From Roseinatronobacter thiooxidans (GTDB lineage: Bacteria; Pseudomonadota; Alphaproteobacteria; Rhodobacterales; Rhodobacteraceae): 64,000 nt of DNA. The position numbers were made by a program, and so were the translations under genes. Location of the stretch: assembly GCF_001870675.1 (NCBI RefSeq), contig NZ_MEHT01000005.1:1-64000 (forward strand). Direction: 5' to 3'. The notes beneath the pieces are model-generated. The model did not search any database. It saw only the letters and a program-made list of their open reading frames with translations, and was not told the origin of the DNA. This document shows, piece by piece, positions 1 to 64,000 of this stretch (positions are counted from its first letter, which is position 1; every line of letters starts with the position of its first letter).

Positions 1-323
1 AACATTCACCGCAAGAGAGAATTTCATAAAACTGTCGTTTTTCTTATTCCGCCCAAAGAATCGGCATGGGCGCGCAATATTGATGCGCGACCAGCCCCCT
101 TGGGGTATTAAAATGATCGCCACCCATTTTGTGCTTTGCAGCGACGGGTGGTTTCCGGATCGTTTATCCCCCGAAAACGGCGGAAATGGGGCTTCGTTCC
201 AGAATCACCACAGAATCGCGCCAGAATCACCTCAGAGTCTGACGCAGTCCACGATCGCCACTGGACCTTGCCCCGGGCGCGCGGCACTCTCGTCTGTGAC
301 TCCGCCAGTGCGAGTGGCCCGCG
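1..323. other. Intergenic leader before the MFS gene
   Basis: I find no convincing gene in this stretch; open frames crossing it are short and run into the transporter in other frames. It contains an 11-bp tandem repeat (described separately) and, near 117-153, an imperfect inverted pair (GCCACCC and GGGTGG). It presumably holds the promoter of the transporter gene that starts at 324. Any gene to the left lies outside the window. Confidence 0.5.
200..243. repeat. Four 11-bp tandem direct repeats (CAGAATCNCNN)
   Basis: Four consecutive 11-bp units begin at 200, 211, 222 and 233. The first three share CAGAATC followed by C or G-rich positions; the fourth is degenerate (CAGAGTC). The period equals about one helical turn, so a protein bound to each unit would sit on the same DNA face. 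The array ends 80 bp upstream of the transporter start, where a promoter or operator is expected. The repetition is seen directly; a regulatory role is inference. Confidence 0.6.
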
Positions 324-1547
324 ATGCGTTTGCTGATCTCCTTTGCCGCCCTGTTCCTGTCCGTGGTGCTGTTGCAACTTGGGCTTGGCGGGGTCGTCCC
401 GCTGGATGCGCTGTCCGGTGTCGAGCTGGGCTTTAGCGCGGGCGAAATCGGGCTGTTAGGCTCGGCGCATTTCATTGGCTTTTTCATCGGCTGTTGGTGG
501 GCACCCCGCCTGATGGGACAGGTCGGCCATTCGCGCGCTTTCGCGGCCCTGACGGCGGCAGGCACAATCGGCATTCTGGCGCATATGCTGGTGATCCATC
601 CGCTGGCATGGGCAGTGTTGCGCATGGCCTCGGGGCTGGCGGTGGCGGGCTGCTACACAATAATCGAGGCATGGTTGCAGGCGAAACTGACCAACGAGAC
701 GCGGGGCCGCGCGATGGGCGTCTACCGTGTGGTCGATATTGTCGGCAGTCTGGGCGCGCAATTGCTGATCGGGGTGCTGACGCCCGCCTCCTATGTGTCT
801 TACAACCTGCTGGCGCTGCTGTGCTGCGCGGCCCTGTTCCCGCTGGTGCTGACACGGGCCGAAGCCCCGCCAGTGGCCGGTGCGCCGCGCCTGCGCCCGG
901 GCTTTGCATGGAACCGCTCGCCCCTTGCTGCTGCCGGTGTGGTGGTATCGGGGATCACGGGGGCGGCGTTTCGCATGGTGGGGCCGCTTTATGCGCTGTC
1001 AGTGGGGCTGAAGGCCGAAGTCATCGCGCTGTTTCTGGCGGCCTATGTGCTGGGGGGCGCACTGGTGCAGATACCAGTGGGCTGGCTGGCCGATAAATAT
1101 GACCGGCGCATTGTGCTGATCTGGTTATCGGTGGCCTCGGTTCTGGCCTGCGCCGCGACAGTGGCCAGTGCCGATCGCGGTGTGGTTGCGGTGTTTGTGG
1201 CCGCCGGTTTCTTCGGGATGACCACCTTTCCGATCTATTCCATATCAGCCGCACATGCCCATGATTTCACCGACCCGTCCGAGGCGGTAGAGCTGTCAGC
1301 CGCGCTGATGTTCCTTTATGCGGTGGGCGCGATTGCCAGCCCGCTGATCGCGTCTGTGCTGATCGACAAGCAGGGACCGGCGGCGATGTTCGTCTTCATC
1401 TCTGTGGCGCATATCGTGCTGGTGGTGTTCGGGCTGTTCCGCATGCGCATGCGCGCAGCCCCACAAGACCGCACGCGCTATGAATATGTGCCGCGCACGT
1501 CCTTCTTGATCGGGCGGTTGCTGCGGCGCGGGCGCAAGCGGGATTAG
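324..1547 (+). CDS. MFS transporter (YcaD-like)
   Basis: This 407-residue protein is a Major Facilitator Superfamily carrier of the inner membrane, expected to move a small solute or drug with protons. The sequence is almost wholly hydrophobic with about twelve predicted membrane segments. The MFS loop between segments 2 and 3 is recognisable in degenerate form, and the loop between segments 8 and 9 reads GWLADKYDRR near residue 255, a good match to the G-x-x-x-D-R/K-x-x-R signature. A GAGTGG stretch lies just ahead of the ATG. Overall it resembles the YcaD/UMF2-like group whose substrates are mostly unknown. It stands alone: a dispersed repeat follows it, and the next gene is convergent. Substrate cannot be told from sequence. 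Confidence 0.85.
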   Translation: MRLLISFAALFLSVVLLQLGLGGVVPLDALSGVELGFSAGEIGLLGSAHFIGFFIGCWWAPRLMGQVGHSRAFAALTAAGTIGILAHMLVIHPLAWAVLRMASGLAVAGCYTIIEAWLQAKLTNETRGRAMGVYRVVDIVGSLGAQLLIGVLTPASYVSYNLLALLCCAALFPLVLTRAEAPPVAGAPRLRPGFAWNRSPLAAAGVVVSGITGAAFRMVGPLYALSVGLKAEVIALFLAAYVLGGALVQIPVGWLADKYDRRIVLIWLSVASVLACAATVASADRGVVAVFVAAGFFGMTTFPIYSISAAHAHDFTDPSEAVELSAALMFLYAVGAIASPLIASVLIDKQGPAAMFVFISVAHIVLVVFGLFRMRMRAAPQDRTRYEYVPRTSFLIGRLLRRGRKRD

Positions 1548-1640
1548 CGTATGTGTTGACGCGCAGGCGGGCAGATGTCCTGATCTGGCATGTGTCACCC
1601 GAGAGAAGATACATAATGAGGGTTATGGGGGCTTTTCAGA

Positions 1641-1848
1641 CATACCCTGCGCGGAATCAAGGGCTGCAGGCCCGCCGCGCCTCAAAGGGCCGCACCCACG
1701 GCACGGCGAGTTGGCTTGGCTATGCGCATAGCCTTGATCTTACGCGGATTTGGCCAGCATAAAGCGCAATAGCACAGGGCGGGGATCGCAGCACCGCGGC
1801 CCGACGCTGCGCGGCTTAGCACCCAGAACTGCCATGTCCGCAAAGTCC
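1641..1848 (-). repeat. Dispersed intergenic repeat, copy A
   Basis: This is a full copy, in reverse orientation, of a roughly 200-bp element also found at 9725-9920 and 51187-51394, with part of it at 58735-58794. Shared landmarks, read in element orientation, are GCAGCGTCGGGCC, CTTTATGCTGGC, AAATCCGCG, AGCCAAGCC and CGCCGTGCCG. Copy A is the most diverged full copy, yet it keeps the paired stems: a perfect 16-bp palindrome at 1721-1736 (GGCTATGCGCATAGCC) stands where copies B and C have an imperfect hairpin. It lies between the convergent transporter and cytochrome genes. No protein-coding capacity is conserved. Confidence 0.85.
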
Positions 1849-1973
1849 CGCTAAGCTACCGCTCAACCTTGCACGAACGAAGCGCGACGCGGTGAATCAT
1901 TCACAATTCTGAAGTACACAACTCCCCCCCCCCGGCGACATAATCGTGGCAGGCACTCTGCCCCAAACCAAAA

Positions 1974-2002
1974 CCCCGCCGGCACAAGCATGTGCGGCGG
2001 GG
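1974..2002 (-). terminator. Rho-independent terminator of the cytochrome gene
   Basis: CCCCGCC (1974-1980) pairs with GGCGGGG (1996-2002), continued by GCACA/TGTGC around a short AGCA loop. Read on the minus strand the hairpin is followed by TTTTGGTTTGG. It sits 35 bp past the stop of the minus-strand cytochrome gene. Confidence 0.8.
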
Positions 2003-2036
2003 GATGGCGGCATAGGTTAGGCGAAATCGCGTGGTC

Positions 2037-2972
2037 TTAGTTGGTTCGGCTTGCGTTCAGGAAACCCAGAACGTCGATCCGGTCCTGTTCATTGCGCAGC
2101 CCGCGAAAGGCCATCTGGTTGCCGGGAATATAGGTGTCGGGGTTTTCCAGCCATGCCAGCAGGGCCTCGACCGTCCAGACGCCGCCATGTTCGGACAGGG
2201 CGCGCGAGTAGCGCCAGCCTTCGGCCACGCCAATCTCGCGCCCGATGATGTTCAGCAGATAGGGGCCGCCGCGATTTTGCTCGGCGTCATGGACATGGCA
2301 GGCGCGGCATTGACGCCAGACATTTTCACCATTGGCGATATCCGCACTGGCGAGAAGTGCCAGCGCGTCATCATCCATCGCCGCATCTTCGGCCACATCC
2401 TGTGGCGCGTCTTCAGTGGCTTCTGCCTCTGCAACTTCTGGCGCAGTGGTATCTTCAACAGCCTCTTCAGCGGCCATATCCTGTGTCGCGTCCTCAGTGG
2501 CCTCTGTCTGTGCAACCTCTGACGCGGCTGCATGCTCTGTGGCCTCTACCTCGGCAACCTCTGGCGCGGCGGCATCTTCAATAACCTCTTCGGTCGCCAC
2601 GTCCTGCGGGGCTTCCTCAGTGGCCTCTGCCTCTGCTACCTCTGGCGCGGCTGCATCCTCAACCGCCTCTTCGGCTACGACCTGTGTCGGTATCTCTTCA
2701 GCAGGGGCAGCGGCGGCAAGTTGGCGCTGCATCGCCGCTTCCGAGGCGAGATCGCGCGGAACGCTGTAGACCGATGGTACACTGGCAGTGCGGATTTCCT
2801 CAACAGGGGGCTGGGTGCGGGCGCGTTCCATTGCCGCAACAGCGCGGCTGCGCGCGCCGAAAGCATCGACCAGCACAATCAAAAACAGAAGGATGGTGCC
2901 GCCCGTAACCAGCAGCCGCAGACCCCGATCAGCGGGCGTCATGTTCCGAGTTTTTTTCAACCGATCCTCCAT
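2037..2972 (-). CDS. Membrane-anchored class I cytochrome c (cytochrome cy-like) with long repeat linker
   Basis: The 311-residue protein has three parts. Residues about 18-38 form an uncleaved membrane anchor; about 50-205 are an acidic Ala/Glu/Val linker; about 212-311 are a class I cytochrome c domain. The heme site is CRACH (C222 to H226) and the likely sixth ligand is M287 in GNQMAF. This plan is that of cytochrome cy/CycM, the anchored electron carrier between the bc1 complex and oxidases or reaction centres in Rhodobacter and Paracoccus. The linker is unusually long and made of about three imperfect 26-40-residue repeats built on EDAAAPEVAEAEATE, mirrored by repeated DNA at roughly 2390-2690. 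GGAG lies 8 nt before the ATG and a terminator follows. Family assignment is good; the exact redox partner is inference. Confidence 0.8.
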   Translation of the reverse strand: MEDRLKKTRNMTPADRGLRLLVTGGTILLFLIVLVDAFGARSRAVAAMERARTQPPVEEIRTASVPSVYSVPRDLASEAAMQRQLAAAAPAEEIPTQVVAEEAVEDAAAPEVAEAEATEEAPQDVATEEVIEDAAAPEVAEVEATEHAAASEVAQTEATEDATQDMAAEEAVEDTTAPEVAEAEATEDAPQDVAEDAAMDDDALALLASADIANGENVWRQCRACHVHDAEQNRGGPYLLNIIGREIGVAEGWRYSRALSEHGGVWTVEALLAWLENPDTYIPGNQMAFRGLRNEQDRIDVLGFLNASRTN

Positions 2973-3128
2973 GCCGAATTCTCCAAGTGTGATTTCTTAC
3001 AGACGTTAGGTGGAAGCATATAGGTCCACACAGAAATTTCCATACGCTGATTGTCACCATGCGTACAAGTGATCAGCAAAGGGCATAAGGCATTTTGCCT
3101 CAGGTGTCGGGGGCTGGAAAAATGCCTG

Positions 3129-4013
3129 TTACCCGTCGGAAAACCGGCGCGCCTGTGCCAGCAATGCGGCCAGAACAGGGGTGTGCGGCTCTCTCCACGG
3201 GGCGATCAGGCCGACTTGTTTGGCCCCGCCTTCGCCCTGCAAGGGCACCGCGCACATATCCGGTGTGGCGGCAAACAGCGTGGCCGTGTGCGCGTTCACC
3301 ACACTGACCCATGGCCCCGCTTGCACATGCGCCACCAGCGCCACGACCGAGTTGGACTCCAGCTGCGGCGCGACCGGCACGTCCGCGCGGGAGAGTTCGT
3401 TATTGATGATCCGGCGGTTCTGCATGTCTTGCGTCAGCAGGCACAGCGGCAGCGCGGCCAGCTCCGCCCAGTCCAGAGTGGTGCGGCTGGCAAGCGGATG
3501 GTCGGCGCGCATCAGCAACAGATAGCGTTCCCGATACAGCGGCTCAGTCACCACACGGCCCAAGGGTTCATTGTCGAGATAGGACACACCTGCATCAAGT
3601 TGCAGATTGTCGATTTCCTGCAAGATTTCGATCGAAGAGCGCGAGAGAATCTCGATTTTCACATTCGGGTGGCGGCGCAGATAGGGGCCGGTCAGTTGCG
3701 CGATCATGGGCAAGGCCGTGGGCACAACACCAAGGCGCAGATTGCCCGACAGGCCGTGGCGGGCGGCGCGCATCTCTTCGCGGAGCGTGCGCGCATCGCC
3801 CACGATGCGGCGCGCCCAGTCCAGCACGCGCGCCCCTTCGGGCGTCAGCCCTTCAAAGCGCGACCCCCGCCAGACAAGTTGCACGCCCAACTCCCCCTCC
3901 AACTGCTTGATGGCCGCAGATAGCGAGGGTTGCGTGACGCCGCAGCGTTCGGCCGCGCGGCCAAAATGGCGCTCGGTGGCAAGGGCTATGAACATTTCCA
4001 GACGGTCCAGCAT
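3129..4013 (-). CDS. LysR-family transcriptional regulator
   Basis: The 294-residue protein has an N-terminal winged helix-turn-helix (residues about 1-60, with HFGRAAERCGVTQPSLS as recognition region) and a C-terminal substrate-binding-like domain. I chose the ATG at 4013, giving MLDRLEMF, because family members begin there; an upstream ATG at 4052 adds a non-homologous tail. The N-terminal half strongly recalls LysR proteins found near NAD-dependent formate dehydrogenase genes in related bacteria, but no such genes are in this window, so the target is unknown. It is divergent from the S49 peptidase gene across 99 bp, which makes that operon a candidate target. Confidence 0.85.
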   Translation of the reverse strand: MLDRLEMFIALATERHFGRAAERCGVTQPSLSAAIKQLEGELGVQLVWRGSRFEGLTPEGARVLDWARRIVGDARTLREEMRAARHGLSGNLRLGVVPTALPMIAQLTGPYLRRHPNVKIEILSRSSIEILQEIDNLQLDAGVSYLDNEPLGRVVTEPLYRERYLLLMRADHPLASRTTLDWAELAALPLCLLTQDMQNRRIINNELSRADVPVAPQLESNSVVALVAHVQAGPWVSVVNAHTATLFAATPDMCAVPLQGEGGAKQVGLIAPWREPHTPVLAALLAQARRFSDG

Positions 4014-4112
4014 GATGATGCGTATCTGACCCAAGTGTGGCCACGGGCGCAAGGCCGCATTCTTCTGCCCCGCCCCTTGTTGCGCCGCCCCAATCGCCTT
4101 ACATGCAGCGCC

Positions 4113-4913
4113 ATGATCCAGATTTTCCCGTTTATAAAACGCAAACCCTCCGTCGCTGTGATCCGCTTGCAGGGCATGATCGCCAGTGGCAGCAATCCGG
4201 GGCGGCTGAATGATGCCAGCCTTGCCCCGCTGATCGAAATGGCCTTCCGGCGCGGTAGGCCCAAAGCGGTGGCGCTGGTGATCAATTCACCCGGCGGCAG
4301 CCCTGTACAAAGCGCGCTGATTGCCGCGCGTATCCGGCGGCTGGCGGAAGAGCTGAAAATTCCGGTGCATGCCTTTGTCGAGGATTTGGCCGCTTCGGGC
4401 GGCTATTGGCTGGCAACGGCAGCGGATGATATTCATGTCGATGGCAATTCGATTGTCGGCTCGATAGGGGTAATCTCGGCGGGGTTTGGTCTGCATGAAT
4501 TGCTGAACCGCTACGGTGTGGAGCGGCGCGTCTATACCTCGGGCAAGTCGAAATCGCAGCTGGACCCGTTCAGCCCCGAGAACCCCGAAGATGTGGCGCG
4601 GCTGCGCAGCCTTCAGGATCAGGTGCATCAGAATTTCATCGCGCAGGTGAAGGCGCGGCGCGGTGCGAAGCTGGTCGCGGATGAAAGCCTGTTCACGGGA
4701 GAGTTCTGGGTGGGCACGCGCGCGGTAGAACTGGGGCTTGCAGACGGGTTGGGCCACTTGGTGCCGATGATGCAGGCCCGCTATGGCGAGAAAGTGCGCT
4801 TTCGCACCTATGGCATGCGCCGCCCCTTCCTGTCGCGCTTCGGGTTGTCGCTTTTATCCGATACACTAGCACTGACTGAGGAACGCGCAATGTATGCGCG
4901 CTACGGAGTGTAA
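4113..4913 (+). CDS. S49-family serine peptidase (SppA/SohB-like)
   Basis: The 266-residue protein is a short, single-domain signal-peptide-peptidase-like enzyme of the S49 family, which cleaves membrane-embedded or signal peptide remnants. S95 in AASGGYW is the expected nucleophile and K147 in SGKSK the expected general base; the spacing of 52 residues matches the catalytic dyad of Bacillus SppA. The conserved NSPGGS block is at about 59-63. It lacks the duplicated amino half of E. coli SppA and has little N-terminal hydrophobic sequence, so its membrane attachment is unclear. The ATG at 4113 was chosen over an upstream in-frame start because homology begins there. It heads a tight plus-strand run with the next three genes. 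Confidence 0.85.
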   Translation: MIQIFPFIKRKPSVAVIRLQGMIASGSNPGRLNDASLAPLIEMAFRRGRPKAVALVINSPGGSPVQSALIAARIRRLAEELKIPVHAFVEDLAASGGYWLATAADDIHVDGNSIVGSIGVISAGFGLHELLNRYGVERRVYTSGKSKSQLDPFSPENPEDVARLRSLQDQVHQNFIAQVKARRGAKLVADESLFTGEFWVGTRAVELGLADGLGHLVPMMQARYGEKVRFRTYGMRRPFLSRFGLSLLSDTLALTEERAMYARYGV

Positions 4914-4916
4914 ATT

Positions 4917-5108
4917 GTGATTATCAAGATCGTTGCCGCATTTCTGGTCTTCATGGTGGTGATGGGCGCGATCCAGAAATTTCTGAACCCAAATCATAAG
5001 ACACCTTTGGACAAATTAAGGTCCGTCAAATTGCCCAAACCCCGCAAATGCAGCCGCTGTGGCAAATTCCAGCTGCGCGGCGATGCGTGCGATTGCAAGG
5101 AAAAGTAA
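4917..5108 (+). CDS. Small membrane protein with C-terminal zinc ribbon
   Basis: The 63-residue protein starts with GTG three bases after the peptidase stop. Residues about 3-19 form one membrane segment (IVAAFLVFMVVMGAI). The tail carries two cysteine pairs, CSRC and CDC, in the pattern of a small zinc ribbon (CxxC...CxC). I do not recognise a named family. The close packing between the S49 peptidase and the exchanger, with 3-nt gaps on both sides, suggests translational coupling and a membrane-related role. The real coding status is supported by the operon fit and by the cysteine arrangement rather than by known homology. Confidence 0.65.
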   Translation: MIIKIVAAFLVFMVVMGAIQKFLNPNHKTPLDKLRSVKLPKPRKCSRCGKFQLRGDACDCKEK

Positions 5109-5111
5109 TAT

Positions 5112-6053
5112 ATGTTGATCGATCTTCTGCTGGTGGCAGGGGGGCTTGTTCTGCTTCTTGTCGCAGGCGATTTTCTGGTGCGCGGTGCTGTCAATCTGTC
5201 GCTGCGGCTTGGCATTCCGGCCTTTCTGGTGGGCATGACGGTGGTGGCCTTTGGCACCTCTGCGCCGGAATTGCTGGTCTCGGTGCAAGCCGTGCTGGCG
5301 GATGCGGGCGGGCTAGCACTGGGCAATGTCGTGGGCTCGAATATTGCCAATATCCTGCTGGTCATGGGCGCGCCTGCGCTGTTGGCCCCTGTGGTGATAG
5401 GGCGCGAAAGCAGGCGCGATTTCGGGATCATGATCGGGGCCACGCTGCTGTTCATCGCGCTGGCCTTTTCAGGCGTGATCGGGATGTGGCAGGCTTTGGT
5501 GCTGCTGGCGGCGTTTGCGGTATTCATGGGCGACAGTATTCTGCGCGGCCGCAAAGCGCGGGTCGAGGTGGAAGAGCTGGAAGGCGCAGACCCTGACCTG
5601 CAAGGCCCCAAGATTGCGGTCTATCTGGCGCTTGGGCTGATAGGCCTGCCGATTGGGGCGCAACTGCTGGTCACCGGCGCGGTCGATATAGCTGCGGCGC
5701 TGGGCGTCTCGGATGTGGTGATCGGATTGACGATTGTGGCCATCGGCACCTCTCTGCCAGAGTTGGCGACAACCCTGATGGCAGCATTGCGCCGCGAGGG
5801 GGGGGTGGCGCTAGGCAATATTCTGGGCTCGAACATCTTTAACCTGCTGCTTATCCTTGGGGTGGCGGGGCTTGTCGGGCCGATGACTGTTCCGGCAGAA
5901 ATGCTGCGGCTGGATCTGTGGGTGATGCTGGGGGCAGCTTTGCTGCTGGCCCCTTTCATCTGGACAGGGCGGCCCATTGGGCGAATGTTCGGGGCTGTGT
6001 TGCTTTTGGCATATGGGGGCTATCTGTGGCTTCTGTTTCATAACGGAGTGTAA
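5112..6053 (+). CDS. Sodium/calcium exchanger family protein (CaCA, YrbG-like)
   Basis: The 313-residue inner-membrane protein belongs to the cation/Ca2+ antiporter superfamily. It shows the two inverted alpha repeats that form the ion path: GTSAPELLVS with GNVVGSNIANI in the first half and GTSLPELATT with GNILGSNIFNL in the second. About ten hydrophobic segments are visible, matching bacterial YrbG and NCX_Mj length. The family exchanges Ca2+ against Na+ or H+, but the direction and ion for YrbG-type proteins are not settled. It follows the zinc-ribbon gene by 3 nt and precedes the SDR gene by 3 nt. Confidence 0.9.
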   Translation: MLIDLLLVAGGLVLLLVAGDFLVRGAVNLSLRLGIPAFLVGMTVVAFGTSAPELLVSVQAVLADAGGLALGNVVGSNIANILLVMGAPALLAPVVIGRESRRDFGIMIGATLLFIALAFSGVIGMWQALVLLAAFAVFMGDSILRGRKARVEVEELEGADPDLQGPKIAVYLALGLIGLPIGAQLLVTGAVDIAAALGVSDVVIGLTIVAIGTSLPELATTLMAALRREGGVALGNILGSNIFNLLLILGVAGLVGPMTVPAEMLRLDLWVMLGAALLLAPFIWTGRPIGRMFGAVLLLAYGGYLWLLFHNGV

Positions 6054-6056
6054 GTC

Positions 6057-6839
6057 ATGGGCAAAGCTTTGGTCACCGGCGCGGCGCAGCGTCTGGGGCG
6101 CGCGATGGCGCTGTATCTGGCACAGCGCGGGTATGATGTGGCGATCCATTACGCAACATCTGCGCAAGCGGCCGAAGACCTGGCCCATGAGATTGAAGGG
6201 CTGGGGCGCAAGGCCGTGTGCCTGCGTGCCGATCTGCTGGATGAGGGGGCATTGGCCCCGCTTGTACCGGATGCCGCGCGCGCGCTTGGCGGGCCACTCA
6301 GCGTGCTGGTGAACAATGCCTCGATTTTCGAAGAAGACACCATCGCCACGGCCAGCCTCGAAAGCTGGGACAGGCATATGATGTCAAACCTGCGCGCGCC
6401 TTTTGTTCTGACACAGGCCTTCGCGGCGCAATGCCCCGCCCCCCTGCGCGACACAGCGGGCGAGCCTGTCGCACAGGGTCTGGTCGTCAATATGATTGAC
6501 CAGAAGGTGCGCAAGCTGACACCGCAGCATATGACCTATTCGATTGCGAAAATGGGGCTATGGGCCTTTACGCGCATGGCCGCCCAAGAACTGGGGCCTG
6601 CGATCCGCGTTAATGCCATTGGCCCCGGTCCCACATTGCAAGCCGCAGACCAGCCCGCGCAAGACTACCTTAACAGCCGCAATGTCACTGTGCTGGGGCG
6701 CGGTGCCAACCCTGGCGACATCACCGCCGCGTTGGGATTCTTCCTTGATGCCCCTGCCGTTACAGGCCAGATTTTATGTGTGGATGGCGGCCAGCATCTG
6801 ATCTGGCAAACCCCCGATGTCATTGGCCCTGATATATGA
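6057..6839 (+). CDS. Pteridine-reductase-like short-chain dehydrogenase (FolM/PTR1 type)
   Basis: The 260-residue SDR has the NADPH motif TGAAQRLGR at residues 8-16, with the Arg typical of pteridine reductases in place of the usual Gly pattern. The active site reads VNMID (D148) followed by Y161-x-x-x-K165. An Asp in the place of the classical SDR Ser is the hallmark of Leishmania PTR1 and bacterial FolM. The likely reaction is NADPH reduction of dihydromonapterin or dihydrobiopterin to the tetrahydro form. The gene ends the S49-to-SDR run and precedes uvrC. Substrate is inferred from motifs only. Confidence 0.75.
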   Translation: MGKALVTGAAQRLGRAMALYLAQRGYDVAIHYATSAQAAEDLAHEIEGLGRKAVCLRADLLDEGALAPLVPDAARALGGPLSVLVNNASIFEEDTIATASLESWDRHMMSNLRAPFVLTQAFAAQCPAPLRDTAGEPVAQGLVVNMIDQKVRKLTPQHMTYSIAKMGLWAFTRMAAQELGPAIRVNAIGPGPTLQAADQPAQDYLNSRNVTVLGRGANPGDITAALGFFLDAPAVTGQILCVDGGQHLIWQTPDVIGPDI

Positions 6840-7135
6840 TTGCGCGCATTCGCAGCGATGTTGTGCACTGTTCACAGAGATGTCACAAGAATGAGATAAA
6901 AACCTCATGCTTTTCATGGGGTTGCAGAAAGTGAAAATAATATCATTTAATATCAATTGGTTATATAATCGCCTATTTTTTAGGCAGAAGCGGAACAGGC
7001 CAGTGAATCAAGGGAAATATGCGCTAATCCAGTTTCCGTCCACAAGGTTATCCACAGCTTCGGTGGACAGGATTCCGGTTGAAGCAGGTGTGAAAACATT
7101 GCAGAGCCAGACAGAATCACGCAAGACACTGTGAC
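6840..7135. other. AT-rich intergenic region upstream of uvrC
   Basis: I find no gene here. The segment 6880-6990 is markedly AT-rich for this genome and includes a perfect TATAAT at 6964-6969 and a small hairpin GCCTA-TTTTT-TAGGC at 6971-6985. A consensus DnaA box TTATCCACA lies at 7048-7056 inside the inverted pair GTCCAC/GTGGAC. It most likely carries the uvrC promoter and leader. Confidence 0.5.
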
Positions 7136-9016
7136 ATGTCAGACAATTCCGAACATAGCGTTAACCCGGCCCCCAAAATACGGGGCCATGCCTGTATTCA
7201 GTCCTATCTGAACACGCTGGACAAATCCCCCGGCGTCTACCGGATGCTGAATGAAAAATCCGAAGTGCTCTATGTCGGCAAGGCGCGCAATCTGCGCGCA
7301 CGCGTGTCGAATTATGCGCGCGCTTCGGGCCATTCGGCGCGGATTGCGCGCATGATCTCTGAGACATGCGAAATGATGTTCCTGACCACGCGCACGGAAA
7401 CCGAAGCGCTGCTGCTGGAGCAAAACCTGATCAAGCAGTTGAAGCCGCGCTACAATGTGCTGCTGCGCGACGACAAAAGCTTTCCCTATATCCTGCTGCC
7501 AAAGGACCACGCCTTTCCGCAACTGCGCAAGCATCGCGGGCGGCGCGCGGTGAAGGGCAGCTATTTCGGCCCCTTTGCATCCGCTGGCGCAGTGAACCGC
7601 ACGCTGAACCAGTTGCAGCGGGTGTTTTTGTTGCGCAACTGCACGGATTCGGTGTTCAACAGCCGCACACGGCCCTGCCTGCTGTATCAGATCAAACGGT
7701 GCTCTGCGCCCTGTGTCGGTCTGGTGTCCGAGCAGGACTATGCCGCATTGGTGGCCGATGCCGAACGCTTCCTGTCAGGCAAAAGCACCAAAATTCAGGG
7801 GCAACTGGCGGAAGAGATGGCAAAAGCCTCCGACGCGATGGAGTTCGAGCGCGCGGCCGCCCTGCGCGACCGTATCCGCGCGCTGACCAATGTGCAGCAA
7901 TCCCAAGGGATCAACCCCAAATCCGTGGCCGAGGCAGATGTGATTGCCGTGCATCTGGAAAAGGGGCAGGCCTGTGTGCAGGTGTTTTTCATCCGCGCCA
8001 ATCAAAGCTGGGGCAACCGCGATTTCTACCCCGCCACAGGTGCGGGCGCCGAAGAACCAGAGATTCTAGAGGCGTTTCTGGGCCAGTTTTATGACAGCAA
8101 AGAGCCGCCGCGCATGGTGCTGCTATCGCATGAAATCGAAAACACCGACCTGATGAGCGCGCTTCTGGCCGAGCGTGCGGGGCGCAAGGTTGAAATTGCT
8201 GTACCTCAGCGCGGGGAAAAGGCCGAACTGGTCGAGAATGCCTTGCGCAACGCCCGCGAAAGCCTTGCGCGCCGCATGGCCCAGAATGCCGCCCAAGGCC
8301 GGATGCTGGAAGGGCTGGCTGAAGCTTTCGGGCTGGACACCCCGCCCGCGCGGATCGAAGTCTATGACAACAGCCATATTCAGGGCACCGATGCGGTAGG
8401 CGCGATGATCGTCGCAGGCGCGGACGGGTTTTTAAAAAGCCAGTATCGCAAATACAACATTCGCGGCGACGGGATCACGCCCGGCGATGATTTCGGCATG
8501 ATGAAAGAAGTTCTGACCCGCCGCTTTGAACGCCTGCTGAAAGAAGACCCCGACCGGATGGGCGAGACATGGCCCGACCTGTTGTTAATCGACGGGGGCG
8601 CAGGCCAGGTCAGTGCCGTGGCAGGGATCATGGCCGATCTGGGGGTTGATGACATTCCGGTGGTGGGTGTGGCCAAGGGCATTGACCGCGACGCGGGCAA
8701 GGAAGAATTCTACCGCCCCGGTGGCCGCCCCTTCGCGCTGCGCCACAATGATCCGGTGCTGTATTTCGTCCAGCGCCTGCGCGACGAGGCGCACCGCTTT
8801 GCCATTGGCACGCATCGGGCAAAGCGGGCGAAATCGGTCAGCGCCTCGCCGCTCGACGGGATTGCAGGCGTGGGGCCGGGGCGCAAGCGCGCGCTGCTGG
8901 CGCATTTCGGATCGGCCAAGGCGGTGGCGCGGGCGGGCCTGTCGGATTTGCAGGCCGTCGATGGAATATCCGAAGCCTTGGCGCAAGTCATCCATGACCA
9001 CCTGAACGAGCGGTGA
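7136..9016 (+). CDS. uvrC: UvrABC excinuclease subunit C
   Basis: UvrC makes both incisions around a bulky DNA lesion during nucleotide excision repair. The 626-residue product has all expected parts in order: an N-terminal GIY-YIG nuclease (SPGVYRML and [11 protein letters not shown], residues about 30-110), a cysteine-bearing segment, the UVR UvrB-binding motif around 220-250, the RNase H-like 5' nuclease core ([17 protein letters not shown]), and a C-terminal tandem helix-hairpin-helix ([21 protein letters not shown]). Length is usual. The ATG follows GTGAC with no clear Shine-Dalgarno. The sirtuin gene starts 4 nt after its stop. Confidence 0.97.
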
Positions 9017-9020
9017 GCGG

Positions 9021-9716
9021 ATGCAGCGTATCGTCATCCTGACCGGCGCGGGCCTGTCTGCCGAAAGCGGGCTTGGCACCTTCCGCGACAAGGGCGGGTT
9101 GTGGACGAAATATGATCTGGAAGATGTCGCCACCCCGCAAGGCTTTGCCCGCAACCCCACGCTGGTACATGAATTCTACAACGCGCGGCGTGCAAATTGT
9201 CTGGGCGCACAGCCCAACCCCGGGCATGACGCGCTTGCACGTCTACAGCGTGCCGCCCCCGACCGCGTCACACTGGTGACACAGAATGTCGATGACCTGC
9301 TGGAACGCGCGGGCGCGCCCTCGGTCATCCATATGCACGGTGAACTGACCCGCGCGCTCTGTGCGGCCTGCACCCATCGCTGGGACGCCCCCTACCAAAT
9401 GGCCCCGACAGACCCCTGCCCCGCCTGCGCAGCACCCGCCACGCGCCCTGATATCGTGTGGTTCGGGGAAATGCCCTATTACATGGAACAGATCGACGCG
9501 GCCTTGCAGCGGGCCGATCTGTTCGTGGCCATCGGCACATCCGGCAATGTCTACCCGGCGGCGGGGTTTGTGCAGGAAGCTGCCTTCGCAGGGGCACGGA
9601 CGCTGGAGTTGAATCTGGAGCCTTCGGCCACTGTGTCCCTGTTCGACGACGCCCGGTTCGGGTTGGCGAGCACGGTGGTGCCGGAATGGGTGGCGGAAGT
9701 GTTGGGGGGCGGGTGA
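9021..9716 (+). CDS. cobB: NAD-dependent protein deacylase (sirtuin, CobB)
   Basis: The 231-residue protein is a class III sirtuin that removes acyl groups from lysines using NAD+. GAGLSAESGL (10-18) and TQNVDD (87-92) bind NAD, H106 in HMHGE is the catalytic His, and C114/C117/C133/C136 form the zinc site. Y53 and R56 (FYNARR) reproduce the Y-x-x-R pair that lets E. coli CobB and SIRT5 accept succinyl-lysine, so desuccinylation is plausible. It lies 4 nt after uvrC, suggesting co-transcription, which is not an obvious functional pairing. Confidence 0.93.
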   Translation: MQRIVILTGAGLSAESGLGTFRDKGGLWTKYDLEDVATPQGFARNPTLVHEFYNARRANCLGAQPNPGHDALARLQRAAPDRVTLVTQNVDDLLERAGAPSVIHMHGELTRALCAACTHRWDAPYQMAPTDPCPACAAPATRPDIVWFGEMPYYMEQIDAALQRADLFVAIGTSGNVYPAAGFVQEAAFAGARTLELNLEPSATVSLFDDARFGLASTVVPEWVAEVLGGG

Positions 9717-9724
9717 TTTCATCC

Positions 9725-9920
9725 GTTGGGGGACATTGTAGAGTTGACCCAAGCCGCGCAGCGTCGGGCCGTGGTGCGGCGACCCTCATCCTCTGCTACA
9801 GCACTTTATGCTGGCAAAATCCGCGAAAGATCGAGGCTTTGCGCGTAGCCAAGCCAAATCGCCGTGCCGGGGTACGGCCAGGCGATGCGCGGCGGGCCTG
9901 CGGCCCTCGATTCCGCGCGA
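9725..9920 (+). repeat. Dispersed intergenic repeat, copy B
   Basis: This copy is nearly identical to copy C (51187-51394) through its centre, from GCACTTTATGCTGG to CGCCGTGCCGG, with scattered differences outside. Its predicted structure includes TCGCC...GGCGA enclosing GCCG-GGGTA-CGGC and the small hairpin GGGCC-TGC-GGCCC. It fills most of the 312-bp gap between cobB and the metallophosphoesterase gene, both on the plus strand. A short open frame crosses it, but it is not conserved as protein between copies. Confidence 0.9.
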
Positions 9921-10028
9921 CCGGCTTAAAAGTCCCGCCAAACCGCCACATTTACCCCCCGTCCGGTGCAACCAACCCACGCCCTTATCCCCTTGCCGCC
10001 GCGCGCAACCCATTGCACAGTCGCACAT

Positions 10029-11243
10029 ATGGGGTTTCGATTCATTCATACAGCCGATCTGCATCTCGACAGCCCGCTGCGCAGCCTTGCGCTGCGTGAC
10101 CCTGATCTGGCGGAACTGATCGCCGATGCCTCTCGGGCGACCTTTCGCAATATTGTTGACCTGTGCATCAGCGCGCGGGTGGATGCGCTGCTGATTGCGG
10201 GCGATCTGTATGATGGCAGCCAGACCAGCATGAAGACCGCGCGTTTTCTGGCGGCGGAACTGGCGCGGCTGGACCGTGCGGGCATTCGCGCTTTCATCAT
10301 TCGGGGCAATCATGACGCCATGTCCCAGATCAGCCGCGAATTGACACCGCCGCCCAACGCCCATGTATTCGACGGGCGCGCAGGTGTGGAAACCCTGACA
10401 CAAGGCACCATGCAGGTGGCCATTCACGGCTTGAGCTTCCGCGACCCCCATGCCCCCGACAGCCTGCTGCCAAAATACCGCCCGCCTGTGGCGGATGCTG
10501 TCAATATCGGGCTGATGCATACCTCGCTCAACGGCACATCCGGCCATGACCCCTATGCGCCCTGCACGCTGGCCGATTTGCAGGCGCATGGGTTCGACTA
10601 CTGGGCTTTGGGCCATATCCACAAACGCGCGGAATATCCCGGCCCTGCCCATGTCACCATGCCCGGCATCCCGCAGGGCCGCGACATTGGCGAGGCGGGC
10701 GCAGGCAGTGTGACGCTGGTGCATATCGAAGACAGTGGCCACATCACCACCGAGGCGCGCGTCGTGGCGCTCGCGGGCTTTGCGCAGGTCGAGGTGGATG
10801 TCACAGGGCTGGACGACTGGCGCGCGCTGCAAACTGCCATTGAGACAAGCTTGGAGGGCGCGCGCCTGCCCTGCCCGCATCTGGTCGCGCGGCTGCGGGT
10901 GGTGGGCGACAGCCCCCTAGCACCGCGCCTGCTGCGCGACCGCGATCTGGCGCAGGCAGAGGCACAAGAGCTTGCCAAAGCGCTGCAAGGTGTCTGGGTG
11001 GAAAAACTGGTGCTGGATTTGGGCGCGCCTGTGCCGGTGGCGGGGGCGCTGGGGGCGCTTGCGGCGCTGATCGACAGCGATATTCGCCCCAGTGCGGCCT
11101 ATGCGCAGGCTGTGGACGCGCTGCGCCGCGATCTGGAATCCGCCCTGCCACCAGAGGCGCGCGATGCTGTCGCCACACTCGACCCCGCCGCGATGGATGC
11201 GGGCCTTGCAGAAGTGCTTGCGCGGTTGCGGGGTCAGGGCTGA
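10029..11243 (+). CDS. SbcD/YhaO-like metallophosphoesterase (DNA exonuclease subunit)
   Basis: The 404-residue protein has the complete metallophosphoesterase signature: HTADLHLDSP (near residue 6), GDLYDG (about 58), RGNHDA (about 95), a later MHT and GHIHKR. These residues bind the two Mn ions of Mre11/SbcD-type nucleases. The start at 10029 was chosen because MGFRFIHTADLH begins the domain. Its stop overlaps the start of the large ATPase gene by one base (TGATG), so the pair is translated together. By analogy with Bacillus YhaO and E. coli SbcD it should process DNA ends or hairpins. The substrate is inference. Confidence 0.88.
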   Translation: MGFRFIHTADLHLDSPLRSLALRDPDLAELIADASRATFRNIVDLCISARVDALLIAGDLYDGSQTSMKTARFLAAELARLDRAGIRAFIIRGNHDAMSQISRELTPPPNAHVFDGRAGVETLTQGTMQVAIHGLSFRDPHAPDSLLPKYRPPVADAVNIGLMHTSLNGTSGHDPYAPCTLADLQAHGFDYWALGHIHKRAEYPGPAHVTMPGIPQGRDIGEAGAGSVTLVHIEDSGHITTEARVVALAGFAQVEVDVTGLDDWRALQTAIETSLEGARLPCPHLVARLRVVGDSPLAPRLLRDRDLAQAEAQELAKALQGVWVEKLVLDLGAPVPVAGALGALAALIDSDIRPSAAYAQAVDALRRDLESALPPEARDAVATLDPAAMDAGLAEVLARLRGQG

Positions 11244-14200
11244 TGCGGATCGACAGGTTAGGACTGGTGCGCTACGGGCATTTCACCGATGCCTCGGTCA
11301 CCTTTGCGCGCCCCAATGCGGGAAAGCCTGACCTGCATGTGGTCTATGGCCCCAATGAAGCGGGCAAATCCACACTGTTTTCGGCATGGCTGGACCTGCT
11401 GTTCGGCATCCCTGCGCGCACGGCCTATAATTTCTTGCATGACAACCGCGCCCTGCGGGTGGAAGGGGATATTTCCTCAGCCAGCGGCGCGCTGTCCTTG
11501 GTGCGGATCAAGGGCAACACCAACACGCTGCTGGACCGCATGACCGATGCGCCCCTGCCAGAGGCCACTCTCGGGGCAGCACTTGGCGGGCTGGACCGTG
11601 ATGCCTATACCACCATGTTCTCGCTCGATGACGAGACGCTGGAGACAGGCGGCGAAAGCATTCTTGCCAGCAAGGGCAGTCTGGGCGAATTGCTGTTTGC
11701 CGCCAGTGGGGGGCTGACAGAGTTGAGCGAGGCATTGCGCGCCCTGCACGATGACGGGGCCGCATGGTTCAAGCCTGCGGGGCGCAAATACCAGCTGGCC
11801 GCGCTTAAAACGCGGCTGAATGAGTTGACAGCGCAGCGCAAGGCCGTGGATTTGCAGGTCAGCGCGTGGCGCAAACTGACGCAGGTGCACACACAGGCCG
11901 AAGGCGCATATCATGACGCGGCCCAGCGGCGCGAAACCACGCAGACCAAGCTGGACCAGTTGCGCCGCGATCTGGATGCGCTGCCGATGTTGCAGCGGCT
12001 GCGCAAGCTGCAAGCGCGGCTGGCGGAATTGCCCCAGCCCCAAGCCCTGCCCGCCGAATGGCGCCACGCCCTGCCCGACTGGATGCGGCAAGAAGCAGAA
12101 CTCGCCGCCCTGTTGCCCGAGATCACGCAGGCCCAGACAGACACCGCGCACGCATTGGCACAGTTGCAAGATGACCCTGCCGCGCTGGCAATCTTGCCAC
12201 GGCTGGAGGGGCTGGAGGGGCAGTTCGGCGCAATCTCGCGCCAGCAGGCGGATTTGCCCAAACGGCGCGATGAGCTGGCAGATATTCAGGCCCAGATGGC
12301 ACGCCTGACAGGCAGGCTGGCGCGGGCGGATCTGACACCTGCCGCAGCGACCCTTGCGCCACATATCAGCCAGCGCCTGTCGGACCTGATTGAATCGCAG
12401 GCTGTGCTGCGCAATGCGCAACAGGCGGCACAGGCAGAGTTGGACAAGGCGCAGCTCGCCTTGCAAGGCGCGCGCGACGGCGCGGCGCTGGATGAAAACG
12501 CGCTGGCGCGGCTGGCGCCTTTGGTCGAGGAGTTGCGCCGCGCCGATCTGTTGCGGCTAAGCTCCGAGGCTGTGGCGAATGCACAGACCGCCGCCGCCGC
12601 ACAGGCGCAAGCCTTTGCCGCGCTGGCACCGTGGCAGGGGGATGCAGCACAGCTTGCCGCGCTGGACCTGCCCTGCCCCGACAGTCTGCGCGCGCAAGAG
12701 GCCGCCTTGGCCCAAGCCCAGCGCGACGCGAGAGAAGCTTTGGCCGAATGCACGCGCCTACAGGGCGTGGTTGCGCGGCTGCGCGCCGAGATTGGCGCTG
12801 CTTCGGCAGTGACCGCGCAAGATGCCAGCGCCCAGCGCGCGGCGCGCGATGCCGCATGGGCCGCGCATCTGGCCACGCTGGACCGCAACACGGCGGCGAC
12901 ATTCGAGGACGCGATGCGCGCCGATGATGCGATCACCGCCGCGCGGCTGGAACAGGCGCGGGTTGCCGAGCGGCTGGTGGTGCTGCAACAGGAACAGGCC
13001 GCTTTGGCGCTGGCGGAACAGCAGCAGGCTGCGGCAGACCAGCAGGTAGCGCGCATGCAAGCCGGGGTTCGCGCGCTTTGGGCCGCGCTTGAGGGGCAGG
13101 ATGCAGAGCGCAGCCTTGCCGACCTGATCGACTGGCTTGCGCGGCGCGACACGGCACTGGCTGCGGCGGCAAAGTCAGAGGCCGCGCACGCGGCCCAAAG
13201 CGCGATGGCCACGCGGCTCTCGGGGGCGGCGGACTCGCTTCACGCCGCATTGAAGGCTTTGGGCCGCGCGCTGGACACGCAAGATTACGCGACCCTACTG
13301 GCCGAAGGCGAAGCGGTCCTAGCAGCGGCGGAACGGTTGCGCCACACCGCGCGGCTGCGCCGCGAGTTTGAAGGGCGACAAAGCGCAGTGGAGGCGGCGC
13401 AAGCGGCAGTTGCGGATTGGCAGGCGGAATGGGACAGGCTGTGCGCCGCGTCATGGATCGGCACACCGGCCCCCACACCGGCAGAGATGCGCGCGCTTCT
13501 GGCGGTGGTCGCGGACCTTGCAGCACTTGCCCCGCAGGCCGAGGCATTGGCGCGCAGGATTGCGCGCATCAGTGAAGATATCACCAGCTTTCACACCGAC
13601 CTGACCCAGATTGCCGCGCAACTGGATGAGGCGACTTCACCGGATGTGCAGACCCTCTGGCCCCGTCTGCGCGCGCGCTTGAAACAGGCGCAGGACATAC
13701 AGGCCACCCGCGCGCGGCTGAATGCCGAGGCCACGCGCACGGCATCGCGGCTGGAAGGGCTTTTCGCGCGGCAGGCGCGGCTGCGCGCTGCCATTGCACC
13801 GCTACAGGCGCATTTCGGCACCGACTCGCTTGCAGAAATTGACCAGACCCTTGCCGCCATCACCCGCGCGGCAGAGGTCAGCGAAGAAATCACCGGCCTG
13901 CGCCATGATCTGGCCGCGCATCTGCGCGTCACAGACCCTGCGCCCGAGATTGCGCGATTGGAGGCACTTGACCCCGATGTTGCCCATGCCGAGGCTGAAA
14001 CACTGGCCGCCACACTCGCCGCACAGGACGAGGCGTTGCGTAAAACCTATGCCGAACTGGCAGAGGCGGAGAGGGTCTTGGACAGCACCGGCCATGACGG
14101 CGCAGCCGCGCGGCTGGAGGCAGAGCGCCAGACTGTGCTGTTGCAAATCACGGATGAAGCCGCGCAATTCATGGCGCGGCAGGCGGGCGTGATTGCGGTG

Positions 14201-14644
14201 GAACAGGCGCTACGGCTTTACCGTGACACGCACCGATCCGCCATGATGGGGCGCGCGGCGGATGCATTCGCCATGCTGACAGCGGGCCGCTATACCGGGC
14301 TTTCGACCCAGCCTGACGGGCGCAACGAGATATTGATCGCGCAGCAGGCGGGAGGGGCGACCAAGCCTGTGGACACTCTGTCCAAGGGCACGCGGTTTCA
14401 GTTGTATCTGGCGCTGCGTGCGGCGGGCTATCTGGAACTGGCAGAATCGCGCCCCTGCGTGCCCTTCATTGCCGATGACATTATGGAAACCTTCGACGAT
14501 ACCCGCGCCGAGGCTGCATTTCGCATGCTGGCGCAGATGGCGCAGCATGGGCAGGTGATCTACCTGACCCATCATGCGCATTTATGCGAGATTGCGCAAA
14601 AAGCCTGCGCAGATGTGCAGCTGCATGATCTGCGCGCGCTATAG
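11243..14644 (+). CDS. SMC-like ATPase, YhaN/SbcC-type partner
   Basis: This 1133-residue protein has a split ABC ATPase: Walker A GPNEAGKST at residues 36-44, and at the C-terminus the signature LSKGTRFQLYLALR and Walker B PFIADDIMETFDD followed by an LTHH switch. Between them is about 900 residues of Ala/Gln/Arg-rich coiled coil. The CxxC zinc hook that links Rad50/SbcC dimers is not visible, which fits the YhaN group rather than classical SbcC. With the upstream phosphoesterase it should form an end-processing complex. Its last 6 bases overlap the convergent DUF1501 gene. Confidence 0.85.
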   Translation: MRIDRLGLVRYGHFTDASVTFARPNAGKPDLHVVYGPNEAGKSTLFSAWLDLLFGIPARTAYNFLHDNRALRVEGDISSASGALSLVRIKGNTNTLLDRMTDAPLPEATLGAALGGLDRDAYTTMFSLDDETLETGGESILASKGSLGELLFAASGGLTELSEALRALHDDGAAWFKPAGRKYQLAALKTRLNELTAQRKAVDLQVSAWRKLTQVHTQAEGAYHDAAQRRETTQTKLDQLRRDLDALPMLQRLRKLQARLAELPQPQALPAEWRHALPDWMRQEAELAALLPEITQAQTDTAHALAQLQDDPAALAILPRLEGLEGQFGAISRQQADLPKRRDELADIQAQMARLTGRLARADLTPAAATLAPHISQRLSDLIESQAVLRNAQQAAQAELDKAQLALQGARDGAALDENALARLAPLVEELRRADLLRLSSEAVANAQTAAAAQAQAFAALAPWQGDAAQLAALDLPCPDSLRAQEAALAQAQRDAREALAECTRLQGVVARLRAEIGAASAVTAQDASAQRAARDAAWAAHLATLDRNTAATFEDAMRADDAITAARLEQARVAERLVVLQQEQAALALAEQQQAAADQQVARMQAGVRALWAALEGQDAERSLADLIDWLARRDTALAAAAKSEAAHAAQSAMATRLSGAADSLHAALKALGRALDTQDYATLLAEGEAVLAAAERLRHTARLRREFEGRQSAVEAAQAAVADWQAEWDRLCAASWIGTPAPTPAEMRALLAVVADLAALAPQAEALARRIARISEDITSFHTDLTQIAAQLDEATSPDVQTLWPRLRARLKQAQDIQATRARLNAEATRTASRLEGLFARQARLRAAIAPLQAHFGTDSLAEIDQTLAAITRAAEVSEEITGLRHDLAAHLRVTDPAPEIARLEALDPDVAHAEAETLAATLAAQDEALRKTYAELAEAERVLDSTGHDGAAARLEAERQTVLLQITDEAAQFMARQAGVIAVEQALRLYRDTHRSAMMGRAADAFAMLTAGRYTGLSTQPDGRNEILIAQQAGGATKPVDTLSKGTRFQLYLALRAAGYLELAESRPCVPFIADDIMETFDDTRAEAAFRMLAQMAQHGQVIYLTHHAHLCEIAQKACADVQLHDLRAL

Positions 14645-15832
14645 CAACAGGGCGGGCGATTGCCCCATATCCAGCCCCGGAAAGACTGTGCCCGCCACAT
14701 CCGATGCGCGCAGACCGAACAGATCGCGCATGGCCCAAGCGCAATAGGCGCGGATGTCGCGCAGCGGCATCAGGTCACGGCCTGCGTACAAGTCCGCCTC
14801 TGCCAGACCGGGCCAGCCGCCGATCATGCGCCCGCCGCGCATAGCCCCGCCCGCCAGCACCATCGCCCCCCCTGTCCCGTGATCTGTCCCGCGAGAGCCA
14901 TTCTCGCGCATGGTGCGGCCAAATTCGGTCATGGCCAGAACCGTCGTCTGGCCCCAGACCGGCCCCAAACCCGCGCGCAAGGTCAAAATGGCCGATTGCA
15001 GCCGCGCAAGGGCGGGCAGGATCGCGCGGGGTTGTGCATGATGCGTGTCCCAGCCCGAAAGCGAGAAGCTGGCGATGCGTGTCTCGCCCAGCATTTGCTG
15101 CGCGACATAGGCGGCCAGAGCATCGGCATCGCGTGCCTGTGGGTTCATGCTGTCCATGTCGCCCGCCAGCGGAGTGCCTGTCATCTCCAGCGCGGTGCGG
15201 CCTGCCTTGGCAAATAGCGGGTCGGCATCGAACAGATGCGCCAGCAGCAGGCGGCTTTGCGGGCTAAGGTCAAGGTCGGTGCCCGGTTCCCATTGGGTCA
15301 TGGGTGCCGCCCCTTCAAGGATCAGCATACGTTGGCGCCCGACCGCAAAGGCGGTGCGGGCATTGGCTGCAGGAAAAAGCGTCAGCAAGCGGTTCAGCCA
15401 GCCATCGCGCGCAAGTGCGGGCGGCAACTGGCCTGCGGTGCCTGCTTCCAGATGGTCCTGCCCGTCAAAATGGCTGCGCCGGTCGCGGTAAGGGGTCGAG
15501 GTGGCAGGGACAAAGGCCAACTCGCCCGCGTGCCACAGCGGCATCAGCCCGTCCAGCGCGGGGTGCAGCATGAAGAAATCATCCAGCGCCAGACCGGGTG
15601 CATCGGCACTTTCCCCGAATACCGCGGGGCGCAGCGCGGCCAGATGCGGGTCGCCCACAGGGCGCAGCACATCCAGCCCATCCATCGCGCCACGCAGGAT
15701 GATGACAACAAGGCGATTCTCGCCCGGCGCAGCGGCAAGCGCGATGGGCGTGACCAGCGGGCTAGCCGCGACCGAACAGCCCAGCGCGAAGCTGCGCGAA
15801 AGAAAGGCACGACGGTGTAGCCTGTGTTGCAT
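14639..15832 (-). CDS. DUF1501 family protein with Tat signal
   Basis: The 397-residue protein belongs to the DUF1501 group, distantly related to sulfatase/phosphatase-fold proteins. It begins with a twin-arginine-type export signal (RRAFLSRSFALG, then a hydrophobic stretch ending in ALAA), so it is likely folded in the cytoplasm and exported to the periplasm. RGAMDGLD near residue 48 and DHGTGGAM near 320 are typical conserved blocks. It follows the DUF1800 gene by 9 nt; the two families recur together in many bacteria. The biochemical role is unknown. Confidence 0.85.
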   Translation of the reverse strand: MQHRLHRRAFLSRSFALGCSVAASPLVTPIALAAAPGENRLVVIILRGAMDGLDVLRPVGDPHLAALRPAVFGESADAPGLALDDFFMLHPALDGLMPLWHAGELAFVPATSTPYRDRRSHFDGQDHLEAGTAGQLPPALARDGWLNRLLTLFPAANARTAFAVGRQRMLILEGAAPMTQWEPGTDLDLSPQSRLLLAHLFDADPLFAKAGRTALEMTGTPLAGDMDSMNPQARDADALAAYVAQQMLGETRIASFSLSGWDTHHAQPRAILPALARLQSAILTLRAGLGPVWGQTTVLAMTEFGRTMRENGSRGTDHGTGGAMVLAGGAMRGGRMIGGWPGLAEADLYAGRDLMPLRDIRAYCAWAMRDLFGLRASDVAGTVFPGLDMGQSPALLL

Positions 15833-15841
15833 ATGCGCCCC

Positions 15842-17203
15842 TTACCTGCGGTTGAATTCTGGCGCGGACAGGATCAGCCCGATACCTTGCGCGCGCGTCT
15901 CGGCCCCGCTGGCGGCGCGGCGCAGCGTGTCGCTGGCGGCATCGGCCATGGCAATCTCGACAAAGTCGCGGGGGTCTGGGGCCTGTGGCAGGCGTTGGGC
16001 CAGCTCCATCGCCCAGTCGATCCGCGCGGCCAACCCTTGGGGGGTAACCCAATAGGCGGCATCCTCGCCATAGCCTGCGGGGCTTGGCACCTGTTCAAAC
16101 GGCTCTCCCATCGCCTCTAGCGGGTGGGCAAGGAAAAAGCGGGTCTGGCGCGAGGTCAGGTCGGTCACCATGGCGCGGGGCAGGTCCAGCGCGCGAAGGG
16201 CAGCGGCCATCACCTCGAACGGGGCGCGGGTTTTGGACAGGGGGGCACCCCATGCGGCGGGGTGTTCCAGCATCGCGCGGTACAGCGCCATCAATGCGCC
16301 ACCGCTATGCAGGTAACTGGCCGCCATATGCGCGACAAGCTGCGGATCAGGGGTGTCGGCTACAAAATGTCGTGCAAGCTTCAACGCCAGATGATCCGCC
16401 GTTTCAGGACGCAGCGCCAGATCGTCCAGCACGTCATGGATGTGGCCCAGCGTCATGGGTCTGCCGCCATAGCGCTTGCCGAAGATTTCCAGAATGCCCG
16501 GCTCTGCGATGCGCGGCTCGAAATGAAACCCCTCTTCCAGCGACACAGCAAGCCCTGTCAGAAGGCGGGCAAACTGGGTGACATCGGCTTGCGTATAGCT
16601 GCCCGCGCGGCCCAATGTGTGCAATTCCAGCACTTCGCGGGCCATATTCTCGTTCAGGCCACGGCCCCGCCTGCGGCCCACGCGGCTGAATGGCCCCACA
16701 GATACCGTCTGATCCAGATAGACCAGCATAACAGGGTGCAGGATGGCCGCGCGCAGCAAGGCTTGAAATGTGCCGGTCATATTGGGGCGGATCGCGTCTT
16801 CGATCATGGCCGCGCGGCCCGCGCGCAACACCCCGCCCCGCGTCTGCGCGGCAAAGTGATTGGACCAGAACCGCACCAGACGTTCGGCAAACCCTGCGGG
16901 CGCATAGGCAAGACGCGCCATCATGGCTCGCAATTCGGCAAAGCTGTCGTCACGATCGGCGCGGTTGATCTCTTGCAAGCGCGCCCTCAGGGCCGGGTCT
17001 TCACCGTCGCGCAATGCGCGCTGCGCATCGCGCCGTTCCAGCGCACGCGCGCGCCGTGTGTCCCAAGGGGTGATGGCCGCGTCTTGCAGCACCGCTTCGC
17101 GCGGCACACTGTCCCAAAGTGCAGCGGCATCCAATCCGGCGGGCGTGTTGGGGCCAAGTCCGGCCCCGAACCGGATGGACGCTAATGTATGTGTTGAAAT
17201 CAT
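15842..17203 (-). CDS. DUF1800 family protein
   Basis: The 453-residue protein matches the DUF1800 family, usually found next to DUF1501 genes as here. Recognisable blocks are LVRFWSNHFA (about 115), NENMAREVLELHTLG (about 190) and the later HFVADTP region. No clear signal peptide is seen, in contrast to its partner. The gene is the first of the two-gene unit. It has been proposed that such pairs act on extracellular polymers, but function is not established and nothing in the sequence decides it. Confidence 0.85.
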   Translation of the reverse strand: MISTHTLASIRFGAGLGPNTPAGLDAAALWDSVPREAVLQDAAITPWDTRRARALERRDAQRALRDGEDPALRARLQEINRADRDDSFAELRAMMARLAYAPAGFAERLVRFWSNHFAAQTRGGVLRAGRAAMIEDAIRPNMTGTFQALLRAAILHPVMLVYLDQTVSVGPFSRVGRRRGRGLNENMAREVLELHTLGRAGSYTQADVTQFARLLTGLAVSLEEGFHFEPRIAEPGILEIFGKRYGGRPMTLGHIHDVLDDLALRPETADHLALKLARHFVADTPDPQLVAHMAASYLHSGGALMALYRAMLEHPAAWGAPLSKTRAPFEVMAAALRALDLPRAMVTDLTSRQTRFFLAHPLEAMGEPFEQVPSPAGYGEDAAYWVTPQGLAARIDWAMELAQRLPQAPDPRDFVEIAMADAASDTLRRAASGAETRAQGIGLILSAPEFNRR

Positions 17204-17359
17204 CGCATCTGGCCTGAAATATATGGCGCGATGCTGACATGTCAGGCAGGGCGGTGCAATTCACAATCCCGCTGCGGGGCGGGCAATCTGGCCCGCCGCT
17301 GTGCTGGCAATCCGGCAGACCAGATGGGGCAGAGCGATCCCTGCCCCCCAGACGCCGCG

Positions 17360-18319
17360 TTACGCGGCCAGACCCTTTGACCCCATATCAAGGAATTTCT
17401 GACGCCGGTGCTGGCGCAGCGCATCTGGGGCCTTTCCGTCCAGTTCCTTCAGCATTGCACGAATAGCGGCCCCCACGGCCTTGATCATGGCCGCGCGGTC
17501 GCGCTGTGCCCCGCCCAAGGGTTCGGGAATGATCCGGTCGATGATATCGAGCTTTTTGAGGTCTTGCGCCGTCAGGCGCAGCGCCTCTGCGGCTTCGCGC
17601 ATCTTCTCGGCATCCTTCCACAGGATCGAGGCGCAGCCTTCGGGCGAGATGACGGAATACACCGAATGCTCCAGCATGGCGATGCGGTTGGCAGTGGCAA
17701 AGGCCACGGCCCCGCCAGACCCCCCCTCGCCAATAATGACCGAGACCAGCGGCACGCCAAGGCTTAGGCATTTCTGGGTGCAGCGTGCAATCGCCTCGGC
17801 CTGACCGCGTTCTTCGGCACCTTTGCCCGGATAGGCACCCGGTGTGTCAACCAGCGTGACAACCGGCAGGCGGAAACGATCGGCCAGATCCATCAGCCGG
17901 ATGGCCTTGCGATACCCCTCGGGGCGGGCCATGCCGAAATTGCGGCGCAGGCGCGATTGGGTGTCATGGCCCTTTTCCTGCCCGATCACGACCACAGCGC
18001 GGTCTTTCAGCCGCCCCAAGCCGCCGATCACGGCCTCATCCTCGGCAAAGCCGCGATCCCCGGCCAGAGGGGTGAATTCATCAAACAGCGCCTCGATATA
18101 GTCGCGGCAATGGGGCCGGTCGGGGTGGCGCGCGACCTGACATTTGCGCCACGGCGTGAGGTTGCGATACAGGTCGACCAGCATTTTCTGGCCCTTCACA
18201 TCAAGGGCGGCCGCTTCGCGTTCGACATCCATATCAGGGTTGGCCACGCTCATGGCGCGCAATTCGGCGGCCTTGCCTTCGATTTCGGCCAAGGGTTTTT
18301 CAAATTCCAGATAATTCAT
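17360..18319 (-). CDS. accA: Acetyl-CoA carboxylase carboxyltransferase subunit alpha
   Basis: AccA with AccD transfers the carboxyl group from carboxybiotin to acetyl-CoA, giving malonyl-CoA for fatty acid synthesis. The 319-residue protein has the usual start MNYLEFEKP and the conserved blocks [16 protein letters not shown] and [13 protein letters not shown] chose the ATG at 18319, with GGAGG 5-6 nt upstream, over an ATG five codons earlier. The stop codon TAA lies in the loop of a small hairpin (17354-17368). It is divergent from imuB. Confidence 0.96.
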
Positions 18320-18419
18320 CGGGGCCTCCGGCACGGTTTCGCGCGGTTATGCGGCAGCGCGCGGAGATTTGCAATCTGGAAGGCGCAGACTCGACTCGGG
18401 GGGCGCAGCGGGTTATTTG

Positions 18420-18434
18420 GAACATAAAGTGAAC
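18420..18434. promoter_or_regulatory. LexA (SOS) box upstream of imuB
   Basis: GAAC-ATAAAGT-GAAC is an exact match to the alphaproteobacterial LexA site GTTC-N7-GTTC read on the other strand. It lies 14 bp before the imuB ATG, where bound LexA would block transcription. It is about 100 bp from the accA start and probably does not control that gene. Confidence 0.85.
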
Positions 18435-18447
18435 ATATGGGAAAAAT

Positions 18448-19920
18448 ATGCCCCGCCGCATCCTGTCGCTCTGGTTGCCCCGTTTCGCGTCCAGCCTGTC
18501 GCTGCGCCGCAGGCCAGCGGCAGGCGGATTTGCGCTTGTGGCAAAAGAACGCGGCGCAGACCGGCTGGTATGTCTGAACAGAGACGCCGAGGCGCGCGGA
18601 TTGCGGCGCGGCATGGGGCTGGCAGATGCCCGAGCGCTGGTGCCTGATTTGCTGACACGCCCCGCCGACCCGATGGGCGAGGCGCAGGCCATGGACGCCC
18701 TGCGCCGCTGGGCCACGCGCTATTGCCCTTGGGTCGCGGTCGAGGGGGCGGACGGGTTGGTGCTGGACATCACAGGGGCCGCGCATCTGATCGGGGGCGA
18801 GGCGGCACTTTTGGATGATCTGACCGACCGCCTTGCGCGCATGGGCTTTGCAACCCGCGCCGCCATTGCCGACACGCGCGGCGCGGCTTGGGCCGTGGGG
18901 CGCTATGGGCAGGGGGGGATTGTGCCGCAAGGGGGCGTGTCGCACCGGCTGATGCCCCTGCCGCTGGCCGCGTTGCGGCTGGATGCCCCCACGCTGGAAG
19001 GGTTGGAGCGGCTGGGCCTGCGCATTATCCGCGACCTGACGCAAATCCCGCGCGCGGGGCTGGTGCGCCGCTTTGGCACAGCCCCCCTGCTGCGGCTGGA
19101 CCAAGCACTTGGCGCTGTGCCCGAACCTGTGGCCCCCGCACAGGAACAGCCGGTTTTTGCCGTGCGCCTGTCCCTGCCCGAACCGATTGGTTTGATGGGC
19201 GATATTCAGGCCGGGTTAGAACGGCTGCTAGAGCGGTTATGCAGCCATCTGCGCAGCGCCGAAAAGGGCGCACGGCGGTTGTTGCTGGAACTGTCGCGCG
19301 TCGATGGGCAGGCCATCCGGCTGGAAATCGGGCTTGCACGCGCCATGCGCGAACCTGCGCCCATGGCGCAGCTATACGCCCGCGCGCTGGAAGGGATGGA
19401 TGCCGGTTTCGGAATTGAACGGATGCGGCTGAGTGCCGTCGCCGTGGAAGCGCTGCCCGCCCAGCAGATCACCACCACAGGTGCGAAGGCGCAGGATGAT
19501 CTGGACGATCTGCTGACACGCCTGTGCAACCGCGTGGGGTTTGACCATGTGTTGCGCTATCTGCCTGCCGACAGCAATATCCCCGAAAAAGCCTTCAGCA
19601 TCGCGCCTGCGGCCTATAGCGCGCCCGCGCGCGACTGGCACAGCACCGCCCCCCCGCGCCCGCTGGTGATCTTTCCGCCCGAACCGATTGCAGGCACAGG
19701 GCGCGCGGTGCCGCGCCGGTTCAAATGGCGGGGGCTGTGGTGGGGGGTGGTCGCGGCCTCTGGCCCCGAACGGATCAGCCCCGAATGGTGGCTGGATGAT
19801 CCTGCATGGCGCACAGGCTTGCGCGATTACTGGCGGGTGCAGACAGACCGGGGCGCGCGGCTATGGCTGTATCATACCCCACAACGCGACGGCTGGTGTG
19901 TTCAGGGCGAATTCGCCTGA
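18448..19920 (+). CDS. imuB: ImuB, catalytically inactive Y-family polymerase of the SOS mutasome
   Basis: ImuB bridges ImuA, the beta clamp and the error-prone DnaE2 polymerase in SOS mutagenesis. The 490-residue protein starts RRILSLWLPRFA, where a true DinB polymerase has its first catalytic Asp; that acidic residue is absent, as in known ImuB. The fingers/palm region (about 30-170) and the family C-terminal end (WCVQGEFA) are present. The LexA box just upstream supports SOS control. Unusually, neither imuA nor dnaE2 adjoins it: accA lies upstream on the other strand and an exporter gene overlaps its 3' end by 19 bp. Confidence 0.9.
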   Translation: MPRRILSLWLPRFASSLSLRRRPAAGGFALVAKERGADRLVCLNRDAEARGLRRGMGLADARALVPDLLTRPADPMGEAQAMDALRRWATRYCPWVAVEGADGLVLDITGAAHLIGGEAALLDDLTDRLARMGFATRAAIADTRGAAWAVGRYGQGGIVPQGGVSHRLMPLPLAALRLDAPTLEGLERLGLRIIRDLTQIPRAGLVRRFGTAPLLRLDQALGAVPEPVAPAQEQPVFAVRLSLPEPIGLMGDIQAGLERLLERLCSHLRSAEKGARRLLLELSRVDGQAIRLEIGLARAMREPAPMAQLYARALEGMDAGFGIERMRLSAVAVEALPAQQITTTGAKAQDDLDDLLTRLCNRVGFDHVLRYLPADSNIPEKAFSIAPAAYSAPARDWHSTAPPRPLVIFPPEPIAGTGRAVPRRFKWRGLWWGVVAASGPERISPEWWLDDPAWRTGLRDYWRVQTDRGARLWLYHTPQRDGWCVQGEFA

Positions 19921-21698
19921 TCCTGCTGGCCAAATTGCAACGCATACAGCCGCGCATAGACCCCGCCAAGGGCCAGAAGTTCCACATGGGTGCCCTGTTC
20001 AACCACGCATCCGCGATCCATGACGATAATCTGATCGGCATTGCGCACTGTGGACAGACGGTGCGCGATCACCAAAGTCGTGCGCCCTGCCGCCAGCTTG
20101 TTCAGCGCCTCTTGCACGAAGGCTTCGGATTTCGCGTCCAGCGCGCTTGTCGCCTCGTCCAGCAGCAGGATCGGCGCATCGCGCAACAGCGCGCGCGCAA
20201 TCGCCACGCGCTGGCGCTGCCCCCCCGACAGGCTAGAGCCGCGCGGGCCGGCCAATGTGTCCAGCCCCTCTGGCAAAAGTGGCAGGAAATCATCGACATG
20301 GGCGGCACTTAGCGCGGCGTTCAAGGCGGCCTCGCTCACCCCCTCAACCCCCATCACGATATTGTCGCGGATCGTCTCGTCAAACAGGGCCGTATCCTGA
20401 CTGACCACCGCAAACAGCGCACGCAGGGGGGCCAGATCCATACGCCGCACATCCTGCCCACCGATCAGCACCTCGCCTTCATTCACATCCACCAGCCGCG
20501 TCAGCAACGAGAAAACAGTCGTTTTGCCAGCCCCCGATGGCCCCACAATCGCTGTGGTCTTGCCCGCAGGTGCAATGAAAGACAGGTCTTTCAGGACCAG
20601 ATCGGTGTCATAGGCGAAATTGACCCCGCGCAACTCCACACTGGCATCGGCGCGGTCTGGCACAGGCAGATGCGGGGGCGGCGGGTTGGTGACCTTGGGT
20701 TGGATTTGCAACAGCGCATGCGTCCGTTCCAGCGAGGCAAGAATATTCTGCCATTCCGCTGTCAGGGCTGTAAAGCGGCGCAAAGGGTCGAACAACAGGC
20801 CCAGAGCGGTGAAAAAGGACATGAATTGCCCCACTGTGCGCGTGCCTTCGATGATCTGCATACCACCATAGATCAGCACCAGACCAAAGCCTATCGCCGC
20901 GCCAAAATCCATGACAGTGGGCACCGCCGCCTGCCCTATGGCCGCGCGGGTGGCCTTGCGCACGAAGCCGCGCATAATCTCGCGGAAGCGGCCCACCTCG
21001 CGCGCCTCAGAGCCGGTCAGCTGCAAGGTGGCAATGCCGTGAAACGCCTCGTCCAGACGGTTAGAGCTGTTGGCGGCGGCAAGACGCGCCTCGGTGCTGC
21101 GCCGCCGGATCAGACGCTGGATCGCAAGCAGGGGCAAGCCCAGCAAGGGCAGGCCCAACAGCGCAATCAATGTCCATTGCCAATCCGTCCAAAGTGCGAC
21201 CCCGAACAGAACAATCACCCCTGCCCCGTCGCGGCCAAAGCCGGTGATCAGCGTTTTGAACACACGGCGCAGTGCCTCGGAATCGCCGCGCACACGCTCG
21301 ATCAGGATGCCGGGCGCGTTGCGCTTGAAAAAGCCTTGGTCCAGCCGCGTCAGATGCGCCAGCAGCATGGTTTGCAACTCGGCAGTGGCCAGTTCTGACT
21401 GCCATGTCATCACGGCCTTATGCGCCAATCTGGCCAGACCCCGGCCAAAGAACACACATGCCATTGCCAGCGCCACAAGATACACGCGCCCGCGATCACC
21501 CGCGATAAAGACATCATCGAACATGGGCTGCACAAGATAGCTGAACGCCCCCAGTGTCAGCGCTTCCAGCACCATGAACAGCACGGCAAGCCCGATGAAA
21601 TGCAGCCTGTGCCGGATGAAACTCTCCCAAAGCCAGCGCGCCACAATCCCGTCAGCATGCGCGCGCTGCTGGCGTTTGGTCTGGGGTCGGTCTGACAC
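19902..21698 (-). CDS. ABC exporter, MsbA-like half transporter
   Basis: The 598-residue protein fuses six membrane segments (about 25-300) to one nucleotide-binding domain (about 350-590). The latter has Walker A GPSGAGKTT, signature LSGGQRQR, Walker B ILLLDEATSALD and switch His in AHRLSTVRNAD. It would act as a homodimer. MsbA/lipid flippase homologs have this plan, but multidrug exporters do as well, and no lipid A gene is nearby to decide. Its 3' end overlaps convergent imuB by 19 bp. Confidence 0.88.
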   Translation of the reverse strand: MSDRPQTKRQQRAHADGIVARWLWESFIRHRLHFIGLAVLFMVLEALTLGAFSYLVQPMFDDVFIAGDRGRVYLVALAMACVFFGRGLARLAHKAVMTWQSELATAELQTMLLAHLTRLDQGFFKRNAPGILIERVRGDSEALRRVFKTLITGFGRDGAGVIVLFGVALWTDWQWTLIALLGLPLLGLPLLAIQRLIRRRSTEARLAAANSSNRLDEAFHGIATLQLTGSEAREVGRFREIMRGFVRKATRAAIGQAAVPTVMDFGAAIGFGLVLIYGGMQIIEGTRTVGQFMSFFTALGLLFDPLRRFTALTAEWQNILASLERTHALLQIQPKVTNPPPPHLPVPDRADASVELRGVNFAYDTDLVLKDLSFIAPAGKTTAIVGPSGAGKTTVFSLLTRLVDVNEGEVLIGGQDVRRMDLAPLRALFAVVSQDTALFDETIRDNIVMGVEGVSEAALNAALSAAHVDDFLPLLPEGLDTLAGPRGSSLSGGQRQRVAIARALLRDAPILLLDEATSALDAKSEAFVQEALNKLAAGRTTLVIAHRLSTVRNADQIIVMDRGCVVEQGTHVELLALGGVYARLYALQFGQQDQANSP

Positions 21699-21770
21699 GG
21701 TGTGGCTATCCTGCTTTGCCCATCTTTGCAGGGCATAGCGGCTTTGGCGCGGGGGGAAAAGCCCCGCTGT

Positions 21771-22223
21771 TTACCAGCCGAACTGGATCAGCACACCCGA
21801 TTGGCCGCCGGTCTGGTGAATATCGGCCTGCGTGCCGCGCCCGAACTGAAAGATCATCTGGCTGTTATGGCCCCCCTCCTGCACCAGATTGGCGCTATGG
21901 CCGCGGCCCCGCTGGTAGAGTTCCGCGTGGTTGTTGGCCCCGCCTTGCTGCACCTGCGCAGAGTGGCGCGCGCCATTTTGCTGCACCATGGCAGAGTTGC
22001 CCCGCCCTGTTGCCACGCGCAATGCACCACTGCGATGGGCACAATACACCGACAAGGGCAAGCGCGCCTCTTGCATGCGGGGCAGGTCACGCGCCATGCA
22101 GGCCAGATGCCCAAACGAGGGCGATTTGGCCAGCGCATCCGTTGCAGGAACGGCCATGAGACAGGCAAGCGCGGCCATATGGGCCACGCGCGGCGACAAG
22201 TGTTTCAAGATTTTGGAAAACAT
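21771..22223 (-). CDS. Curlin-repeat protein (CsgB-like minor subunit or nucleator)
   Basis: The 150-residue protein has a signal peptide (hydrophobic stretch ending ATDALA) and, from about residue 73, four to five curlin repeats of the form QxGxxNxAxxxQ (SAMVQQNGARHSAQ, AELYQRGRGHSAN, NLVQEGGHNSQ). A non-repetitive region of about 40 residues with two cysteines precedes them. Last position in the three-gene set and the shorter repeat domain suggest the nucleator role of CsgB, but this is inference. AAAGGAC lies about 8 nt before the ATG. Confidence 0.78.
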   Translation of the reverse strand: MFSKILKHLSPRVAHMAALACLMAVPATDALAKSPSFGHLACMARDLPRMQEARLPLSVYCAHRSGALRVATGRGNSAMVQQNGARHSAQVQQGGANNHAELYQRGRGHSANLVQEGGHNSQMIFQFGRGTQADIHQTGGQSGVLIQFGW

Positions 22224-22261
22224 GGCAATTGTCCTTTCAGTTCAAACAGGGGGCGCGGCTT

Positions 22262-22642
22262 TCAAATTTTGGCAGAGCGGCAGGTTTTGCTTTGGCCATT
22301 GGCAGTGACAGTCAGTTCGGCGTGAAACTCACGGGCCTTGCCGCGAAACTGCGCCTCGCTCAACGTGGTCTTTTCGCCTGCCTTCAGGTCAAATTCCCCG
22401 CCCTGTCGGATGGTCGCGCGGCCACCGGCGCTGCGCTGGTCAATCTCCAACGTATAGGTGCCGCTTGTGGCCTTTGGCGCGCGGGCGGTGGCGGTGATGG
22501 TGACGATCTGCTGGCGCTCTGACACCTCCAGCGCGCAGACCAGCGCCTCGGGGGCTTTTTCGGCCTGAGAGGTTGCCAGAGAAGCTGTGCAGGCAGCACC
22601 CGTGATGACCAGTGCGGCAATGGTATAGGGGATCGCAGACAT
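22262..22642 (-). CDS. csgH: Curli assembly protein CsgH
   Basis: CsgH is a small periplasmic protein of alphaproteobacterial curli systems that restrains premature CsgA fibre formation. The 126-residue product has a signal peptide, then a beta-sandwich-like domain starting at VCALEVSERQ and including YTLEIDQRSAGG and QGGEFDLKAGE, with a conserved cysteine near each end of the mature part. The start at 22642 has GGAG at good spacing; an earlier ATG adds 11 codons without support. It lies between the two curlin genes. Confidence 0.82.
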   Translation of the reverse strand: MSAIPYTIAALVITGAACTASLATSQAEKAPEALVCALEVSERQQIVTITATARAPKATSGTYTLEIDQRSAGGRATIRQGGEFDLKAGEKTTLSEAQFRGKAREFHAELTVTANGQSKTCRSAKI

Positions 22643-22700
22643 GGAAATTCTCCTTCTGAAAGGCGGGGGGCGCACAGGCCCCCTGCGCGCGGGGTACGGG

Positions 22701-23144
22701 TCAGTCCTGAATGATCAGCACCACATTGCCTGTGCCGTGCTGGGTTGCGGTGGCCGTGTTGCCGCGCCCTGTCTGGATAATTCCAACTGCGTTGCGATGC
22801 CCGCCCTGATGGACCGTCGCATCATTGCGGCAGCCGATCTGGGACACGCCAACAATGTTGCGCCGCCCGCCTTGCGCAGTGTCGGCCACGTTGTTGCAGC
22901 CGACCTGCCCCACAACAACACGGTTGCGCGCGCCGTCTTGGGTGTTCAGCGACAGGTTGCTGCGGCCGTTTTGGGTAATGCTTACGCGCTGGCGCACGCC
23001 GCTTTGCGAGGTCGCGATCTGGTTCGCGCGGCCCCATTGATCGACACTGACACGGTTCGATCCTGCATCGGCAGGCAGGGCAATCAGGGCAATGGCAACA
23101 GCAAGCGCGGAACTGCTCAGTCTGGTGGAAAATGCAAATGTCAT
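22701..23144 (-). CDS. Curlin-repeat protein (CsgA-like major subunit) with paired cysteines
   Basis: The 147-residue protein has a signal peptide cleaved near residue 26 (LPADA) and then almost only curlin repeats, about five units of 22 residues with the pattern S/V-x-Q-x-G-x-x-N. Such repeats fold into a stacked beta-solenoid amyloid. Two repeats carry a Cys at the same place, C83 (QVGCNN) and C105 (QIGCRN), exactly one repeat apart, which is unusual for curlins. The ATG at 23144 has GGAG upstream. It is the first gene of the curli set, behind a strong terminator that isolates it from the cellulose operon. Confidence 0.82.
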   Translation of the reverse strand: MTFAFSTRLSSSALAVAIALIALPADAGSNRVSVDQWGRANQIATSQSGVRQRVSITQNGRSNLSLNTQDGARNRVVVGQVGCNNVADTAQGGRRNIVGVSQIGCRNDATVHQGGHRNAVGIIQTGRGNTATATQHGTGNVVLIIQD

Positions 23145-23307
23145 ATGGGGAACTCCTGTCTTGTGTGTGGCTTGGTGCAGGGGGTGGCCCTGCCAAGGCG
23201 GCAAAAAGCGGGTCATCCGCTGGACAAACCCTGCCGCACGGGCCGCAGGCCACACAATAACGCGCGCCTGTCATTCGATAGCAGGCCGTGTGCTATGCGA
23301 TAACGCA

Positions 23308-23340
23308 ACAAGACGCGCGCCTTCGGAGCGCGCGTCTTGT
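23308..23340 (-). terminator. Strong hairpin ending the cellulose operon
   Basis: ACAAGACGCGCGC (23308-23320) pairs perfectly with GCGCGCGTCTTGT (23328-23340), a 13-bp stem with a CTTCGGA loop. On the minus strand it follows the stop of the TPR gene by about 60 bp and is followed by the moderately U-rich TGCGTTATCG. It separates the cellulose genes from the curli genes, so the latter need their own promoter in 23145-23307. Confidence 0.75.
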
Positions 23341-23402
23341 GTTTGATAATATGGGAATAAATCCGATCCGCCCCAAGTCAGTCGGGCATGCGGGATACTG
23401 GC

Positions 23403-24833
23403 TTATGGCCCGCGAGAGGCGTTGATGCCTTCGCGCGTTTCGGCGGTGGCAAGTTGGGAATGCAGGCGTTCAAACTCGTTGCGGGCCTGCTGTCGCTGGC
23501 CAGAGTTCAGATAGGCATAGGCCCGCAGAATCGCAAGATCGCGGCGCAACCCGCCTGTCAGGGTTTCAAGCGCGTTGAACTGCCCGATGGCCTGCCGGAA
23601 ATCGCCAGAGCGGAAGGCACGCACCCCGCGCTGATCCAGCACGATGGTTTCTAGTTCACGGTGCTGGGTGTCTGACAAGCGCACTTGCGCGGCGGTCTGC
23701 GCGGCCTGTTCGGTCATGTTCATCGACAGATAGGACAGCGCCAGCCCGAAATGGGCATCGCGGCGCACATTGGGGCCAAGTGCGTCGCCCGCCCGCGCGG
23801 CGGCCTGAAATCCGACCAGCGCCTCGGTCGGGCGATCATGGCTATAGGCACACCAAGAGCGTTCATACAGCACCTCGAGCGAACGCGGCGCAGTCGAGGC
23901 GGCAAGACAGCTTGCGAATTGTTCCTGCTCCTTGAAGCGGCGCACTTGGGCAAGCCGGGTGTCGCCGCGCAAAGGCAACGCGCCCTGACTGACCGCAGGT
24001 TGTGCGGCAACGGGTGCGGCTGGAACGGCGGGTGCGGCAGCGGCCAGATTTCGCGGCTGTGGGGCTGCGGCGGCTTGCGCCACAGGGGCAGGCGCAGGCG
24101 CAGGGGCGGATGCGCCCAGGAGGCGCGCTTCCAACTGGTCAAGCTGTGGTTTCGCGCCCGGATTGAACTGCCGCGCCACGCCAAACAACTCGCGCAATTC
24201 GGCACTGGTGGCGATAGCGCTGGATTTCTCCAGCGTGGGTTGCATCTGCGTATAGCCCTGGCACGATTGCAGCGTGTTGCGATAGGTTGCAAGCGCTGCG
24301 CTTTTCTGGTCTGCCAGAACATACATCTCTGCCAGCAGCCATGCGTTGTTGATCCGCTCGCAACTCAGCAGGCTGGGCGTGCGGCGGACAATGTCGATGG
24401 CCCCGCCCGCGTTGCGCGCGCGCACGGCTGTTTCAAAATCATCTTGCGCCGCGTTGGTTTCCAGCACGCGCAGCATGTCGGCGGGCGGTGTCCAGCCTAC
24501 CCCGCGCTGGCGTCCCTGTTCGATCAACTGGCGGGCTGCGGCATAGTCGCGCCGTTCGATCTGGCGCCAGATCGCGCCCTCATCGACATTGGCCAATGCG
24601 GGCGGCGGGGCCATCACATCATTCAGGTCGGACGGGGGCTGCCAGTCTGGAAAAGCGATGCGCAGCCGGCGCAATTCCGCCTGCGTCGAGGCGCTATCAT
24701 TTTGTTGCATATAATAGCGCAGAGCGCGCAAATCATCGAAACTGGCGGTTTGGGCCAGCACAGGGCCAGCCCCCAGCACCATAAGCAGCGCAGTCAGCGG
24801 CAAGGTTCGGGCAAAAGGGACGTATCGTGTCAT
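23403..24833 (-). CDS. TPR-type periplasmic protein at the bcsC position
   Basis: The 476-residue protein has a signal peptide (cleavage after PVLAQ near residue 28) and is mostly alpha-helical repeats of TPR character, interrupted by an Ala/Pro-rich linker around residues 240-290. Its place after bcsZ and its ATGA overlap with that gene suggest it replaces the N-terminal TPR half of BcsC. The C-terminal outer-membrane beta-barrel of BcsC is missing: the protein ends in helical repeats. It may guide the glucan through the periplasm to an unidentified porin. Coupling to cellulose synthesis is well supported; the mechanism is inference. Confidence 0.75.
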   Translation of the reverse strand: MTRYVPFARTLPLTALLMVLGAGPVLAQTASFDDLRALRYYMQQNDSASTQAELRRLRIAFPDWQPPSDLNDVMAPPPALANVDEGAIWRQIERRDYAAARQLIEQGRQRGVGWTPPADMLRVLETNAAQDDFETAVRARNAGGAIDIVRRTPSLLSCERINNAWLLAEMYVLADQKSAALATYRNTLQSCQGYTQMQPTLEKSSAIATSAELRELFGVARQFNPGAKPQLDQLEARLLGASAPAPAPAPVAQAAAAPQPRNLAAAAPAVPAAPVAAQPAVSQGALPLRGDTRLAQVRRFKEQEQFASCLAASTAPRSLEVLYERSWCAYSHDRPTEALVGFQAAARAGDALGPNVRRDAHFGLALSYLSMNMTEQAAQTAAQVRLSDTQHRELETIVLDQRGVRAFRSGDFRQAIGQFNALETLTGGLRRDLAILRAYAYLNSGQRQQARNEFERLHSQLATAETREGINASRGP

Positions 24834-25906
24834 AGCGGTACACATTCCGGCATCGTCTCGGTCGCGGCAAACATTGTGAAAAGTTGCAAAGTGGCGGGAT
24901 AATAGGGTTGATCCGCCGAAAACGGCGGGATCAGCGCGCCCAGACCTTGTCCGGCAGAACAGACAACCAAGCCTGCAAGCGCCTGATATCCGGGGTCGGC
25001 GCTGGTTTCGAGCACCACCCCCGACAGCGGCTCTACCACTGTTGGGGCCTCTCGTCCCGGCTGCAGGCTGCGCTCATAGACCGAGGCCATGCGCCGCACG
25101 GCCATATGCTGCTGCAAGCGCGACCAGATCAGGAACAATGGCACGCGCATGGCCTCATACCCGGCATTCTGGGACAGTGCCTCTGACACAGTGACGCCGC
25201 GCTCGGAGATGTCCACCCAATCCGGAACCAGCCCGTCGCGGGCAATTTCTTCCAACAGCACCTCGCCATGCTGCGCGCAGGCAGCCAGCGCGCTGACGCC
25301 CGTGGCTGCGGCCACATCGCGCATGGCCAACGGCATGTAATAGGACGGGTTCACCGACATATGGGTGTCATGCCGGAACCCGAATGCGGCAGGCAGAAAC
25401 ACCAGCTTGTCCGAGGCACCGGGCATTGGAACAATACAGCTGGAGGCAAGCGCTTGCGCAATCTCGGCCGCGCGGGTCAGGTAGCTGCGGTCGTTGAAAC
25501 GTGCCGCTGCGCGCACCAAGGCCCATGCATAAAACAAATCCCCATCCGAGGCATTGTTGCGGTCCGGCACGGCATTGGCCTGTCCGGGCAACCACCGCCA
25601 TGCCAGCAAGGCATCAGGGCGCAGGGCAAGCTGTTGTTCGGTCCAGCGATACATCAGGCGAAAGGCGGCCTCATCCTCGAACATGGTGGCGGCAAGCATG
25701 CCATAGCCCTGCCCCTCAGAGTGGCTGGCTTCCTGCTGCAAAGTATCGACTACACGGCCATCAGACCTGAGATATGCCGCCATCCAACTGTCCCAGACAG
25801 GGCGGGCCTGTTGCGCGATCCGGGCCTGCCCAAGCGCAGGGGCGTGCCCCGCTGCAAGCGCGGCCCCGAAGGTTGCGCCAGATGCCAGAAAACGGCGTCG
25901 GTTCAT
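24830..25906 (-). CDS. bcsZ: Periplasmic cellulase, glycosyl hydrolase family 8 (BcsZ)
   Basis: BcsZ is an endo-beta-1,4-glucanase that trims or releases cellulose in the periplasm during synthesis. The 358-residue protein begins with a Tat-like signal (MNRRRFLASG, then a hydrophobic segment). E64 in SEGQGYGM is the expected general acid and the Asp pair in NASDGDLFYAW (D121, D123) includes the second catalytic acid, both diagnostic for GH8. Start was chosen at 25906, overlapping the bcsB stop by 4 nt; a longer frame upstream lies within bcsB. Its own stop overlaps the TPR gene start by 4 nt. Confidence 0.93.
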   Translation of the reverse strand: MNRRRFLASGATFGAALAAGHAPALGQARIAQQARPVWDSWMAAYLRSDGRVVDTLQQEASHSEGQGYGMLAATMFEDEAAFRLMYRWTEQQLALRPDALLAWRWLPGQANAVPDRNNASDGDLFYAWALVRAAARFNDRSYLTRAAEIAQALASSCIVPMPGASDKLVFLPAAFGFRHDTHMSVNPSYYMPLAMRDVAAATGVSALAACAQHGEVLLEEIARDGLVPDWVDISERGVTVSEALSQNAGYEAMRVPLFLIWSRLQQHMAVRRMASVYERSLQPGREAPTVVEPLSGVVLETSADPGYQALAGLVVCSAGQGLGALIPPFSADQPYYPATLQLFTMFAATETMPECVPL

Positions 25907-28194
25907 ATCTTGTGCTCCCTCGTCGAGATGACCAGCCGCAAAGCGACAACAGCAGAAATGATTGCCAGACCAAGCATCAGAATTGTGTAGAAAATAGGGC
26001 GGGCAGAGACGATATTGCCCATTGCGGCGCGAAAATTCTCGCGCGACCATGGTTCAAGCAGGGCGGGTCTGCGGTCAGGGGCAAGCCAGCTTTCCCAGTT
26101 TCCGTCGCGGGTCAGGACAGTGACCTGTCCGCGCGGCCCCCCGCCATTGACGCGCGCGCGCGCCACAGCATGCGCAATGGCATGCATGTCACTGTCTGGC
26201 CCGCGCAGCATCCAGATTTCATCGGGGCGGGTTGCGTCAAGCTGGAACAAGACCGCCTGCCCGCGCTGTTCGGCCAGCCAGCGGTTCAACTGGTCACCGC
26301 TGCTTGGAAACACCCGCTCGAACATCCATCTGCCGCGCTCCATAACGGCATCCCAGCCCGCGCTGAACGCCAACGACATGCTGCGCTGCTCGACCCGGCG
26401 CTGAAGGAAAGGGTCATCCAGCCGGTCCATGCCGGGCTGGGGCACCAGCGCATCTGTTGGGGGCGGCAGCAAAACCGCATCTTCCAGCAAGCGGCGGTCT
26501 GCGGCGTAATGCCCTGTCGGGATCGAGCCGAGATCGTCCAGCGAAATCAGATGCAATATCGAGGGGCGGATCGCGGCGCGCGTACGCGCCAGCGCGGCCT
26601 TGAGGGTAAGAATATCCATCTGCGAATAGGCGCGCCCGCTCATGTCATTCAGGCGCAGGCTGTCGGGGGAGAGCGCGGCAAAGGCAAGGTCCATATCAGG
26701 GATAGACATAGACGGGCTATAGGGCACATGCAGGGTCGAGCTGTCAGAGATGTGCAACACGGGCGCATCATTCGCAGCGCAAGGCAGGGTGGGCGGATCG
26801 CCCGGAACAAACAGCTCGAACCCCAGAACATTTGTTCCCGGATGCATCAGCCGTGCTTCGAAATCTATGGGAAAGCGCGTAATCGGCGCCCCGCCTTCGC
26901 CGCGCAAGGGCAACAGGCGTACCGTTGTCCCGTTGATCTGCAACAGCAGCATAGACCCTGCGGGCAGATTGGTTGCATAGGCGTAATCAAGATATATCCG
27001 CGCCTTGGCCGCAGTCAGAACCAGCCAGTCATCAGGCAGGCGGAATGCGTGATTGCGCAGGGCATAGCGTTGCGAGAAGTTTTCGCTTTCAACGCCGAAA
27101 CTGGAAAATGGAACATCCATTTCAGGCAAAATCAGCGGCGGGCGCTTGTCGTGGTCCTGTACCGAGACGGCGTTGATGCCTGACAACAGTTGCTGCGGGT
27201 CGGTGGCCTGCGCCACTTCCAGCACCATGACCACAGCGCCATCCCCTGCGATTACAAACCTGACACGGCTTTCTGCCGCCGGAAGTATGGTTATGCGCGC
27301 ATGCTCGCGCGTGTCCGCTTGCGTGGTCCAGTAGCTGGTGAAATCGAAAACCAATGGCATGCCAGCCAGTGCCTGATTGAACGTCCCAACCAGAAAATCA
27401 CGCCAGATCGCAGCCTCGCTGCCCAGCGCGTCTAGCCCGCGGATTGAAACTGCCCGACCGCCAGATGACTGGGCCGCAAGCGCCATCATGAACCCGTCAA
27501 GCCCCGTCAGCCTGCCACTGTCAGAGGTGTTGCGGATCACAAGGCCACTGCGTGACAGATCGATATCGGTCCACAGATCATAAGACGCCTCTGGCCCGCA
27601 AAATATCCGGTGTTGCTGGCGCAACTCGATCTGCACTTGGTTGCGGCCTGTGCGCAAGACACCCGCAGGAACAAGAAAATCATCTATGCCGACCTGCTCG
27701 ATATGGGTCAGATTACGGGTGCCCAATTCCTGCCCGTTCACGCTGACGCGCATGCGCGAGCGTTCGGGCAGGTTGTTTATTCCTGCGATGGTTGCGATCT
27801 GCACCACCTCTTCGGTGTCATTCGCAAGGGCGTAGACATCGAAATTCACCCATTCCCGCTCGCCGGTGATGCGCGCGGTCCCGTTTTGGACGGGATAATG
27901 CAGATCGGTCAAGCGCAGGGCAGATACCCAGCTTTCATCGGGGCGGCGCAGCACGTCTTCATCTGCGCCCGCATGGCGGCGTGCGGGGTCCGCTCTGACG
28001 CTGATATCGGGCATGCCCTGCCCCTGCGACAGTCCAAGCCCCTCGATCTGCGGCATGACGATCAGCCCCCCGTCGTCGCTTTGTGCCAGCAGCGGAGACA
28101 CACCCAACCCATAGGCAAGCAAAAGCGCCGGAACCACCCGCGCAACATGGCGGATGGCGGGTATCACACGGGGGTGCTGTGCGGGGGCGGTCAT
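25903..28194 (-). CDS. bcsB: Cellulose synthase regulatory/periplasmic subunit BcsB
   Basis: BcsB is the large periplasmic partner that holds BcsA by a C-terminal membrane helix and guides the emerging glucan. The 763-residue protein has a signal sequence (about 15-38), alternating carbohydrate-binding-like and flavodoxin-like domains, and a final membrane helix (about 735-757) ending in a basic tail. Length matches the Rhodobacter sphaeroides protein whose structure with BcsA is known. It overlaps bcsA by 4 nt upstream and bcsZ by 4 nt downstream, so the operon is tightly coupled. Confidence 0.95.
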   Translation of the reverse strand: MTAPAQHPRVIPAIRHVARVVPALLLAYGLGVSPLLAQSDDGGLIVMPQIEGLGLSQGQGMPDISVRADPARRHAGADEDVLRRPDESWVSALRLTDLHYPVQNGTARITGEREWVNFDVYALANDTEEVVQIATIAGINNLPERSRMRVSVNGQELGTRNLTHIEQVGIDDFLVPAGVLRTGRNQVQIELRQQHRIFCGPEASYDLWTDIDLSRSGLVIRNTSDSGRLTGLDGFMMALAAQSSGGRAVSIRGLDALGSEAAIWRDFLVGTFNQALAGMPLVFDFTSYWTTQADTREHARITILPAAESRVRFVIAGDGAVVMVLEVAQATDPQQLLSGINAVSVQDHDKRPPLILPEMDVPFSSFGVESENFSQRYALRNHAFRLPDDWLVLTAAKARIYLDYAYATNLPAGSMLLLQINGTTVRLLPLRGEGGAPITRFPIDFEARLMHPGTNVLGFELFVPGDPPTLPCAANDAPVLHISDSSTLHVPYSPSMSIPDMDLAFAALSPDSLRLNDMSGRAYSQMDILTLKAALARTRAAIRPSILHLISLDDLGSIPTGHYAADRRLLEDAVLLPPPTDALVPQPGMDRLDDPFLQRRVEQRSMSLAFSAGWDAVMERGRWMFERVFPSSGDQLNRWLAEQRGQAVLFQLDATRPDEIWMLRGPDSDMHAIAHAVARARVNGGGPRGQVTVLTRDGNWESWLAPDRRPALLEPWSRENFRAAMGNIVSARPIFYTILMLGLAIISAVVALRLVISTREHKI

Positions 28195-30623
28195 GGTTGC
28201 TGCTCCAGCCCGCGCGCAAGGGTTTGCATATGCCTGTACCCGACACTGCCGCCCGGCATGACAGCCTGCCCCCTGACGCCGGTTTCAGGGTCAAAGCCGG
28301 GATTCGTGATTTCAGGGTCAAATGCCTCGCCAAAAGCCAGCATATGCGCCGGTTGCGCCGCCTCGATCTCGCCCAGTCGGGCGCGTTCCATCGCAGCACG
28401 CCGCCGCGCCGGTTCTGCAACAAGTGCGCTCATCGTGTGATATACGGAAGAAAATGCCAGAGTGACGATATAACCCATCCCTTTCAGCAAGGGCATCGGC
28501 TTGTTTTTGCTGGCGCGTATTGCCTCCCACACGGCACTGTCACCGAAAATCAGATGGGCAATCGTTTCGCGCACAAACATGGGCTGCTCGGGGTCATAGC
28601 GCACGCCCAGAACAAGGCCAGAATTGGTGCGCTCTACATTCTTGACCTGCACCCGAATCGCATTCTCCAGATGTGGGGATTTCGGAAATTCCGGCGTGAA
28701 ATACATGACATAGCCCGGCTTGATTGCCGCCATTTCGCCCAGATCGGTATCTGGCCCCGCAACAAGCCTGATCCCGGCCCCGCTGGTCGAGGAATCGACC
28801 ACTGTGGCTGCGGCAAAGCTGAATTTTCCATCGCGGCCAAAGGCCGCCACCGCAGGGGCGTGCATCTCAACCCTTGGCACGCCGCGACGCTGCTGGCGCT
28901 CGGCAATGGCGCGCAACGATGCGGACAGGATCACGAAATTGAAAATCGCCCAGCCCCCGACAATCGACAGGATGTTGTGATCCCCCGGAAACAGAACCCA
29001 GCGCACAGCCGCCGCCAAAACGCCAAGCCCCGCAATCATCCACAGCACCAGCAAAGGCTTGAACAAGGGCGAGATGAAATCTTCTTCCAGCACTTCATCC
29101 TTGGCGGTCACGTTGAATTTGGCACCGCGTGGCTTGAACAGGGTCTTGACCACCACGCCGGACAGATAAGGGGCCTGCGCAGTCTCGTAGATTTCAGACA
29201 AAAGCGGCCATCTGACACGCGCATAAAGCGCGTTCTGCACCATGAAACTGATCGCCATATAGGCGCCCATATAGACCAGCACTTCCTGAATGGTGGCGAC
29301 AAAGATTTGCAGACCAAAGAACAGATAGGCCAACGGGGCCAGGATGAAGGTCATCCGCACCAGCGGAAACAGCCAGAACGTCATCGAGTTCAGATAGCAT
29401 AGCCGCTGCGTCAGGCTCATGCCTTTGCGGCGCAAGGGGTTTTTCAGCATCAATAGCTGCATCATCCCTGCCGCCCAGCGCCCGCGCTGCTGGATGAAAC
29501 TGACAAAGGTTTCAGGCTGCAAACCCGCAATCATGGCGTGATCGACATACAGGCTTTTCCAGCCGCGTGAATGGATTTCCAGCGCGGTTTCGGCATCTTC
29601 CGTGATTGTGTCGCCTGCGAATCCGCCCACATCATCCAACGCCGCGCGCCGAAGCACAGATGCAGAGCCACAAAAGAACGCGCCGCCCCAGCGGTCCAGC
29701 CCGCGATGGCCCAGATGGTAGAACATCTCATTCTCTGGCGGGCAGTCAGAGCGCAGGCCGATATTGCGTTCAACCGGATCGGGGTTAAGGAAGAAATGCG
29801 GTGTCTGCACCAGAAACAATTTCGGGTCTTCGACAAAATACCCGACAGTGCGCGCCAGAAAATCGCGGCTGGGCACATGGTCTGCATCAAACACCACGAC
29901 CAGATCGCCATTCAGACGCTCCAGCGCCGCCGACATGTTGCCGGCCTTGGCGTGTTCATTCTTGGGGCGGGTGGAATAGACAATGCCCAACTCGGCGCAG
30001 AGTTCCTGCAAATCGGCGCGCCGCTGGCGCGCGATGCGCGCAATCTCGGGGTCTTCGTGGTTGCAGCGCTGGTCGGTGCCGCCATCATCGCACAACACAA
30101 CAGTGCGTTTCTGGGCCGGGTAATGCATGTTCTTGGCCGCAGACAAGGTGACGGCCAGCATCTCGGTCGGTTCGTTATAGCTGGGAACCAGAATATCGAC
30201 TGTCGGCAGATTGGCCGCTGCAACCTTGGGGGGAAGCGCGCGGTTGATCGGATCGGCAGTAATGAAAGAGCTGATGAAAAACACAAAAATCGCATAGGTT
30301 TCAACAATGAACAGCGCCACTGCGATACCGAATGAGATGGGCATATCCATGGGCGGCAGGGTTTCTGTGACCCGCCAGAACCAATAACGCATGACCACTG
30401 CACTGGCGATGGCCAGCAACAAAAACCGCGCGACGATCTTGCTGGATGTGAAGGGCTTCAGCGCGGCCACCGCCAGCACAGCAAACACCCCCAAAGCCCC
30501 CTGAACCGCGGTCGAGGTGGGAACACTGGCAAGGATCGCAAGCGGCACCACCAGCGCAACCCACATCAGCACCAATGCAATCTCGGTCAGCCTAAGCTTA
30601 CGATTCGCAATTAACAAACTCAT
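28191..30623 (-). CDS. bcsA: Cellulose synthase catalytic subunit BcsA (UDP-glucose, c-di-GMP activated)
   Basis: BcsA polymerises glucose from UDP-glucose and moves the chain across the inner membrane. The 810-residue protein shows four N-terminal membrane segments, a family 2 glycosyltransferase domain with DDGGT, DADHVP (DxD), TITED and QQRGRW (QxxRW), four more membrane segments, and a PilZ domain with RRGVPR and DSSTSGAGI that should bind cyclic di-GMP. All catalytic and regulatory motifs look intact. Activity is therefore expected to depend on c-di-GMP. It lies 15 nt after bcsN and overlaps bcsB. Confidence 0.97.
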   Translation of the reverse strand: MSLLIANRKLRLTEIALVLMWVALVVPLAILASVPTSTAVQGALGVFAVLAVAALKPFTSSKIVARFLLLAIASAVVMRYWFWRVTETLPPMDMPISFGIAVALFIVETYAIFVFFISSFITADPINRALPPKVAAANLPTVDILVPSYNEPTEMLAVTLSAAKNMHYPAQKRTVVLCDDGGTDQRCNHEDPEIARIARQRRADLQELCAELGIVYSTRPKNEHAKAGNMSAALERLNGDLVVVFDADHVPSRDFLARTVGYFVEDPKLFLVQTPHFFLNPDPVERNIGLRSDCPPENEMFYHLGHRGLDRWGGAFFCGSASVLRRAALDDVGGFAGDTITEDAETALEIHSRGWKSLYVDHAMIAGLQPETFVSFIQQRGRWAAGMMQLLMLKNPLRRKGMSLTQRLCYLNSMTFWLFPLVRMTFILAPLAYLFFGLQIFVATIQEVLVYMGAYMAISFMVQNALYARVRWPLLSEIYETAQAPYLSGVVVKTLFKPRGAKFNVTAKDEVLEEDFISPLFKPLLVLWMIAGLGVLAAAVRWVLFPGDHNILSIVGGWAIFNFVILSASLRAIAERQQRRGVPRVEMHAPAVAAFGRDGKFSFAAATVVDSSTSGAGIRLVAGPDTDLGEMAAIKPGYVMYFTPEFPKSPHLENAIRVQVKNVERTNSGLVLGVRYDPEQPMFVRETIAHLIFGDSAVWEAIRASKNKPMPLLKGMGYIVTLAFSSVYHTMSALVAEPARRRAAMERARLGEIEAAQPAHMLAFGEAFDPEITNPGFDPETGVRGQAVMPGGSVGYRHMQTLARGLEQQP

Positions 30624-30638
30624 GCGGAACCCACCATT

Positions 30639-31307
30639 TTATAGCCCCGCCCGTGGCATACCAAGGCCGAACGCTGTCGGCCCAAGCGGTGCCAAGGCTT
30701 GCTCGACCGAGCCAGAGACGCAGTTGCGCATCATCATATCCAATGCCGAAGCCCCGCGCGGCAGGGCACGCCCGCCCGTATGCGCACGCCTGATGGCCAG
30801 CACACAGGTAACGTCGCCCCCCGGGCGTGCGACTGTATAGGTCATATCGCCATAGGTGTCGGAACGCGCGGTCAGCGCGCTGTCGGTAATGTTGGAAAAC
30901 GGCACAGGTGCGCCGCCAAATTGCGCCAGCACCTCTTGCAAAACCAGACGCGTGTTATTTGCGCTGCGGCCCGATTGCGCGCGCAGCAAAATGGTGTTTT
31001 CCCCTGACAGCGCGGTTGCGTTTGGCAAGGTGACGCGCTGCTCGGTTGCGCTGCCCAAGTCGCGCTCCATGACGACAAGCGCATTGGGCACGTTGATATA
31101 GGCGCGCGCGGCAGGCACGACGCGATACTCGTTCAGCGCCTCTGCCAGTTCTGTCGGGCTGGCGCTGCCCCCCGGAGATGCCATCTGACAGGCGGACAAA
31201 ACCAGCATCGCCAGCACCGCCGCACAGGACGGCGCCAATTTGCGCGCAATTCCCAGAGGGAAGCATGCCAGCATAGGAAAATGGAACGATGTCTTAAATT
31301 CTTTCAT
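30639..31307 (-). CDS. Putative lipoprotein, BcsN-like cellulose biosynthesis protein
   Basis: The 222-residue protein starts the cellulose operon. A long N-terminal region leads to a lipobox LVLSACQ, so it is probably an outer- or inner-membrane lipoprotein. The rest recalls BcsN, a protein of unknown mechanism seen at the head of alphaproteobacterial cellulose operons, for instance in Agrobacterium. Two further cysteines occur near the C-terminus (DVTCVL, MRNCVS). The start is uncertain: the ATG at 31307 has only a weak GGGCAGG upstream; an internal ATG at 31274 has none. Family assignment rests on position and general resemblance. Confidence 0.65.
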   Translation of the reverse strand: MKEFKTSFHFPMLACFPLGIARKLAPSCAAVLAMLVLSACQMASPGGSASPTELAEALNEYRVVPAARAYINVPNALVVMERDLGSATEQRVTLPNATALSGENTILLRAQSGRSANNTRLVLQEVLAQFGGAPVPFSNITDSALTARSDTYGDMTYTVARPGGDVTCVLAIRRAHTGGRALPRGASALDMMMRNCVSGSVEQALAPLGPTAFGLGMPRAGL

Positions 31308-31685
31308 GACCTGCCCAAAGAGCTGCGAACCATGTTAAATCGTGCATGCGGGGAAATCGCGCATGTTGCACCCATGGTCGGCGATGGTCGGTTGACCAGC
31401 CCGATTTTTGCCTCTGCCTATGTTCTGCGCCCACTCTTTTCGGCGGGTCGCAGTGTTTTGTTACTTAAAAGCCAATTTTTACACTAAGGAGATTACATAA
31501 CTCCTTAAGATTTTACAATCTTCTTTAGTTAGCGCCCTGTCTGGGCCTGCGACGGCTTCCAGCTGCACAACCCAACCGCGATCTTTGTGAGATAGTTCAC
31601 GCCTCAGCGCTGTGCCGGGAAAGTCAAATACCCAGATATATGGGCACACCCTGCCCCAGCCACCAGATACCTGTGAAGGTGCTGT
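31308..31685. other. Intergenic region between the cellulose operon and hpf
   Basis: No gene is convincing here; one minus-strand frame of 84 codons (31479-31733) shows no recognisable features. The right part contains two adjacent AT-rich hairpins: TAAGGAG/CTCCTTA at 31485-31507 and AAGATT/AATCTT at 31507-31522. The left part presumably carries the bcsN promoter. Confidence 0.4.
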
Positions 31686-31723
31686 GGCAAAGCTCTGTTG
31701 CGCATCGGCAACAAAGCTTTGCC
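31686..31723 (-). terminator. Long hairpin directly after hpf
   Basis: GGCAAAGCT (31686-31694) pairs with AGCTTTGCC (31715-31723), and TGTTGC with GCAACA inside it after one C/A mismatch, leaving a 6-nt loop. It begins 13 nt past the minus-strand hpf stop. There is no U-tract, so it could end transcription poorly or protect the mRNA 3' end. Confidence 0.6.
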
Positions 31724-31736
31724 GGATGTCCAAAGC

Positions 31737-32054
31737 TTAGCGGCGCGCGCGCTGTTTGCCCAACTCGCTGTCCAGAATGTTGCGCATTTTGTCCACGGCC
31801 CCTGTGACGGCAGACTGAATGTTGTCTGCGGTATTGGTGGCCGTTACGGGCTGTCGCCCTTCAAGACGCGCTTCAACCATGCAGCGCTTGTCGTCGGGGC
31901 CGCTTTTATCGGCATTCTGGTCTTGCAGATGCACCTCAATCCGCGTGATCGCAGAGGACACCGCCCCCAATTTGGACTCCAGCACCCCTTCGACAAAGCG
32001 CACGACATCTTCGCGTCCTGCAATCGTATTATCTGTATTGACCTGAATCTGCAT
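31737..32054 (-). CDS. Ribosome hibernation factor, short HPF/RaiA family
   Basis: The 105-residue protein belongs to the HPF/RaiA group, which binds the 30S decoding region and silences ribosomes in stationary phase. The start MQIQVNTDN, the central VEDVVRF-like helix and the conserved block EVHLQDQN-x-KSGPDDKRC with EARLEGR fit the family. It lacks the C-terminal dimerisation domain of long HPF. I chose the ATG at 32054 with GGAAAGGAC upstream; 14 additional upstream codons are not supported. Confidence 0.85.
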   Translation of the reverse strand: MQIQVNTDNTIAGREDVVRFVEGVLESKLGAVSSAITRIEVHLQDQNADKSGPDDKRCMVEARLEGRQPVTATNTADNIQSAVTGAVDKMRNILDSELGKQRARR

Positions 32055-32125
32055 TGAAACTGTCCTTTCCTGTTGTCTCGTACAAGACTTAGGCATTCAG
32101 CGTCAGGGCTGCAATCAGTAGCCGG

Positions 32126-32608
32126 TCAGTTGCGCAGAAATTCGTGAATGACACAGCGCGGCGCGTCCTGCCGCAGTGGCAATTTGGCATTCAGCCGCCA
32201 CTGGCTGGCGTCGAAATCCGGAAAGAACGTGTCGGCATCGGGCACGTCCAGATCGACCTCGGTGATCAGCAGCCGGTCAGCAACGGGCAGAAAGGAGCGG
32301 TAAATACCTGCGCCGCCAATGGCGTAATGGCGCAGATAGCCGGCTGCGCGCGCCCCCTCTACTGCGCGGTCCAAAGGCAGGAACAAGGCGTCGGCCCCTG
32401 CATCCGCAGGGCGCGAGGTGACGACAATGTTCAACCGCCGTGGCAAGGGCCGCTTGGGCAGGCTGTCCCATGTGTTGCGCCCCATAATCACCGCGCCCCC
32501 CAAGGTTTCGCGCTGGAACGCGGCCAGATCCTCTGGGGCGTGCCATGGAATGGAGTTGTCTTTGCCTATGGCCGAATGGCGCGCGCGCGCAACGATCAGG
32601 GTCATCAT
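32126..32608 (-). CDS. folA: Dihydrofolate reductase
   Basis: FolA reduces dihydrofolate to tetrahydrofolate with NADPH. The 160-residue product has the expected blocks: IGKDNSIPWHAPEDLAAF (substrate site with Trp and the catalytic acid), MGRNTWDSLP, and GGAGIYRSFLP for cofactor binding. Length is typical. Either of two adjacent ATGs (MMTL) could start it. It follows thyA by 4 nt, the classical thymidylate-cycle pair: ThyA produces the dihydrofolate that FolA recycles. Confidence 0.96.
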   Translation of the reverse strand: MMTLIVARARHSAIGKDNSIPWHAPEDLAAFQRETLGGAVIMGRNTWDSLPKRPLPRRLNIVVTSRPADAGADALFLPLDRAVEGARAAGYLRHYAIGGAGIYRSFLPVADRLLITEVDLDVPDADTFFPDFDASQWRLNAKLPLRQDAPRCVIHEFLRN

Positions 32609-32612
32609 GGCG

Positions 32613-33392
32613 CTACACCGCGACCGGGGCTTTTATGGCGGGGTCGGGGTCATACCCCTCGATGCGGAAATCCTCATAGCGGAAATCGAAAATGCTTTCG
32701 ACATCGCGCAGGATCTGCATCTGCGGCAGCGGCTTGGGGCTGCGGGCAAGCTGGGTGCGCACCTGCTCCATATGGTTGGAATAGATATGTGCATCGCCCA
32801 TCGTATGCACGAATGTGCCCGGCACCAGCCCTGTCACCTTGGCCAGCATCATCTGCAACAGCGCGTAAGAGGCAATGTTGAACGGCACCCCAAGGAACAT
32901 ATCGGCAGAGCGCTGATAGAGTTGTAGATGCAGCTTGCCGCCCAAAACGCGCACCTGCCACAACGTATGGCAGGGCGGCAGCGCCATATTGGGCACGTCG
33001 GGCGGGTTCCACGCAGACACGATCATCCGGCGGCTGTCGGGGCTGTCGGTGATCTGGCGCACCAGTTCTGAAATCTGGTCAACCCCGCCAAAGTCGCGCC
33101 ATTGGCGGCCATAAACTGGGCCAAGATCGCCCGCCTCATCAGCCCATTCATTCCAGATCGAGACGCCGTTTTCTTGCAGATACCGGATATTGGTATCGCC
33201 TGACAGGAACCACAGCAATTCATGGATAATGGATTTCAGATGCACCCGTTTGGTGGTGACCAGCGGGAAGCCATCTGCCAGATCATAGCGCATCTGCAAG
33301 CCGAACACGGACAGGGTGCCGGTGCCGGTGCGGTCATCCGACGGCACGCCGTGATCCAGAATATGTTGCAACCCGTCCAGATACTGTTTCAT
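32613..33392 (-). CDS. thyA: Thymidylate synthase
   Basis: ThyA methylates dUMP to dTMP with methylenetetrahydrofolate. The 259-residue protein has the nucleophile C141 in [10 protein letters not shown], the phosphate-binding DRTGTGT near the N-terminus, and [18 protein letters not shown], which binds dUMP. All key residues are present and length is near that of E. coli ThyA. It is the first gene of the thyA-folA unit. Confidence 0.97.
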
Positions 33393-33512
33393 TGCCCGCC
33401 ATACCTACCAGATGATGTGGGCGCAGCATATGCCGGATGGGGTTGATTCTAAAACCCCCATTGCACCGCGCCTGTGGCCTGTTATCTTTCCCATAACATA
33501 AGGAGAAGTTGC

Positions 33513-33935
33513 ATGCGCTATCTGCACACAATGGTACGGGTCAAGGATCTGGAGGCGTCAATCGCGTTCTACAAGCTTTTGGGCCTGACCGAAACGCGCC
33601 GATATGACAATGAGGGGGGCCGGTTCACACTGGTTTTCATGGCCCCGCCAGAGCAGCCGGAATGCCCGGTCGAGCTGACGTATAACTGGGATGGCGATGA
33701 CGGCCTGCCATCCGACAGCCGCCATTTCGGGCATCTGGCCTATGCGGTAGAAGATATTTACGCCAAATGCGCGCAATTGCAGGCAGCGGGCGTTACCATC
33801 AACCGCCCCCCGCGCGATGGGCGCATGGCTTTTGTCCGCTCGCCCGATAATATCTCGATCGAGTTGTTGCAGGCAGGCGACCCCCTGCCCCCGCAAGAAC
33901 CCTGGTCCAGCATGGACAGCACAGGGCATTGGTAA
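33513..33935 (+). CDS. gloA: Lactoylglutathione lyase (glyoxalase I)
   Basis: GloA converts the methylglyoxal-glutathione adduct into S-lactoylglutathione. The 140-residue protein is a single glyoxalase-fold chain with metal ligands matching E. coli GloA: H5, a Glu in VELTYN, H74 in FGHLAYAVED and a Glu in ISIELLQ. Absence of long insertions suggests the nickel/cobalt-type bacterial enzyme. The ATG at 33513 follows AGGAGAAGTTGC, a good ribosome site. It stands alone. Confidence 0.95.
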   Translation: MRYLHTMVRVKDLEASIAFYKLLGLTETRRYDNEGGRFTLVFMAPPEQPECPVELTYNWDGDDGLPSDSRHFGHLAYAVEDIYAKCAQLQAAGVTINRPPRDGRMAFVRSPDNISIELLQAGDPLPPQEPWSSMDSTGHW

Positions 33936-33991
33936 CGGCCACGCGCCGCGCTGGCCAACCGCAAGGACCAAGGCGCGCGAAAGCTATTTGA

Positions 33992-34019
33992 CACAGCGCG
34001 TCCATTCGGGCGCGCTGTG
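33992..34019 (+). terminator. Hairpin downstream of gloA
   Basis: CACAGCGCG (33992-34000) pairs exactly with CGCGCTGTG (34011-34019), extended inward by TCC/GGG around ATTC. It lies 56 bp after the gloA stop. No U-tract follows, so it is a likely but not canonical terminator. Confidence 0.55.
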
Positions 34020-34266
34020 AGTCTCTACAGCGCTTGGGATTTGATTTGTTCCTATCCCGCAACAAAACACCCAGCGCGCGCCTTTGTCCCGATTCCATAA
34101 CCAAAACCCAAGGAACTTAGGCAATTTTACGTCAATTTTTTGACGTTTTTAATGAACTGGGGATCGAATCCGTTTACCATAATTCCATCGGATCAGCTTT
34201 GCGCGGCAGTTCAGACTCTGGCTTGTCGCCCGAGATATGCGCAGCTTTGTGGGATGAAAGGACGGC
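34020..34266. other. Intergenic region upstream of the rhomboid gene, AT-rich
   Basis: No convincing gene. It holds an inverted pair GGGAT/ATCCC around 34036-34059 and, at 34129-34150, the hairpin ACGTCAA-TTTT-TTGACGT followed by TTTT. A 40-codon minus-strand frame (34174-34296) has no ribosome site. The region could host the rhomboid promoter or a small RNA. Confidence 0.4.
34129..34150 (+). terminator. Possible Rho-independent terminator (or palindromic operator)
   Basis: The 7-bp stem ACGTCAA/TTGACGT with a TTTT loop is followed by a T-run on the plus strand, the canonical form for factor-independent termination. Because gloA already has a hairpin 110 bp earlier, this could end a separate short transcript. 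The palindrome could also be a protein-binding site. Confidence 0.5.
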
Positions 34267-35013
34267 GTGCAGCTTATGAAACTCGTCTTTCGACATGATA
34301 GCCAGCGCCGCGACGACCCGAAAGACTTGCATCGGATTGATGAGAGTGTCAAAGCCGCCTTTATGGGGCCACGCAACATCACATTGCCAACACGTGTCAA
34401 CGCACCTGCCGTGATCTGGCTGGTGGGGCTGACCTGCCTTGCCGAAGTGGTTCTGACGCTGGCGGAAGCTGGCGGGTTGGGCGGGCTTGGATTGCGGCGC
34501 TGGCTGGTGCTGCATGGCGCATTCTGGAACGGCCTTCTGGGCGGATGGGAGGCGCTATATCCGTTGCAGCGCGAGTTGATGTTCGTAACCTACGCCCTGC
34601 TGCATGGCGGGTTGCTGCACCTGATCGGCAATATGGTCGCGGTTCTGGCGCTGGGTGGCATTGTTGTTGCGCGGATCGGGCAGAAGGGCTTTTTGCTGCT
34701 ATATCTGGTCACCGCCATCGGCGGGGCCGTCGGGTTTGCGCTGCTGTCCAACAGCGAAGCACCCATGGTTGGTGCGTCCGGGGCTGTGTTTGGCCTGATC
34801 GGGGCATGGAAATTCTGGGAATGGCAAATGCGCCAGCACCTGGGAAGCCCCATGCGGCCCCTGTGGCAATTCCTGTTAGGGCTGGTGGTGCTGAATGCTG
34901 TCTTGTGGCTGGCGCTGTCGGGGCTTCTGGCATGGGAAGCGCATCTGGGGGGGTTCGTCGCGGGGGTGGTATTTGCCGCGATTGTGACCCCGAACATGCG
35001 CTACCGCATATAG
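34267..35013 (+). CDS. Rhomboid-family intramembrane serine protease
   Basis: Rhomboids cleave membrane-spanning segments of other proteins. The 248-residue protein has six or seven membrane segments; the nucleophile lies in VGASGAVFG and the partner His in EAHLGGFVAG, and the HGGLLHLIGNM block carries the oxyanion-side His and Asn. The catalytic dyad is intact. The start is uncertain: a GTG at 34267 with AAAGGA upstream, an ATG at 34276 and an ATG at 34363 are all in frame, and the first 32 residues are not membrane-embedded. The gene is followed closely by convergent tpiA. Confidence 0.85.
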   Translation: MQLMKLVFRHDSQRRDDPKDLHRIDESVKAAFMGPRNITLPTRVNAPAVIWLVGLTCLAEVVLTLAEAGGLGGLGLRRWLVLHGAFWNGLLGGWEALYPLQRELMFVTYALLHGGLLHLIGNMVAVLALGGIVVARIGQKGFLLLYLVTAIGGAVGFALLSNSEAPMVGASGAVFGLIGAWKFWEWQMRQHLGSPMRPLWQFLLGLVVLNAVLWLALSGLLAWEAHLGGFVAGVVFAAIVTPNMRYRI

Positions 35014-35019
35014 CAGGGG

Positions 35020-35754
35020 CTATGCCCCTTCCAGCGCGGCGATGATGGCCCCGAAATCTTCCGCTTTCAGCGATGCGCCCCCAACCAGCGCGCCATCAAC
35101 ATTGGCAATGGCGAAAATCTCGGCGGCATTGCCGGGCTTGACCGACCCGCCATAGAGCAAAGACATTGCCGCATCCGGCAGTTTGGCGCGCAAGGCATCA
35201 TGCACTTCGGCAATCTGGTCCAGAGTGGGCGTGCGGCCCGTTCCAATGGCCCAGACAGGTTCATAGGCAATAACAGTATTCGCCGAATTCGCCCCATCCG
35301 GCAGTGAGTGCGCCAGTTGTGACAGCACGATTTCCAGCGTCTGGCCCGCGTCGCGTTCGGCCTCTGTCTCGCCCACGCAGATGATGGCAACCAGTCCAGC
35401 GGCATGGGCGGCGGCGGCTTTGGCCGCCACTTGCGCAGAAGTCTCGGCATGGTCCGCGCGGCGTTCGGAATGGCCCAGAATAACCTGCCGCGCCCCTGCA
35501 TCGGCCAGCATATGCGCGGAAATATCGCCCGTATGCGCACCCGCAACTTGCGCGTGGCAGTCCTGCCCGCCCACCATCACGGCACTGCCTGAAACCGCTT
35601 CGGCCATTGCAGAGATAAGCGTTGCAGGCGGACACAGCAAAATGCCGCATTTCGGGTCCGGGAAAGCCGCGGCCAAGGCGCGCGCCTGTTCCAGATCGGC
35701 GCTCAGGCCGTTCATTTTCCAGTTTCCGGCGGCAAGTTTGCAAGCATGCGACAT
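35020..35754 (-). CDS. tpiA: Triosephosphate isomerase
   Basis: TpiA interconverts dihydroxyacetone phosphate and glyceraldehyde 3-phosphate. The 244-residue TIM barrel has the Lys in AGNWKMN, the electrophile His in LGHSERR, the catalytic Glu in [11 protein letters not shown] and the phosphate-binding LYGGSVKP. The ATG at 35754 follows GGAGATTTCACC and was preferred to one six codons upstream. It is convergent with the rhomboid gene and 6 nt from it. Confidence 0.97.
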
Positions 35755-35804
35755 GGTGAAATCTCCTTTCACTCAGAGATACGCCGCCTGCGCGCGCGAT
35801 GCAA

Positions 35805-36197
35805 TCAGCCGCTGGCCTTGGCTTGGCCCATGCGGGCGGTCAATGTCTCGACATCGTCAAACTTGATCGACTCGCCGCAACCACAGGCTTCGGTCACATT
35901 GGGGTTGCGGAATTTGAAGGCACTTTCAATCAGGCCAATCTCGTAATCAATCTCGGTGCCGAACAGGAACATCTGCGCCATGGGTGCAATGATGACGCAT
36001 GCGCCCTCTTGCTCGACCAGCTCCTCATGCTCCTGCACATCCTGCGCGGTTTCCATGGTATATTCCATGCCCGCGCAGCCGCCTTTCTTGACACCCACGC
36101 GCAGCCCCTTGGCCCCCTCACGCTCCATCAGGCGGCGGATCTGGCGCACGGCAGCGGGCGTCAGCGTCACAGGGGATTTTCCGGGTATTCCAAACAT
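35805..36197 (-). CDS. A-type iron-sulfur carrier (SufA/ErpA-like)
   Basis: A-type carriers pass newly built Fe-S clusters to target proteins. The 130-residue protein has the three ligand cysteines: C41 in GGCAGMEY and C105/C107 in ACGCGES. The Asn-Pro and FRNPNV region is typical. It follows the acetyltransferase and SufT-like genes on the same strand, and SufT is also an Fe-S factor, so a SUF-type role is more likely than ISC. Exact paralog name (SufA, ErpA or IscA) cannot be fixed here. Confidence 0.88.
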   Translation of the reverse strand: MFGIPGKSPVTLTPAAVRQIRRLMEREGAKGLRVGVKKGGCAGMEYTMETAQDVQEHEELVEQEGACVIIAPMAQMFLFGTEIDYEIGLIESAFKFRNPNVTEACGCGESIKFDDVETLTARMGQAKASG

Positions 36198-36201
36198 TGT
36201 C

Positions 36202-36771
36202 TTATCCTTGTCCGTCGGTCTTTGGCAGCATGCGGGCAGGATTGCCCACGACTGTCATGCCCGCAGGCACGTTGCGCGTGACCACTGCGCCCGCGCCAAT
36301 GATCGCGCCATCACCAATGGTCACGCCGGGCAGAATGATCGCCCCGCCCCCGATCCAGACATCAGCCCCGATGGCAATGGGACGGCCCCATTCTTCGGCC
36401 ACCGCACGGCGGGCAGCGTCACGCGGGTGATCTGCCGTCAATATCTGCACATTCGGCCCGATCTGCGTGCGCGCCCCGATCCGCACTTCGCACACATCAA
36501 GGATCACGCAGTTGAAATTGACAAAGCACTCTGGCCCGAAATGGATATGCTGGCCGTAATCCACATGAAACGGCGCGCGAATCGTGGCCCCGTTCCATGT
36601 GCCCAGAAGCGCTGGCATCAGATCAGCGCGCGCGCCATCCCCGTCAATCGTCTGGTTATAGGCGCGCATCAGGCTTTGCGCCTTGCGTCTGAGTGCGACC
36701 AGTTCCGCCGCGCCCGGATCATAGGGCGCGCCAGCCAGCATCTTGTCGCGTTCAGACACGCCGCCATCCAT
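36202..36771 (-). CDS. Sugar O-acetyltransferase (LacA/Maa/NodL family)
   Basis: The 189-residue protein is a left-handed beta-helix acetyltransferase that moves acetyl from acetyl-CoA to a sugar hydroxyl. The N-terminal helix pair ([16 protein letters not shown]) is typical for maltose/galactoside acetyltransferases, and hexapeptide repeats run from about 60 to 180 ([17 protein letters not shown]). The probable catalytic His is in TADHP. The ATG overlaps the sufT-like stop by one base, and its stop is 4 nt before the A-type carrier gene. Why it sits between two Fe-S genes is not clear. Confidence 0.85.
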
Positions 36772-37127
36772 TACATGAAACCCAGTTCCAGCCGCGCTTC
36801 GTCGGACATCATGTCCATGCCCCATTGCGGGTCAAAGGTCATTTCCACATCGACCGACTGCACACCGGGCACCGCACTCATGGCATCCGACACCCAGCCC
36901 GGCATCTCGCCCGCGACAGGGCAGCCGGGCGCGGTCAGCGTCATGATCACACCCACCTTGCCTTCATCCGCCACCGTGATCGTATAGATCAACCCCAGAT
37001 CAAAGATATTGACCGGAATTTCAGGGTCATAGACGGTCTTGCACGCCTCTACCAACGGCTCGTAAAGCGGGTGATCCGTGCTCGAGGGCTTGATCAGCAG
37101 ATCGCCTTCATTCTGTTGTGTGCTCAT
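36771..37127 (-). CDS. SufT-like (MIP18/DUF59) Fe-S maturation protein
   Basis: The 118-residue protein has the DUF59 domain found in SufT, PaaD and eukaryotic MIP18, which helps mature Fe-S proteins. [15 protein letters not shown] and [11 protein letters not shown] (with the single conserved Cys) are the diagnostic blocks. A disordered acidic N-terminus of about 20 residues precedes it. Position in a unit with an A-type carrier fits the SUF context; the other suf genes are not in the window. Confidence 0.9.
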
Positions 37128-37225
37128 GCGCAGCCTTTCCGCATAATTGGGCGCAGACCAGTGCCGCGCTATACCTGACCAGTTATATAAGAAAAGAACT
37201 GCGCGCGTCCAGTGCTGTCACCTCT

Positions 37226-38530
37226 TTACAAGACGTAGCGGCTCAGATCGGCAGAGCGGGACAGATCGCCCAGATTCTTTTCGACATAGGCGGCATCCAC
37301 CACAACCTGCTCGCCGCTGCGGTCCGGCGCGTGAAAGGACAATTCCTCGAACACCCGCTCCATCACTGTATACAGCCTGCGCGCGCCGATATTCTCGACC
37401 GACTGGTTCACATCGGCGGCGATCTTGGCCAATGCCGCGATCCCTTCATCCGAGAAGCTGACATCCAGCCCCTCGGTGCCCATCAGCGCGGTATATTGCC
37501 GTGTCAGCGCATTGTCCGTCTCGGTCAGGATGCGCACGAAATCGCCCTCGGTCAGGGCACGCAACTCCACCCGGATCGGCAAACGGCCCTGCAATTCGGG
37601 CAACAGGTCAGACGGTTTGGCAATATGGAACGCACCAGAGGCTATGAACAGAATATGATCGGTCTTGACCGGCCCATGCTTGGTGCTGACGGTCGTGCCC
37701 TCAATCAGCGGCAGCAAATCGCGCTGCACCCCTTCGCGGCTGACATCGCCACCCCGCACGTCAGAGCGGGCGCAAACCTTGTCGATCTCGTCCAGAAACA
37801 CGATGCCGTTCTGCTCCACCGCCTCTAGTGCTGCGGCCTTGACGGCCTCATCATCCAGCAGCTTGTCAGCCTCTTCGGCCACCAGCAATTCATGGCTTTC
37901 AGAGACAGTGATTTTCTTGCGCGTCTTGCGCCCGCCCATCGCCTTGCCGAACAATTCGCCCAAGTTCATCATCTGCCCGCCTTGCTGGCCCGGCATGTCG
38001 AACATGGCCCCCATGGGGTTGGAATTATCCGCAATCTCGATCTCGATCTCGGTATCGTCCAATTCGCCCGCCAGCAATTTGCGCCGGAACATCTCGCGCG
38101 TGCCCTCGCGCGCGCCCTCGCCTGCGATCGCATCAATCACGCGGTTCTCGGCAGCGGCTTGTGCGCGGGCCTTCACATCCTCGCGCATCTGCGCGCGGGT
38201 CATAACGATAGAACTGTCCACCAGATCGCGGATGATCTGTTCCACATCGCGGCCCACATAGCCCACTTCTGTGAATTTCGTGGCTTCCACCTTCAGAAAC
38301 GGCGCACGCGCCAGCTTCGCCAGACGCCGGCTGATCTCGGTCTTGCCCACCCCTGTGGGGCCAATCATCAGAATGTTCTTTGGATACACCTCTTCCTGCA
38401 AATCGGCAGGCAGTTGCTTGCGCCGCCAGCGGTTGCGCAAGGCCACCGCGACCGCGCGCTTGGCGTCCTTCTGGCCGATGATGAAACGGTCAAGCTCGCT
38501 TACAATCTCGCGCGGGGTCAGGTCGGTCAT
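37226..38530 (-). CDS. hslU: HslU, ATPase subunit of the HslUV protease
   Basis: HslU unfolds proteins and feeds them to the HslV peptidase. The 434-residue AAA+ protein has Walker [10 protein letters not shown], Walker B (IVFLDEIDK), the I-domain with its acidic insertion, sensor and arginine residues near the C-terminus ([15 protein letters not shown]), and ends in the short L-S-R-Y-V-L tail that docks into HslV. It is normally just downstream of hslV. Here 685 bp with a toxin-antitoxin module on the other strand lie between them, so hslU must use its own promoter. Confidence 0.96.
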
Positions 38531-38608
38531 GGGGCATCCTTTTCGTGGTTGTCGCAGAGATATAGGCTTGGCGGGCGGAATTGAAGGGGTTGCATTTTGT
38601 GGAGACGA

Positions 38609-38622
38609 AGTGTATATACACT
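38609..38622. promoter_or_regulatory. Palindromic operator candidate for brnTA
   Basis: AGTGTATATACACT is a perfect 14-bp palindrome 69 bp before the brnT start; a half site AGTGTA recurs at 38669-38674. BrnA-type antitoxins repress their own operon through a ribbon-helix-helix domain, so this is the natural candidate binding site. It also lies only 78 bp from the divergent hslU start. Confidence 0.6.
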
Positions 38623-38691
38623 ACAAGCTTCTTCGAGAGGAAACCAAAAGGCTGAATGAAAATGTCATAGTGTACTTTTCAAGAGCGTCAG

Positions 38692-38994
38692 ATGACACGA
38701 CTGTTCACGTGGGACGAAACAAAACGGCTCAAGACGCTTGAAAAACACGGCCTCGACTTCCTCGATGTCATATCGATTTTTGCGGCAGATCACCTGATCA
38801 TCCCCGCACGCAGCGACGCCGAAGACCGCTTCGCCGCAATCGCGGACTGGAACGGAATCATGGTGGCCGTATTTTTCACCATCCGCGGGGACACCACCCG
38901 CATCATCACAGCCCGGAGGGCGCGGAGACATGAGCGAAACCTCTATCAAACGCTATACACTCGACGAGATCAGGAAAATGGAATCCCGCACTGA
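38692..38994 (+). CDS. brnT: BrnT-family toxin
   Basis: BrnT toxins have a RelE-like fold and cleave RNA, stopping translation. The 100-residue product shows the family pattern: an N-terminal FTWDETKRLKTLEKHGLDF, a middle EDRFAAIADWNG, and the C-terminal core [18 protein letters not shown]. It is the first gene of the pair and overlaps the antitoxin by 65 nt in another frame, as usual for this family. A Shine-Dalgarno before the ATG is weak. Confidence 0.88.
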   Translation: MTRLFTWDETKRLKTLEKHGLDFLDVISIFAADHLIIPARSDAEDRFAAIADWNGIMVAVFFTIRGDTTRIITARRARRHERNLYQTLYTRRDQENGIPH

Positions 38995-39226
38995 TTGGGA
39001 CGCGTTGCGGCGCGCTGAAGCGCTTGGGCTGGAGCCTGAACGGGACGATGACGAGTTCGAACTCGACTGGACGCGCGCCGAACTGGTCACGCCCGAACCC
39101 AAGAAAGCGATCTCGCTGCGCGTCGATCCCGATGTTCTGGAATTCTTCAAATCCCAAGGCGCGGGCTATCAGACGCGCATGAACGCCGTCTTGCGCGCAT
39201 GGATGGATGCGCAACTCAAGCGCTGA
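38930..39226 (+). CDS. brnA: BrnA-family antitoxin
   Basis: BrnA binds BrnT and represses the operon. The 98-residue product has a toxin-wrapping N-terminal half ([16 protein letters not shown], then an acidic stretch) and a C-terminal ribbon-helix-helix domain with [16 protein letters not shown] and the family-typical [14 protein letters not shown]. Its last 11 bp overlap the 3' end of convergent hslV. The module thus exactly fills the gap between hslV and hslU. Confidence 0.9.
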
Positions 39227-39767
39227 TCTTTTCCACTGTCAGCTTGCCATTGGTATAAACGCAGATATCCGCCGCAATCGCCATCGCGCGTCGCGCCACA
39301 TCCTCGGCGCTCATCTCGGTCGCCATCAGCCCGCGCGCGGCGGCCAGCGCGAAATTCCCGCCAGACCCGATGGCGGCGACATCATGTTCCGGCTCCAGCA
39401 CATCGCCCGCGCCGGTGATCACGAACATGTCGCGCCCGTCACTGACAATCAGCATCGCTTCCAGCTTTTGCAGGTATTTATCCGTGCGCCAGTCCTTCGC
39501 CAATTCGACGCTTGCGCGCGCCAACTGGCCCGGTGTCGCTTCCAGCTTCGCCTCCAGCCGCTCCAACAGGGTAAACGCATCGGCGGTCGAGCCTGCAAAG
39601 CCCGCCACCACATCATACCCGCCGGGCGAGAGGCGGCGCACCTTGCGGGCAGAGCCTTTTATGACCGTCTGGCCAAGGCTGACCTGACCATCCCCTGCCA
39701 CCACAACTTCACCACCACGCCGCACTGCCACGATGGTCGTGCCATGCCACCCGGGAAATTCGCTCAT
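39216..39767 (-). CDS. hslV: HslV, peptidase subunit of the HslUV protease
   Basis: HslV is a proteasome-beta-type threonine peptidase. The 183-residue precursor starts with about nine residues (MSEFPGWHG) before TTIVAVR; T10 becomes the N-terminal nucleophile after processing. Conserved [11 protein letters not shown] and [11 protein letters not shown] are present. Its 3' end overlaps brnA by 11 bp on the opposite strand. Confidence 0.96.
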
Positions 39768-39841
39768 CGCGCCCTCATTTTCTTGCTGAAAATACTCCCG
39801 CCGGAGGCGCAGCTTTCCGCATGCACCCCCGCAGGGATATC

Positions 39842-39863
39842 GGGCGCGGCATCAGCCGCGCCC
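39842..39863 (-). terminator. Hairpin downstream of trxA
   Basis: GGGCGCGGC (39842-39850) pairs perfectly with GCCGCGCCC (39855-39863), leaving an ATCA loop. It lies 8 bp past the trxA stop on the minus strand. No U-tract follows. It separates trxA from hslV. Confidence 0.6.
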
Positions 39864-39871
39864 TGTCAGGC

Positions 39872-40192
39872 TTACACTGCGCTGTCGATCCAGCTTTGCA
39901 GGGCCGATTTGGGGGCCGCACCTGTCTTGTTGGACACAACCTGCCCGTCCTTGAACAGGAACAGCGCCGGAATACCGCGAATACCCATCGAGGCTGCGGT
40001 GTTCGGGTTCTCGTCCACATTCACCTTGGCGATCTTGACGCGGCCATCATATTCGGCGGCCAGTTCTTCCAATGCGGGGCCGATCTGCTTGCACGGGCCG
40101 CACCATTCGGCCCAGAAATCCACGACAACCGGAATGTCGGACTGGCGTACTTCGGCATCAAAGGTGGAATCGGTGACAGCTACTGTGGGCAT
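39872..40192 (-). CDS. trxA: Thioredoxin
   Basis: The 106-residue thioredoxin keeps cytoplasmic disulfides reduced. The active site WCGPC has C31 and C34; the buried Asp (VVVDFWA) and cis-Pro loop ([10 protein letters not shown]) are present. The ATG at 40192 was chosen over one four codons upstream. It lies 36 bp after addA in the common alphaproteobacterial order tsaE...addB-addA-trxA. Confidence 0.96.
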
Positions 40193-40228
40193 TGGCCCCT
40201 CCAATCTGGGTTTATGTTCCCGCTCTAA

Positions 40229-43200
40229 CTATGCCTCGCGCGCGCCGGATTCAAGCATTGCCCGCGCAAGTGCCGCATCGACCAGCGCGGCGGGCAGGTC
40301 CATCAGCGCGCCATCGGCGGTCCATAGCAGCGCCACGCGGATCTCGCGGCCTGAAAACACTTGGGAAAGGGCTTGTCGATACGCGCCCATTTGCCGCAAC
40401 AGCCCCTCTGGCACCGCATCCGCGCAAGCTGGCACAAGGCGGTTGGACTTGTAATCCACCGCCAGAATATGATCCTCGGCCACGACCAGCCGATCAATCA
40501 CCCCGAATAGGGGCTGGCCGCCAAGTTCGGCGGTGATTTCAACCTCGGCCAAGGTTCCGGGCGCAAACAGGGCCGCATTGGCGGGGGTCTCCAGCACATG
40601 CACAGCTTCCGCCACAAGGGCGGCCAGATCAGCGGGCGCGCCCTCTTCGGTGCTGGCCAGCAGATCGCGCGCGGCCTTATCCAACGTCTCGCGCGGCCAA
40701 AGCGGCAGATGTTCCAGCAGCAGATGCAGTTGCGCGCCGCGTGCCAGTGCCAGATCACTTGTCTCGCCCGCCTCGCCGGGCAGCGCCTTGGCCCCGCCAA
40801 GGTGTGAGGGGGTCAGCACGCGCGGGCCGGTTGCGGGGTGTTCCGCGCGGTCCCACAAAAGCTGCGGCAAAGCGGGGGTCTGAGCATCAGGCAAATCGCC
40901 CATCATGGTCGCGGCAAGCGGCCAGTTCAGATGCTGGTGGCGCAGCCCCGCGCCAGTCGGGAAGTCATGGGCCACGGCCCCCACATGGCCCAACCCTTCG
41001 GCAATGCGGTTATACCAGCAATCGGGTGATTTCGCAGTTCCCGCGCCCGCCACGATCAGCCAGCTTTCCGCCCGCGTCATCGCCACATAGAGAAGGCGCG
41101 CATCTTCTTGCGCGCGCAGATCACCGGCCCCGTCAATCGCCGCTTGCAGCGCGGGGGGCGTGTCATCCTTGGCCCCTCGCCAGCCCAGTGCCCCGCCCAT
41201 GTCATAGATCTGGCGCCGCTCGACAGGTGTGTAATCGGCCGTATCGGGCAGGATGACGACAGGCGCTTCCAGTCCTTTCGCGCCATGCACCGTCATCACG
41301 CGCAACCGCCCGCCCGCGCCATCAAGTTCGCGCTTGATCTGCACATCGCCATGTTCCAGCCATGCCAGAAAGCCTGTCAGGCTGGGGGTTTCCAGCCGTT
41401 CATAGGCCAGCGCCTGCGCCAGAAAGGCATCGATCCCGTCTTCGGCCTCACTCCCCAGACGGGCAATCAGGCGGCGGCGGCCCTCATGGCGGGTCAGCAT
41501 CCGCTCGATCAGGTCATAGGGGCGCAAAAAATCGGTGTGGCGGCGCATATCGTTCAGCACATCCAGCGTGGCGGCATCACCGCTTTCGCGCAGCCGCGCC
41601 CACAGATGCGCCCCCCCGCGCCCCTGCGCCAACCGGAACAGCGCATCTTCGGACCAGCCAAACAGCGGCGCGCGCAGGCAGGCGGCCAGCGACAGGTCAT
41701 CTTCGGGGGTCGCCAGAAAGGCAAGAAGTGCGGTCAGGTCGCGCACGGCCATCTCGCCCCCCAGACGCAGCCGGTCTGCACCTGCTATCTCCAGCCCTTC
41801 GGATTTGCAGGCGGCGATAATCTCGTGAAACAGCGCGTTGCGGCGGCGCACAAGGATCAGCACATCCCCTTCCGAGATCGGGCGCGCCCCGTCCTTATGC
41901 GGCAAGGGCAGGCGCGCGTCGATCATCGCGCGCAATTCACCCGCAATCTTGCGGGCAAGCTGGCGGTGGTGGTGCTCTTCGGGCAGCACATCGACAGGGT
42001 CGAACCAATCGGGCTTTTCAGGCGTATCCGGCCGCTCGATCACGGGCCACAGGTCCACGCGCCCGGGCAGGCTGGTATTGAAGGCAATATGCTGGGGCGG
42101 CCCGCCAAGGCCCGCATCGCGCGGCGGGCGGAACGTGGCATCGACCGTGCGCAAAACCGCGTCCGAGGATCGGAAGGAATGCGCCAACAGCGCTTCATTC
42201 AGGCGCAGATCGACATGGGCCAGCTTGTCGCGGAACTGCGCCTGCATCTGGTCGAACACCGCCAGATCGGCCCCTTGGAAAGAATAGATCGACTGTTTCT
42301 TGTCGCCCACCACGAACAAGGTGCGGCTGGCATCGCGCGCGCCCATGCCTGCGGTGAATTCCTGCGCCAGTTGTTCGACCACATGCCACTGACCGGGCGA
42401 GGTGTCCTGCGCCTCGTCCACCAGAATATGATCTACCCCGCCGTCAAGCTTGAACAGCACCCATTGCGCCACCGATGGGTCTGTCAGCAACTGGCCTGCG
42501 CGGGCAATCAGATCATCGAAATCCAGCCATGCGCGCGCCGCTTTGGCCTGTGCATAGGCAGGCAGGAAAACCCGCGCAAAACGATGCAGCGCGATAGCGC
42601 GCGTATAGGCCGCCAGCCCAAGGCGGCGGGTGCGCGCGCCCTCAACCCGTGCCATTAGGTGGTTCAGCGGGTCGATCAGCGCGCCCAATGCGATGCGCGT
42701 GGCCTTGGTGGGGAAGCTGTCGATCTTGGCCTGAAAGGCCTTGGCCCCGCTTTTGAACAGGAACACCCCTTCCAGCGCTTGCAGCGTGGCCAGATCGGGC
42801 GTGCCAAAGGTGATCTGGCGCAGTTGCGCGGCGGCTTTGGTGTCATTCGTGCTGCCCATATCGAGCAAAGGCAGAATATCATCCATCAACGCGGCTTCGC
42901 TGCCCAAAAACACCTCGCCCAGCAGATGCGCGCTGTCATAAGCGGGCGGCAGGTCCAGCGATTGGCGCAAGGCGGCCTCTGGCACATCGCCATCAAACCC
43001 GCGCGCATTGCTGCACAGCTCGCGCAGCAGATCATCCAGTTCCGCGCCCGTGAACACCGCCGCCAGTTCCGCCAAGGCCGCGCGCCCCGATCCTTCGGCC
43101 AGCATGTCCAATATCTCGGCACGCAGCGCATGGGCGGACCGGTCGTCCATTTCCGTGAACGCAGGCGACAGGCCCGCTTCCAGCGGAAAGCGGCGCAGCA

Positions 43201-43579
43201 GCGCGGCACAAAAGGAATGGATCGTCTGGATTTTCAGCCCGCCGGGGGCTTCGATCGCGCGGGCGAACAGGCGGCGGGCATCGGCCAGACTGTCGCCCGC
43301 AGCCTCGTCTATGCGGCCAAGGGCTGCGCGCAACTCCTCCTCTGGCAGCATGGCCCATTTGCCCAGCAGCCCGAACAGGCGGTTTTGCATCTCGGATGCG
43401 GCGGCTTTGGTATAGGTCAGGCATAAAATCCGCTGCGGCTCTACCCCGCGCAGCAGCAAGCGCGCGACACGGTCGGTCAGAACCTTGGTTTTGCCCGACC
43501 CTGCATTGGCCGAAAGCCATGTCGAGTCCACAGGGCTGGACGCGCGGTTTTGCGCAAGGGTTGCTTCATCAAACTGCAT
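40229..43579 (-). CDS. addA: AddA, helicase-nuclease subunit of the AddAB recombination enzyme
   Basis: AddA with AddB resects double-strand breaks for RecA loading, replacing RecBCD. The 1116-residue protein has a UvrD-type superfamily 1 helicase (Walker A ANAGSGKTKVL near residue 25, LDFDDLI, LVDEAQDT, GDKKQSIYSFQGA, MTVHGAKGLE) and a C-terminal nuclease with HILAVDYKSNRL. The start at 43579 is inside the end of addB (11-nt overlap), indicating coupling. All helicase motifs look intact. Confidence 0.96.
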   Translation of the reverse strand: MQFDEATLAQNRASSPVDSTWLSANAGSGKTKVLTDRVARLLLRGVEPQRILCLTYTKAAASEMQNRLFGLLGKWAMLPEEELRAALGRIDEAAGDSLADARRLFARAIEAPGGLKIQTIHSFCAALLRRFPLEAGLSPAFTEMDDRSAHALRAEILDMLAEGSGRAALAELAAVFTGAELDDLLRELCSNARGFDGDVPEAALRQSLDLPPAYDSAHLLGEVFLGSEAALMDDILPLLDMGSTNDTKAAAQLRQITFGTPDLATLQALEGVFLFKSGAKAFQAKIDSFPTKATRIALGALIDPLNHLMARVEGARTRRLGLAAYTRAIALHRFARVFLPAYAQAKAARAWLDFDDLIARAGQLLTDPSVAQWVLFKLDGGVDHILVDEAQDTSPGQWHVVEQLAQEFTAGMGARDASRTLFVVGDKKQSIYSFQGADLAVFDQMQAQFRDKLAHVDLRLNEALLAHSFRSSDAVLRTVDATFRPPRDAGLGGPPQHIAFNTSLPGRVDLWPVIERPDTPEKPDWFDPVDVLPEEHHHRQLARKIAGELRAMIDARLPLPHKDGARPISEGDVLILVRRRNALFHEIIAACKSEGLEIAGADRLRLGGEMAVRDLTALLAFLATPEDDLSLAACLRAPLFGWSEDALFRLAQGRGGAHLWARLRESGDAATLDVLNDMRRHTDFLRPYDLIERMLTRHEGRRRLIARLGSEAEDGIDAFLAQALAYERLETPSLTGFLAWLEHGDVQIKRELDGAGGRLRVMTVHGAKGLEAPVVILPDTADYTPVERRQIYDMGGALGWRGAKDDTPPALQAAIDGAGDLRAQEDARLLYVAMTRAESWLIVAGAGTAKSPDCWYNRIAEGLGHVGAVAHDFPTGAGLRHQHLNWPLAATMMGDLPDAQTPALPQLLWDRAEHPATGPRVLTPSHLGGAKALPGEAGETSDLALARGAQLHLLLEHLPLWPRETLDKAARDLLASTEEGAPADLAALVAEAVHVLETPANAALFAPGTLAEVEITAELGGQPLFGVIDRLVVAEDHILAVDYKSNRLVPACADAVPEGLLRQMGAYRQALSQVFSGREIRVALLWTADGALMDLPAALVDAALARAMLESGAREA

Positions 43580-46508
43580 CTTTATCCCCCACCGGCACAA
43601 CCACAGGCGCGTCCTGCATCACCCATTCGCCAAAGCGCGACAGATGGTCATAATCCGACACGTCGCGTTCATGCAGCAGCATCCGCCGCGCGGGAAAGCC
43701 CTTGTCAGGCGAGAGATAGGCGCGGATCAGTTTTTCAAACTGCGCACGTGTCTGTTCAATCATCTGGGGTGTGATCTCGGTCATTTCAGGTTTGGGGCTG
43801 GACCCAAGGCCCAGATAGGTGATCTGCGCCACCTCGCGCAGGCCCAATGCCTGAAACGCGCCTGCATCGGCCATCATCGCTTGCAGCAGAAGTTGCTTGT
43901 CGAAATGTTCCTGCATCTTCTTTGTGGGGGCCTGCCCTGTCTTGTAGTCGATAATGTGAATGCGCCCATCGGGCCATTCATCGATCCGGTCGGGCTTGGC
44001 GGTCAGGGTGAAGGCGGGGTCATTCAGCGCCAGCGCGCCGCCTTCTTCCAGCATCAGTACGCGGCCCGGTTGGGCCAGATGAAATTGCAAAAACGCATCT
44101 GCCGCGCGCGTCATGCGCGCCTGCCAAAAAAGGCGCGCAGCAGGCCAAGGGACTTCGCGCGCCAACACCTGTTCTGCCATGCGCATCAGCTGCGCAAACG
44201 GGTCGGATTCCAGTTCGGCGCGGGTGAAATCCTCCAGCACCTTATGCAGCACTGTCCCACGCAACAGCGCATCGGGCGAGGGGTGCAGCGGGTTCAGCTT
44301 GCGCAAGCCAAGCACATATTTCGCGTATGTCTCGTACGGGTCGCGGATCAGCCGGTTGATGGCCGTGACCGGCAACTGGCGCGGGCGGGCGCTGACAGGG
44401 GGCGCAGGCGCGGGGCGCGGGGCGCGCCGCATATCGGGCGGGATGGTGCGGAAATCGGTGTCAAAAGCCTGCGCCATGTCCAGCCATGCCTGACCGCGTG
44501 CGCGCATGCCTTTCAGCGCCGCTTTCCCCTCATCCGGCAGCCCGTCCAGCAGGTTGGTCAAGCGGTTCAGCCAGCGCGAAGGCACGGTTTGCGCCTCGGA
44601 ATTGCGCACGGCGCGGCTTAGGATGACTTCGCGCACGGCGATGGCCTGTTGGAAATCATGCGCCGCAAGGCCGATCTGGCGTTCGGGCAGCAGCAAGCCC
44701 GCATCGGCACGCATGCGCCGGTTCAGCCACGGGTCTGGGTCGGGCGCTTTGGGCCAGACCCCTTCGTTCAGCCCCGCCAGAATGACCAGATCAGCCCCTT
44801 GAACGCGCGCCTCCAGCGTGCCCCAGATCATGATGCCGGGATGGGCGGTGACGGGTTCGCGCACCTCGAAGCCTTGCAGATAGCTGGTGATGAAGGCGTC
44901 GTAATCGGCGGGGTTCAGCGCGCCGCCATGGCTGGCCTCGCGCGCCAGATCATGCATGGCGCGGTGCGCCTGCTCGCCCGCCGCTGCGCGCCACAATTCG
45001 CCCGTACCCCCCTGCGGGCCACCGGCCAGCGCCTCGGCCAGTGCCAGATGGGCGGTGACATGGTCGGACAAGGGCTTGGCGGCGGGGTCAGGCATGGGGG
45101 GCAGCGTGGTAATCAGCCACTCGGCCCAATCGGGACATTTGGCATAGGCCCCGAAGCCGCGCAGGAAATCGGCATCAGGAAAGGCCACATTCTTGCGCCG
45201 GATACGCAATTCCAGATCGCGCGTATGCAGCAAATGCGCGCCCCGTTCGCCCGCGCTATGGGTCAGCGGGTGCTTGAGCAGGGTCAGCAGCGCCTGCCCG
45301 TCCAGCTTGTTGCGCATCAGCGCAGCAACATGGCGCAGGAACCGGCCCGGCGCTGACATGGCCAGCGGGCGGCCTGCGCTGTCATCTGGCGTGATGCGCC
45401 AGTAATCCAGCGCCGCACTGACCTGCCGTGTCAGGTCGCGGTCAGGGGTAATGAGGGCCGCGCGCTGGCCAGCTTGTGCCGCATGGCGCAGGCGAAGGGC
45501 GATGGCTTGCGCTTCCATCCGTGGCGAGGGCGCCTCGATCAGGGTCATGCCTGCGCAGCCTTCGGCGATACCCTGAAGCTGTGGCCCGTCCTGCATCCAT
45601 TGATCGGTGACAGGTGCGGGGCGCAGCGCCAGCGACACAAGGCGATTGCGCGCGGGTGCTGGCGCGGGCGTGTCATGCCATGCGCGCACCTGAGCAGGCG
45701 GCAGGTTCAGCGCGTCGCACAAGGCAAGGAAACGGTATTGCGGGTGATCCTCAGGCGCGGCCCCGCTGGACAGTTCGGCCCAAGTGGCCGCCGACATGTC
45801 GAAATCGAACCCCGGCAGCACAACCGCGCCTTGCGGCAGTTGCGCCACGGCTTGCATCAAAAGCGCGGTTGTCCCGCGCGACCCTGTCGAGCCTGCGATG
45901 ATAACAGGGTCTGCGGGCGGGTGGGCCTGCCAGCGCGCAATCAGCGCCTCTGCCTGCGCGCGGATGCGCCCTTCGGCATCGGGGGCGTCCGATTGCACCA
46001 CCTGTTCGGCCAAGGTGATAAAGGACAGACTGCGCGCCCAATGGCCGGAATGGCGGCTGACATCCAGATCGCGCAGCGCTTGTGCCGGCACACCTTCGGC
46101 CTGCATTTCGGCAAATAGCCGCGCCAGACTGTCGGCCAGATCATAGATCGCGCTGCGCGGGGCCAGATCGGGGGCGCTGCGCAGCAATTTGTCGATCAGT
46201 TGCGCCAGCTCCAGCCGCCTGCGCAAGGGCGGCATGGGCGGCGGCAAAAGGCTTGCCCCTTCAAACAGCAAAGGCGCAGTAATCAGGCGGATGCGTGGCA
46301 AAAGCCCCGGCCCCTGGGCCACAAACGCATCGCGCACGCGGGTGCGCATGCGGGCGGAATTCACCAGCAGTGTAACGCGGGCGCGGGCCTCTGGTGGCAG
46401 GGGGGCCAGCCGCTGGTTCAGCCCTGCGGCAAGGGCTTGCGGAAAATCCACGCCAGAAGGCAGCGCGAACAGATGGGCAGGGCGAGGGTCGTCTTGGAAC
46501 ATGGCCAC
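43569..46508 (-). CDS. addB: AddB, second subunit of the AddAB recombination enzyme
   Basis: AddB is an inactivated-helicase-like subunit that scans for recombination hotspots and carries the second nuclease. The 979-residue protein has a C-terminal RecB-type nuclease (HKVLEDF near 755 and IHIIDYKTGQAPTKK near 870). No Walker A is visible, as in alphaproteobacterial AddB. The four-cysteine Fe-S staple of Bacillus AddB is also absent. Either of two near ATGs (46508, 46502) may be used. Confidence 0.94.
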   Translation of the reverse strand: MAMFQDDPRPAHLFALPSGVDFPQALAAGLNQRLAPLPPEARARVTLLVNSARMRTRVRDAFVAQGPGLLPRIRLITAPLLFEGASLLPPPMPPLRRRLELAQLIDKLLRSAPDLAPRSAIYDLADSLARLFAEMQAEGVPAQALRDLDVSRHSGHWARSLSFITLAEQVVQSDAPDAEGRIRAQAEALIARWQAHPPADPVIIAGSTGSRGTTALLMQAVAQLPQGAVVLPGFDFDMSAATWAELSSGAAPEDHPQYRFLALCDALNLPPAQVRAWHDTPAPAPARNRLVSLALRPAPVTDQWMQDGPQLQGIAEGCAGMTLIEAPSPRMEAQAIALRLRHAAQAGQRAALITPDRDLTRQVSAALDYWRITPDDSAGRPLAMSAPGRFLRHVAALMRNKLDGQALLTLLKHPLTHSAGERGAHLLHTRDLELRIRRKNVAFPDADFLRGFGAYAKCPDWAEWLITTLPPMPDPAAKPLSDHVTAHLALAEALAGGPQGGTGELWRAAAGEQAHRAMHDLAREASHGGALNPADYDAFITSYLQGFEVREPVTAHPGIMIWGTLEARVQGADLVILAGLNEGVWPKAPDPDPWLNRRMRADAGLLLPERQIGLAAHDFQQAIAVREVILSRAVRNSEAQTVPSRWLNRLTNLLDGLPDEGKAALKGMRARGQAWLDMAQAFDTDFRTIPPDMRRAPRPAPAPPVSARPRQLPVTAINRLIRDPYETYAKYVLGLRKLNPLHPSPDALLRGTVLHKVLEDFTRAELESDPFAQLMRMAEQVLAREVPWPAARLFWQARMTRAADAFLQFHLAQPGRVLMLEEGGALALNDPAFTLTAKPDRIDEWPDGRIHIIDYKTGQAPTKKMQEHFDKQLLLQAMMADAGAFQALGLREVAQITYLGLGSSPKPEMTEITPQMIEQTRAQFEKLIRAYLSPDKGFPARRMLLHERDVSDYDHLSRFGEWVMQDAPVVVPVGDKDAV

Positions 46509-46512
46509 TCCT

Positions 46513-46548
46513 GTCAGGCGGGGCGGGTCGGTCAGGCGGGGCGGGTTG
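46513..46548. repeat. 18-bp tandem duplication across the tsaE stop
   Basis: GTCAGGCGGGGCGGGTCG (46513-46530) is repeated at 46531-46548 with one difference. The second unit contains the tsaE stop codon and last codons (TRPA), the first unit lies in the 23-bp gap to addB. This looks like a replication-slippage duplication. Confidence 0.8.
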
Positions 46549-47035
46549 GCGCATCTGCCAGCATGCGCAGCACGTCCCCCCAGCGCGGGTCAGTCGCGCT
46601 GAAACGCAGGCTGCGGGTGTCCTCATCCGCTGCGGGTTCCAGCGTCACATGCAGCCCCGAGGCGGGGCAGAACGCGCCAAGGCGTTCGGGCCATTCGACA
46701 AGGCAGATCGCATCCTCGAACGCCTGATCAAGCCCCAGTTCCAGCGCATCATGCGGGTCTGCCAGCCGGTAGAGGTCTGCATGCCAAATCTCGACCCTGT
46801 CCAGATCATAGGTTTGCACCAATGTGAAACTGGGGGATGGCACATCTTCATAGCGGCCCAGCTCAGCAAGCCGCGCCTGTATCAGCGCGCGGGCAAACAG
46901 GCTTTTGCCTGCCCCCACAGGGCCGGACAGCAACACCACATCGCCTGCCCCAAGCCCAGCGCCCAGTCGCGCGGCAATGGCGGCGGTGTCTTCAGGCGCG
47001 TGGCTGGTCAGGCGAAGGGCATAATCACAGGTCAT
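46532..47035 (-). CDS. tsaE: TsaE, ATPase for tRNA threonylcarbamoyladenosine synthesis
   Basis: TsaE is the ATPase that drives the TsaBD complex making t6A37 in ANN-decoding tRNAs. The 167-residue protein has Walker A GPVGAGKS (38-45), the SPSFTLVQTY switch, HADLYRL and VEWPERL, all diagnostic. The start at 47035 (MTCDYALRL) was chosen because a 34-codon upstream extension has no homology and overlaps the peroxidase gene end. addB follows after 23 bp. Confidence 0.95.
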   Translation of the reverse strand: MTCDYALRLTSHAPEDTAAIAARLGAGLGAGDVVLLSGPVGAGKSLFARALIQARLAELGRYEDVPSPSFTLVQTYDLDRVEIWHADLYRLADPHDALELGLDQAFEDAICLVEWPERLGAFCPASGLHVTLEPAADEDTRSLRFSATDPRWGDVLRMLADAPTRPA

Positions 47036-47090
47036 GGCAGGGTTCTGCCATGTCTGCGGCACCACTGCCAGACCTGAATGCGCAACAGCC

Positions 47091-48764
47091 CTAATCCTGA
47101 ATCTCCAACCCGCTTGGCACGGCATCCGGCACGCCAAGCCGCCCTTGCAGCGCGCCTGTATCGTCCAATGCGGCCAAGAAGGCGATCAGCAAGTCAATCT
47201 CGTCATCTTGCAAGATCACCAGCGGGCGCTGTGTCATTGCGCGCGCGGCAGCAGCAGAGATTGCGGCGCGCTGATGCGCGTCTTGCGTAACCATGTAATC
47301 CCCCGCATCGCGCCCCAATTCCGGCAAAACCGCCTGTGGCTGGTAGGCGGCAAGCCCTGCGACAGGGTCCAGATGGTGACGCAGAAAGGCGCGTATGTCA
47401 GAAAACGCCCCTGCATGGCCCCATGGCCCTGTCTGCATCACATTGCGCAACATGGGCGTGCGAAAGGCATAGGCATCTGCTGGGTCCAGCGTCACCGCTG
47501 CGCGCCCGATATCGCGGGTATAGCCGTCATCATCCTGTTCCTTGCCCGGCCCGATCGGGGGCTGGCCCATGGCATGGAATTTCTGATCACTCAGCAGGGG
47601 GCCGGAATGGCAGGAGGCACAATTTGCACGGCCAAAGAACAGGCGCATCCCCTCGCCCGCCTGTGGTGACATGGCAGCCAACTCGCGCAGATACTGGTCG
47701 AAGGGGGTCTGATCGGCGCGAAACTCGAATTCGATGAAGGCGGCAAGCGCATTTGCAATCTCGTCCATTCTGACAGAGGCATCCGCCCCCCGCCATGTGG
47801 CGAATGCACGGCGGTAATCCGGCAGCGCATCGACCCGCGCGGCAAGCAGCGCCCATGCGCCATCATCCCCGTGAATACGCTCTGCCGCGATTGCATCGGC
47901 AATCGGGTTCTCGCCCGCCTGCCCTGCCATTTCTTCAGCCGAGAGCACCGGAAACAATGCCTGCACCGCCAGAAGTGAATCGAGCGTCATATAGTCCAGC
48001 GGGCCTTGCGGGGTCAGAACAGCGCCGGGGGTGTCTGGGTCCGCCTCTATCCGGCCATCATGGAACATGACACGGATATCGCGCGCGCCAAGGTTCCACA
48101 ACGCAGGCGCGTTGCGCGGAATGCGCCTATGGGCGGCGTGCATGCCATCTGGCCTGCGGTCATGCCCCAAGCCTTGCGCGCCCGTGCCAAGCCCAAGCGA
48201 AACACCATCCCCCGCCGCATGGCGCGGATGGTGGCAGGTGGCGCAAGCCACATCCATGTTGCCCGACAGGACGGGGTCAAAAAACAGCAAATGGCCGATG
48301 CGGGCAAGCGCTGCGTCACCCGCGCGGAAACTGTCTTCTGACAGGGGCGCAGGCAAGCTGCCATCCAGCGGCGCATGGGGGATAGGCCGCGCGGTGGGGC
48401 GCGGGGCGCGTAAGGGCGCAAGATCGGGCGCGGCAACAGGCGGGGCGGCCGCCACTTGCCGTGGCGGGCGCGCATAAGGGGCAGGGCTGGGGGGCGGCGG
48501 GCGAACCTGCACAGGCGGGGTCAGAAACAACTCTTGCAGCATCTGGCTGGCTTGCGGGTCGCCTGCCTGTTCCAACCTGCGCAGGGCTGTGAAGGCGGTG
48601 AAGAAATCACCCTGCTGCATGGCGGCGAAACCCTGGTTCAAGGTCTGCGCCTGCGCACCGCCCAGTGAGAGCAGCAAAACAGCCCCAGCCACATATGCAG
48701 GGCCAAGGCCCTTTGCCCGCACCCAAAAGGCAGGGCTTTGCCACCTGTGCCAAATTTTCTTCAT
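47091..48764 (-). CDS. Di-heme cytochrome c peroxidase/MauG-family protein with N-terminal extension
   Basis: The 557-residue protein has two heme c sites, CATCHH (C174-H178) and CASCHS (C382-H386), in the order of bacterial di-heme peroxidases and MauG. A signal peptide ends near residue 40 (GGAQAQ). Residues about 41-82 are a helical TPR/Sel1-like pair, followed by a Pro/Ala-rich linker to about 135, neither of which belongs to classical CcpA. Family members reduce H2O2 or oxidise protein side chains in the periplasm. Substrate is unknown; the N-terminal extension suggests a binding or tethering role. Confidence 0.85.
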   Translation of the reverse strand: MKKIWHRWQSPAFWVRAKGLGPAYVAGAVLLLSLGGAQAQTLNQGFAAMQQGDFFTAFTALRRLEQAGDPQASQMLQELFLTPPVQVRPPPPSPAPYARPPRQVAAAPPVAAPDLAPLRAPRPTARPIPHAPLDGSLPAPLSEDSFRAGDAALARIGHLLFFDPVLSGNMDVACATCHHPRHAAGDGVSLGLGTGAQGLGHDRRPDGMHAAHRRIPRNAPALWNLGARDIRVMFHDGRIEADPDTPGAVLTPQGPLDYMTLDSLLAVQALFPVLSAEEMAGQAGENPIADAIAAERIHGDDGAWALLAARVDALPDYRRAFATWRGADASVRMDEIANALAAFIEFEFRADQTPFDQYLRELAAMSPQAGEGMRLFFGRANCASCHSGPLLSDQKFHAMGQPPIGPGKEQDDDGYTRDIGRAAVTLDPADAYAFRTPMLRNVMQTGPWGHAGAFSDIRAFLRHHLDPVAGLAAYQPQAVLPELGRDAGDYMVTQDAHQRAAISAAAARAMTQRPLVILQDDEIDLLIAFLAALDDTGALQGRLGVPDAVPSGLEIQD

Positions 48765-48953
48765 CTTATCAGAATCACTAATCTTGCAAATAACGTCATT
48801 TTACCGCGCGCAGGCGAATTGACAAAGCCATTCCACCGCCCCCGCAGTCCGCGCGCGGCCCTATTTGCGCGATCTGCCGCAGGGCGCGCCCCCTCGTCTT
48901 TGCGGGCGCGCTGGGGTATGACCCCGGACACCCCCATAAACCGGAGCTGCCCG

Positions 48954-51122
48954 ATGCATATGCCCTTGCCCCTGACCCGCGATCTGGTGCTGATCGGTGG
49001 CGGGCATACCCATGCGCTGCTGCTGCACCGCTGGGCGATGCATGCTTTGCCGGGGGTGCGGCTGACCCTCATCAACCCCGACCCTGTCGCACCCTATACG
49101 GGCATGTTGCCGGGCTATATTGCAGGCCATTACACACGCGAGGACTTGGACATCGACCTTGTCCGCCTTGCGCGCCGCGCGGGCGCGCGGCTGATACTGG
49201 GCAAGGCCACAGGGCTGGACCGCGCGGCACGGCTGGTGCATGTCGCAGGCCGCCCGCCGGTTGCCTATGATCTGGCCGCGATTGACATTGGCATCACGTC
49301 AGATTTGCCGATGATCCCCGGATATGCCGATCATGCCGTGTCCGCCAAGCCGCTGGGCGGGTATGCGCAGCGCTGGGAAAACTGGTGCGCGCAGCTGGCG
49401 CGGGGCGAGGTTGCGCCAAGCATTGCTGTCATCGGCGGCGGTGTCGCGGGGGTGGAACTGGCGCTGGCAATGGCCTACCGGCTGCGGGGACAGGCGGCGC
49501 GGATCACGATTGTGCAATCGGGGGCGCTGTTGCCCAATATCGGCGCACAGGCGCGGGCGCGGCTGATCGGGCATCTGAAACGTGCCGCTGTTACCATTGT
49601 GGAACAGGCACAAGTGACCGAGGTCACGCAACAAGGCATCGCGCTGGCAGATGGCACGCAACTACCGGCCAGTCTGGTGCTGGGCGCGGCAGGCTCGCGC
49701 CCGCAAGGCTGGCTGCGCAACACAGGGCTGGACCTGACGCAAGGATTCATCACAGTCGATCCTTATCTGCGCTCAATCACAGACCCCGCGATCTTCGCTG
49801 TGGGCGATTGCGCGCATATGGCCCATGCGCCGCGCGCGAAAGCGGGGGTCTATGCCGTGCGCCAAGCGCCCTATCTGTTCGACAACTTGCGCGCGGCACT
49901 TGGGGTGGGGAATTTGCGCGCCTACCAGCCGCAGCGCGACTACCTGAAGCTTGTCTCGCTGGGTGGCAAGACCGCGCTGGCCGATAAATGGTCCTTGCCG
50001 CTGGAAGGAGGGTGGCTTTGGGGGCTGAAAGACCGGATTGACGCCAAATTCATGGGCCAGTTTCGCAACCCCCAGCCCATGCCCCCTGCGCTGCCGCCCG
50101 CTTATGCCAATGGGCTTGCCGAAGCTTTGGGCGATAAGCCCCTATGCGGCGGGTGCGGGGCCAAAATGGGTGCGCAAACCCTGCGCGCGGCCCTGCCAGA
50201 CGTGACTCGCGCGGATATTGAGGCAGGCATTGGCGACGATGCCGCGATCCTGCGCATCGGCGATGCGCGGCAAGTGATTGCGACCGACCATCTGCGCGCG
50301 CTGAGTGATGACCCGTGGTTGATGGCGCGCATTGCGGCCACTCATGCGCTTGGTGACATCTGGGCGATGGGCGCGCGCCCGCAAGCCGCGCTGGCGCAGG
50401 TGACCTTGCCGCGCATGTCCCCCGATTTGCAGGCCCGCACCCTGCGCGAAGTGATGGCAGGCGCGCAATCGGTGCTGGAACCGGCGGGTGTGGCGCTGGT
50501 TGGCGGTCATAGCGCGATGGGGGCCGAGATGCAGTTGGGCTTTACTGTCACTGGCCTGCTGGACGGGCCAGCGCGCACCAAAGCAGGCGCGCAGCCCGGC
50601 GATATGTTGGTTCTGACCAAACCCTTGGGGACTGGGGTGATCATGGCGGCAGAGATGCAATGGGCCGCACCCGGCGCAGTGGTAGCGGGTGCGCTGCGGG
50701 CGATGGTGCAGGCGCAGGGGCACGCGGCGGAACTGCTGGCCCCCATGGCCCATGCAATGACCGATGTCACGGGCTTCGGGCTGGCAGGGCATCTGGCCGA
50801 GATGCTGGCGCAAGACGGGCTGTCAGCGCGGCTGGATTTGGCGGCACTGCCCCTACTGGACGGGGCAGAGGCGTTAGTTGTGGCGGGGCATTATTCCAGC
50901 ATTGCCGCAGACAACCGCGCAGCACTTGGGGCCATGCTAGAAGCACCCGATACAGCCCGCGCAGCCCTGCTGGTGGACCCGCAGACCGCAGGCGGATTGC
51001 TGGCCGCTGTTGCGCCCGCACAGGCCGCGGGTATTTTGGACAGCCTGCAAGCGGCGGGCTATGGGGCGGCGATTATCGGCGAGATTACGGGCCGCGACGG
51101 GCCGCGTATTGTTGCGCGATAG
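48954..51122 (+). CDS. selD: Selenide, water dikinase fused to a pyridine-nucleotide oxidoreductase
   Basis: SelD makes selenophosphate from selenide and ATP. The 722-residue protein joins an N-terminal NAD(P)/FAD oxidoreductase domain (GGGHTHALLL near 15, GGGVAGVELALA near 160, GDCAHMAH near 283) to a C-terminal SelD domain starting at about 395. There CGGCGAK holds C398, C401 and K404, corresponding to the catalytic Cys/Lys motif, followed by GDDAAIL and VGGHSAMGAE. A Cys rather than selenocysteine is used. The ATG has CCGGAG at good spacing. The oxidoreductase domain may supply reduced selenium; this is inference. Confidence 0.92.
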   Translation: MHMPLPLTRDLVLIGGGHTHALLLHRWAMHALPGVRLTLINPDPVAPYTGMLPGYIAGHYTREDLDIDLVRLARRAGARLILGKATGLDRAARLVHVAGRPPVAYDLAAIDIGITSDLPMIPGYADHAVSAKPLGGYAQRWENWCAQLARGEVAPSIAVIGGGVAGVELALAMAYRLRGQAARITIVQSGALLPNIGAQARARLIGHLKRAAVTIVEQAQVTEVTQQGIALADGTQLPASLVLGAAGSRPQGWLRNTGLDLTQGFITVDPYLRSITDPAIFAVGDCAHMAHAPRAKAGVYAVRQAPYLFDNLRAALGVGNLRAYQPQRDYLKLVSLGGKTALADKWSLPLEGGWLWGLKDRIDAKFMGQFRNPQPMPPALPPAYANGLAEALGDKPLCGGCGAKMGAQTLRAALPDVTRADIEAGIGDDAAILRIGDARQVIATDHLRALSDDPWLMARIAATHALGDIWAMGARPQAALAQVTLPRMSPDLQARTLREVMAGAQSVLEPAGVALVGGHSAMGAEMQLGFTVTGLLDGPARTKAGAQPGDMLVLTKPLGTGVIMAAEMQWAAPGAVVAGALRAMVQAQGHAAELLAPMAHAMTDVTGFGLAGHLAEMLAQDGLSARLDLAALPLLDGAEALVVAGHYSSIAADNRAALGAMLEAPDTARAALLVDPQTAGGLLAAVAPAQAAGILDSLQAAGYGAAIIGEITGRDGPRIVAR

Positions 51123-51186
51123 CGGACAGATGGTTGCTATTTCGCGCTGAGTGAGAACAAGAGTGTCATTCAGGGGTCGGCTATGG

Positions 51187-51394
51187 GGGGCTTTGCAAAC
51201 ATAGCGAATATGGGTGCAAAGCCGCGCAGCGTCGGGCCGTGGTACGGCGATGCGGGCTTTGAGCTATAGCACTTTATGCTGGCCAAATCCGCGAAAGACC
51301 GGGGCTTTGCGCGTAGCCAAGCCAAATCGCCGTGCCGGGGGACGGCTCGGCGATGCGCGGCGGGCCTGCGGCCCTTGATTCCGCGCGGAGTATG
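51187..51394 (+). repeat. Dispersed intergenic repeat, copy C
   Basis: This full copy lies between convergent selD and selU. It matches copy B almost base for base through the centre and copy A over its whole length, including the outer segment toward 51187 (GCAAAGCCC block). Conserved hairpins are TCGCC-GT-GCCG-GGGGA-CGGC-TC-GGCGA (where copy B differs only in loop and internal-loop bases) and GGGCC-TGC-GGCCC. The rest of the 360-bp gap between the two genes shows nothing else. Confidence 0.9.
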
Positions 51395-51482
51395 TAAACA
51401 ACACCTTCTAAGCTGTCCTTGAATATTGCCCGTCAGATGGCCGACACCTTCGGCACACCACCACCATCACGCTTGCAGATTC

Positions 51483-52520
51483 TCAACTTTTCATATGCTT
51501 AAATAGCCTGTCTGCGGCAATTTCCTGCGACATTTCCGATAAATCACCCAACCTGATGTTCAGCACAGCGCATTGCCCCTTGCGCATGCGCTGATAGCTG
51601 GGGTCATAATGCGCGGTAATCAGGCTTTCGGCCAATGTTGCAAAATCACAAGTCGCAACCAGCCCATGCCAAGCCTCGATCTGCGCGGCAGGCTGGTAGG
51701 GGCGCAAGCCTTCGATCACCGCAATCAGCTTTTCGGGCTGCGCCGCAAAATCGCTATAGGCGTGCAGCGAATAGGCCGCGCGCGCAGCAACGGGCGCGTC
51801 GATCTGCACGCGGGGTGCGGCTTGCATCGCGCGCCACAGGGCGGGTGGCAGGCGGATATCGCCAATGCGGTTCGATTCCGCCTCGATCAGCACAGGGCGC
51901 ATGGGGTCCAGCGCGCAGATCGCCTGCGCCAGCCGCGTCTCGAACAGTTTTTGCGACGGTTGCGGCGCAAGCCCCCCGAACAATGACCCGCGATGCCCCG
52001 CCAGCCCTTCCAGATCGATCGCCTGCCCGCCGCGCGCGGCCACACGCGCAAGGATTTCGGTTTTCGCACTGCCGGTGCCGCCATCTATCAGCAGCACAGG
52101 GGCGGGAAACTGCCCGTCATATAAAAGCGTCTGAACAAGGCGGCGATAGGATTTATACCCCCCCTCCAACACCTCGACCCGCCAGCCGATCTGGCGCAGG
52201 ATGGTGGCGAAAGACCCCGACCGCTGCCCGCCGCGCCAGCAATAGACCAGCGGTTGCCAATCGCCTTGCTTGTCGGCCAAAGCGCCCAGCAAATGGCGCG
52301 CGGCATTCTGCGCCACCAGCGCGGCCCCCAATTTGCGCGCGGTAAAGGGGCTGTCTTGTTTATAGATCGTGCCCACACGCGCGCGCTCAAGGTCATCCAG
52401 CACCGGCAGGTTTATCGCGCCCGGCAGGTGATCTTCGGCAAATTCGGCAGGGGCGCGCGCGTCGATCACGGTATCGAAGCCCGCTGTCAGATCTTGCAGT
52501 GATTTCAGAACAAAGCCCAT
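51483..52520 (-). CDS. selU: tRNA 2-selenouridine synthase (MnmH/SelU)
   Basis: SelU replaces sulfur by selenium in the wobble 2-thiouridine of tRNAs for Lys, Glu and Gln, using selenophosphate and a geranyl intermediate. The 345-residue protein has an N-terminal rhodanese domain with active C94 in VYCWRGGQRSGS and a C-terminal P-loop domain with DGGTGSAKTE (about 146-155). Start at 52520 (MGFVLKSL) was preferred over a long upstream frame within the permease gene's surroundings. It is convergent with selD, the source of its selenophosphate. Confidence 0.94.
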   Translation of the reverse strand: MGFVLKSLQDLTAGFDTVIDARAPAEFAEDHLPGAINLPVLDDLERARVGTIYKQDSPFTARKLGAALVAQNAARHLLGALADKQGDWQPLVYCWRGGQRSGSFATILRQIGWRVEVLEGGYKSYRRLVQTLLYDGQFPAPVLLIDGGTGSAKTEILARVAARGGQAIDLEGLAGHRGSLFGGLAPQPSQKLFETRLAQAICALDPMRPVLIEAESNRIGDIRLPPALWRAMQAAPRVQIDAPVAARAAYSLHAYSDFAAQPEKLIAVIEGLRPYQPAAQIEAWHGLVATCDFATLAESLITAHYDPSYQRMRKGQCAVLNIRLGDLSEMSQEIAADRLFKHMKS

Positions 52521-52563
52521 GCGGCACCCCCTGCCGCAGCCATGGCTGCGGCAGGCCAAAAGG

Positions 52564-55095
52564 TCAATCCTGCGCGCGCAATGTCTGCGCAGGCCGCACC
52601 GCCAGCGGGCGCAGCGCAAAGACCAGACCGGCCAGCAGCGTGGCCAGAATGCCGCCCAACACGATAAGAACCGCAGAGACAGGTTCAAACTGGTAGCTGG
52701 ATTGCATCACAAAGCGCATCACCGCCCAGGATGCCAGCGCCGCCGCCGCCAAAGCCACCAGCCCTGCCGCAGCCCCCATCAGCGCAGAGCGCAGCGCGAA
52801 AGACGCCAGTATGCCCGCGCGCGTGGCCCCCAGTGTTTTCATCACTGCTGCCTCATATACACGCGCCCGCTCGCCCGCCGCTGCCGCGCCGATCAGCACC
52901 ACAAAGCCTGTCAGCAGCGTGGCAAGGGCGGCATAGCTGGTGGCGGTGGCCATGGTGGACAGCGCTTCTGTCACCCGCTCGGCGGCTTCGCGCACGCGGA
53001 TGGCAGTAATATTGGGGAACATGTTGGACAGATCCCGCAGAATCGCGCCTTCAGCCGCTTCCAGCGCATAGACGGTGGAAATATGCGTATGCGGGGCAGA
53101 TCGCAGGGGTTCGGGCGACATAAGCATGACAAAACCAATCCCGCCGGTCGAGAAATCAACTTCGCGGAAGCTGGCGATTGTCGCGGTTATGTCGCGGCCC
53201 AACACATTCGCGGTAACCGTATCGCCCAAAGATAGCCCCAGTTCCTGTGCTTCCTCGATGGCGAAACTGACCAGCGGCGGGCCGCTATAATCTTCGTCCC
53301 ACCATTCGCCCCCGACAAGAGTTGTCCCTTCGGGGATGGTTGCGGAATAGGTAATGCCACGATCCCCGCGCAGCACCCAATGGCCCCAAGCAGGATGTTC
53401 GCGCGCGGGAATACCGTTGAGTTCTGTCACAACGCCGCGCAGCATGGGGGCTGTATCGACGCGGTCCACATTTTCATCCGCCGCCAGCCGTTCCAAAAAC
53501 CCCTCTAGCTGGTGGTTCTGGATGTCGAGGAAGAAATAGCTGGGCGCGCGGTCTGGCAGGTCCAGCGCGATGGCGCGGCGCAGGTTGCTATCGATCTGGC
53601 CGACAGCGGCCAGCACTGTCAGGCCAAGGCCCAAAGACAGGATCACAGCAGTCGCCCCTTCGCGCGGGTTCGCAATCGCCCCCATTGCCATGCGCAGCGC
53701 CGTGCGCCCGCGCAGCGCGCGGGACCGCGCCAGTTTGCGGGCGATGAAACGCACAAGCAATGCGGCCAGCGACAAGACCGCCAAAGCGCCAATCACGCCG
53801 CCTGCGGTTGCATAGGCCAGATAGGGCACGGCTGCGAAACCCGCCGCCACCAGCACCAAGCCTACGACCAGCGCCAGAGTGACAAGCAGATAGGGCCAAC
53901 GCGGCCAGCCTTTCGACGCTTCTGCCACGCCGCGAAAGATGGTGGCGGCGCGCACATGTTCGGTGCGTGCCAGCGGCCATAGGGTGAAGATAAGCGCGGT
54001 CAGCGCGCCATAAAGCGCCGCCTCGATCAAGGCGCGCGATTGCACGGTGATTTCCAGCTCGATCGGGATTTGATCGGCCACCAAAGGGGCCACGGCAAAA
54101 GGCACCACCGCGCCCAGCGCCAGCCCCAGCGCAAGGCCGATGACTGTGAGCACGCCAATTTGCATCAGATAGACTGCAAAGATCGTGCGGCTTTCTGCGC
54201 CAAGGGTCTTGAGCGTGGCAATCACATTGGTCTTGCCATCCAGATAGGTGCGCACAGCGGCAGACACCCCGACCCCGCCCACAGCAAGCCCCGCCAGCCC
54301 GACCAGCACTAGGAAGGAAGACACGCGCTCGATCACATTGCGGATCTGGGGGGCTGCGTTGCGGCTGTCGCGCCAGCGCACGCCTGCGCCGTCAAACTGC
54401 GCCTGCACAAGTCCGCGCGCCTGATCCAGCGATTGGCCCGGCAAAAGCAGGCGGTAATTCACTTCATACAGCGTGCCCGGTCCCAGCAATTCGGCATTTT
54501 CAAGCGCATCGCTGCGCACCAGCGTGCGCGGGCCAAAGCCGAAATTCGCGCCCAGCCCATCGGGTTCGCGGGTGATATGGGCGCGCAAGCTGAATTCCTG
54601 CACGCCAAGCCGGAACGTGTCGCCCATCTGTAGCCCCAGCCGTTCGGCAAGGATGCGCTCCATCACAGCGCCGGGCAGCCCGTCTTCTTCGGCCAGCGCC
54701 TCATCCAGCGGGATGGGCGGGTCCAGCCCCACACTGCCCACCAGCGGATAGGCCCCGTCGACACCCTTGACCTGCGTGACCGAGCGTTCGGCACTATCGC
54801 CCTGCCCTGCCACGGCCATGGACCGGAAATCGACCACCTCGGACACCTGAGCGGCGAAACTGTCGATCCAGTCGCGTTCCTCAGGCGTGGCGAAGCGGTA
54901 GGTCATGCGCAATTCGGCATCGCCCCCCAGCAGCGTGGCCCCTTCGCGCGCCAGCCCGTCATCAATCGCGCCGCGCACGGACCCCACCGCCGCAATTGCG
55001 CCGACGCCAAGTGCCAAGCAGGCCAGAAACACCCAGAACCCGCGCAAACCGCCGCGCAATTCGCGGCGTGCAATCTTCCATGCGACCGATATCAT
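52564..55095 (-). CDS. ABC transporter permease, FtsX-like (YbbP type)
   Basis: The 843-residue protein has the plan of YbbP-like permeases: an N-terminal membrane helix, a large periplasmic domain, two FtsX cores of several membrane segments (about 260-480 and 725-830) and a second periplasmic domain. It starts MISVAWKIARRELRGG and ends LAVRPAQTLRAQD. It overlaps the ATPase gene by 4 nt. Systems of this type work by mechanotransmission or extract lipoproteins/lipids; the YbbAP substrate is not known. The adjacent tesA gene strengthens the YbbAP-TesA assignment. Confidence 0.88.
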   Translation of the reverse strand: MISVAWKIARRELRGGLRGFWVFLACLALGVGAIAAVGSVRGAIDDGLAREGATLLGGDAELRMTYRFATPEERDWIDSFAAQVSEVVDFRSMAVAGQGDSAERSVTQVKGVDGAYPLVGSVGLDPPIPLDEALAEEDGLPGAVMERILAERLGLQMGDTFRLGVQEFSLRAHITREPDGLGANFGFGPRTLVRSDALENAELLGPGTLYEVNYRLLLPGQSLDQARGLVQAQFDGAGVRWRDSRNAAPQIRNVIERVSSFLVLVGLAGLAVGGVGVSAAVRTYLDGKTNVIATLKTLGAESRTIFAVYLMQIGVLTVIGLALGLALGAVVPFAVAPLVADQIPIELEITVQSRALIEAALYGALTALIFTLWPLARTEHVRAATIFRGVAEASKGWPRWPYLLVTLALVVGLVLVAAGFAAVPYLAYATAGGVIGALAVLSLAALLVRFIARKLARSRALRGRTALRMAMGAIANPREGATAVILSLGLGLTVLAAVGQIDSNLRRAIALDLPDRAPSYFFLDIQNHQLEGFLERLAADENVDRVDTAPMLRGVVTELNGIPAREHPAWGHWVLRGDRGITYSATIPEGTTLVGGEWWDEDYSGPPLVSFAIEEAQELGLSLGDTVTANVLGRDITATIASFREVDFSTGGIGFVMLMSPEPLRSAPHTHISTVYALEAAEGAILRDLSNMFPNITAIRVREAAERVTEALSTMATATSYAALATLLTGFVVLIGAAAAGERARVYEAAVMKTLGATRAGILASFALRSALMGAAAGLVALAAAALASWAVMRFVMQSSYQFEPVSAVLIVLGGILATLLAGLVFALRPLAVRPAQTLRAQD

Positions 55096-55793
55096 TCAGC
55101 GGCCTCTTGGTTGCGTGTCTCAACCCCCGAGATACGACCATCGGCCAGCGAGATTACCCTGTCGCACCGCGCCGCCAATTCGGGCGCATGCGTCACCAGC
55201 ACCAGCGTTGCACCGTGGCGGTCGCGCAGGCCGAACAGCAAATCCATAATCGCCTGCCCGTTGGGGCCGTCCAGATTGCCTGTGGGTTCATCCGCCAGCA
55301 AGATGTCAGGGCGCGGGGCGGCGGCGCGGGCAAGGGCCACGCGCTGCTGCTCGCCGCCCGACATTTGCGCGGGGTAATGGTCCAGCCGGTGGCCAAGGCC
55401 GACCGCGCGCAATTCTTCCTCGGCGCGGTCAAACGCATCGCGCCTGCCTGCCAGTTCCAGCGGTGTTGCGACATTTTCCAGCGCGGTCATTGTCGGAATC
55501 AGGTGGAAAGACTGAAAGACCACCCCCATATGTTCCCTGCGAAACCGTGCCAGCGCATCTTCCCCAAGGGCAGTCAGGTCATGGCCAAGCGCCGATACGG
55601 CCCCGGATGTGGCGCGTTCCAGCCCGCCCATAAGCATGAGGAGTGACGATTTGCCCGACCCTGACGGCCCGATCAACCCCACGGTTTCACCGCGCGTGAC
55701 ATCCAATGTGATTGACCGCAATATGTTCACTGGCCCCGCATTTCCCTGCAAGGTCAACTCCACATCCCTGAACGAGAGTACCATGTCCTTCAT
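55092..55793 (-). CDS. ABC transporter ATP-binding protein (YbbA/LolD type)
   Basis: The 233-residue ATPase has Walker A GPSGSGKSS, Q-loop VFQSFHLIPTMTALENV, signature MSGGEQQR, Walker B ILLADEPTGNLD and switch His in THAPELA. This is the MacB/LolD/YbbA group that pairs with FtsX-like permeases. I chose the ATG at 55793, which has AAAGGAAAG 6 nt upstream, over a closer ATG at 55784. Its first 11 bp overlap the divergent tesA start, an arrangement that couples the two promoters. Confidence 0.92.
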   Translation of the reverse strand: MKDMVLSFRDVELTLQGNAGPVNILRSITLDVTRGETVGLIGPSGSGKSSLLMLMGGLERATSGAVSALGHDLTALGEDALARFRREHMGVVFQSFHLIPTMTALENVATPLELAGRRDAFDRAEEELRAVGLGHRLDHYPAQMSGGEQQRVALARAAAPRPDILLADEPTGNLDGPNGQAIMDLLFGLRDRHGATLVLVTHAPELAARCDRVISLADGRISGVETRNQEAAE

Positions 55794-56511
55794 CCAGACT
55801 TTCCTTTTAAAAAACCATTCCCCTGAATATGGGGTCGCGTCTGCATTCGGCAACTGCTGCGCTGCGGCAATCTTGTCTTTCACGCTGGTGGCGGGCAGTT
55901 CCGTCGCGCTTGCAGCCGAAACACCCATTCGGCTGGTCGCCTTGGGCGACAGCCTGACCCAAGGCTACGGCCTGCCCCAAGACGAAGGCTTTGTCCCCCA
56001 GCTGCAAGCATGGCTGGATGCGCAAGGCGTCAAGGTCGAGGTTATCAATGCAGGCGTATCAGGCGACACCACCGCAGGCGGGCTGGCGCGGATGGACTGG
56101 ACATTGGACGAGCAGGTAGATGCCATGCTGGTCACTTTGGGCGGAAATGACCTGTTGCGCGGCCTGAACCCCGCCACCAGTAAAGAAAACCTCAGCGGCA
56201 TTTTGGCGCGGCTGGAGCGGGAGGGCATTCCCGCCATGCTGGCCGGTCTGCCTGCGCCGGGCAATTACGGGCCGGAATTTCAACTGGCATTCGAGCGCAT
56301 GTATATCGACCTTGCGGGTCAGTATGATGTGCCGCTCTACCCCAATTTCATGCAGCCCATGACAGATAAGGCCGATGCAGGGGCCAGCTTTGCCGATCTC
56401 ATGCAGGACGACCACATCCACCCCAATGCCGAAGGTGTGGCGCTGATTGTCGAAGGCATTGGCCCCGAGGTGCTGGAGTTTTTGCGCGCGCTGGAAGAGC
56501 AGCCGTCCTAA
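55783..56511 (+). CDS. tesA: Arylesterase/lysophospholipase TesA (GDSL/SGNH family)
   Basis: TesA is a periplasmic GDSL hydrolase acting on thioesters, aryl esters or lysophospholipids. The 242-residue precursor has a signal sequence with a long N-region and the hydrophobic stretch AAILSFTLVAGSSVALAA, then GDSLTQG (S57), GVSGDTTAGG, GGNDLLRG and DDHIHPNAEG, the four SGNH blocks. The ATG at 55783 overlaps the divergent ATPase start; its ribosome site (GAGAG) is weak, so a downstream start is possible. The pairing with a YbbAP-like transporter is the same as in E. coli. Confidence 0.9.
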   Translation: MSFIQTFLLKNHSPEYGVASAFGNCCAAAILSFTLVAGSSVALAAETPIRLVALGDSLTQGYGLPQDEGFVPQLQAWLDAQGVKVEVINAGVSGDTTAGGLARMDWTLDEQVDAMLVTLGGNDLLRGLNPATSKENLSGILARLEREGIPAMLAGLPAPGNYGPEFQLAFERMYIDLAGQYDVPLYPNFMQPMTDKADAGASFADLMQDDHIHPNAEGVALIVEGIGPEVLEFLRALEEQPS

Positions 56512-56634
56512 GCTGCGGCCTTGCCCGCAGTTGTGGTCCGTGGCGCTTCTTGCTATGGCCCTTCGTTGAAACAACCATAAGTCACGGTTGCTGCGACCAC
56601 TCACGTCACAGCGGCGCTATCAGGCGGATGCACA

Positions 56635-57801
56635 ATGGCAAGACAAAATTACATTTTCACCTCTGAGTCGGTGTCCGAGGGGCACCCCGACAAGGTTTGT
56701 GACCGTATTTCGGATGCAGTGCTGGATGCGCTCTTGGCCGAAGAGGAAACCGCGCGCGTCGCTTGCGAAACCTTCGCCACCTCGTCGCTGGTGGTGATCG
56801 GGGGCGAAGTGGGCCTGACAGACCCCGAGCGGTTGAAAGACTACATGGGCCGCATCCCGCAGATCGCGCGCGATTGTATCCGCGATATCGGCTATGAACA
56901 GGACAAGTTCCATTGGAACACCTGCCATGTGCTGAACTTTCTGCATGAACAATCCGCGCATATCTGGCAGGGCGTGTCGCAAGATGGTGCGGGCGATCAG
57001 GGGATCATGTTCGGCTATGCTGTGGATGAGACGCCGGAACTGATGCCAGCGCCGATTCAGTATTCCCACCAGATCTTGAAGCGGCTGGCAGAGGCGCGCA
57101 AATCGGGTGCGGAACCCACCCTGCGCCCCGATGCCAAAACCCAGCTTTCGCTGCGCTATGAAGATGGCAAGCCGGTGGAAGTCACGCAGCTTGTGCTCTC
57201 CACCCAGCACGCCAACGCAGACCAGACACCCGACGATATTCGCGCGATCGTGGAACCCTATATCCGCGAGGTTCTGCCCGCCGAATGGTTGACCGAGAAA
57301 ACCGAATGGTGGGTCAACCCGACAGGCACTTTCGTGATTGGCGGGCCGGATGGCGATGCCGGTCTGACGGGCCGCAAGATCATTGTGGACACCTATGGCG
57401 GCTCTGCCCCGCATGGGGGCGGTGCGTTCTCGGGCAAAGACCCGACAAAGGTGGACCGCTCTGCCGCTTATGCCGCGCGCTATCTGGCCAAGAATGTTGT
57501 GGCAGCAGGCATGGCAAAACGCTGCACCTTGCAGATTTCCTACGCGATTGGGGTGGCAAAGCCGCTATCGATCTATGTCGATACACATGGCACAGGGCTG
57601 GTGGATGATGAAGCGATTGAACGCGCAGTGGCAAAGGCCATGGACCTGACGCCGCGCGGCATCCGGGAACATCTGGGCCTGAACCGCCCCATCTATGCGC
57701 GCACGGCTGCATATGGCCATTTTGGCCGCGCGCCAGAGGCGGATGGCGGCTTTTCGTGGGAACGTACCGATCTGATCGAGGCGCTGAAAAAGGCCGTCTA
57801 A
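56635..57801 (+). CDS. metK: S-adenosylmethionine synthetase
   Basis: MetK makes S-adenosylmethionine from methionine and ATP. The 388-residue protein has the family blocks [13 protein letters not shown] near the N-terminus, [14 protein letters not shown] (the diagnostic hexapeptide region), [19 protein letters not shown] and a usual C-terminus. All ligand residues appear present. The 123-bp leader between tesA and metK has GTCACAGCGGC at 56605-56615 just before the start, loosely like SAM/SAH-type riboswitches found ahead of metK in this order, but the match is incomplete. A strong terminator follows. Confidence 0.97.
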
Positions 57802-57853
57802 GGCCCTGCCCCTCTGCCCTGCACCTGTGATGCGGGGATAAATGAACTAAGCC

Positions 57854-57882
57854 AAACGCCGCGGGCAATGCCTGCGGCGTTT
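57854..57882. terminator. Bidirectional terminator after metK
   Basis: AAACGCCGC (57854-57862) pairs perfectly with GCGGCGTTT (57874-57882), with GGGC/GCCT extending the stem. A-rich on one side and T-rich on the other, it can serve both plus-strand metK and the convergent DUF2892 gene. Confidence 0.85.
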
Positions 57883-57912
57883 GCCATTCATGTCAACCGA
57901 CTTGCGCCGCCG

Positions 57913-58119
57913 TCACGCTTTGGCGGTGCCATCGTCCTTCAGGCCAAGCTTGCGAAACACCATCGCAGCGGGGCAAAGCCCTGTAAACGCGGATTGAAAC
58001 ATGTTCAGCGCGATGAACACGGTAAACCAGATGAAAAGGGGCGAGATGAACGTGGTCAGCAAAACGCTGATCAACACCATGACACCTGCAAAAGCGAGAA
58101 CGGCACGATCGACTGTCAT
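57913..58119 (-). CDS. DUF2892 (YgaP-like) inner membrane protein
   Basis: The 68-residue protein has two membrane helices and the family pattern TVDRAVLAFAG...NMFQSAFTGLCPAAMVFRKLG, as in the membrane part of YgaP. DUF2892 proteins are often linked to rhodanese or sulfide handling, but no rhodanese domain is fused here. The ATG at 58119 has GGAGTG 6 nt upstream and is preferred over one three codons earlier. It is divergent from the DUF305 gene. Confidence 0.85.
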   Translation of the reverse strand: MTVDRAVLAFAGVMVLISVLLTTFISPLFIWFTVFIALNMFQSAFTGLCPAAMVFRKLGLKDDGTAKA

Positions 58120-58285
58120 TAGAAGCACTCCAATATAATTTCGAGCATCATGGCACGCCGCCCAAATAAATTCAAGTATGCGTATGTGTGTATTTCATCA
58201 GACTCCCTACCCATCACGCGCTCGTGACTTCCCTTCCAGTAACTGGAGCATCGTACCAGATGCAAAACAACCACAGGAGAGCTTG

Positions 58286-58684
58286 ATGAAACCCGCCATT
58301 CTTGCAGTCAGCCTTGTCTTTGCCGCGGCCATTGGTGCGGGCGGCTACGCAGTCGCATCGAACCACGGCCATATGAATCATGGCGGACATGCCGGCCACG
58401 GCGATCATGCCGCCACAGATGCAGATGTCTCTCCCGCGACCCGCGCCTTTATGGATGCCAATGATGCCATGCATGCAGACATGATGATCGAATTCACCGG
58501 CGATGCCGATGTCGATTTCATCCGGGGCATGATCCCGCATCACGAAGGTGCCGTTCTGATGGCCGAGATTGTTCTTGAACATGGCACGGATGCAGAAGTT
58601 GCCGAATTGGCGCGCGAGATCATTGCCGCGCAAAAAGAAGAAATCGACTGGATGCGCGCCTGGCTTGCAGAGCGCGGACACTAA
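58286..58684 (+). CDS. DUF305 family exported protein, His/Met-rich
   Basis: The 132-residue protein has a signal peptide (to about residue 25) followed by a His/Gly-rich stretch ([15 protein letters not shown]) and the DUF305 domain with [24 protein letters not shown]305 proteins have a ferritin-like four-helix fold and are often linked to copper or other metal handling; the His cluster here could bind metal. ATG at 58286 follows CAGGAGAGCTTG. No metal-resistance partner is adjacent except the divergent DUF2892 gene, so function is inference. Confidence 0.88.
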
Positions 58685-58734
58685 TGTTCTTCAAGCGGCA
58701 CACATTACCCAGATGAGGGGGCCAAGTGTCGGGC

Positions 58735-58794
58735 TGCACCGCGGCCCGACACTGCATGGCTTAACACTCTAGAATAAGAGCGTCCGTAAAGCCC
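58735..58794 (-). repeat. Dispersed intergenic repeat, partial copy D
   Basis: This segment matches the outer 60 bp of the element, in the same orientation as copy A: GCACCGCGGCCCGAC is identical to copy A at about 1790-1804, and the following GGCTTA...GTCCG-AAAG.CCC block is shared with diverged bases between. The rest of the element is missing. A 9-bp stem GTGTCGGGC/GCCCGACAC (58726-58734 with 58744-58752) is formed at its edge, 42 bp after the DUF305 stop. Confidence 0.7.
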
Positions 58795-58813
58795 GTTGCA
58801 ACCAAGCCCAAAA

Positions 58814-58845
58814 CTGCTGCCTGACCGCTTTCGCGGCGGCAGCAG
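58814..58845 (-). terminator. Terminator of the nnrS-nnrU operon
   Basis: CTGCTGCC (58814-58821) pairs with GGCAGCAG (58838-58845), and CCGC with GCGG inside it around a TTTC loop. On the minus strand TTTTGGG follows the hairpin. It lies 25 bp after the nnrU stop. Confidence 0.8.
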
Positions 58846-58869
58846 GGGATATGTATCAGGTGGCGCGGA

Positions 58870-59544
58870 TCATGGCAGGAAGCGCGGCCAGATTGCCACG
58901 CCGGACAGCCCCTGATGGCCCGCAATCAAAGCGCCCAGACAGAGCAGCCCAATCGCAAGACGCAGTGTCGCATTCGGTGGCATGCAAAGCCGTGCATGGC
59001 GGCAGCGCGCGCGCAGGGCGTGCCAGTCGGCAAGGCCCATTTCACGTTGTTTGCGCCGGTCGATCAGCACCATGCCAAGCCCTGCAAACCCGGCAAAGCC
59101 TGCAAACATCAGCCCATGCGCAAGATCACCATTTGCGATCAGATGTACGCCTGCCCATAACCCAAGCGCCACAAGCACAGGGTGGCGCAGCCATCCTGTC
59201 AGCTCGGGCCGGTCAGGGTCGAAGCGGTGGTTGCCTGCGCCACCGAAAGAAAAGGGGTTGGGCCGCCCGAGTGTCAGGCTAAGCAGCACCACCGCAGGCA
59301 CCATACCTGCAAGCACGATCCAATGCGCGCTTGCGGGCATTGGCCAAAGGGGCACATGCGGCGCATGCGCCGCTGCGATGAACAGCAACGCCAGTACCGC
59401 CAGCGACAGGGCGGAATAGGCCCAACCGAAGCCTGTCTGGCCCAGTGTTGCAACCAGCCACGGCTTCACAGGCGCGCGCACAGGCACAGAATGGCTTAGC
59501 ACAAACAGCGCCCATGCGCCCGCATACAGGCCCCAGCCGCTCAT
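58870..59544 (-). CDS. nnrU: NnrU family membrane protein
   Basis: NnrU is a membrane protein of denitrifiers and related bacteria, distantly like NnrU/isoprenylcysteine methyltransferase-type proteins; it is linked to nitric oxide or nitrite metabolism but its reaction is unknown. The 224-residue protein has about six membrane segments and the conserved FVLSHSVPVR, RPNPFSFGGAG and LTGWLRHPVLVALGLWA blocks. It overlaps the nnrS stop by 4 nt (ATGA). No nitrite or nitric oxide reductase genes are in the window. Confidence 0.9.
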   Translation of the reverse strand: MSGWGLYAGAWALFVLSHSVPVRAPVKPWLVATLGQTGFGWAYSALSLAVLALLFIAAAHAPHVPLWPMPASAHWIVLAGMVPAVVLLSLTLGRPNPFSFGGAGNHRFDPDRPELTGWLRHPVLVALGLWAGVHLIANGDLAHGLMFAGFAGFAGLGMVLIDRRKQREMGLADWHALRARCRHARLCMPPNATLRLAIGLLCLGALIAGHQGLSGVAIWPRFLP

Positions 59545-60749
59545 GCAGGGCGCGCGGCGCTCACCGCTTTGGCGGCGCGTTTGGGGCGTGTCAGAATGGG
59601 CCAGTACAGGACAGAGAACCCGCCAAAGGCCACAATCCACAATGTGGCGGACAGGTGCAGCAGCCACCCCTCGCCCGGCCAGACCCCGGCCAGCAGGCGC
59701 GCGAGTGTCGCGGCGATCAGTGCCAGATACAGGGCTGCGACAGGGCGCGTGGCGGTCAGGGGCAGGCCCGCATGGCCAAGGCTGGCGCGGGTCATCACTG
59801 CCAGTGTCATCAGCCCGATGGCACCTGCCAGCCAGACATGGCGCGCGCCCGAATGGGGCAACAGGGCGAATGCGGCGGCCCCCACTGTCACAAACCCCAG
59901 TGCAAGCATCGCATAGGCTGCATGCAACACCCAGACCAGCGGTTCGGCACGGGTCTGGTGCCCTTGCCAGCGCGACAGCCGCCAGAAATTCGCACCACCC
60001 GCCGCAAGGCACAGACTGGCCGTCAGGCCGCTTTCCGGCAGGGTCACAAAGGCCAACAATGCCGCGCCCGTCAGGCCCAGCACAACGCCATCCGCGCGGT
60101 TCATCGCCACCGGCAGGCGCTGGGCCTGCTGCTTGGCCAGAAAGTTGCGGGTAAAACTGGGCACAACCCGCCCGCCGATCAGGGTGATCAGCATCAGCAC
60201 AGCGCCAAGCCCCAGCCGCAAGCCATAGCCGTCATGTGCTGGCCCTTGTGCTGCCTCAAGGTGAAAGAGTGCATTGGCCAGCGCGAAAAGCACGACCAAC
60301 CCAAGCACCGGCAGGTTGCGCCAGTTGCGCCCTGTGACAATCTCTCGGGCCAGAAACCCGATCAATGCCAATGGCAGCGCCAGATCAAGTGCGGCGACAA
60401 GCCCTGCGGGCCAGTTGGCCCCCACCAACAGGGCCACCCGCCCAAGCGCCCACAGCGCCACCAACCCCGCCAGCGGCCAGCCGACGACAGGCAGCCGCCC
60501 TGTCCAATTTGGCACTGCGGTCAGCAAGAAACCGGCGATGACAGCCGACAGATAGCCGAAGACGAACGCATGCACATGCCAATCCATGGGGGCAAAGGCT
60601 ATGGGCAACGGGTCTGCCCCTGCCAGCAACACCACCCAGAACGCCATCGCAAAAGCGGCCCAAACCCCCGAGAGCAGGAAAAATGGCCGGAACCCGTAGC
60701 TAAGCAAGGCCGGTCCGGTCCAGTTGCGGCTGGCAGTGGCAGTGTTCAT
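59541..60749 (-). CDS. nnrS: NnrS family heme-copper membrane protein
   Basis: NnrS is a 12-helix membrane protein that binds heme and copper and lowers the damage caused by nitric oxide. The 402-residue protein begins LLSYGFRPFFLLSG, has the MDWHVHAFVFGY His motif near residue 58 and the GGRVVPSFTRNFL and later His-bearing segments typical of the family. The ATG is at 60749. A divergent Rrf2-type regulator with cluster cysteines adjoins it, which strongly suggests NO-responsive control. Confidence 0.92.
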   Translation of the reverse strand: MNTATASRNWTGPALLSYGFRPFFLLSGVWAAFAMAFWVVLLAGADPLPIAFAPMDWHVHAFVFGYLSAVIAGFLLTAVPNWTGRLPVVGWPLAGLVALWALGRVALLVGANWPAGLVAALDLALPLALIGFLAREIVTGRNWRNLPVLGLVVLFALANALFHLEAAQGPAHDGYGLRLGLGAVLMLITLIGGRVVPSFTRNFLAKQQAQRLPVAMNRADGVVLGLTGAALLAFVTLPESGLTASLCLAAGGANFWRLSRWQGHQTRAEPLVWVLHAAYAMLALGFVTVGAAAFALLPHSGARHVWLAGAIGLMTLAVMTRASLGHAGLPLTATRPVAALYLALIAATLARLLAGVWPGEGWLLHLSATLWIVAFGGFSVLYWPILTRPKRAAKAVSAARPA

Positions 60750-60800
60750 GGCGTCCGGTCCTTGGCTGAATGAATGCCTTGACGGTATGGCGCTCAATAA

Positions 60801-60813
60801 GTATTGTAAATAC
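60801..60813. promoter_or_regulatory. Inverted repeat between nnrS and the Rrf2 regulator
   Basis: GTATT-GTA-AATAC is an inverted repeat in the 90-bp divergent region, 27 bp before the regulator start. NsrR-type sites are AT-rich inverted repeats with comparable half-sites, so this is a likely operator for both directions. It does not fit an FNR/NnrR box because the nearby TTG and CAA are 7 rather than 8 bases apart. Confidence 0.5.
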
Positions 60814-60839
60814 CAATTCAACTGAAACAGTCGGAAATC

Positions 60840-61253
60840 ATGCGCCTGACATCTTTCACCGATTACGGTTTTCGTGCGCTGATGCGCATGGCGGGTGCGC
60901 CGGGCCGCAGCTTCTCTACAGCCGAACTGGCTGCGGAATTCGCCATTTCGCGCCACCATCTGACAAAGATCATCCAGCAATTATCCGCAGCCGGGATTGT
61001 GACAACACGGCGCGGCGGTGGGGGTGGGGCGCAATTGGCGTGTGACCCTGCGCAGCTTACGCTTGGGCGCATTGTGCGCGTGCTGGAGGCGGGGCAGGCG
61101 CTGGTGCAGTGCTTCGATCCGACGGACAAGCGCTGCACCCTTTTGCCGGGGTGCCGATTGCGCGCAGAACTGGCCGGGGCCGAGGCCGCGTTTCTGGCGC
61201 ATCTCGATCACAGCACTCTGGCCGATATCGCATGGCCTGCCGCGCCAAGGTGA
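60840..61253 (+). CDS. nsrR: Rrf2-family NO-responsive regulator (NsrR-like)
   Basis: NsrR holds an Fe-S cluster that reacts with nitric oxide and then releases DNA. The 137-residue protein has the Rrf2 winged helix (MRLTSFTDYGFRALM, AEFAISRHHLTKII) and three cysteines, C91, C99 and C105, in the spacing expected for cluster ligands. A Gly-rich wing (RRGGGGGAQL) is present. The divergent nnrS-nnrU genes are the obvious targets. NsrR is favoured over IscR or RirA by context. Confidence 0.85.
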   Translation: MRLTSFTDYGFRALMRMAGAPGRSFSTAELAAEFAISRHHLTKIIQQLSAAGIVTTRRGGGGGAQLACDPAQLTLGRIVRVLEAGQALVQCFDPTDKRCTLLPGCRLRAELAGAEAAFLAHLDHSTLADIAWPAAPR

Positions 61254-61357
61254 TCAGCCTGCAATAGCGCCGTTCAAGGCCGGTGCCGCCCCCACCCTGA
61301 CCTGCCCGCATTGCGCAAAGGCTGGCACAACAGGCGTGGGGCTATGGGTTTTGGGCG

Positions 61358-61804
61358 TCACCCTGCCCTGCGCGAGGGCACGCCCCCCTCGCGCAGGCGC
61401 GACTGGTAATGCGGCTCTGCCCAATTCGCGCGAGAGAGCCATTCCGCGGCCGGTTGCCGCTCTGCCAAAGCATCCGAGATTTCGACCTCATCAAAGCCCG
61501 AGCGCCGCGCCATCGCGTATTGGTCCGAGATCACATGCCCGCGCGCGCGCAAACGGCCCGCAAAGCCCATCCGGCGCAATTGCCGCGCAACGCTGAAACC
61601 GCGCCCGTCTGAAAAGGCAGGAAAATCAATGCGGATGAATGCAATTCCTTGCAATCGCCCCTCTAACGTTTCGGGCGCGATATCTGACGGCAGGTCCAGC
61701 GCGAGCGGGCGCTCGTCCGGGTCTGCGTCAAACGCTTCCAGCGGGGTAAAGCCTGCGCGCCAGTCATCTGGCGCAAAGCCGCTATCTGTGACAATCACAC
61801 TCAT
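61358..61804 (-). CDS. DUF934 protein of the sulfate-assimilation operon
   Basis: The 148-residue protein has the DUF934 pattern: LEAFDADPDERPLALDLPSD, then FIRIDFPAFSDGRGFSVAR and LRARGHVISDQY, ending near FDEVEI. DUF934 genes follow cysI/cysH in many proteobacteria and the protein probably helps sulfite reduction, though its activity is not established. It overlaps cysH by 4 nt. The last codons form an 11-bp hairpin (61368-61396), which may act as the operon's terminator. Confidence 0.9.
   Translation of the reverse strand: MSVIVTDSGFAPDDWRAGFTPLEAFDADPDERPLALDLPSDIAPETLEGRLQGIAFIRIDFPAFSDGRGFSVARQLRRMGFAGRLRARGHVISDQYAMARRSGFDEVEISDALAERQPAAEWLSRANWAEPHYQSRLREGGVPSRRAG
61368..61396. terminator. 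11-bp hairpin inside the DUF934 3' end
   Basis: CTGCGCGAGGG (61368-61378) pairs perfectly with CCCTCGCGCAG (61386-61396) around a 7-nt loop. It overlaps codons for the protein tail (LREGGVPSRRAG) and lies between the convergent Rrf2 and DUF934 genes. There is no U-tract, so a termination role is only likely. Confidence 0.45.
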
Positions 61805-62532
61805 GCTGCATCCTCCTGTCTGTCGGGGGTCGGCACGCCCCCTGTAAAATGAATACCGCATTCGGTCTTATTTGTTCCCCGCCACCGCCCCGCGCGCGGG
61901 TCTTCGCCTGTATTCACCCGCGTGGTGCAAGGCGCGCACCCGATCGAGGGGTAGCCCTGCGCAACCAGCGGATGGCGCGGCAGATCATGCGCGTCCAGAT
62001 ATGCGCCAACCGCGCCCGCGTCCCACTCGGCCAGCGGGTTCAGGCGAATGCGGCCGGTTTCCGGTTCCACCTCGGCGCGCTGAAGCAAGGCGCGCGTGTC
62101 CGCCTGATGACGCTTGCGCCCTGTGATCCAGCCATCATAGCCCGCCAGCGCGCGGGTCAGCGGGTCGGATTTGCGCAACTGGCAGCAGGTTTCCGTGTCG
62201 CTGCGGTACAACAACCCATCAGGGTCGCGGGCGAACAGGGCGGAACGATCCGGCGTCAGGGTCTGGATATTGCTTAGCCCCAGATGCGCCGCCAATGCGC
62301 GCTGATAGGCGACTGTTTCAGGAAACAGCGCAAGCGTGTCGATAAACAGCACCGGCAAGGCGCGGTCTATCTGGGCAACCATATGCAGCAGCACTGCGGA
62401 ATCGGCCCCGAAGGAGGACACCATCGCCACGCGCCGCACCGTGGCCAGCCCTGCGCGAAGGAACTCTTGCGCCGGAACCGCGCTGTGTTGCGCCAGAAGC
62501 GCTGCGACATGGTCATGCGGATCAGGCAGCAT
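61801..62532 (-). CDS. cysH: Assimilatory adenylyl-sulfate reductase (CysH, Fe-S type)
   Basis: CysH reduces activated sulfate to sulfite. The 243-residue protein has the PP-loop SSFGADSAVL, the catalytic Cys in ECGIHF (C225), and two further cysteine pairs, C116-C117 and C199/C202. These four cysteines are the [4Fe-4S] ligands that distinguish APS reductases from the PAPS-using enterobacterial enzyme. The start at 62532 lies 11 nt inside the cysI 3' end, so the two are coupled. Confidence 0.93.
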   Translation of the reverse strand: MLPDPHDHVAALLAQHSAVPAQEFLRAGLATVRRVAMVSSFGADSAVLLHMVAQIDRALPVLFIDTLALFPETVAYQRALAAHLGLSNIQTLTPDRSALFARDPDGLLYRSDTETCCQLRKSDPLTRALAGYDGWITGRKRHQADTRALLQRAEVEPETGRIRLNPLAEWDAGAVGAYLDAHDLPRHPLVAQGYPSIGCAPCTTRVNTGEDPRAGRWRGTNKTECGIHFTGGVPTPDRQEDAA

Positions 62533-64000
62533 CTGCGCGCCCTCCTGTCTGATATAACGCATCCTTGAACGGCTTGGGGCCAAGCCGGCGGAAGGTGTCG
62601 ATGAAACTTTCCTCTGCCCCCTCGCGCAATGCCAGATAGGCCGTCACCAGCCGGTCGATGGCCGGGATGATCTGGTCATAGGCGAAACCCGGCCCAGCCC
62701 GCTCGCCCAGCGCGGCGGTTTCGGTGCCGTCGCCGCCCAGCGTGATCTGGTAGTTTTCCACCCCTGCACGGTCCAGCCCCAGAATGCCGATATGGCCCAC
62801 ATGGTGATGCCCGCAGGCATTGATGCAGCCTGAAATCTTGATCTTCATCGCGCCAATATCCAGTTCCCGCGCGCGGAAAGCCTGCGCGATGTCCTGCGCC
62901 ACAGGGATGGATCGGGCGGTCGCCAAAGCGCAGTAATCCATGCCCGGGCAGGCAATGATGTCCGAGATCAGGCCGATATTGGCCGTGGCCAGCCCCGCCG
63001 CTTGCAGGGTGGCATGCACGCGTGGCAGGTCGGATTTATGCACATGCGGCAGAATGACATTCTGTTCATGGCTGATGCGCAATTCATCATGACCAAATTC
63101 CGCCGCCAGATCCGCCATGACGCGCATCTGCGCGGCAGTCGCGTCACCGGGCGTTGCGCCATGCGCTTTCAGGCTGATCGTGACGATGGCGTAATCGGGG
63201 TGGCGATGCGCCGCCAGATTGGTATCGGCAAACGAACGGAACACCGGATCATACGCATAGGCGGCGTCATATGCGGCAGTTGGCGCGCTGCGAAAGGCAG
63301 GCGGCGCGAAGGCTGCGCGCAGATCATGCAAAACGGCTTGGTCTGCCCCGCCCCATTCGGCGCGCAGCGTCTTGAACCGGCTGTCAACACGGGCGCGCAC
63401 CTCGTCCAGACCCAGTTCGTTTACCATGATCTTGATGCGCGCCTTGTATTTGTTATCGCGTCGCCCGAAGCTGTTATAGGTGCTGAGGATCGCTTCGATA
63501 TAGGGCAGCAGATCATCTTGCGGCAAGAACTCTGCCAGCACTTTGCCGATAACCGGCGTGCGCCCCAGACCGCCGCCGATGATCACCTCATAGCCCTGCG
63601 CGCCGTCACGCGTGACCATGCGCAGGCCAATATCATGCGCGCGGGTCACCGCGCGGTCATTGGGGCTGCCGGTGATGGCAATCTTGAACTTGCGCGGCAG
63701 GAACTGGAATTCGGGGTGATCGGTCGACCATTGGCGCAACAGTTCTGCCACAGGGCGCGGGTCGGCAATTTCATCTGCCGCAGCACCTGCGAAATGATCG
63801 GCTGTCACGTTGCGCACGCAATTGCCCGAAGTCTGGATCGCGTGCATTCCCACCTCGGCCAAAGCGTCCAGCATATCGGGTACGTCGCGCAGACGCGGCC
63901 AGTTGAACTGGATGTTCTGGCGCGTGGTGAAATGGCCATAGCCCTTGTCCCACCGCTCGGCAATCTCGGCAAGCTGGCGCATCTGCGCACTGTGCAAGGT
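62522..64000 (-). CDS. cysI: Assimilatory nitrite/sulfite reductase, N-terminus cut by the window edge
   Basis: This siroheme/[4Fe-4S] enzyme reduces sulfite to sulfide by six electrons. At least 491 residues are visible; the first part lies beyond the right edge. The cluster cysteines are seen as CPGMDYC and GCINACGHHHVG, and the siroheme contacts TSGNCVRNVT are near the truncated start. The operon partners cysH and DUF934 identify it as the sulfite rather than nitrite enzyme. It overlaps cysH by 11 nt. Confidence 0.93.
   Translation of the reverse strand, partial: TLHSAQMRQLAEIAERWDKGYGHFTTRQNIQFNWPRLRDVPDMLDALAEVGMHAIQTSGNCVRNVTADHFAGAAADEIADPRPVAELLRQWSTDHPEFQFLPRKFKIAITGSPNDRAVTRAHDIGLRMVTRDGAQGYEVIIGGGLGRTPVIGKVLAEFLPQDDLLPYIEAILSTYNSFGRRDNKYKARIKIMVNELGLDEVRARVDSRFKTLRAEWGGADQAVLHDLRAAFAPPAFRSAPTAAYDAAYAYDPVFRSFADTNLAAHRHPDYAIVTISLKAHGATPGDATAAQMRVMADLAAEFGHDELRISHEQNVILPHVHKSDLPRVHATLQAAGLATANIGLISDIIACPGMDYCALATARSIPVAQDIAQAFRARELDIGAMKIKISGCINACGHHHVGHIGILGLDRAGVENYQITLGGDGTETAALGERAGPGFAYDQIIPAIDRLVTAYLALREGAEESFIDTFRRLGPKPFKDALYQTGGRADAA

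Follow-up and report, generated by a model that had tools for sequence, protein, structure and literature searches.

A covarying intergenic repeat of the Rhodobacteraceae, probably a non-autonomous mobile element

Copies of the repeat in the window

The window, i.e. the whole stretch of DNA that was analysed, comprises 64,000 nucleotides of Roseinatronobacter thiooxidans (NZ_MEHT01000005.1), the genome of which amounts to 3.5 Mb in 50 contigs. A structured repeat (copy C) lies in a gap between convergent frames bordering it at 51122 (+) and 51483 (-); by Pfam the neighbours are a pyridine-nucleotide-disulphide oxidoreductase/AIR-synthase fusion and a rhodanese-domain protein. Copy A is located between convergent frames (1547, +; 2037, -), an MFS transporter and a frame at 2037-2972 that gave no Pfam match at E <= 0.001. 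The latter minus-strand frame holds three head-to-tail 123-nt (41-codon) DNA repeats (2332-2658, 63-80% identity). Copy B lies between tandem frames (9716, +; 10029, +), assigned by Pfam to the Sir2 family (9021-9716) and to a metallophosphatase (10029-11243). Copy D is again flanked by convergent frames (58684, +; 58870, -); the frame at 58870-60012 is NnrU by Pfam, although it was missed by the home-made gene caller. The sequence-only reading of this DNA had placed three of four copies between convergent genes, which was borne out for A, C and D. The features are as follows.

51219..51386 (+), copy C core (model positions 1-165); 148 bits, E 1.7e-29 with covariance model R1, copy C itself being in the training set
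51221..51251 (+), copy C, 5' strand of the long-range fold; from the consensus fold and pair counts of 74 cores, coordinates by eye
51252..51325 (+), copy C, central loop, in which the CACTTTATG motif is conserved
51326..51361 (+), copy C, 3' strand; partner of the 5' strand, or engaged in the local ATCGCC/GGCGAT pairing
51355..51386 (+), copy C, terminal hairpin GCGCGG...CCGCGC with inner hairpin GGGCC-TGC-GGCCC; compensatory changes in copies not picked by the search pattern
9751..9918 (+), copy B core; 133.7 bits, outside the training set
1649..1817 (-), copy A core; 121.7 bits, inside the training set
58721..58763 (-), copy D, deleted remnant that retains a 10-bp hairpin AGTGTCGGGC/GCCCGACACT; by eye, with 35 nt that are 86% identical to copy A
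51152..51473 (+), approximate span of the additional DNA at copy C (core plus arms) relative to relatives without the element; ends by eye, imprecise

Copies A (1641-1848, -), B (9725-9920, +) and C (51187-51394, +) of the earlier reading were thus all recovered by the model, with the core scores listed. Its partial copy D (58735-58794) exists as a remnant but shrinks to the hairpin at 58721-58763, which the model matches only at E = 0.29, so that the call rests on the identity to copy A.

Core anatomy and the folding strand

The conserved unit is a core of ~165 nt that starts AAGCCGCGC and ends TTGATTCCGCGC; the ~200-bp repeat proposed earlier is real, but its greater length includes arms found in this genome. 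For alignment A1, 74 of 127 aligned cores were used (mean column identity 65%); truncated, long-insert and similar cores were omitted. RNAalifold returned one long helix for these 74 cores, in which a 5'-side segment of ~30 nt is paired with one of ~36 nt towards the 3' side, enclosing a loop of ~75 nt. Of its 2532 cells, 92.1% are paired over 35 pairs, 21 of which show double changes; columns 17-141, 18-140 and 19-139 each contain three or four Watson-Crick pair types. Covariation was measured by pair counts against shuffled and slid controls. The long-range fold scored 0.324 compared with 0.103 for shuffled alignments (0 of 500 reached it) and 0.026-0.057 for slid partners, over which the fold has an advantage because the structure was derived from the same alignment. 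The covariation on which the earlier reading depended is therefore present.

The stems that it named exist and persist despite sequence change, and its local stem TCGCC...GGCGA covaries across the family (90.1% of 739 cells paired, score 0.194 versus 0.053). This stem is only one of two mutually exclusive pairings, however; the long-range helix and the terminal hairpin had been missed. As helix and local stem both covary, the AUCGCC strand has two partners: columns 35/119/147 read A-T-A in 50 and C-G-C in 16 of 72 sequences.

The terminal hairpin, composed of GCGCGG, the inner hairpin, TTGATT and CCGCGC, covaries too. Its letters are fixed by the search pattern and it was therefore judged on pattern-free copies, which made up 33 of 150 aligned matches (alignment fitted to the model); 28 of them have letters at all positions. 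The hairpin is changed in 15 of these 28. Nine keep six Watson-Crick pairs (GTGCGG/CCGCAC, GCACGG/CCGTGC twice, GCGTGG/CCACGC and GCCCGG/CCGGGC five times), although these do not represent nine independent events since several come from the same genomes. The other six do not; two of them keep five pairs plus one G-U and one is an antisense match. Changes in the terminal hairpin are tracked less well by the 5' strand.

Within the loop, 66 of 74 cores have TTTAT, and 28 of 30 own copies have CTTTATGC. No reading frame is open in all 30 own cores (the best is open in 17 of 30), and protein coding was rejected. The earlier suggestion of selection on a folded RNA or DNA hairpin rather than on protein is supported. 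In five cores (L089, L097, L103, L117 and L193) inspection by eye showed an extra palindrome of a few tens of nucleotides within the 3' strand, close to the terminal hairpin, which looks like the insertion of another short repeat.

The inner helix of the 74 cores contains 103 G-U cells against 13 A-C cells over about 14 pairs (bootstrap range of the ratio 4.7-20.2), the counts being of cells and not of independent events. The 30 own copies (G-U 98, A-C 6) add little because three almost invariant columns account for 85 of the 98 G-U cells. Were the fold equally important on the two DNA strands, G-U and A-C would be expected in similar numbers; the excess of G-U therefore strongly suggests that the fold is formed by one strand, and the strand read here probably folds singly, as RNA or as single-stranded DNA. 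A like strand argument is given for REPs by Di Nocera et al. (PMC3733652).

Distribution, gene context and turnover

The window's genome yielded at least 44 blastn matches at E <= 0.001 (40 of 104 candidates scored; a few are pieces near another copy) and at least 49 covariance-model matches at E <= 0.01 (150 of 3751 candidates scored), numbers that exclude a chance origin. The 49 consist of 41 full-length copies, seven short or partial ones and one match that is another copy read on its reverse strand. Some of the copies recovered had served to train the model; 38 of the 41 full-length copies lie outside the training set. Mean identity between own cores is 86% (maximum 98.8%) and part of the spread therefore looks fairly recent.

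Among 120 genomes of the family, one per genus and including the own genome, 54 match the model at E <= 1e-4, so that the further copies anticipated by the earlier reading were found within the genome and beyond it. One match was obtained in 16 of these 54, two to eight in 15 and nine or more in 23; 12 contain 20 or more copies and the top count is at least 24. At most 24 matches were scored per family genome, so that the copy numbers are minimum values and an absence applies to the sensitivity of this search. In a class-wide sample (at most 15 scored each, stricter filters) 2 of 190 genomes match, both from the window's family. Matches were found by blastn in 15 of 23 same-genus genomes and in 0 of 16 genomes from other families. 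A search for the 3'-end pattern in a collection of species genomes gave at least 116 stretches; among the matches listed, 80 titles are of Rhodobacteraceae type or of unplaced alphaproteobacteria. One core (L171) belongs to a record whose title is Enemella evansiae (Actinomycetota); the contig may be a contaminant. Among the matches listed, the pattern is carried by a single viral contig, IMGVR_UViG_3300037604_000085 (L178, 8516-8545), the copy of which clusters in the tree with that of a Roseovarius MAG; one query of phage records gave no match.

Several subfamilies often coexist within one genome (tree with 49 of 116 forks weak). In this tree the closest named locus to the own copies bears the title Roseinatronobacter, with moderate support. 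The element is also found on plasmids, and no feature was annotated under it in the annotated plasmid records. In NZ_CP054600.1 (L260) and NZ_CP086789.1 (L259), at polymorphic plasmid sites, a subfamily was observed in which GCCCGG/CCGGGC replaces GCGCGG/CCGCGC; it would escape searches keyed to CGCGC.

Gap classes were assigned with the home-made gene caller. The 47 own copies counted, which exclude copy D of the window, lie in 27 convergent, 18 tandem and 0 divergent gaps, with none inside called genes and two at contig edges. The 113 loci from other genera, a few of them truncated and one from the viral contig, comprise 54 convergent, 39 tandem, five divergent and 15 unclassified; the 15 same-genus loci comprise five, seven, one and two, respectively. 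Background gaps at the same loci (n = 387) are 41 convergent, 240 tandem and 106 divergent, corresponding to odds ratios for convergent gaps of 12.7 for own copies (p 3e-13) and 10.4 for other genera (p 1e-19). The median distance to gene 3' ends is 67-89 nt. In tandem gaps, own and other-genus copies together are sense in 29 cases and antisense in 28. The element is therefore rare at promoter sites and independent of the direction of its tandem neighbours, and a sense-strand 3'-UTR element is disfavoured by this neutral orientation.

Eight relatives were read at the 51187 site. Seven of them (G003, G005, G006, G008, G013, G019 and G021) have a short intergenic gap from which the element is absent, while the eighth (G007) carries one complete copy and the beginning of a second, which belongs to another subfamily. 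In Pseudosulfitobacter pseudonitzschiae plasmids, a full copy follows repB in SM26-46 where SC1-28 and H46 carry loop-deleted forms; after the CoA-transferase gene one subfamily is found in forward orientation (H46) and another reversed (TT37-68). Four own short forms (L179, L180, L181 and L185) have likewise lost the loop and kept much of the stem. One genome (G111) contains head-to-tail arrays with periods near 200 bp plus tail-only modules. Neither a clean empty site nor a target duplication was obtained at 51187, where the relatives are too diverged, or at the compared plasmid sites, which are occupied by other forms; a CTAG duplication read by eye was unconfirmed.

Own cores lie within arms of 60-80 nt, which were sorted by eye into types A (nine copies) and B (20 with full arms); some ends resemble terminal inverted repeats by eye. 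As a secondary observation, the core may be inverted relative to the arms in some copies: compared with the other group, seven of nine type A arms score higher inverted, two by a wide margin and L026 by only 0.7, whereas those of L001 and L003 and all 20 of type B score higher uninverted. One flanking arm without a core was noted in the own genome (L051, C45:12955-13030). In CP069022 a bare core takes up all but 15 and 13 nt of a 192-bp convergent gap. The arms may be additions particular to a lineage, or else an older element that encloses the core. That the repeat inserted into a palindrome already in place, at which the arms hint, was rejected since their inverted repeats exceed chance in few copies only.

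Known repeats, possible movers and interpretation

BOX elements are defined by boxA-boxB-boxC modules of pneumococcal sequence. RIMEs are Rhizobium-specific intergenic mosaic elements; by general description these too are alphaproteobacterial intergenic mosaic repeats, but they belong to another order. In Streptococcus pneumoniae (PMC3049150), BOX, RUP and SPRITE are small structured interspersed repeats of modular size, thought to be parasitic, with an excess in convergent gaps. The present element resembles them in being small, interspersed, structured and over-represented in such gaps; it differs in host group and, by description, in sequence, and one covarying core fold is shared here across genera. 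REPs are described as palindromes of 20-40 bp with frequent G-T pairs in their stems, lying mostly in convergent or same-direction gaps, and those tagged CGTC as mostly alphaproteobacterial and apparently without a dedicated transposase (PMC3733652). CGTC was seen by eye in own-genome copies and is replaced in many other genera. In place of a tagged 20-40 bp hairpin, the element has a core of ~165 nt with a loop of ~75 nt and a separate terminal hairpin, and the window's genome gave no match to a RAYT/Y1 gene. By analogy the element appears to behave like the BOX, RUP and SPRITE repeats and the REPs. With MITEs in general (PMC10969869) it has in common that it is short, non-coding, non-autonomous, intergenic and multi-copy; possible differences are that no consistent terminal inverted repeats or target duplication were found at the copies and sites compared, and that its fold is apparently one-stranded. 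As the tested REP/RAYT features fail and no reliable terminal inverted repeats were seen, it was filed under neither.

The earlier remark that no named family matches agrees with Rfam 15, in which the window has no match and five loci searched at E up to 10 gave seven weak matches, all far below gathering scores. No description of the repeat was found among the openly licensed papers searched.

Candidate movers were sought by gene content. Y1 (PF01797) is present in 12, Y2 in 16 and reverse transcriptase (PF00078) in 38 of the 120 family genomes. Of these three, Y2 alone occurs in the window's genome, with no match to Y1 and no reverse transcriptase, so that a group II intron or retroelement with its enzyme in the same genome was not found there. 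In the own and 14 same-genus genomes no Y1 match lay above the cut-off and two weak ones lay below it; the Y2 search was positive in 0 of 14 control genomes. Across the 120 genomes, copy number was not significantly linked to Y1 (smallest p 0.052, copies >= 9), to reverse transcriptase (smallest p 0.075, copies >= 1) or to Y2, and none of the three was retained as the mover.

The core has a covarying fold and subfamilies, occurs in 1 to at least 24 copies per genome, differs in presence between relatives, decays by internal deletion and lies near gene 3' ends. Three options had been offered for it: a mobile non-autonomous element, a transcript-end structure and a small RNA family. The first fits best because the element is present or absent at orthologous sites, its copy number is patchy and it has no orientation bias in tandem gaps. 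It is accordingly read as a Rhodobacteraceae-wide non-autonomous mobile element with a folded single-stranded form and a putative trans-acting mover, with a probability of about 0.62.

An unlikely rival is a functional RNA family, a trans-acting sRNA or transcript-end structure that the host maintains and that has been copied to numerous loci. It would account for the excess of G-U over A-C, the conserved loop motif, the position 67-89 nt (median) from gene 3' ends and the switch-like character of two covarying alternative pairings in one strand. Against it stand the 66 of 120 family genomes without a match at the threshold used, copy numbers from 1 to at least 24, the 29 to 28 orientation in tandem gaps, the absence of the element from the 51187 site in seven of eight relatives and the decay of copies in place.

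An ordinary MITE, i.e. an internally deleted IS remnant with terminal inverted repeats moved by a DDE transposase, is similarly improbable. The arms that flank own-genome cores, with their TIR-like ends and varying orientation, would agree with it; yet inverted repeats between the arms beat 99% of shuffles in only 2 of 42 own, 10 of 111 other-genus and 2 of 14 same-genus copies, and the own mean (13.8) is not above that of mismatched pairs (14.1). Bare cores without arms occur, core ends are alike directly in 58 and inverted in 32 of 74 cores, and an excess of G-U over A-C would be unexpected if only double-stranded ends were important.

Least probable, with little chance of being correct, is a DNA-level chromosome element (a protein or gyrase site or a cruciform) kept in convergent gaps to manage supercoiling, for which the BIMEs of E. 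coli offer a comparison: the convergent odds ratios of 12.7 and 10.4 suit it, whereas the G-U/A-C asymmetry, the patchy presence among family genomes and the occurrence on plasmids do not.

For the mobile element, a putative protein supplied in trans would recognise the folded single strand, as single-stranded DNA or RNA, and the same protein would insert new copies; insertions would survive mainly in convergent gaps and downstream of genes. From the strand specificity of the fold, a folded single-stranded form would be expected at some stage, and it would most likely serve as the mover's substrate. Part of the spread may reflect vertical inheritance with loss, and the loop motif found family-wide could serve a host function. 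More speculatively, the element might be a bacterial counterpart of SINEs, with a folded single-stranded DNA or RNA intermediate, two covarying folds, an unrecognised enzyme acting in trans and head-to-tail arrays formed beside its own terminal hairpin; we regard this as a tentative possibility.

Nearly half of the genera sampled (54 of 120) in this large and ecologically important bacterial family carry the element. Its fold, which covaries, has two alternative states and is apparently specific to one strand, points to an enzyme or binding partner acting in trans, which should be possible to find, and the covariance model provides a way to annotate intergenic DNA that is now anonymous.
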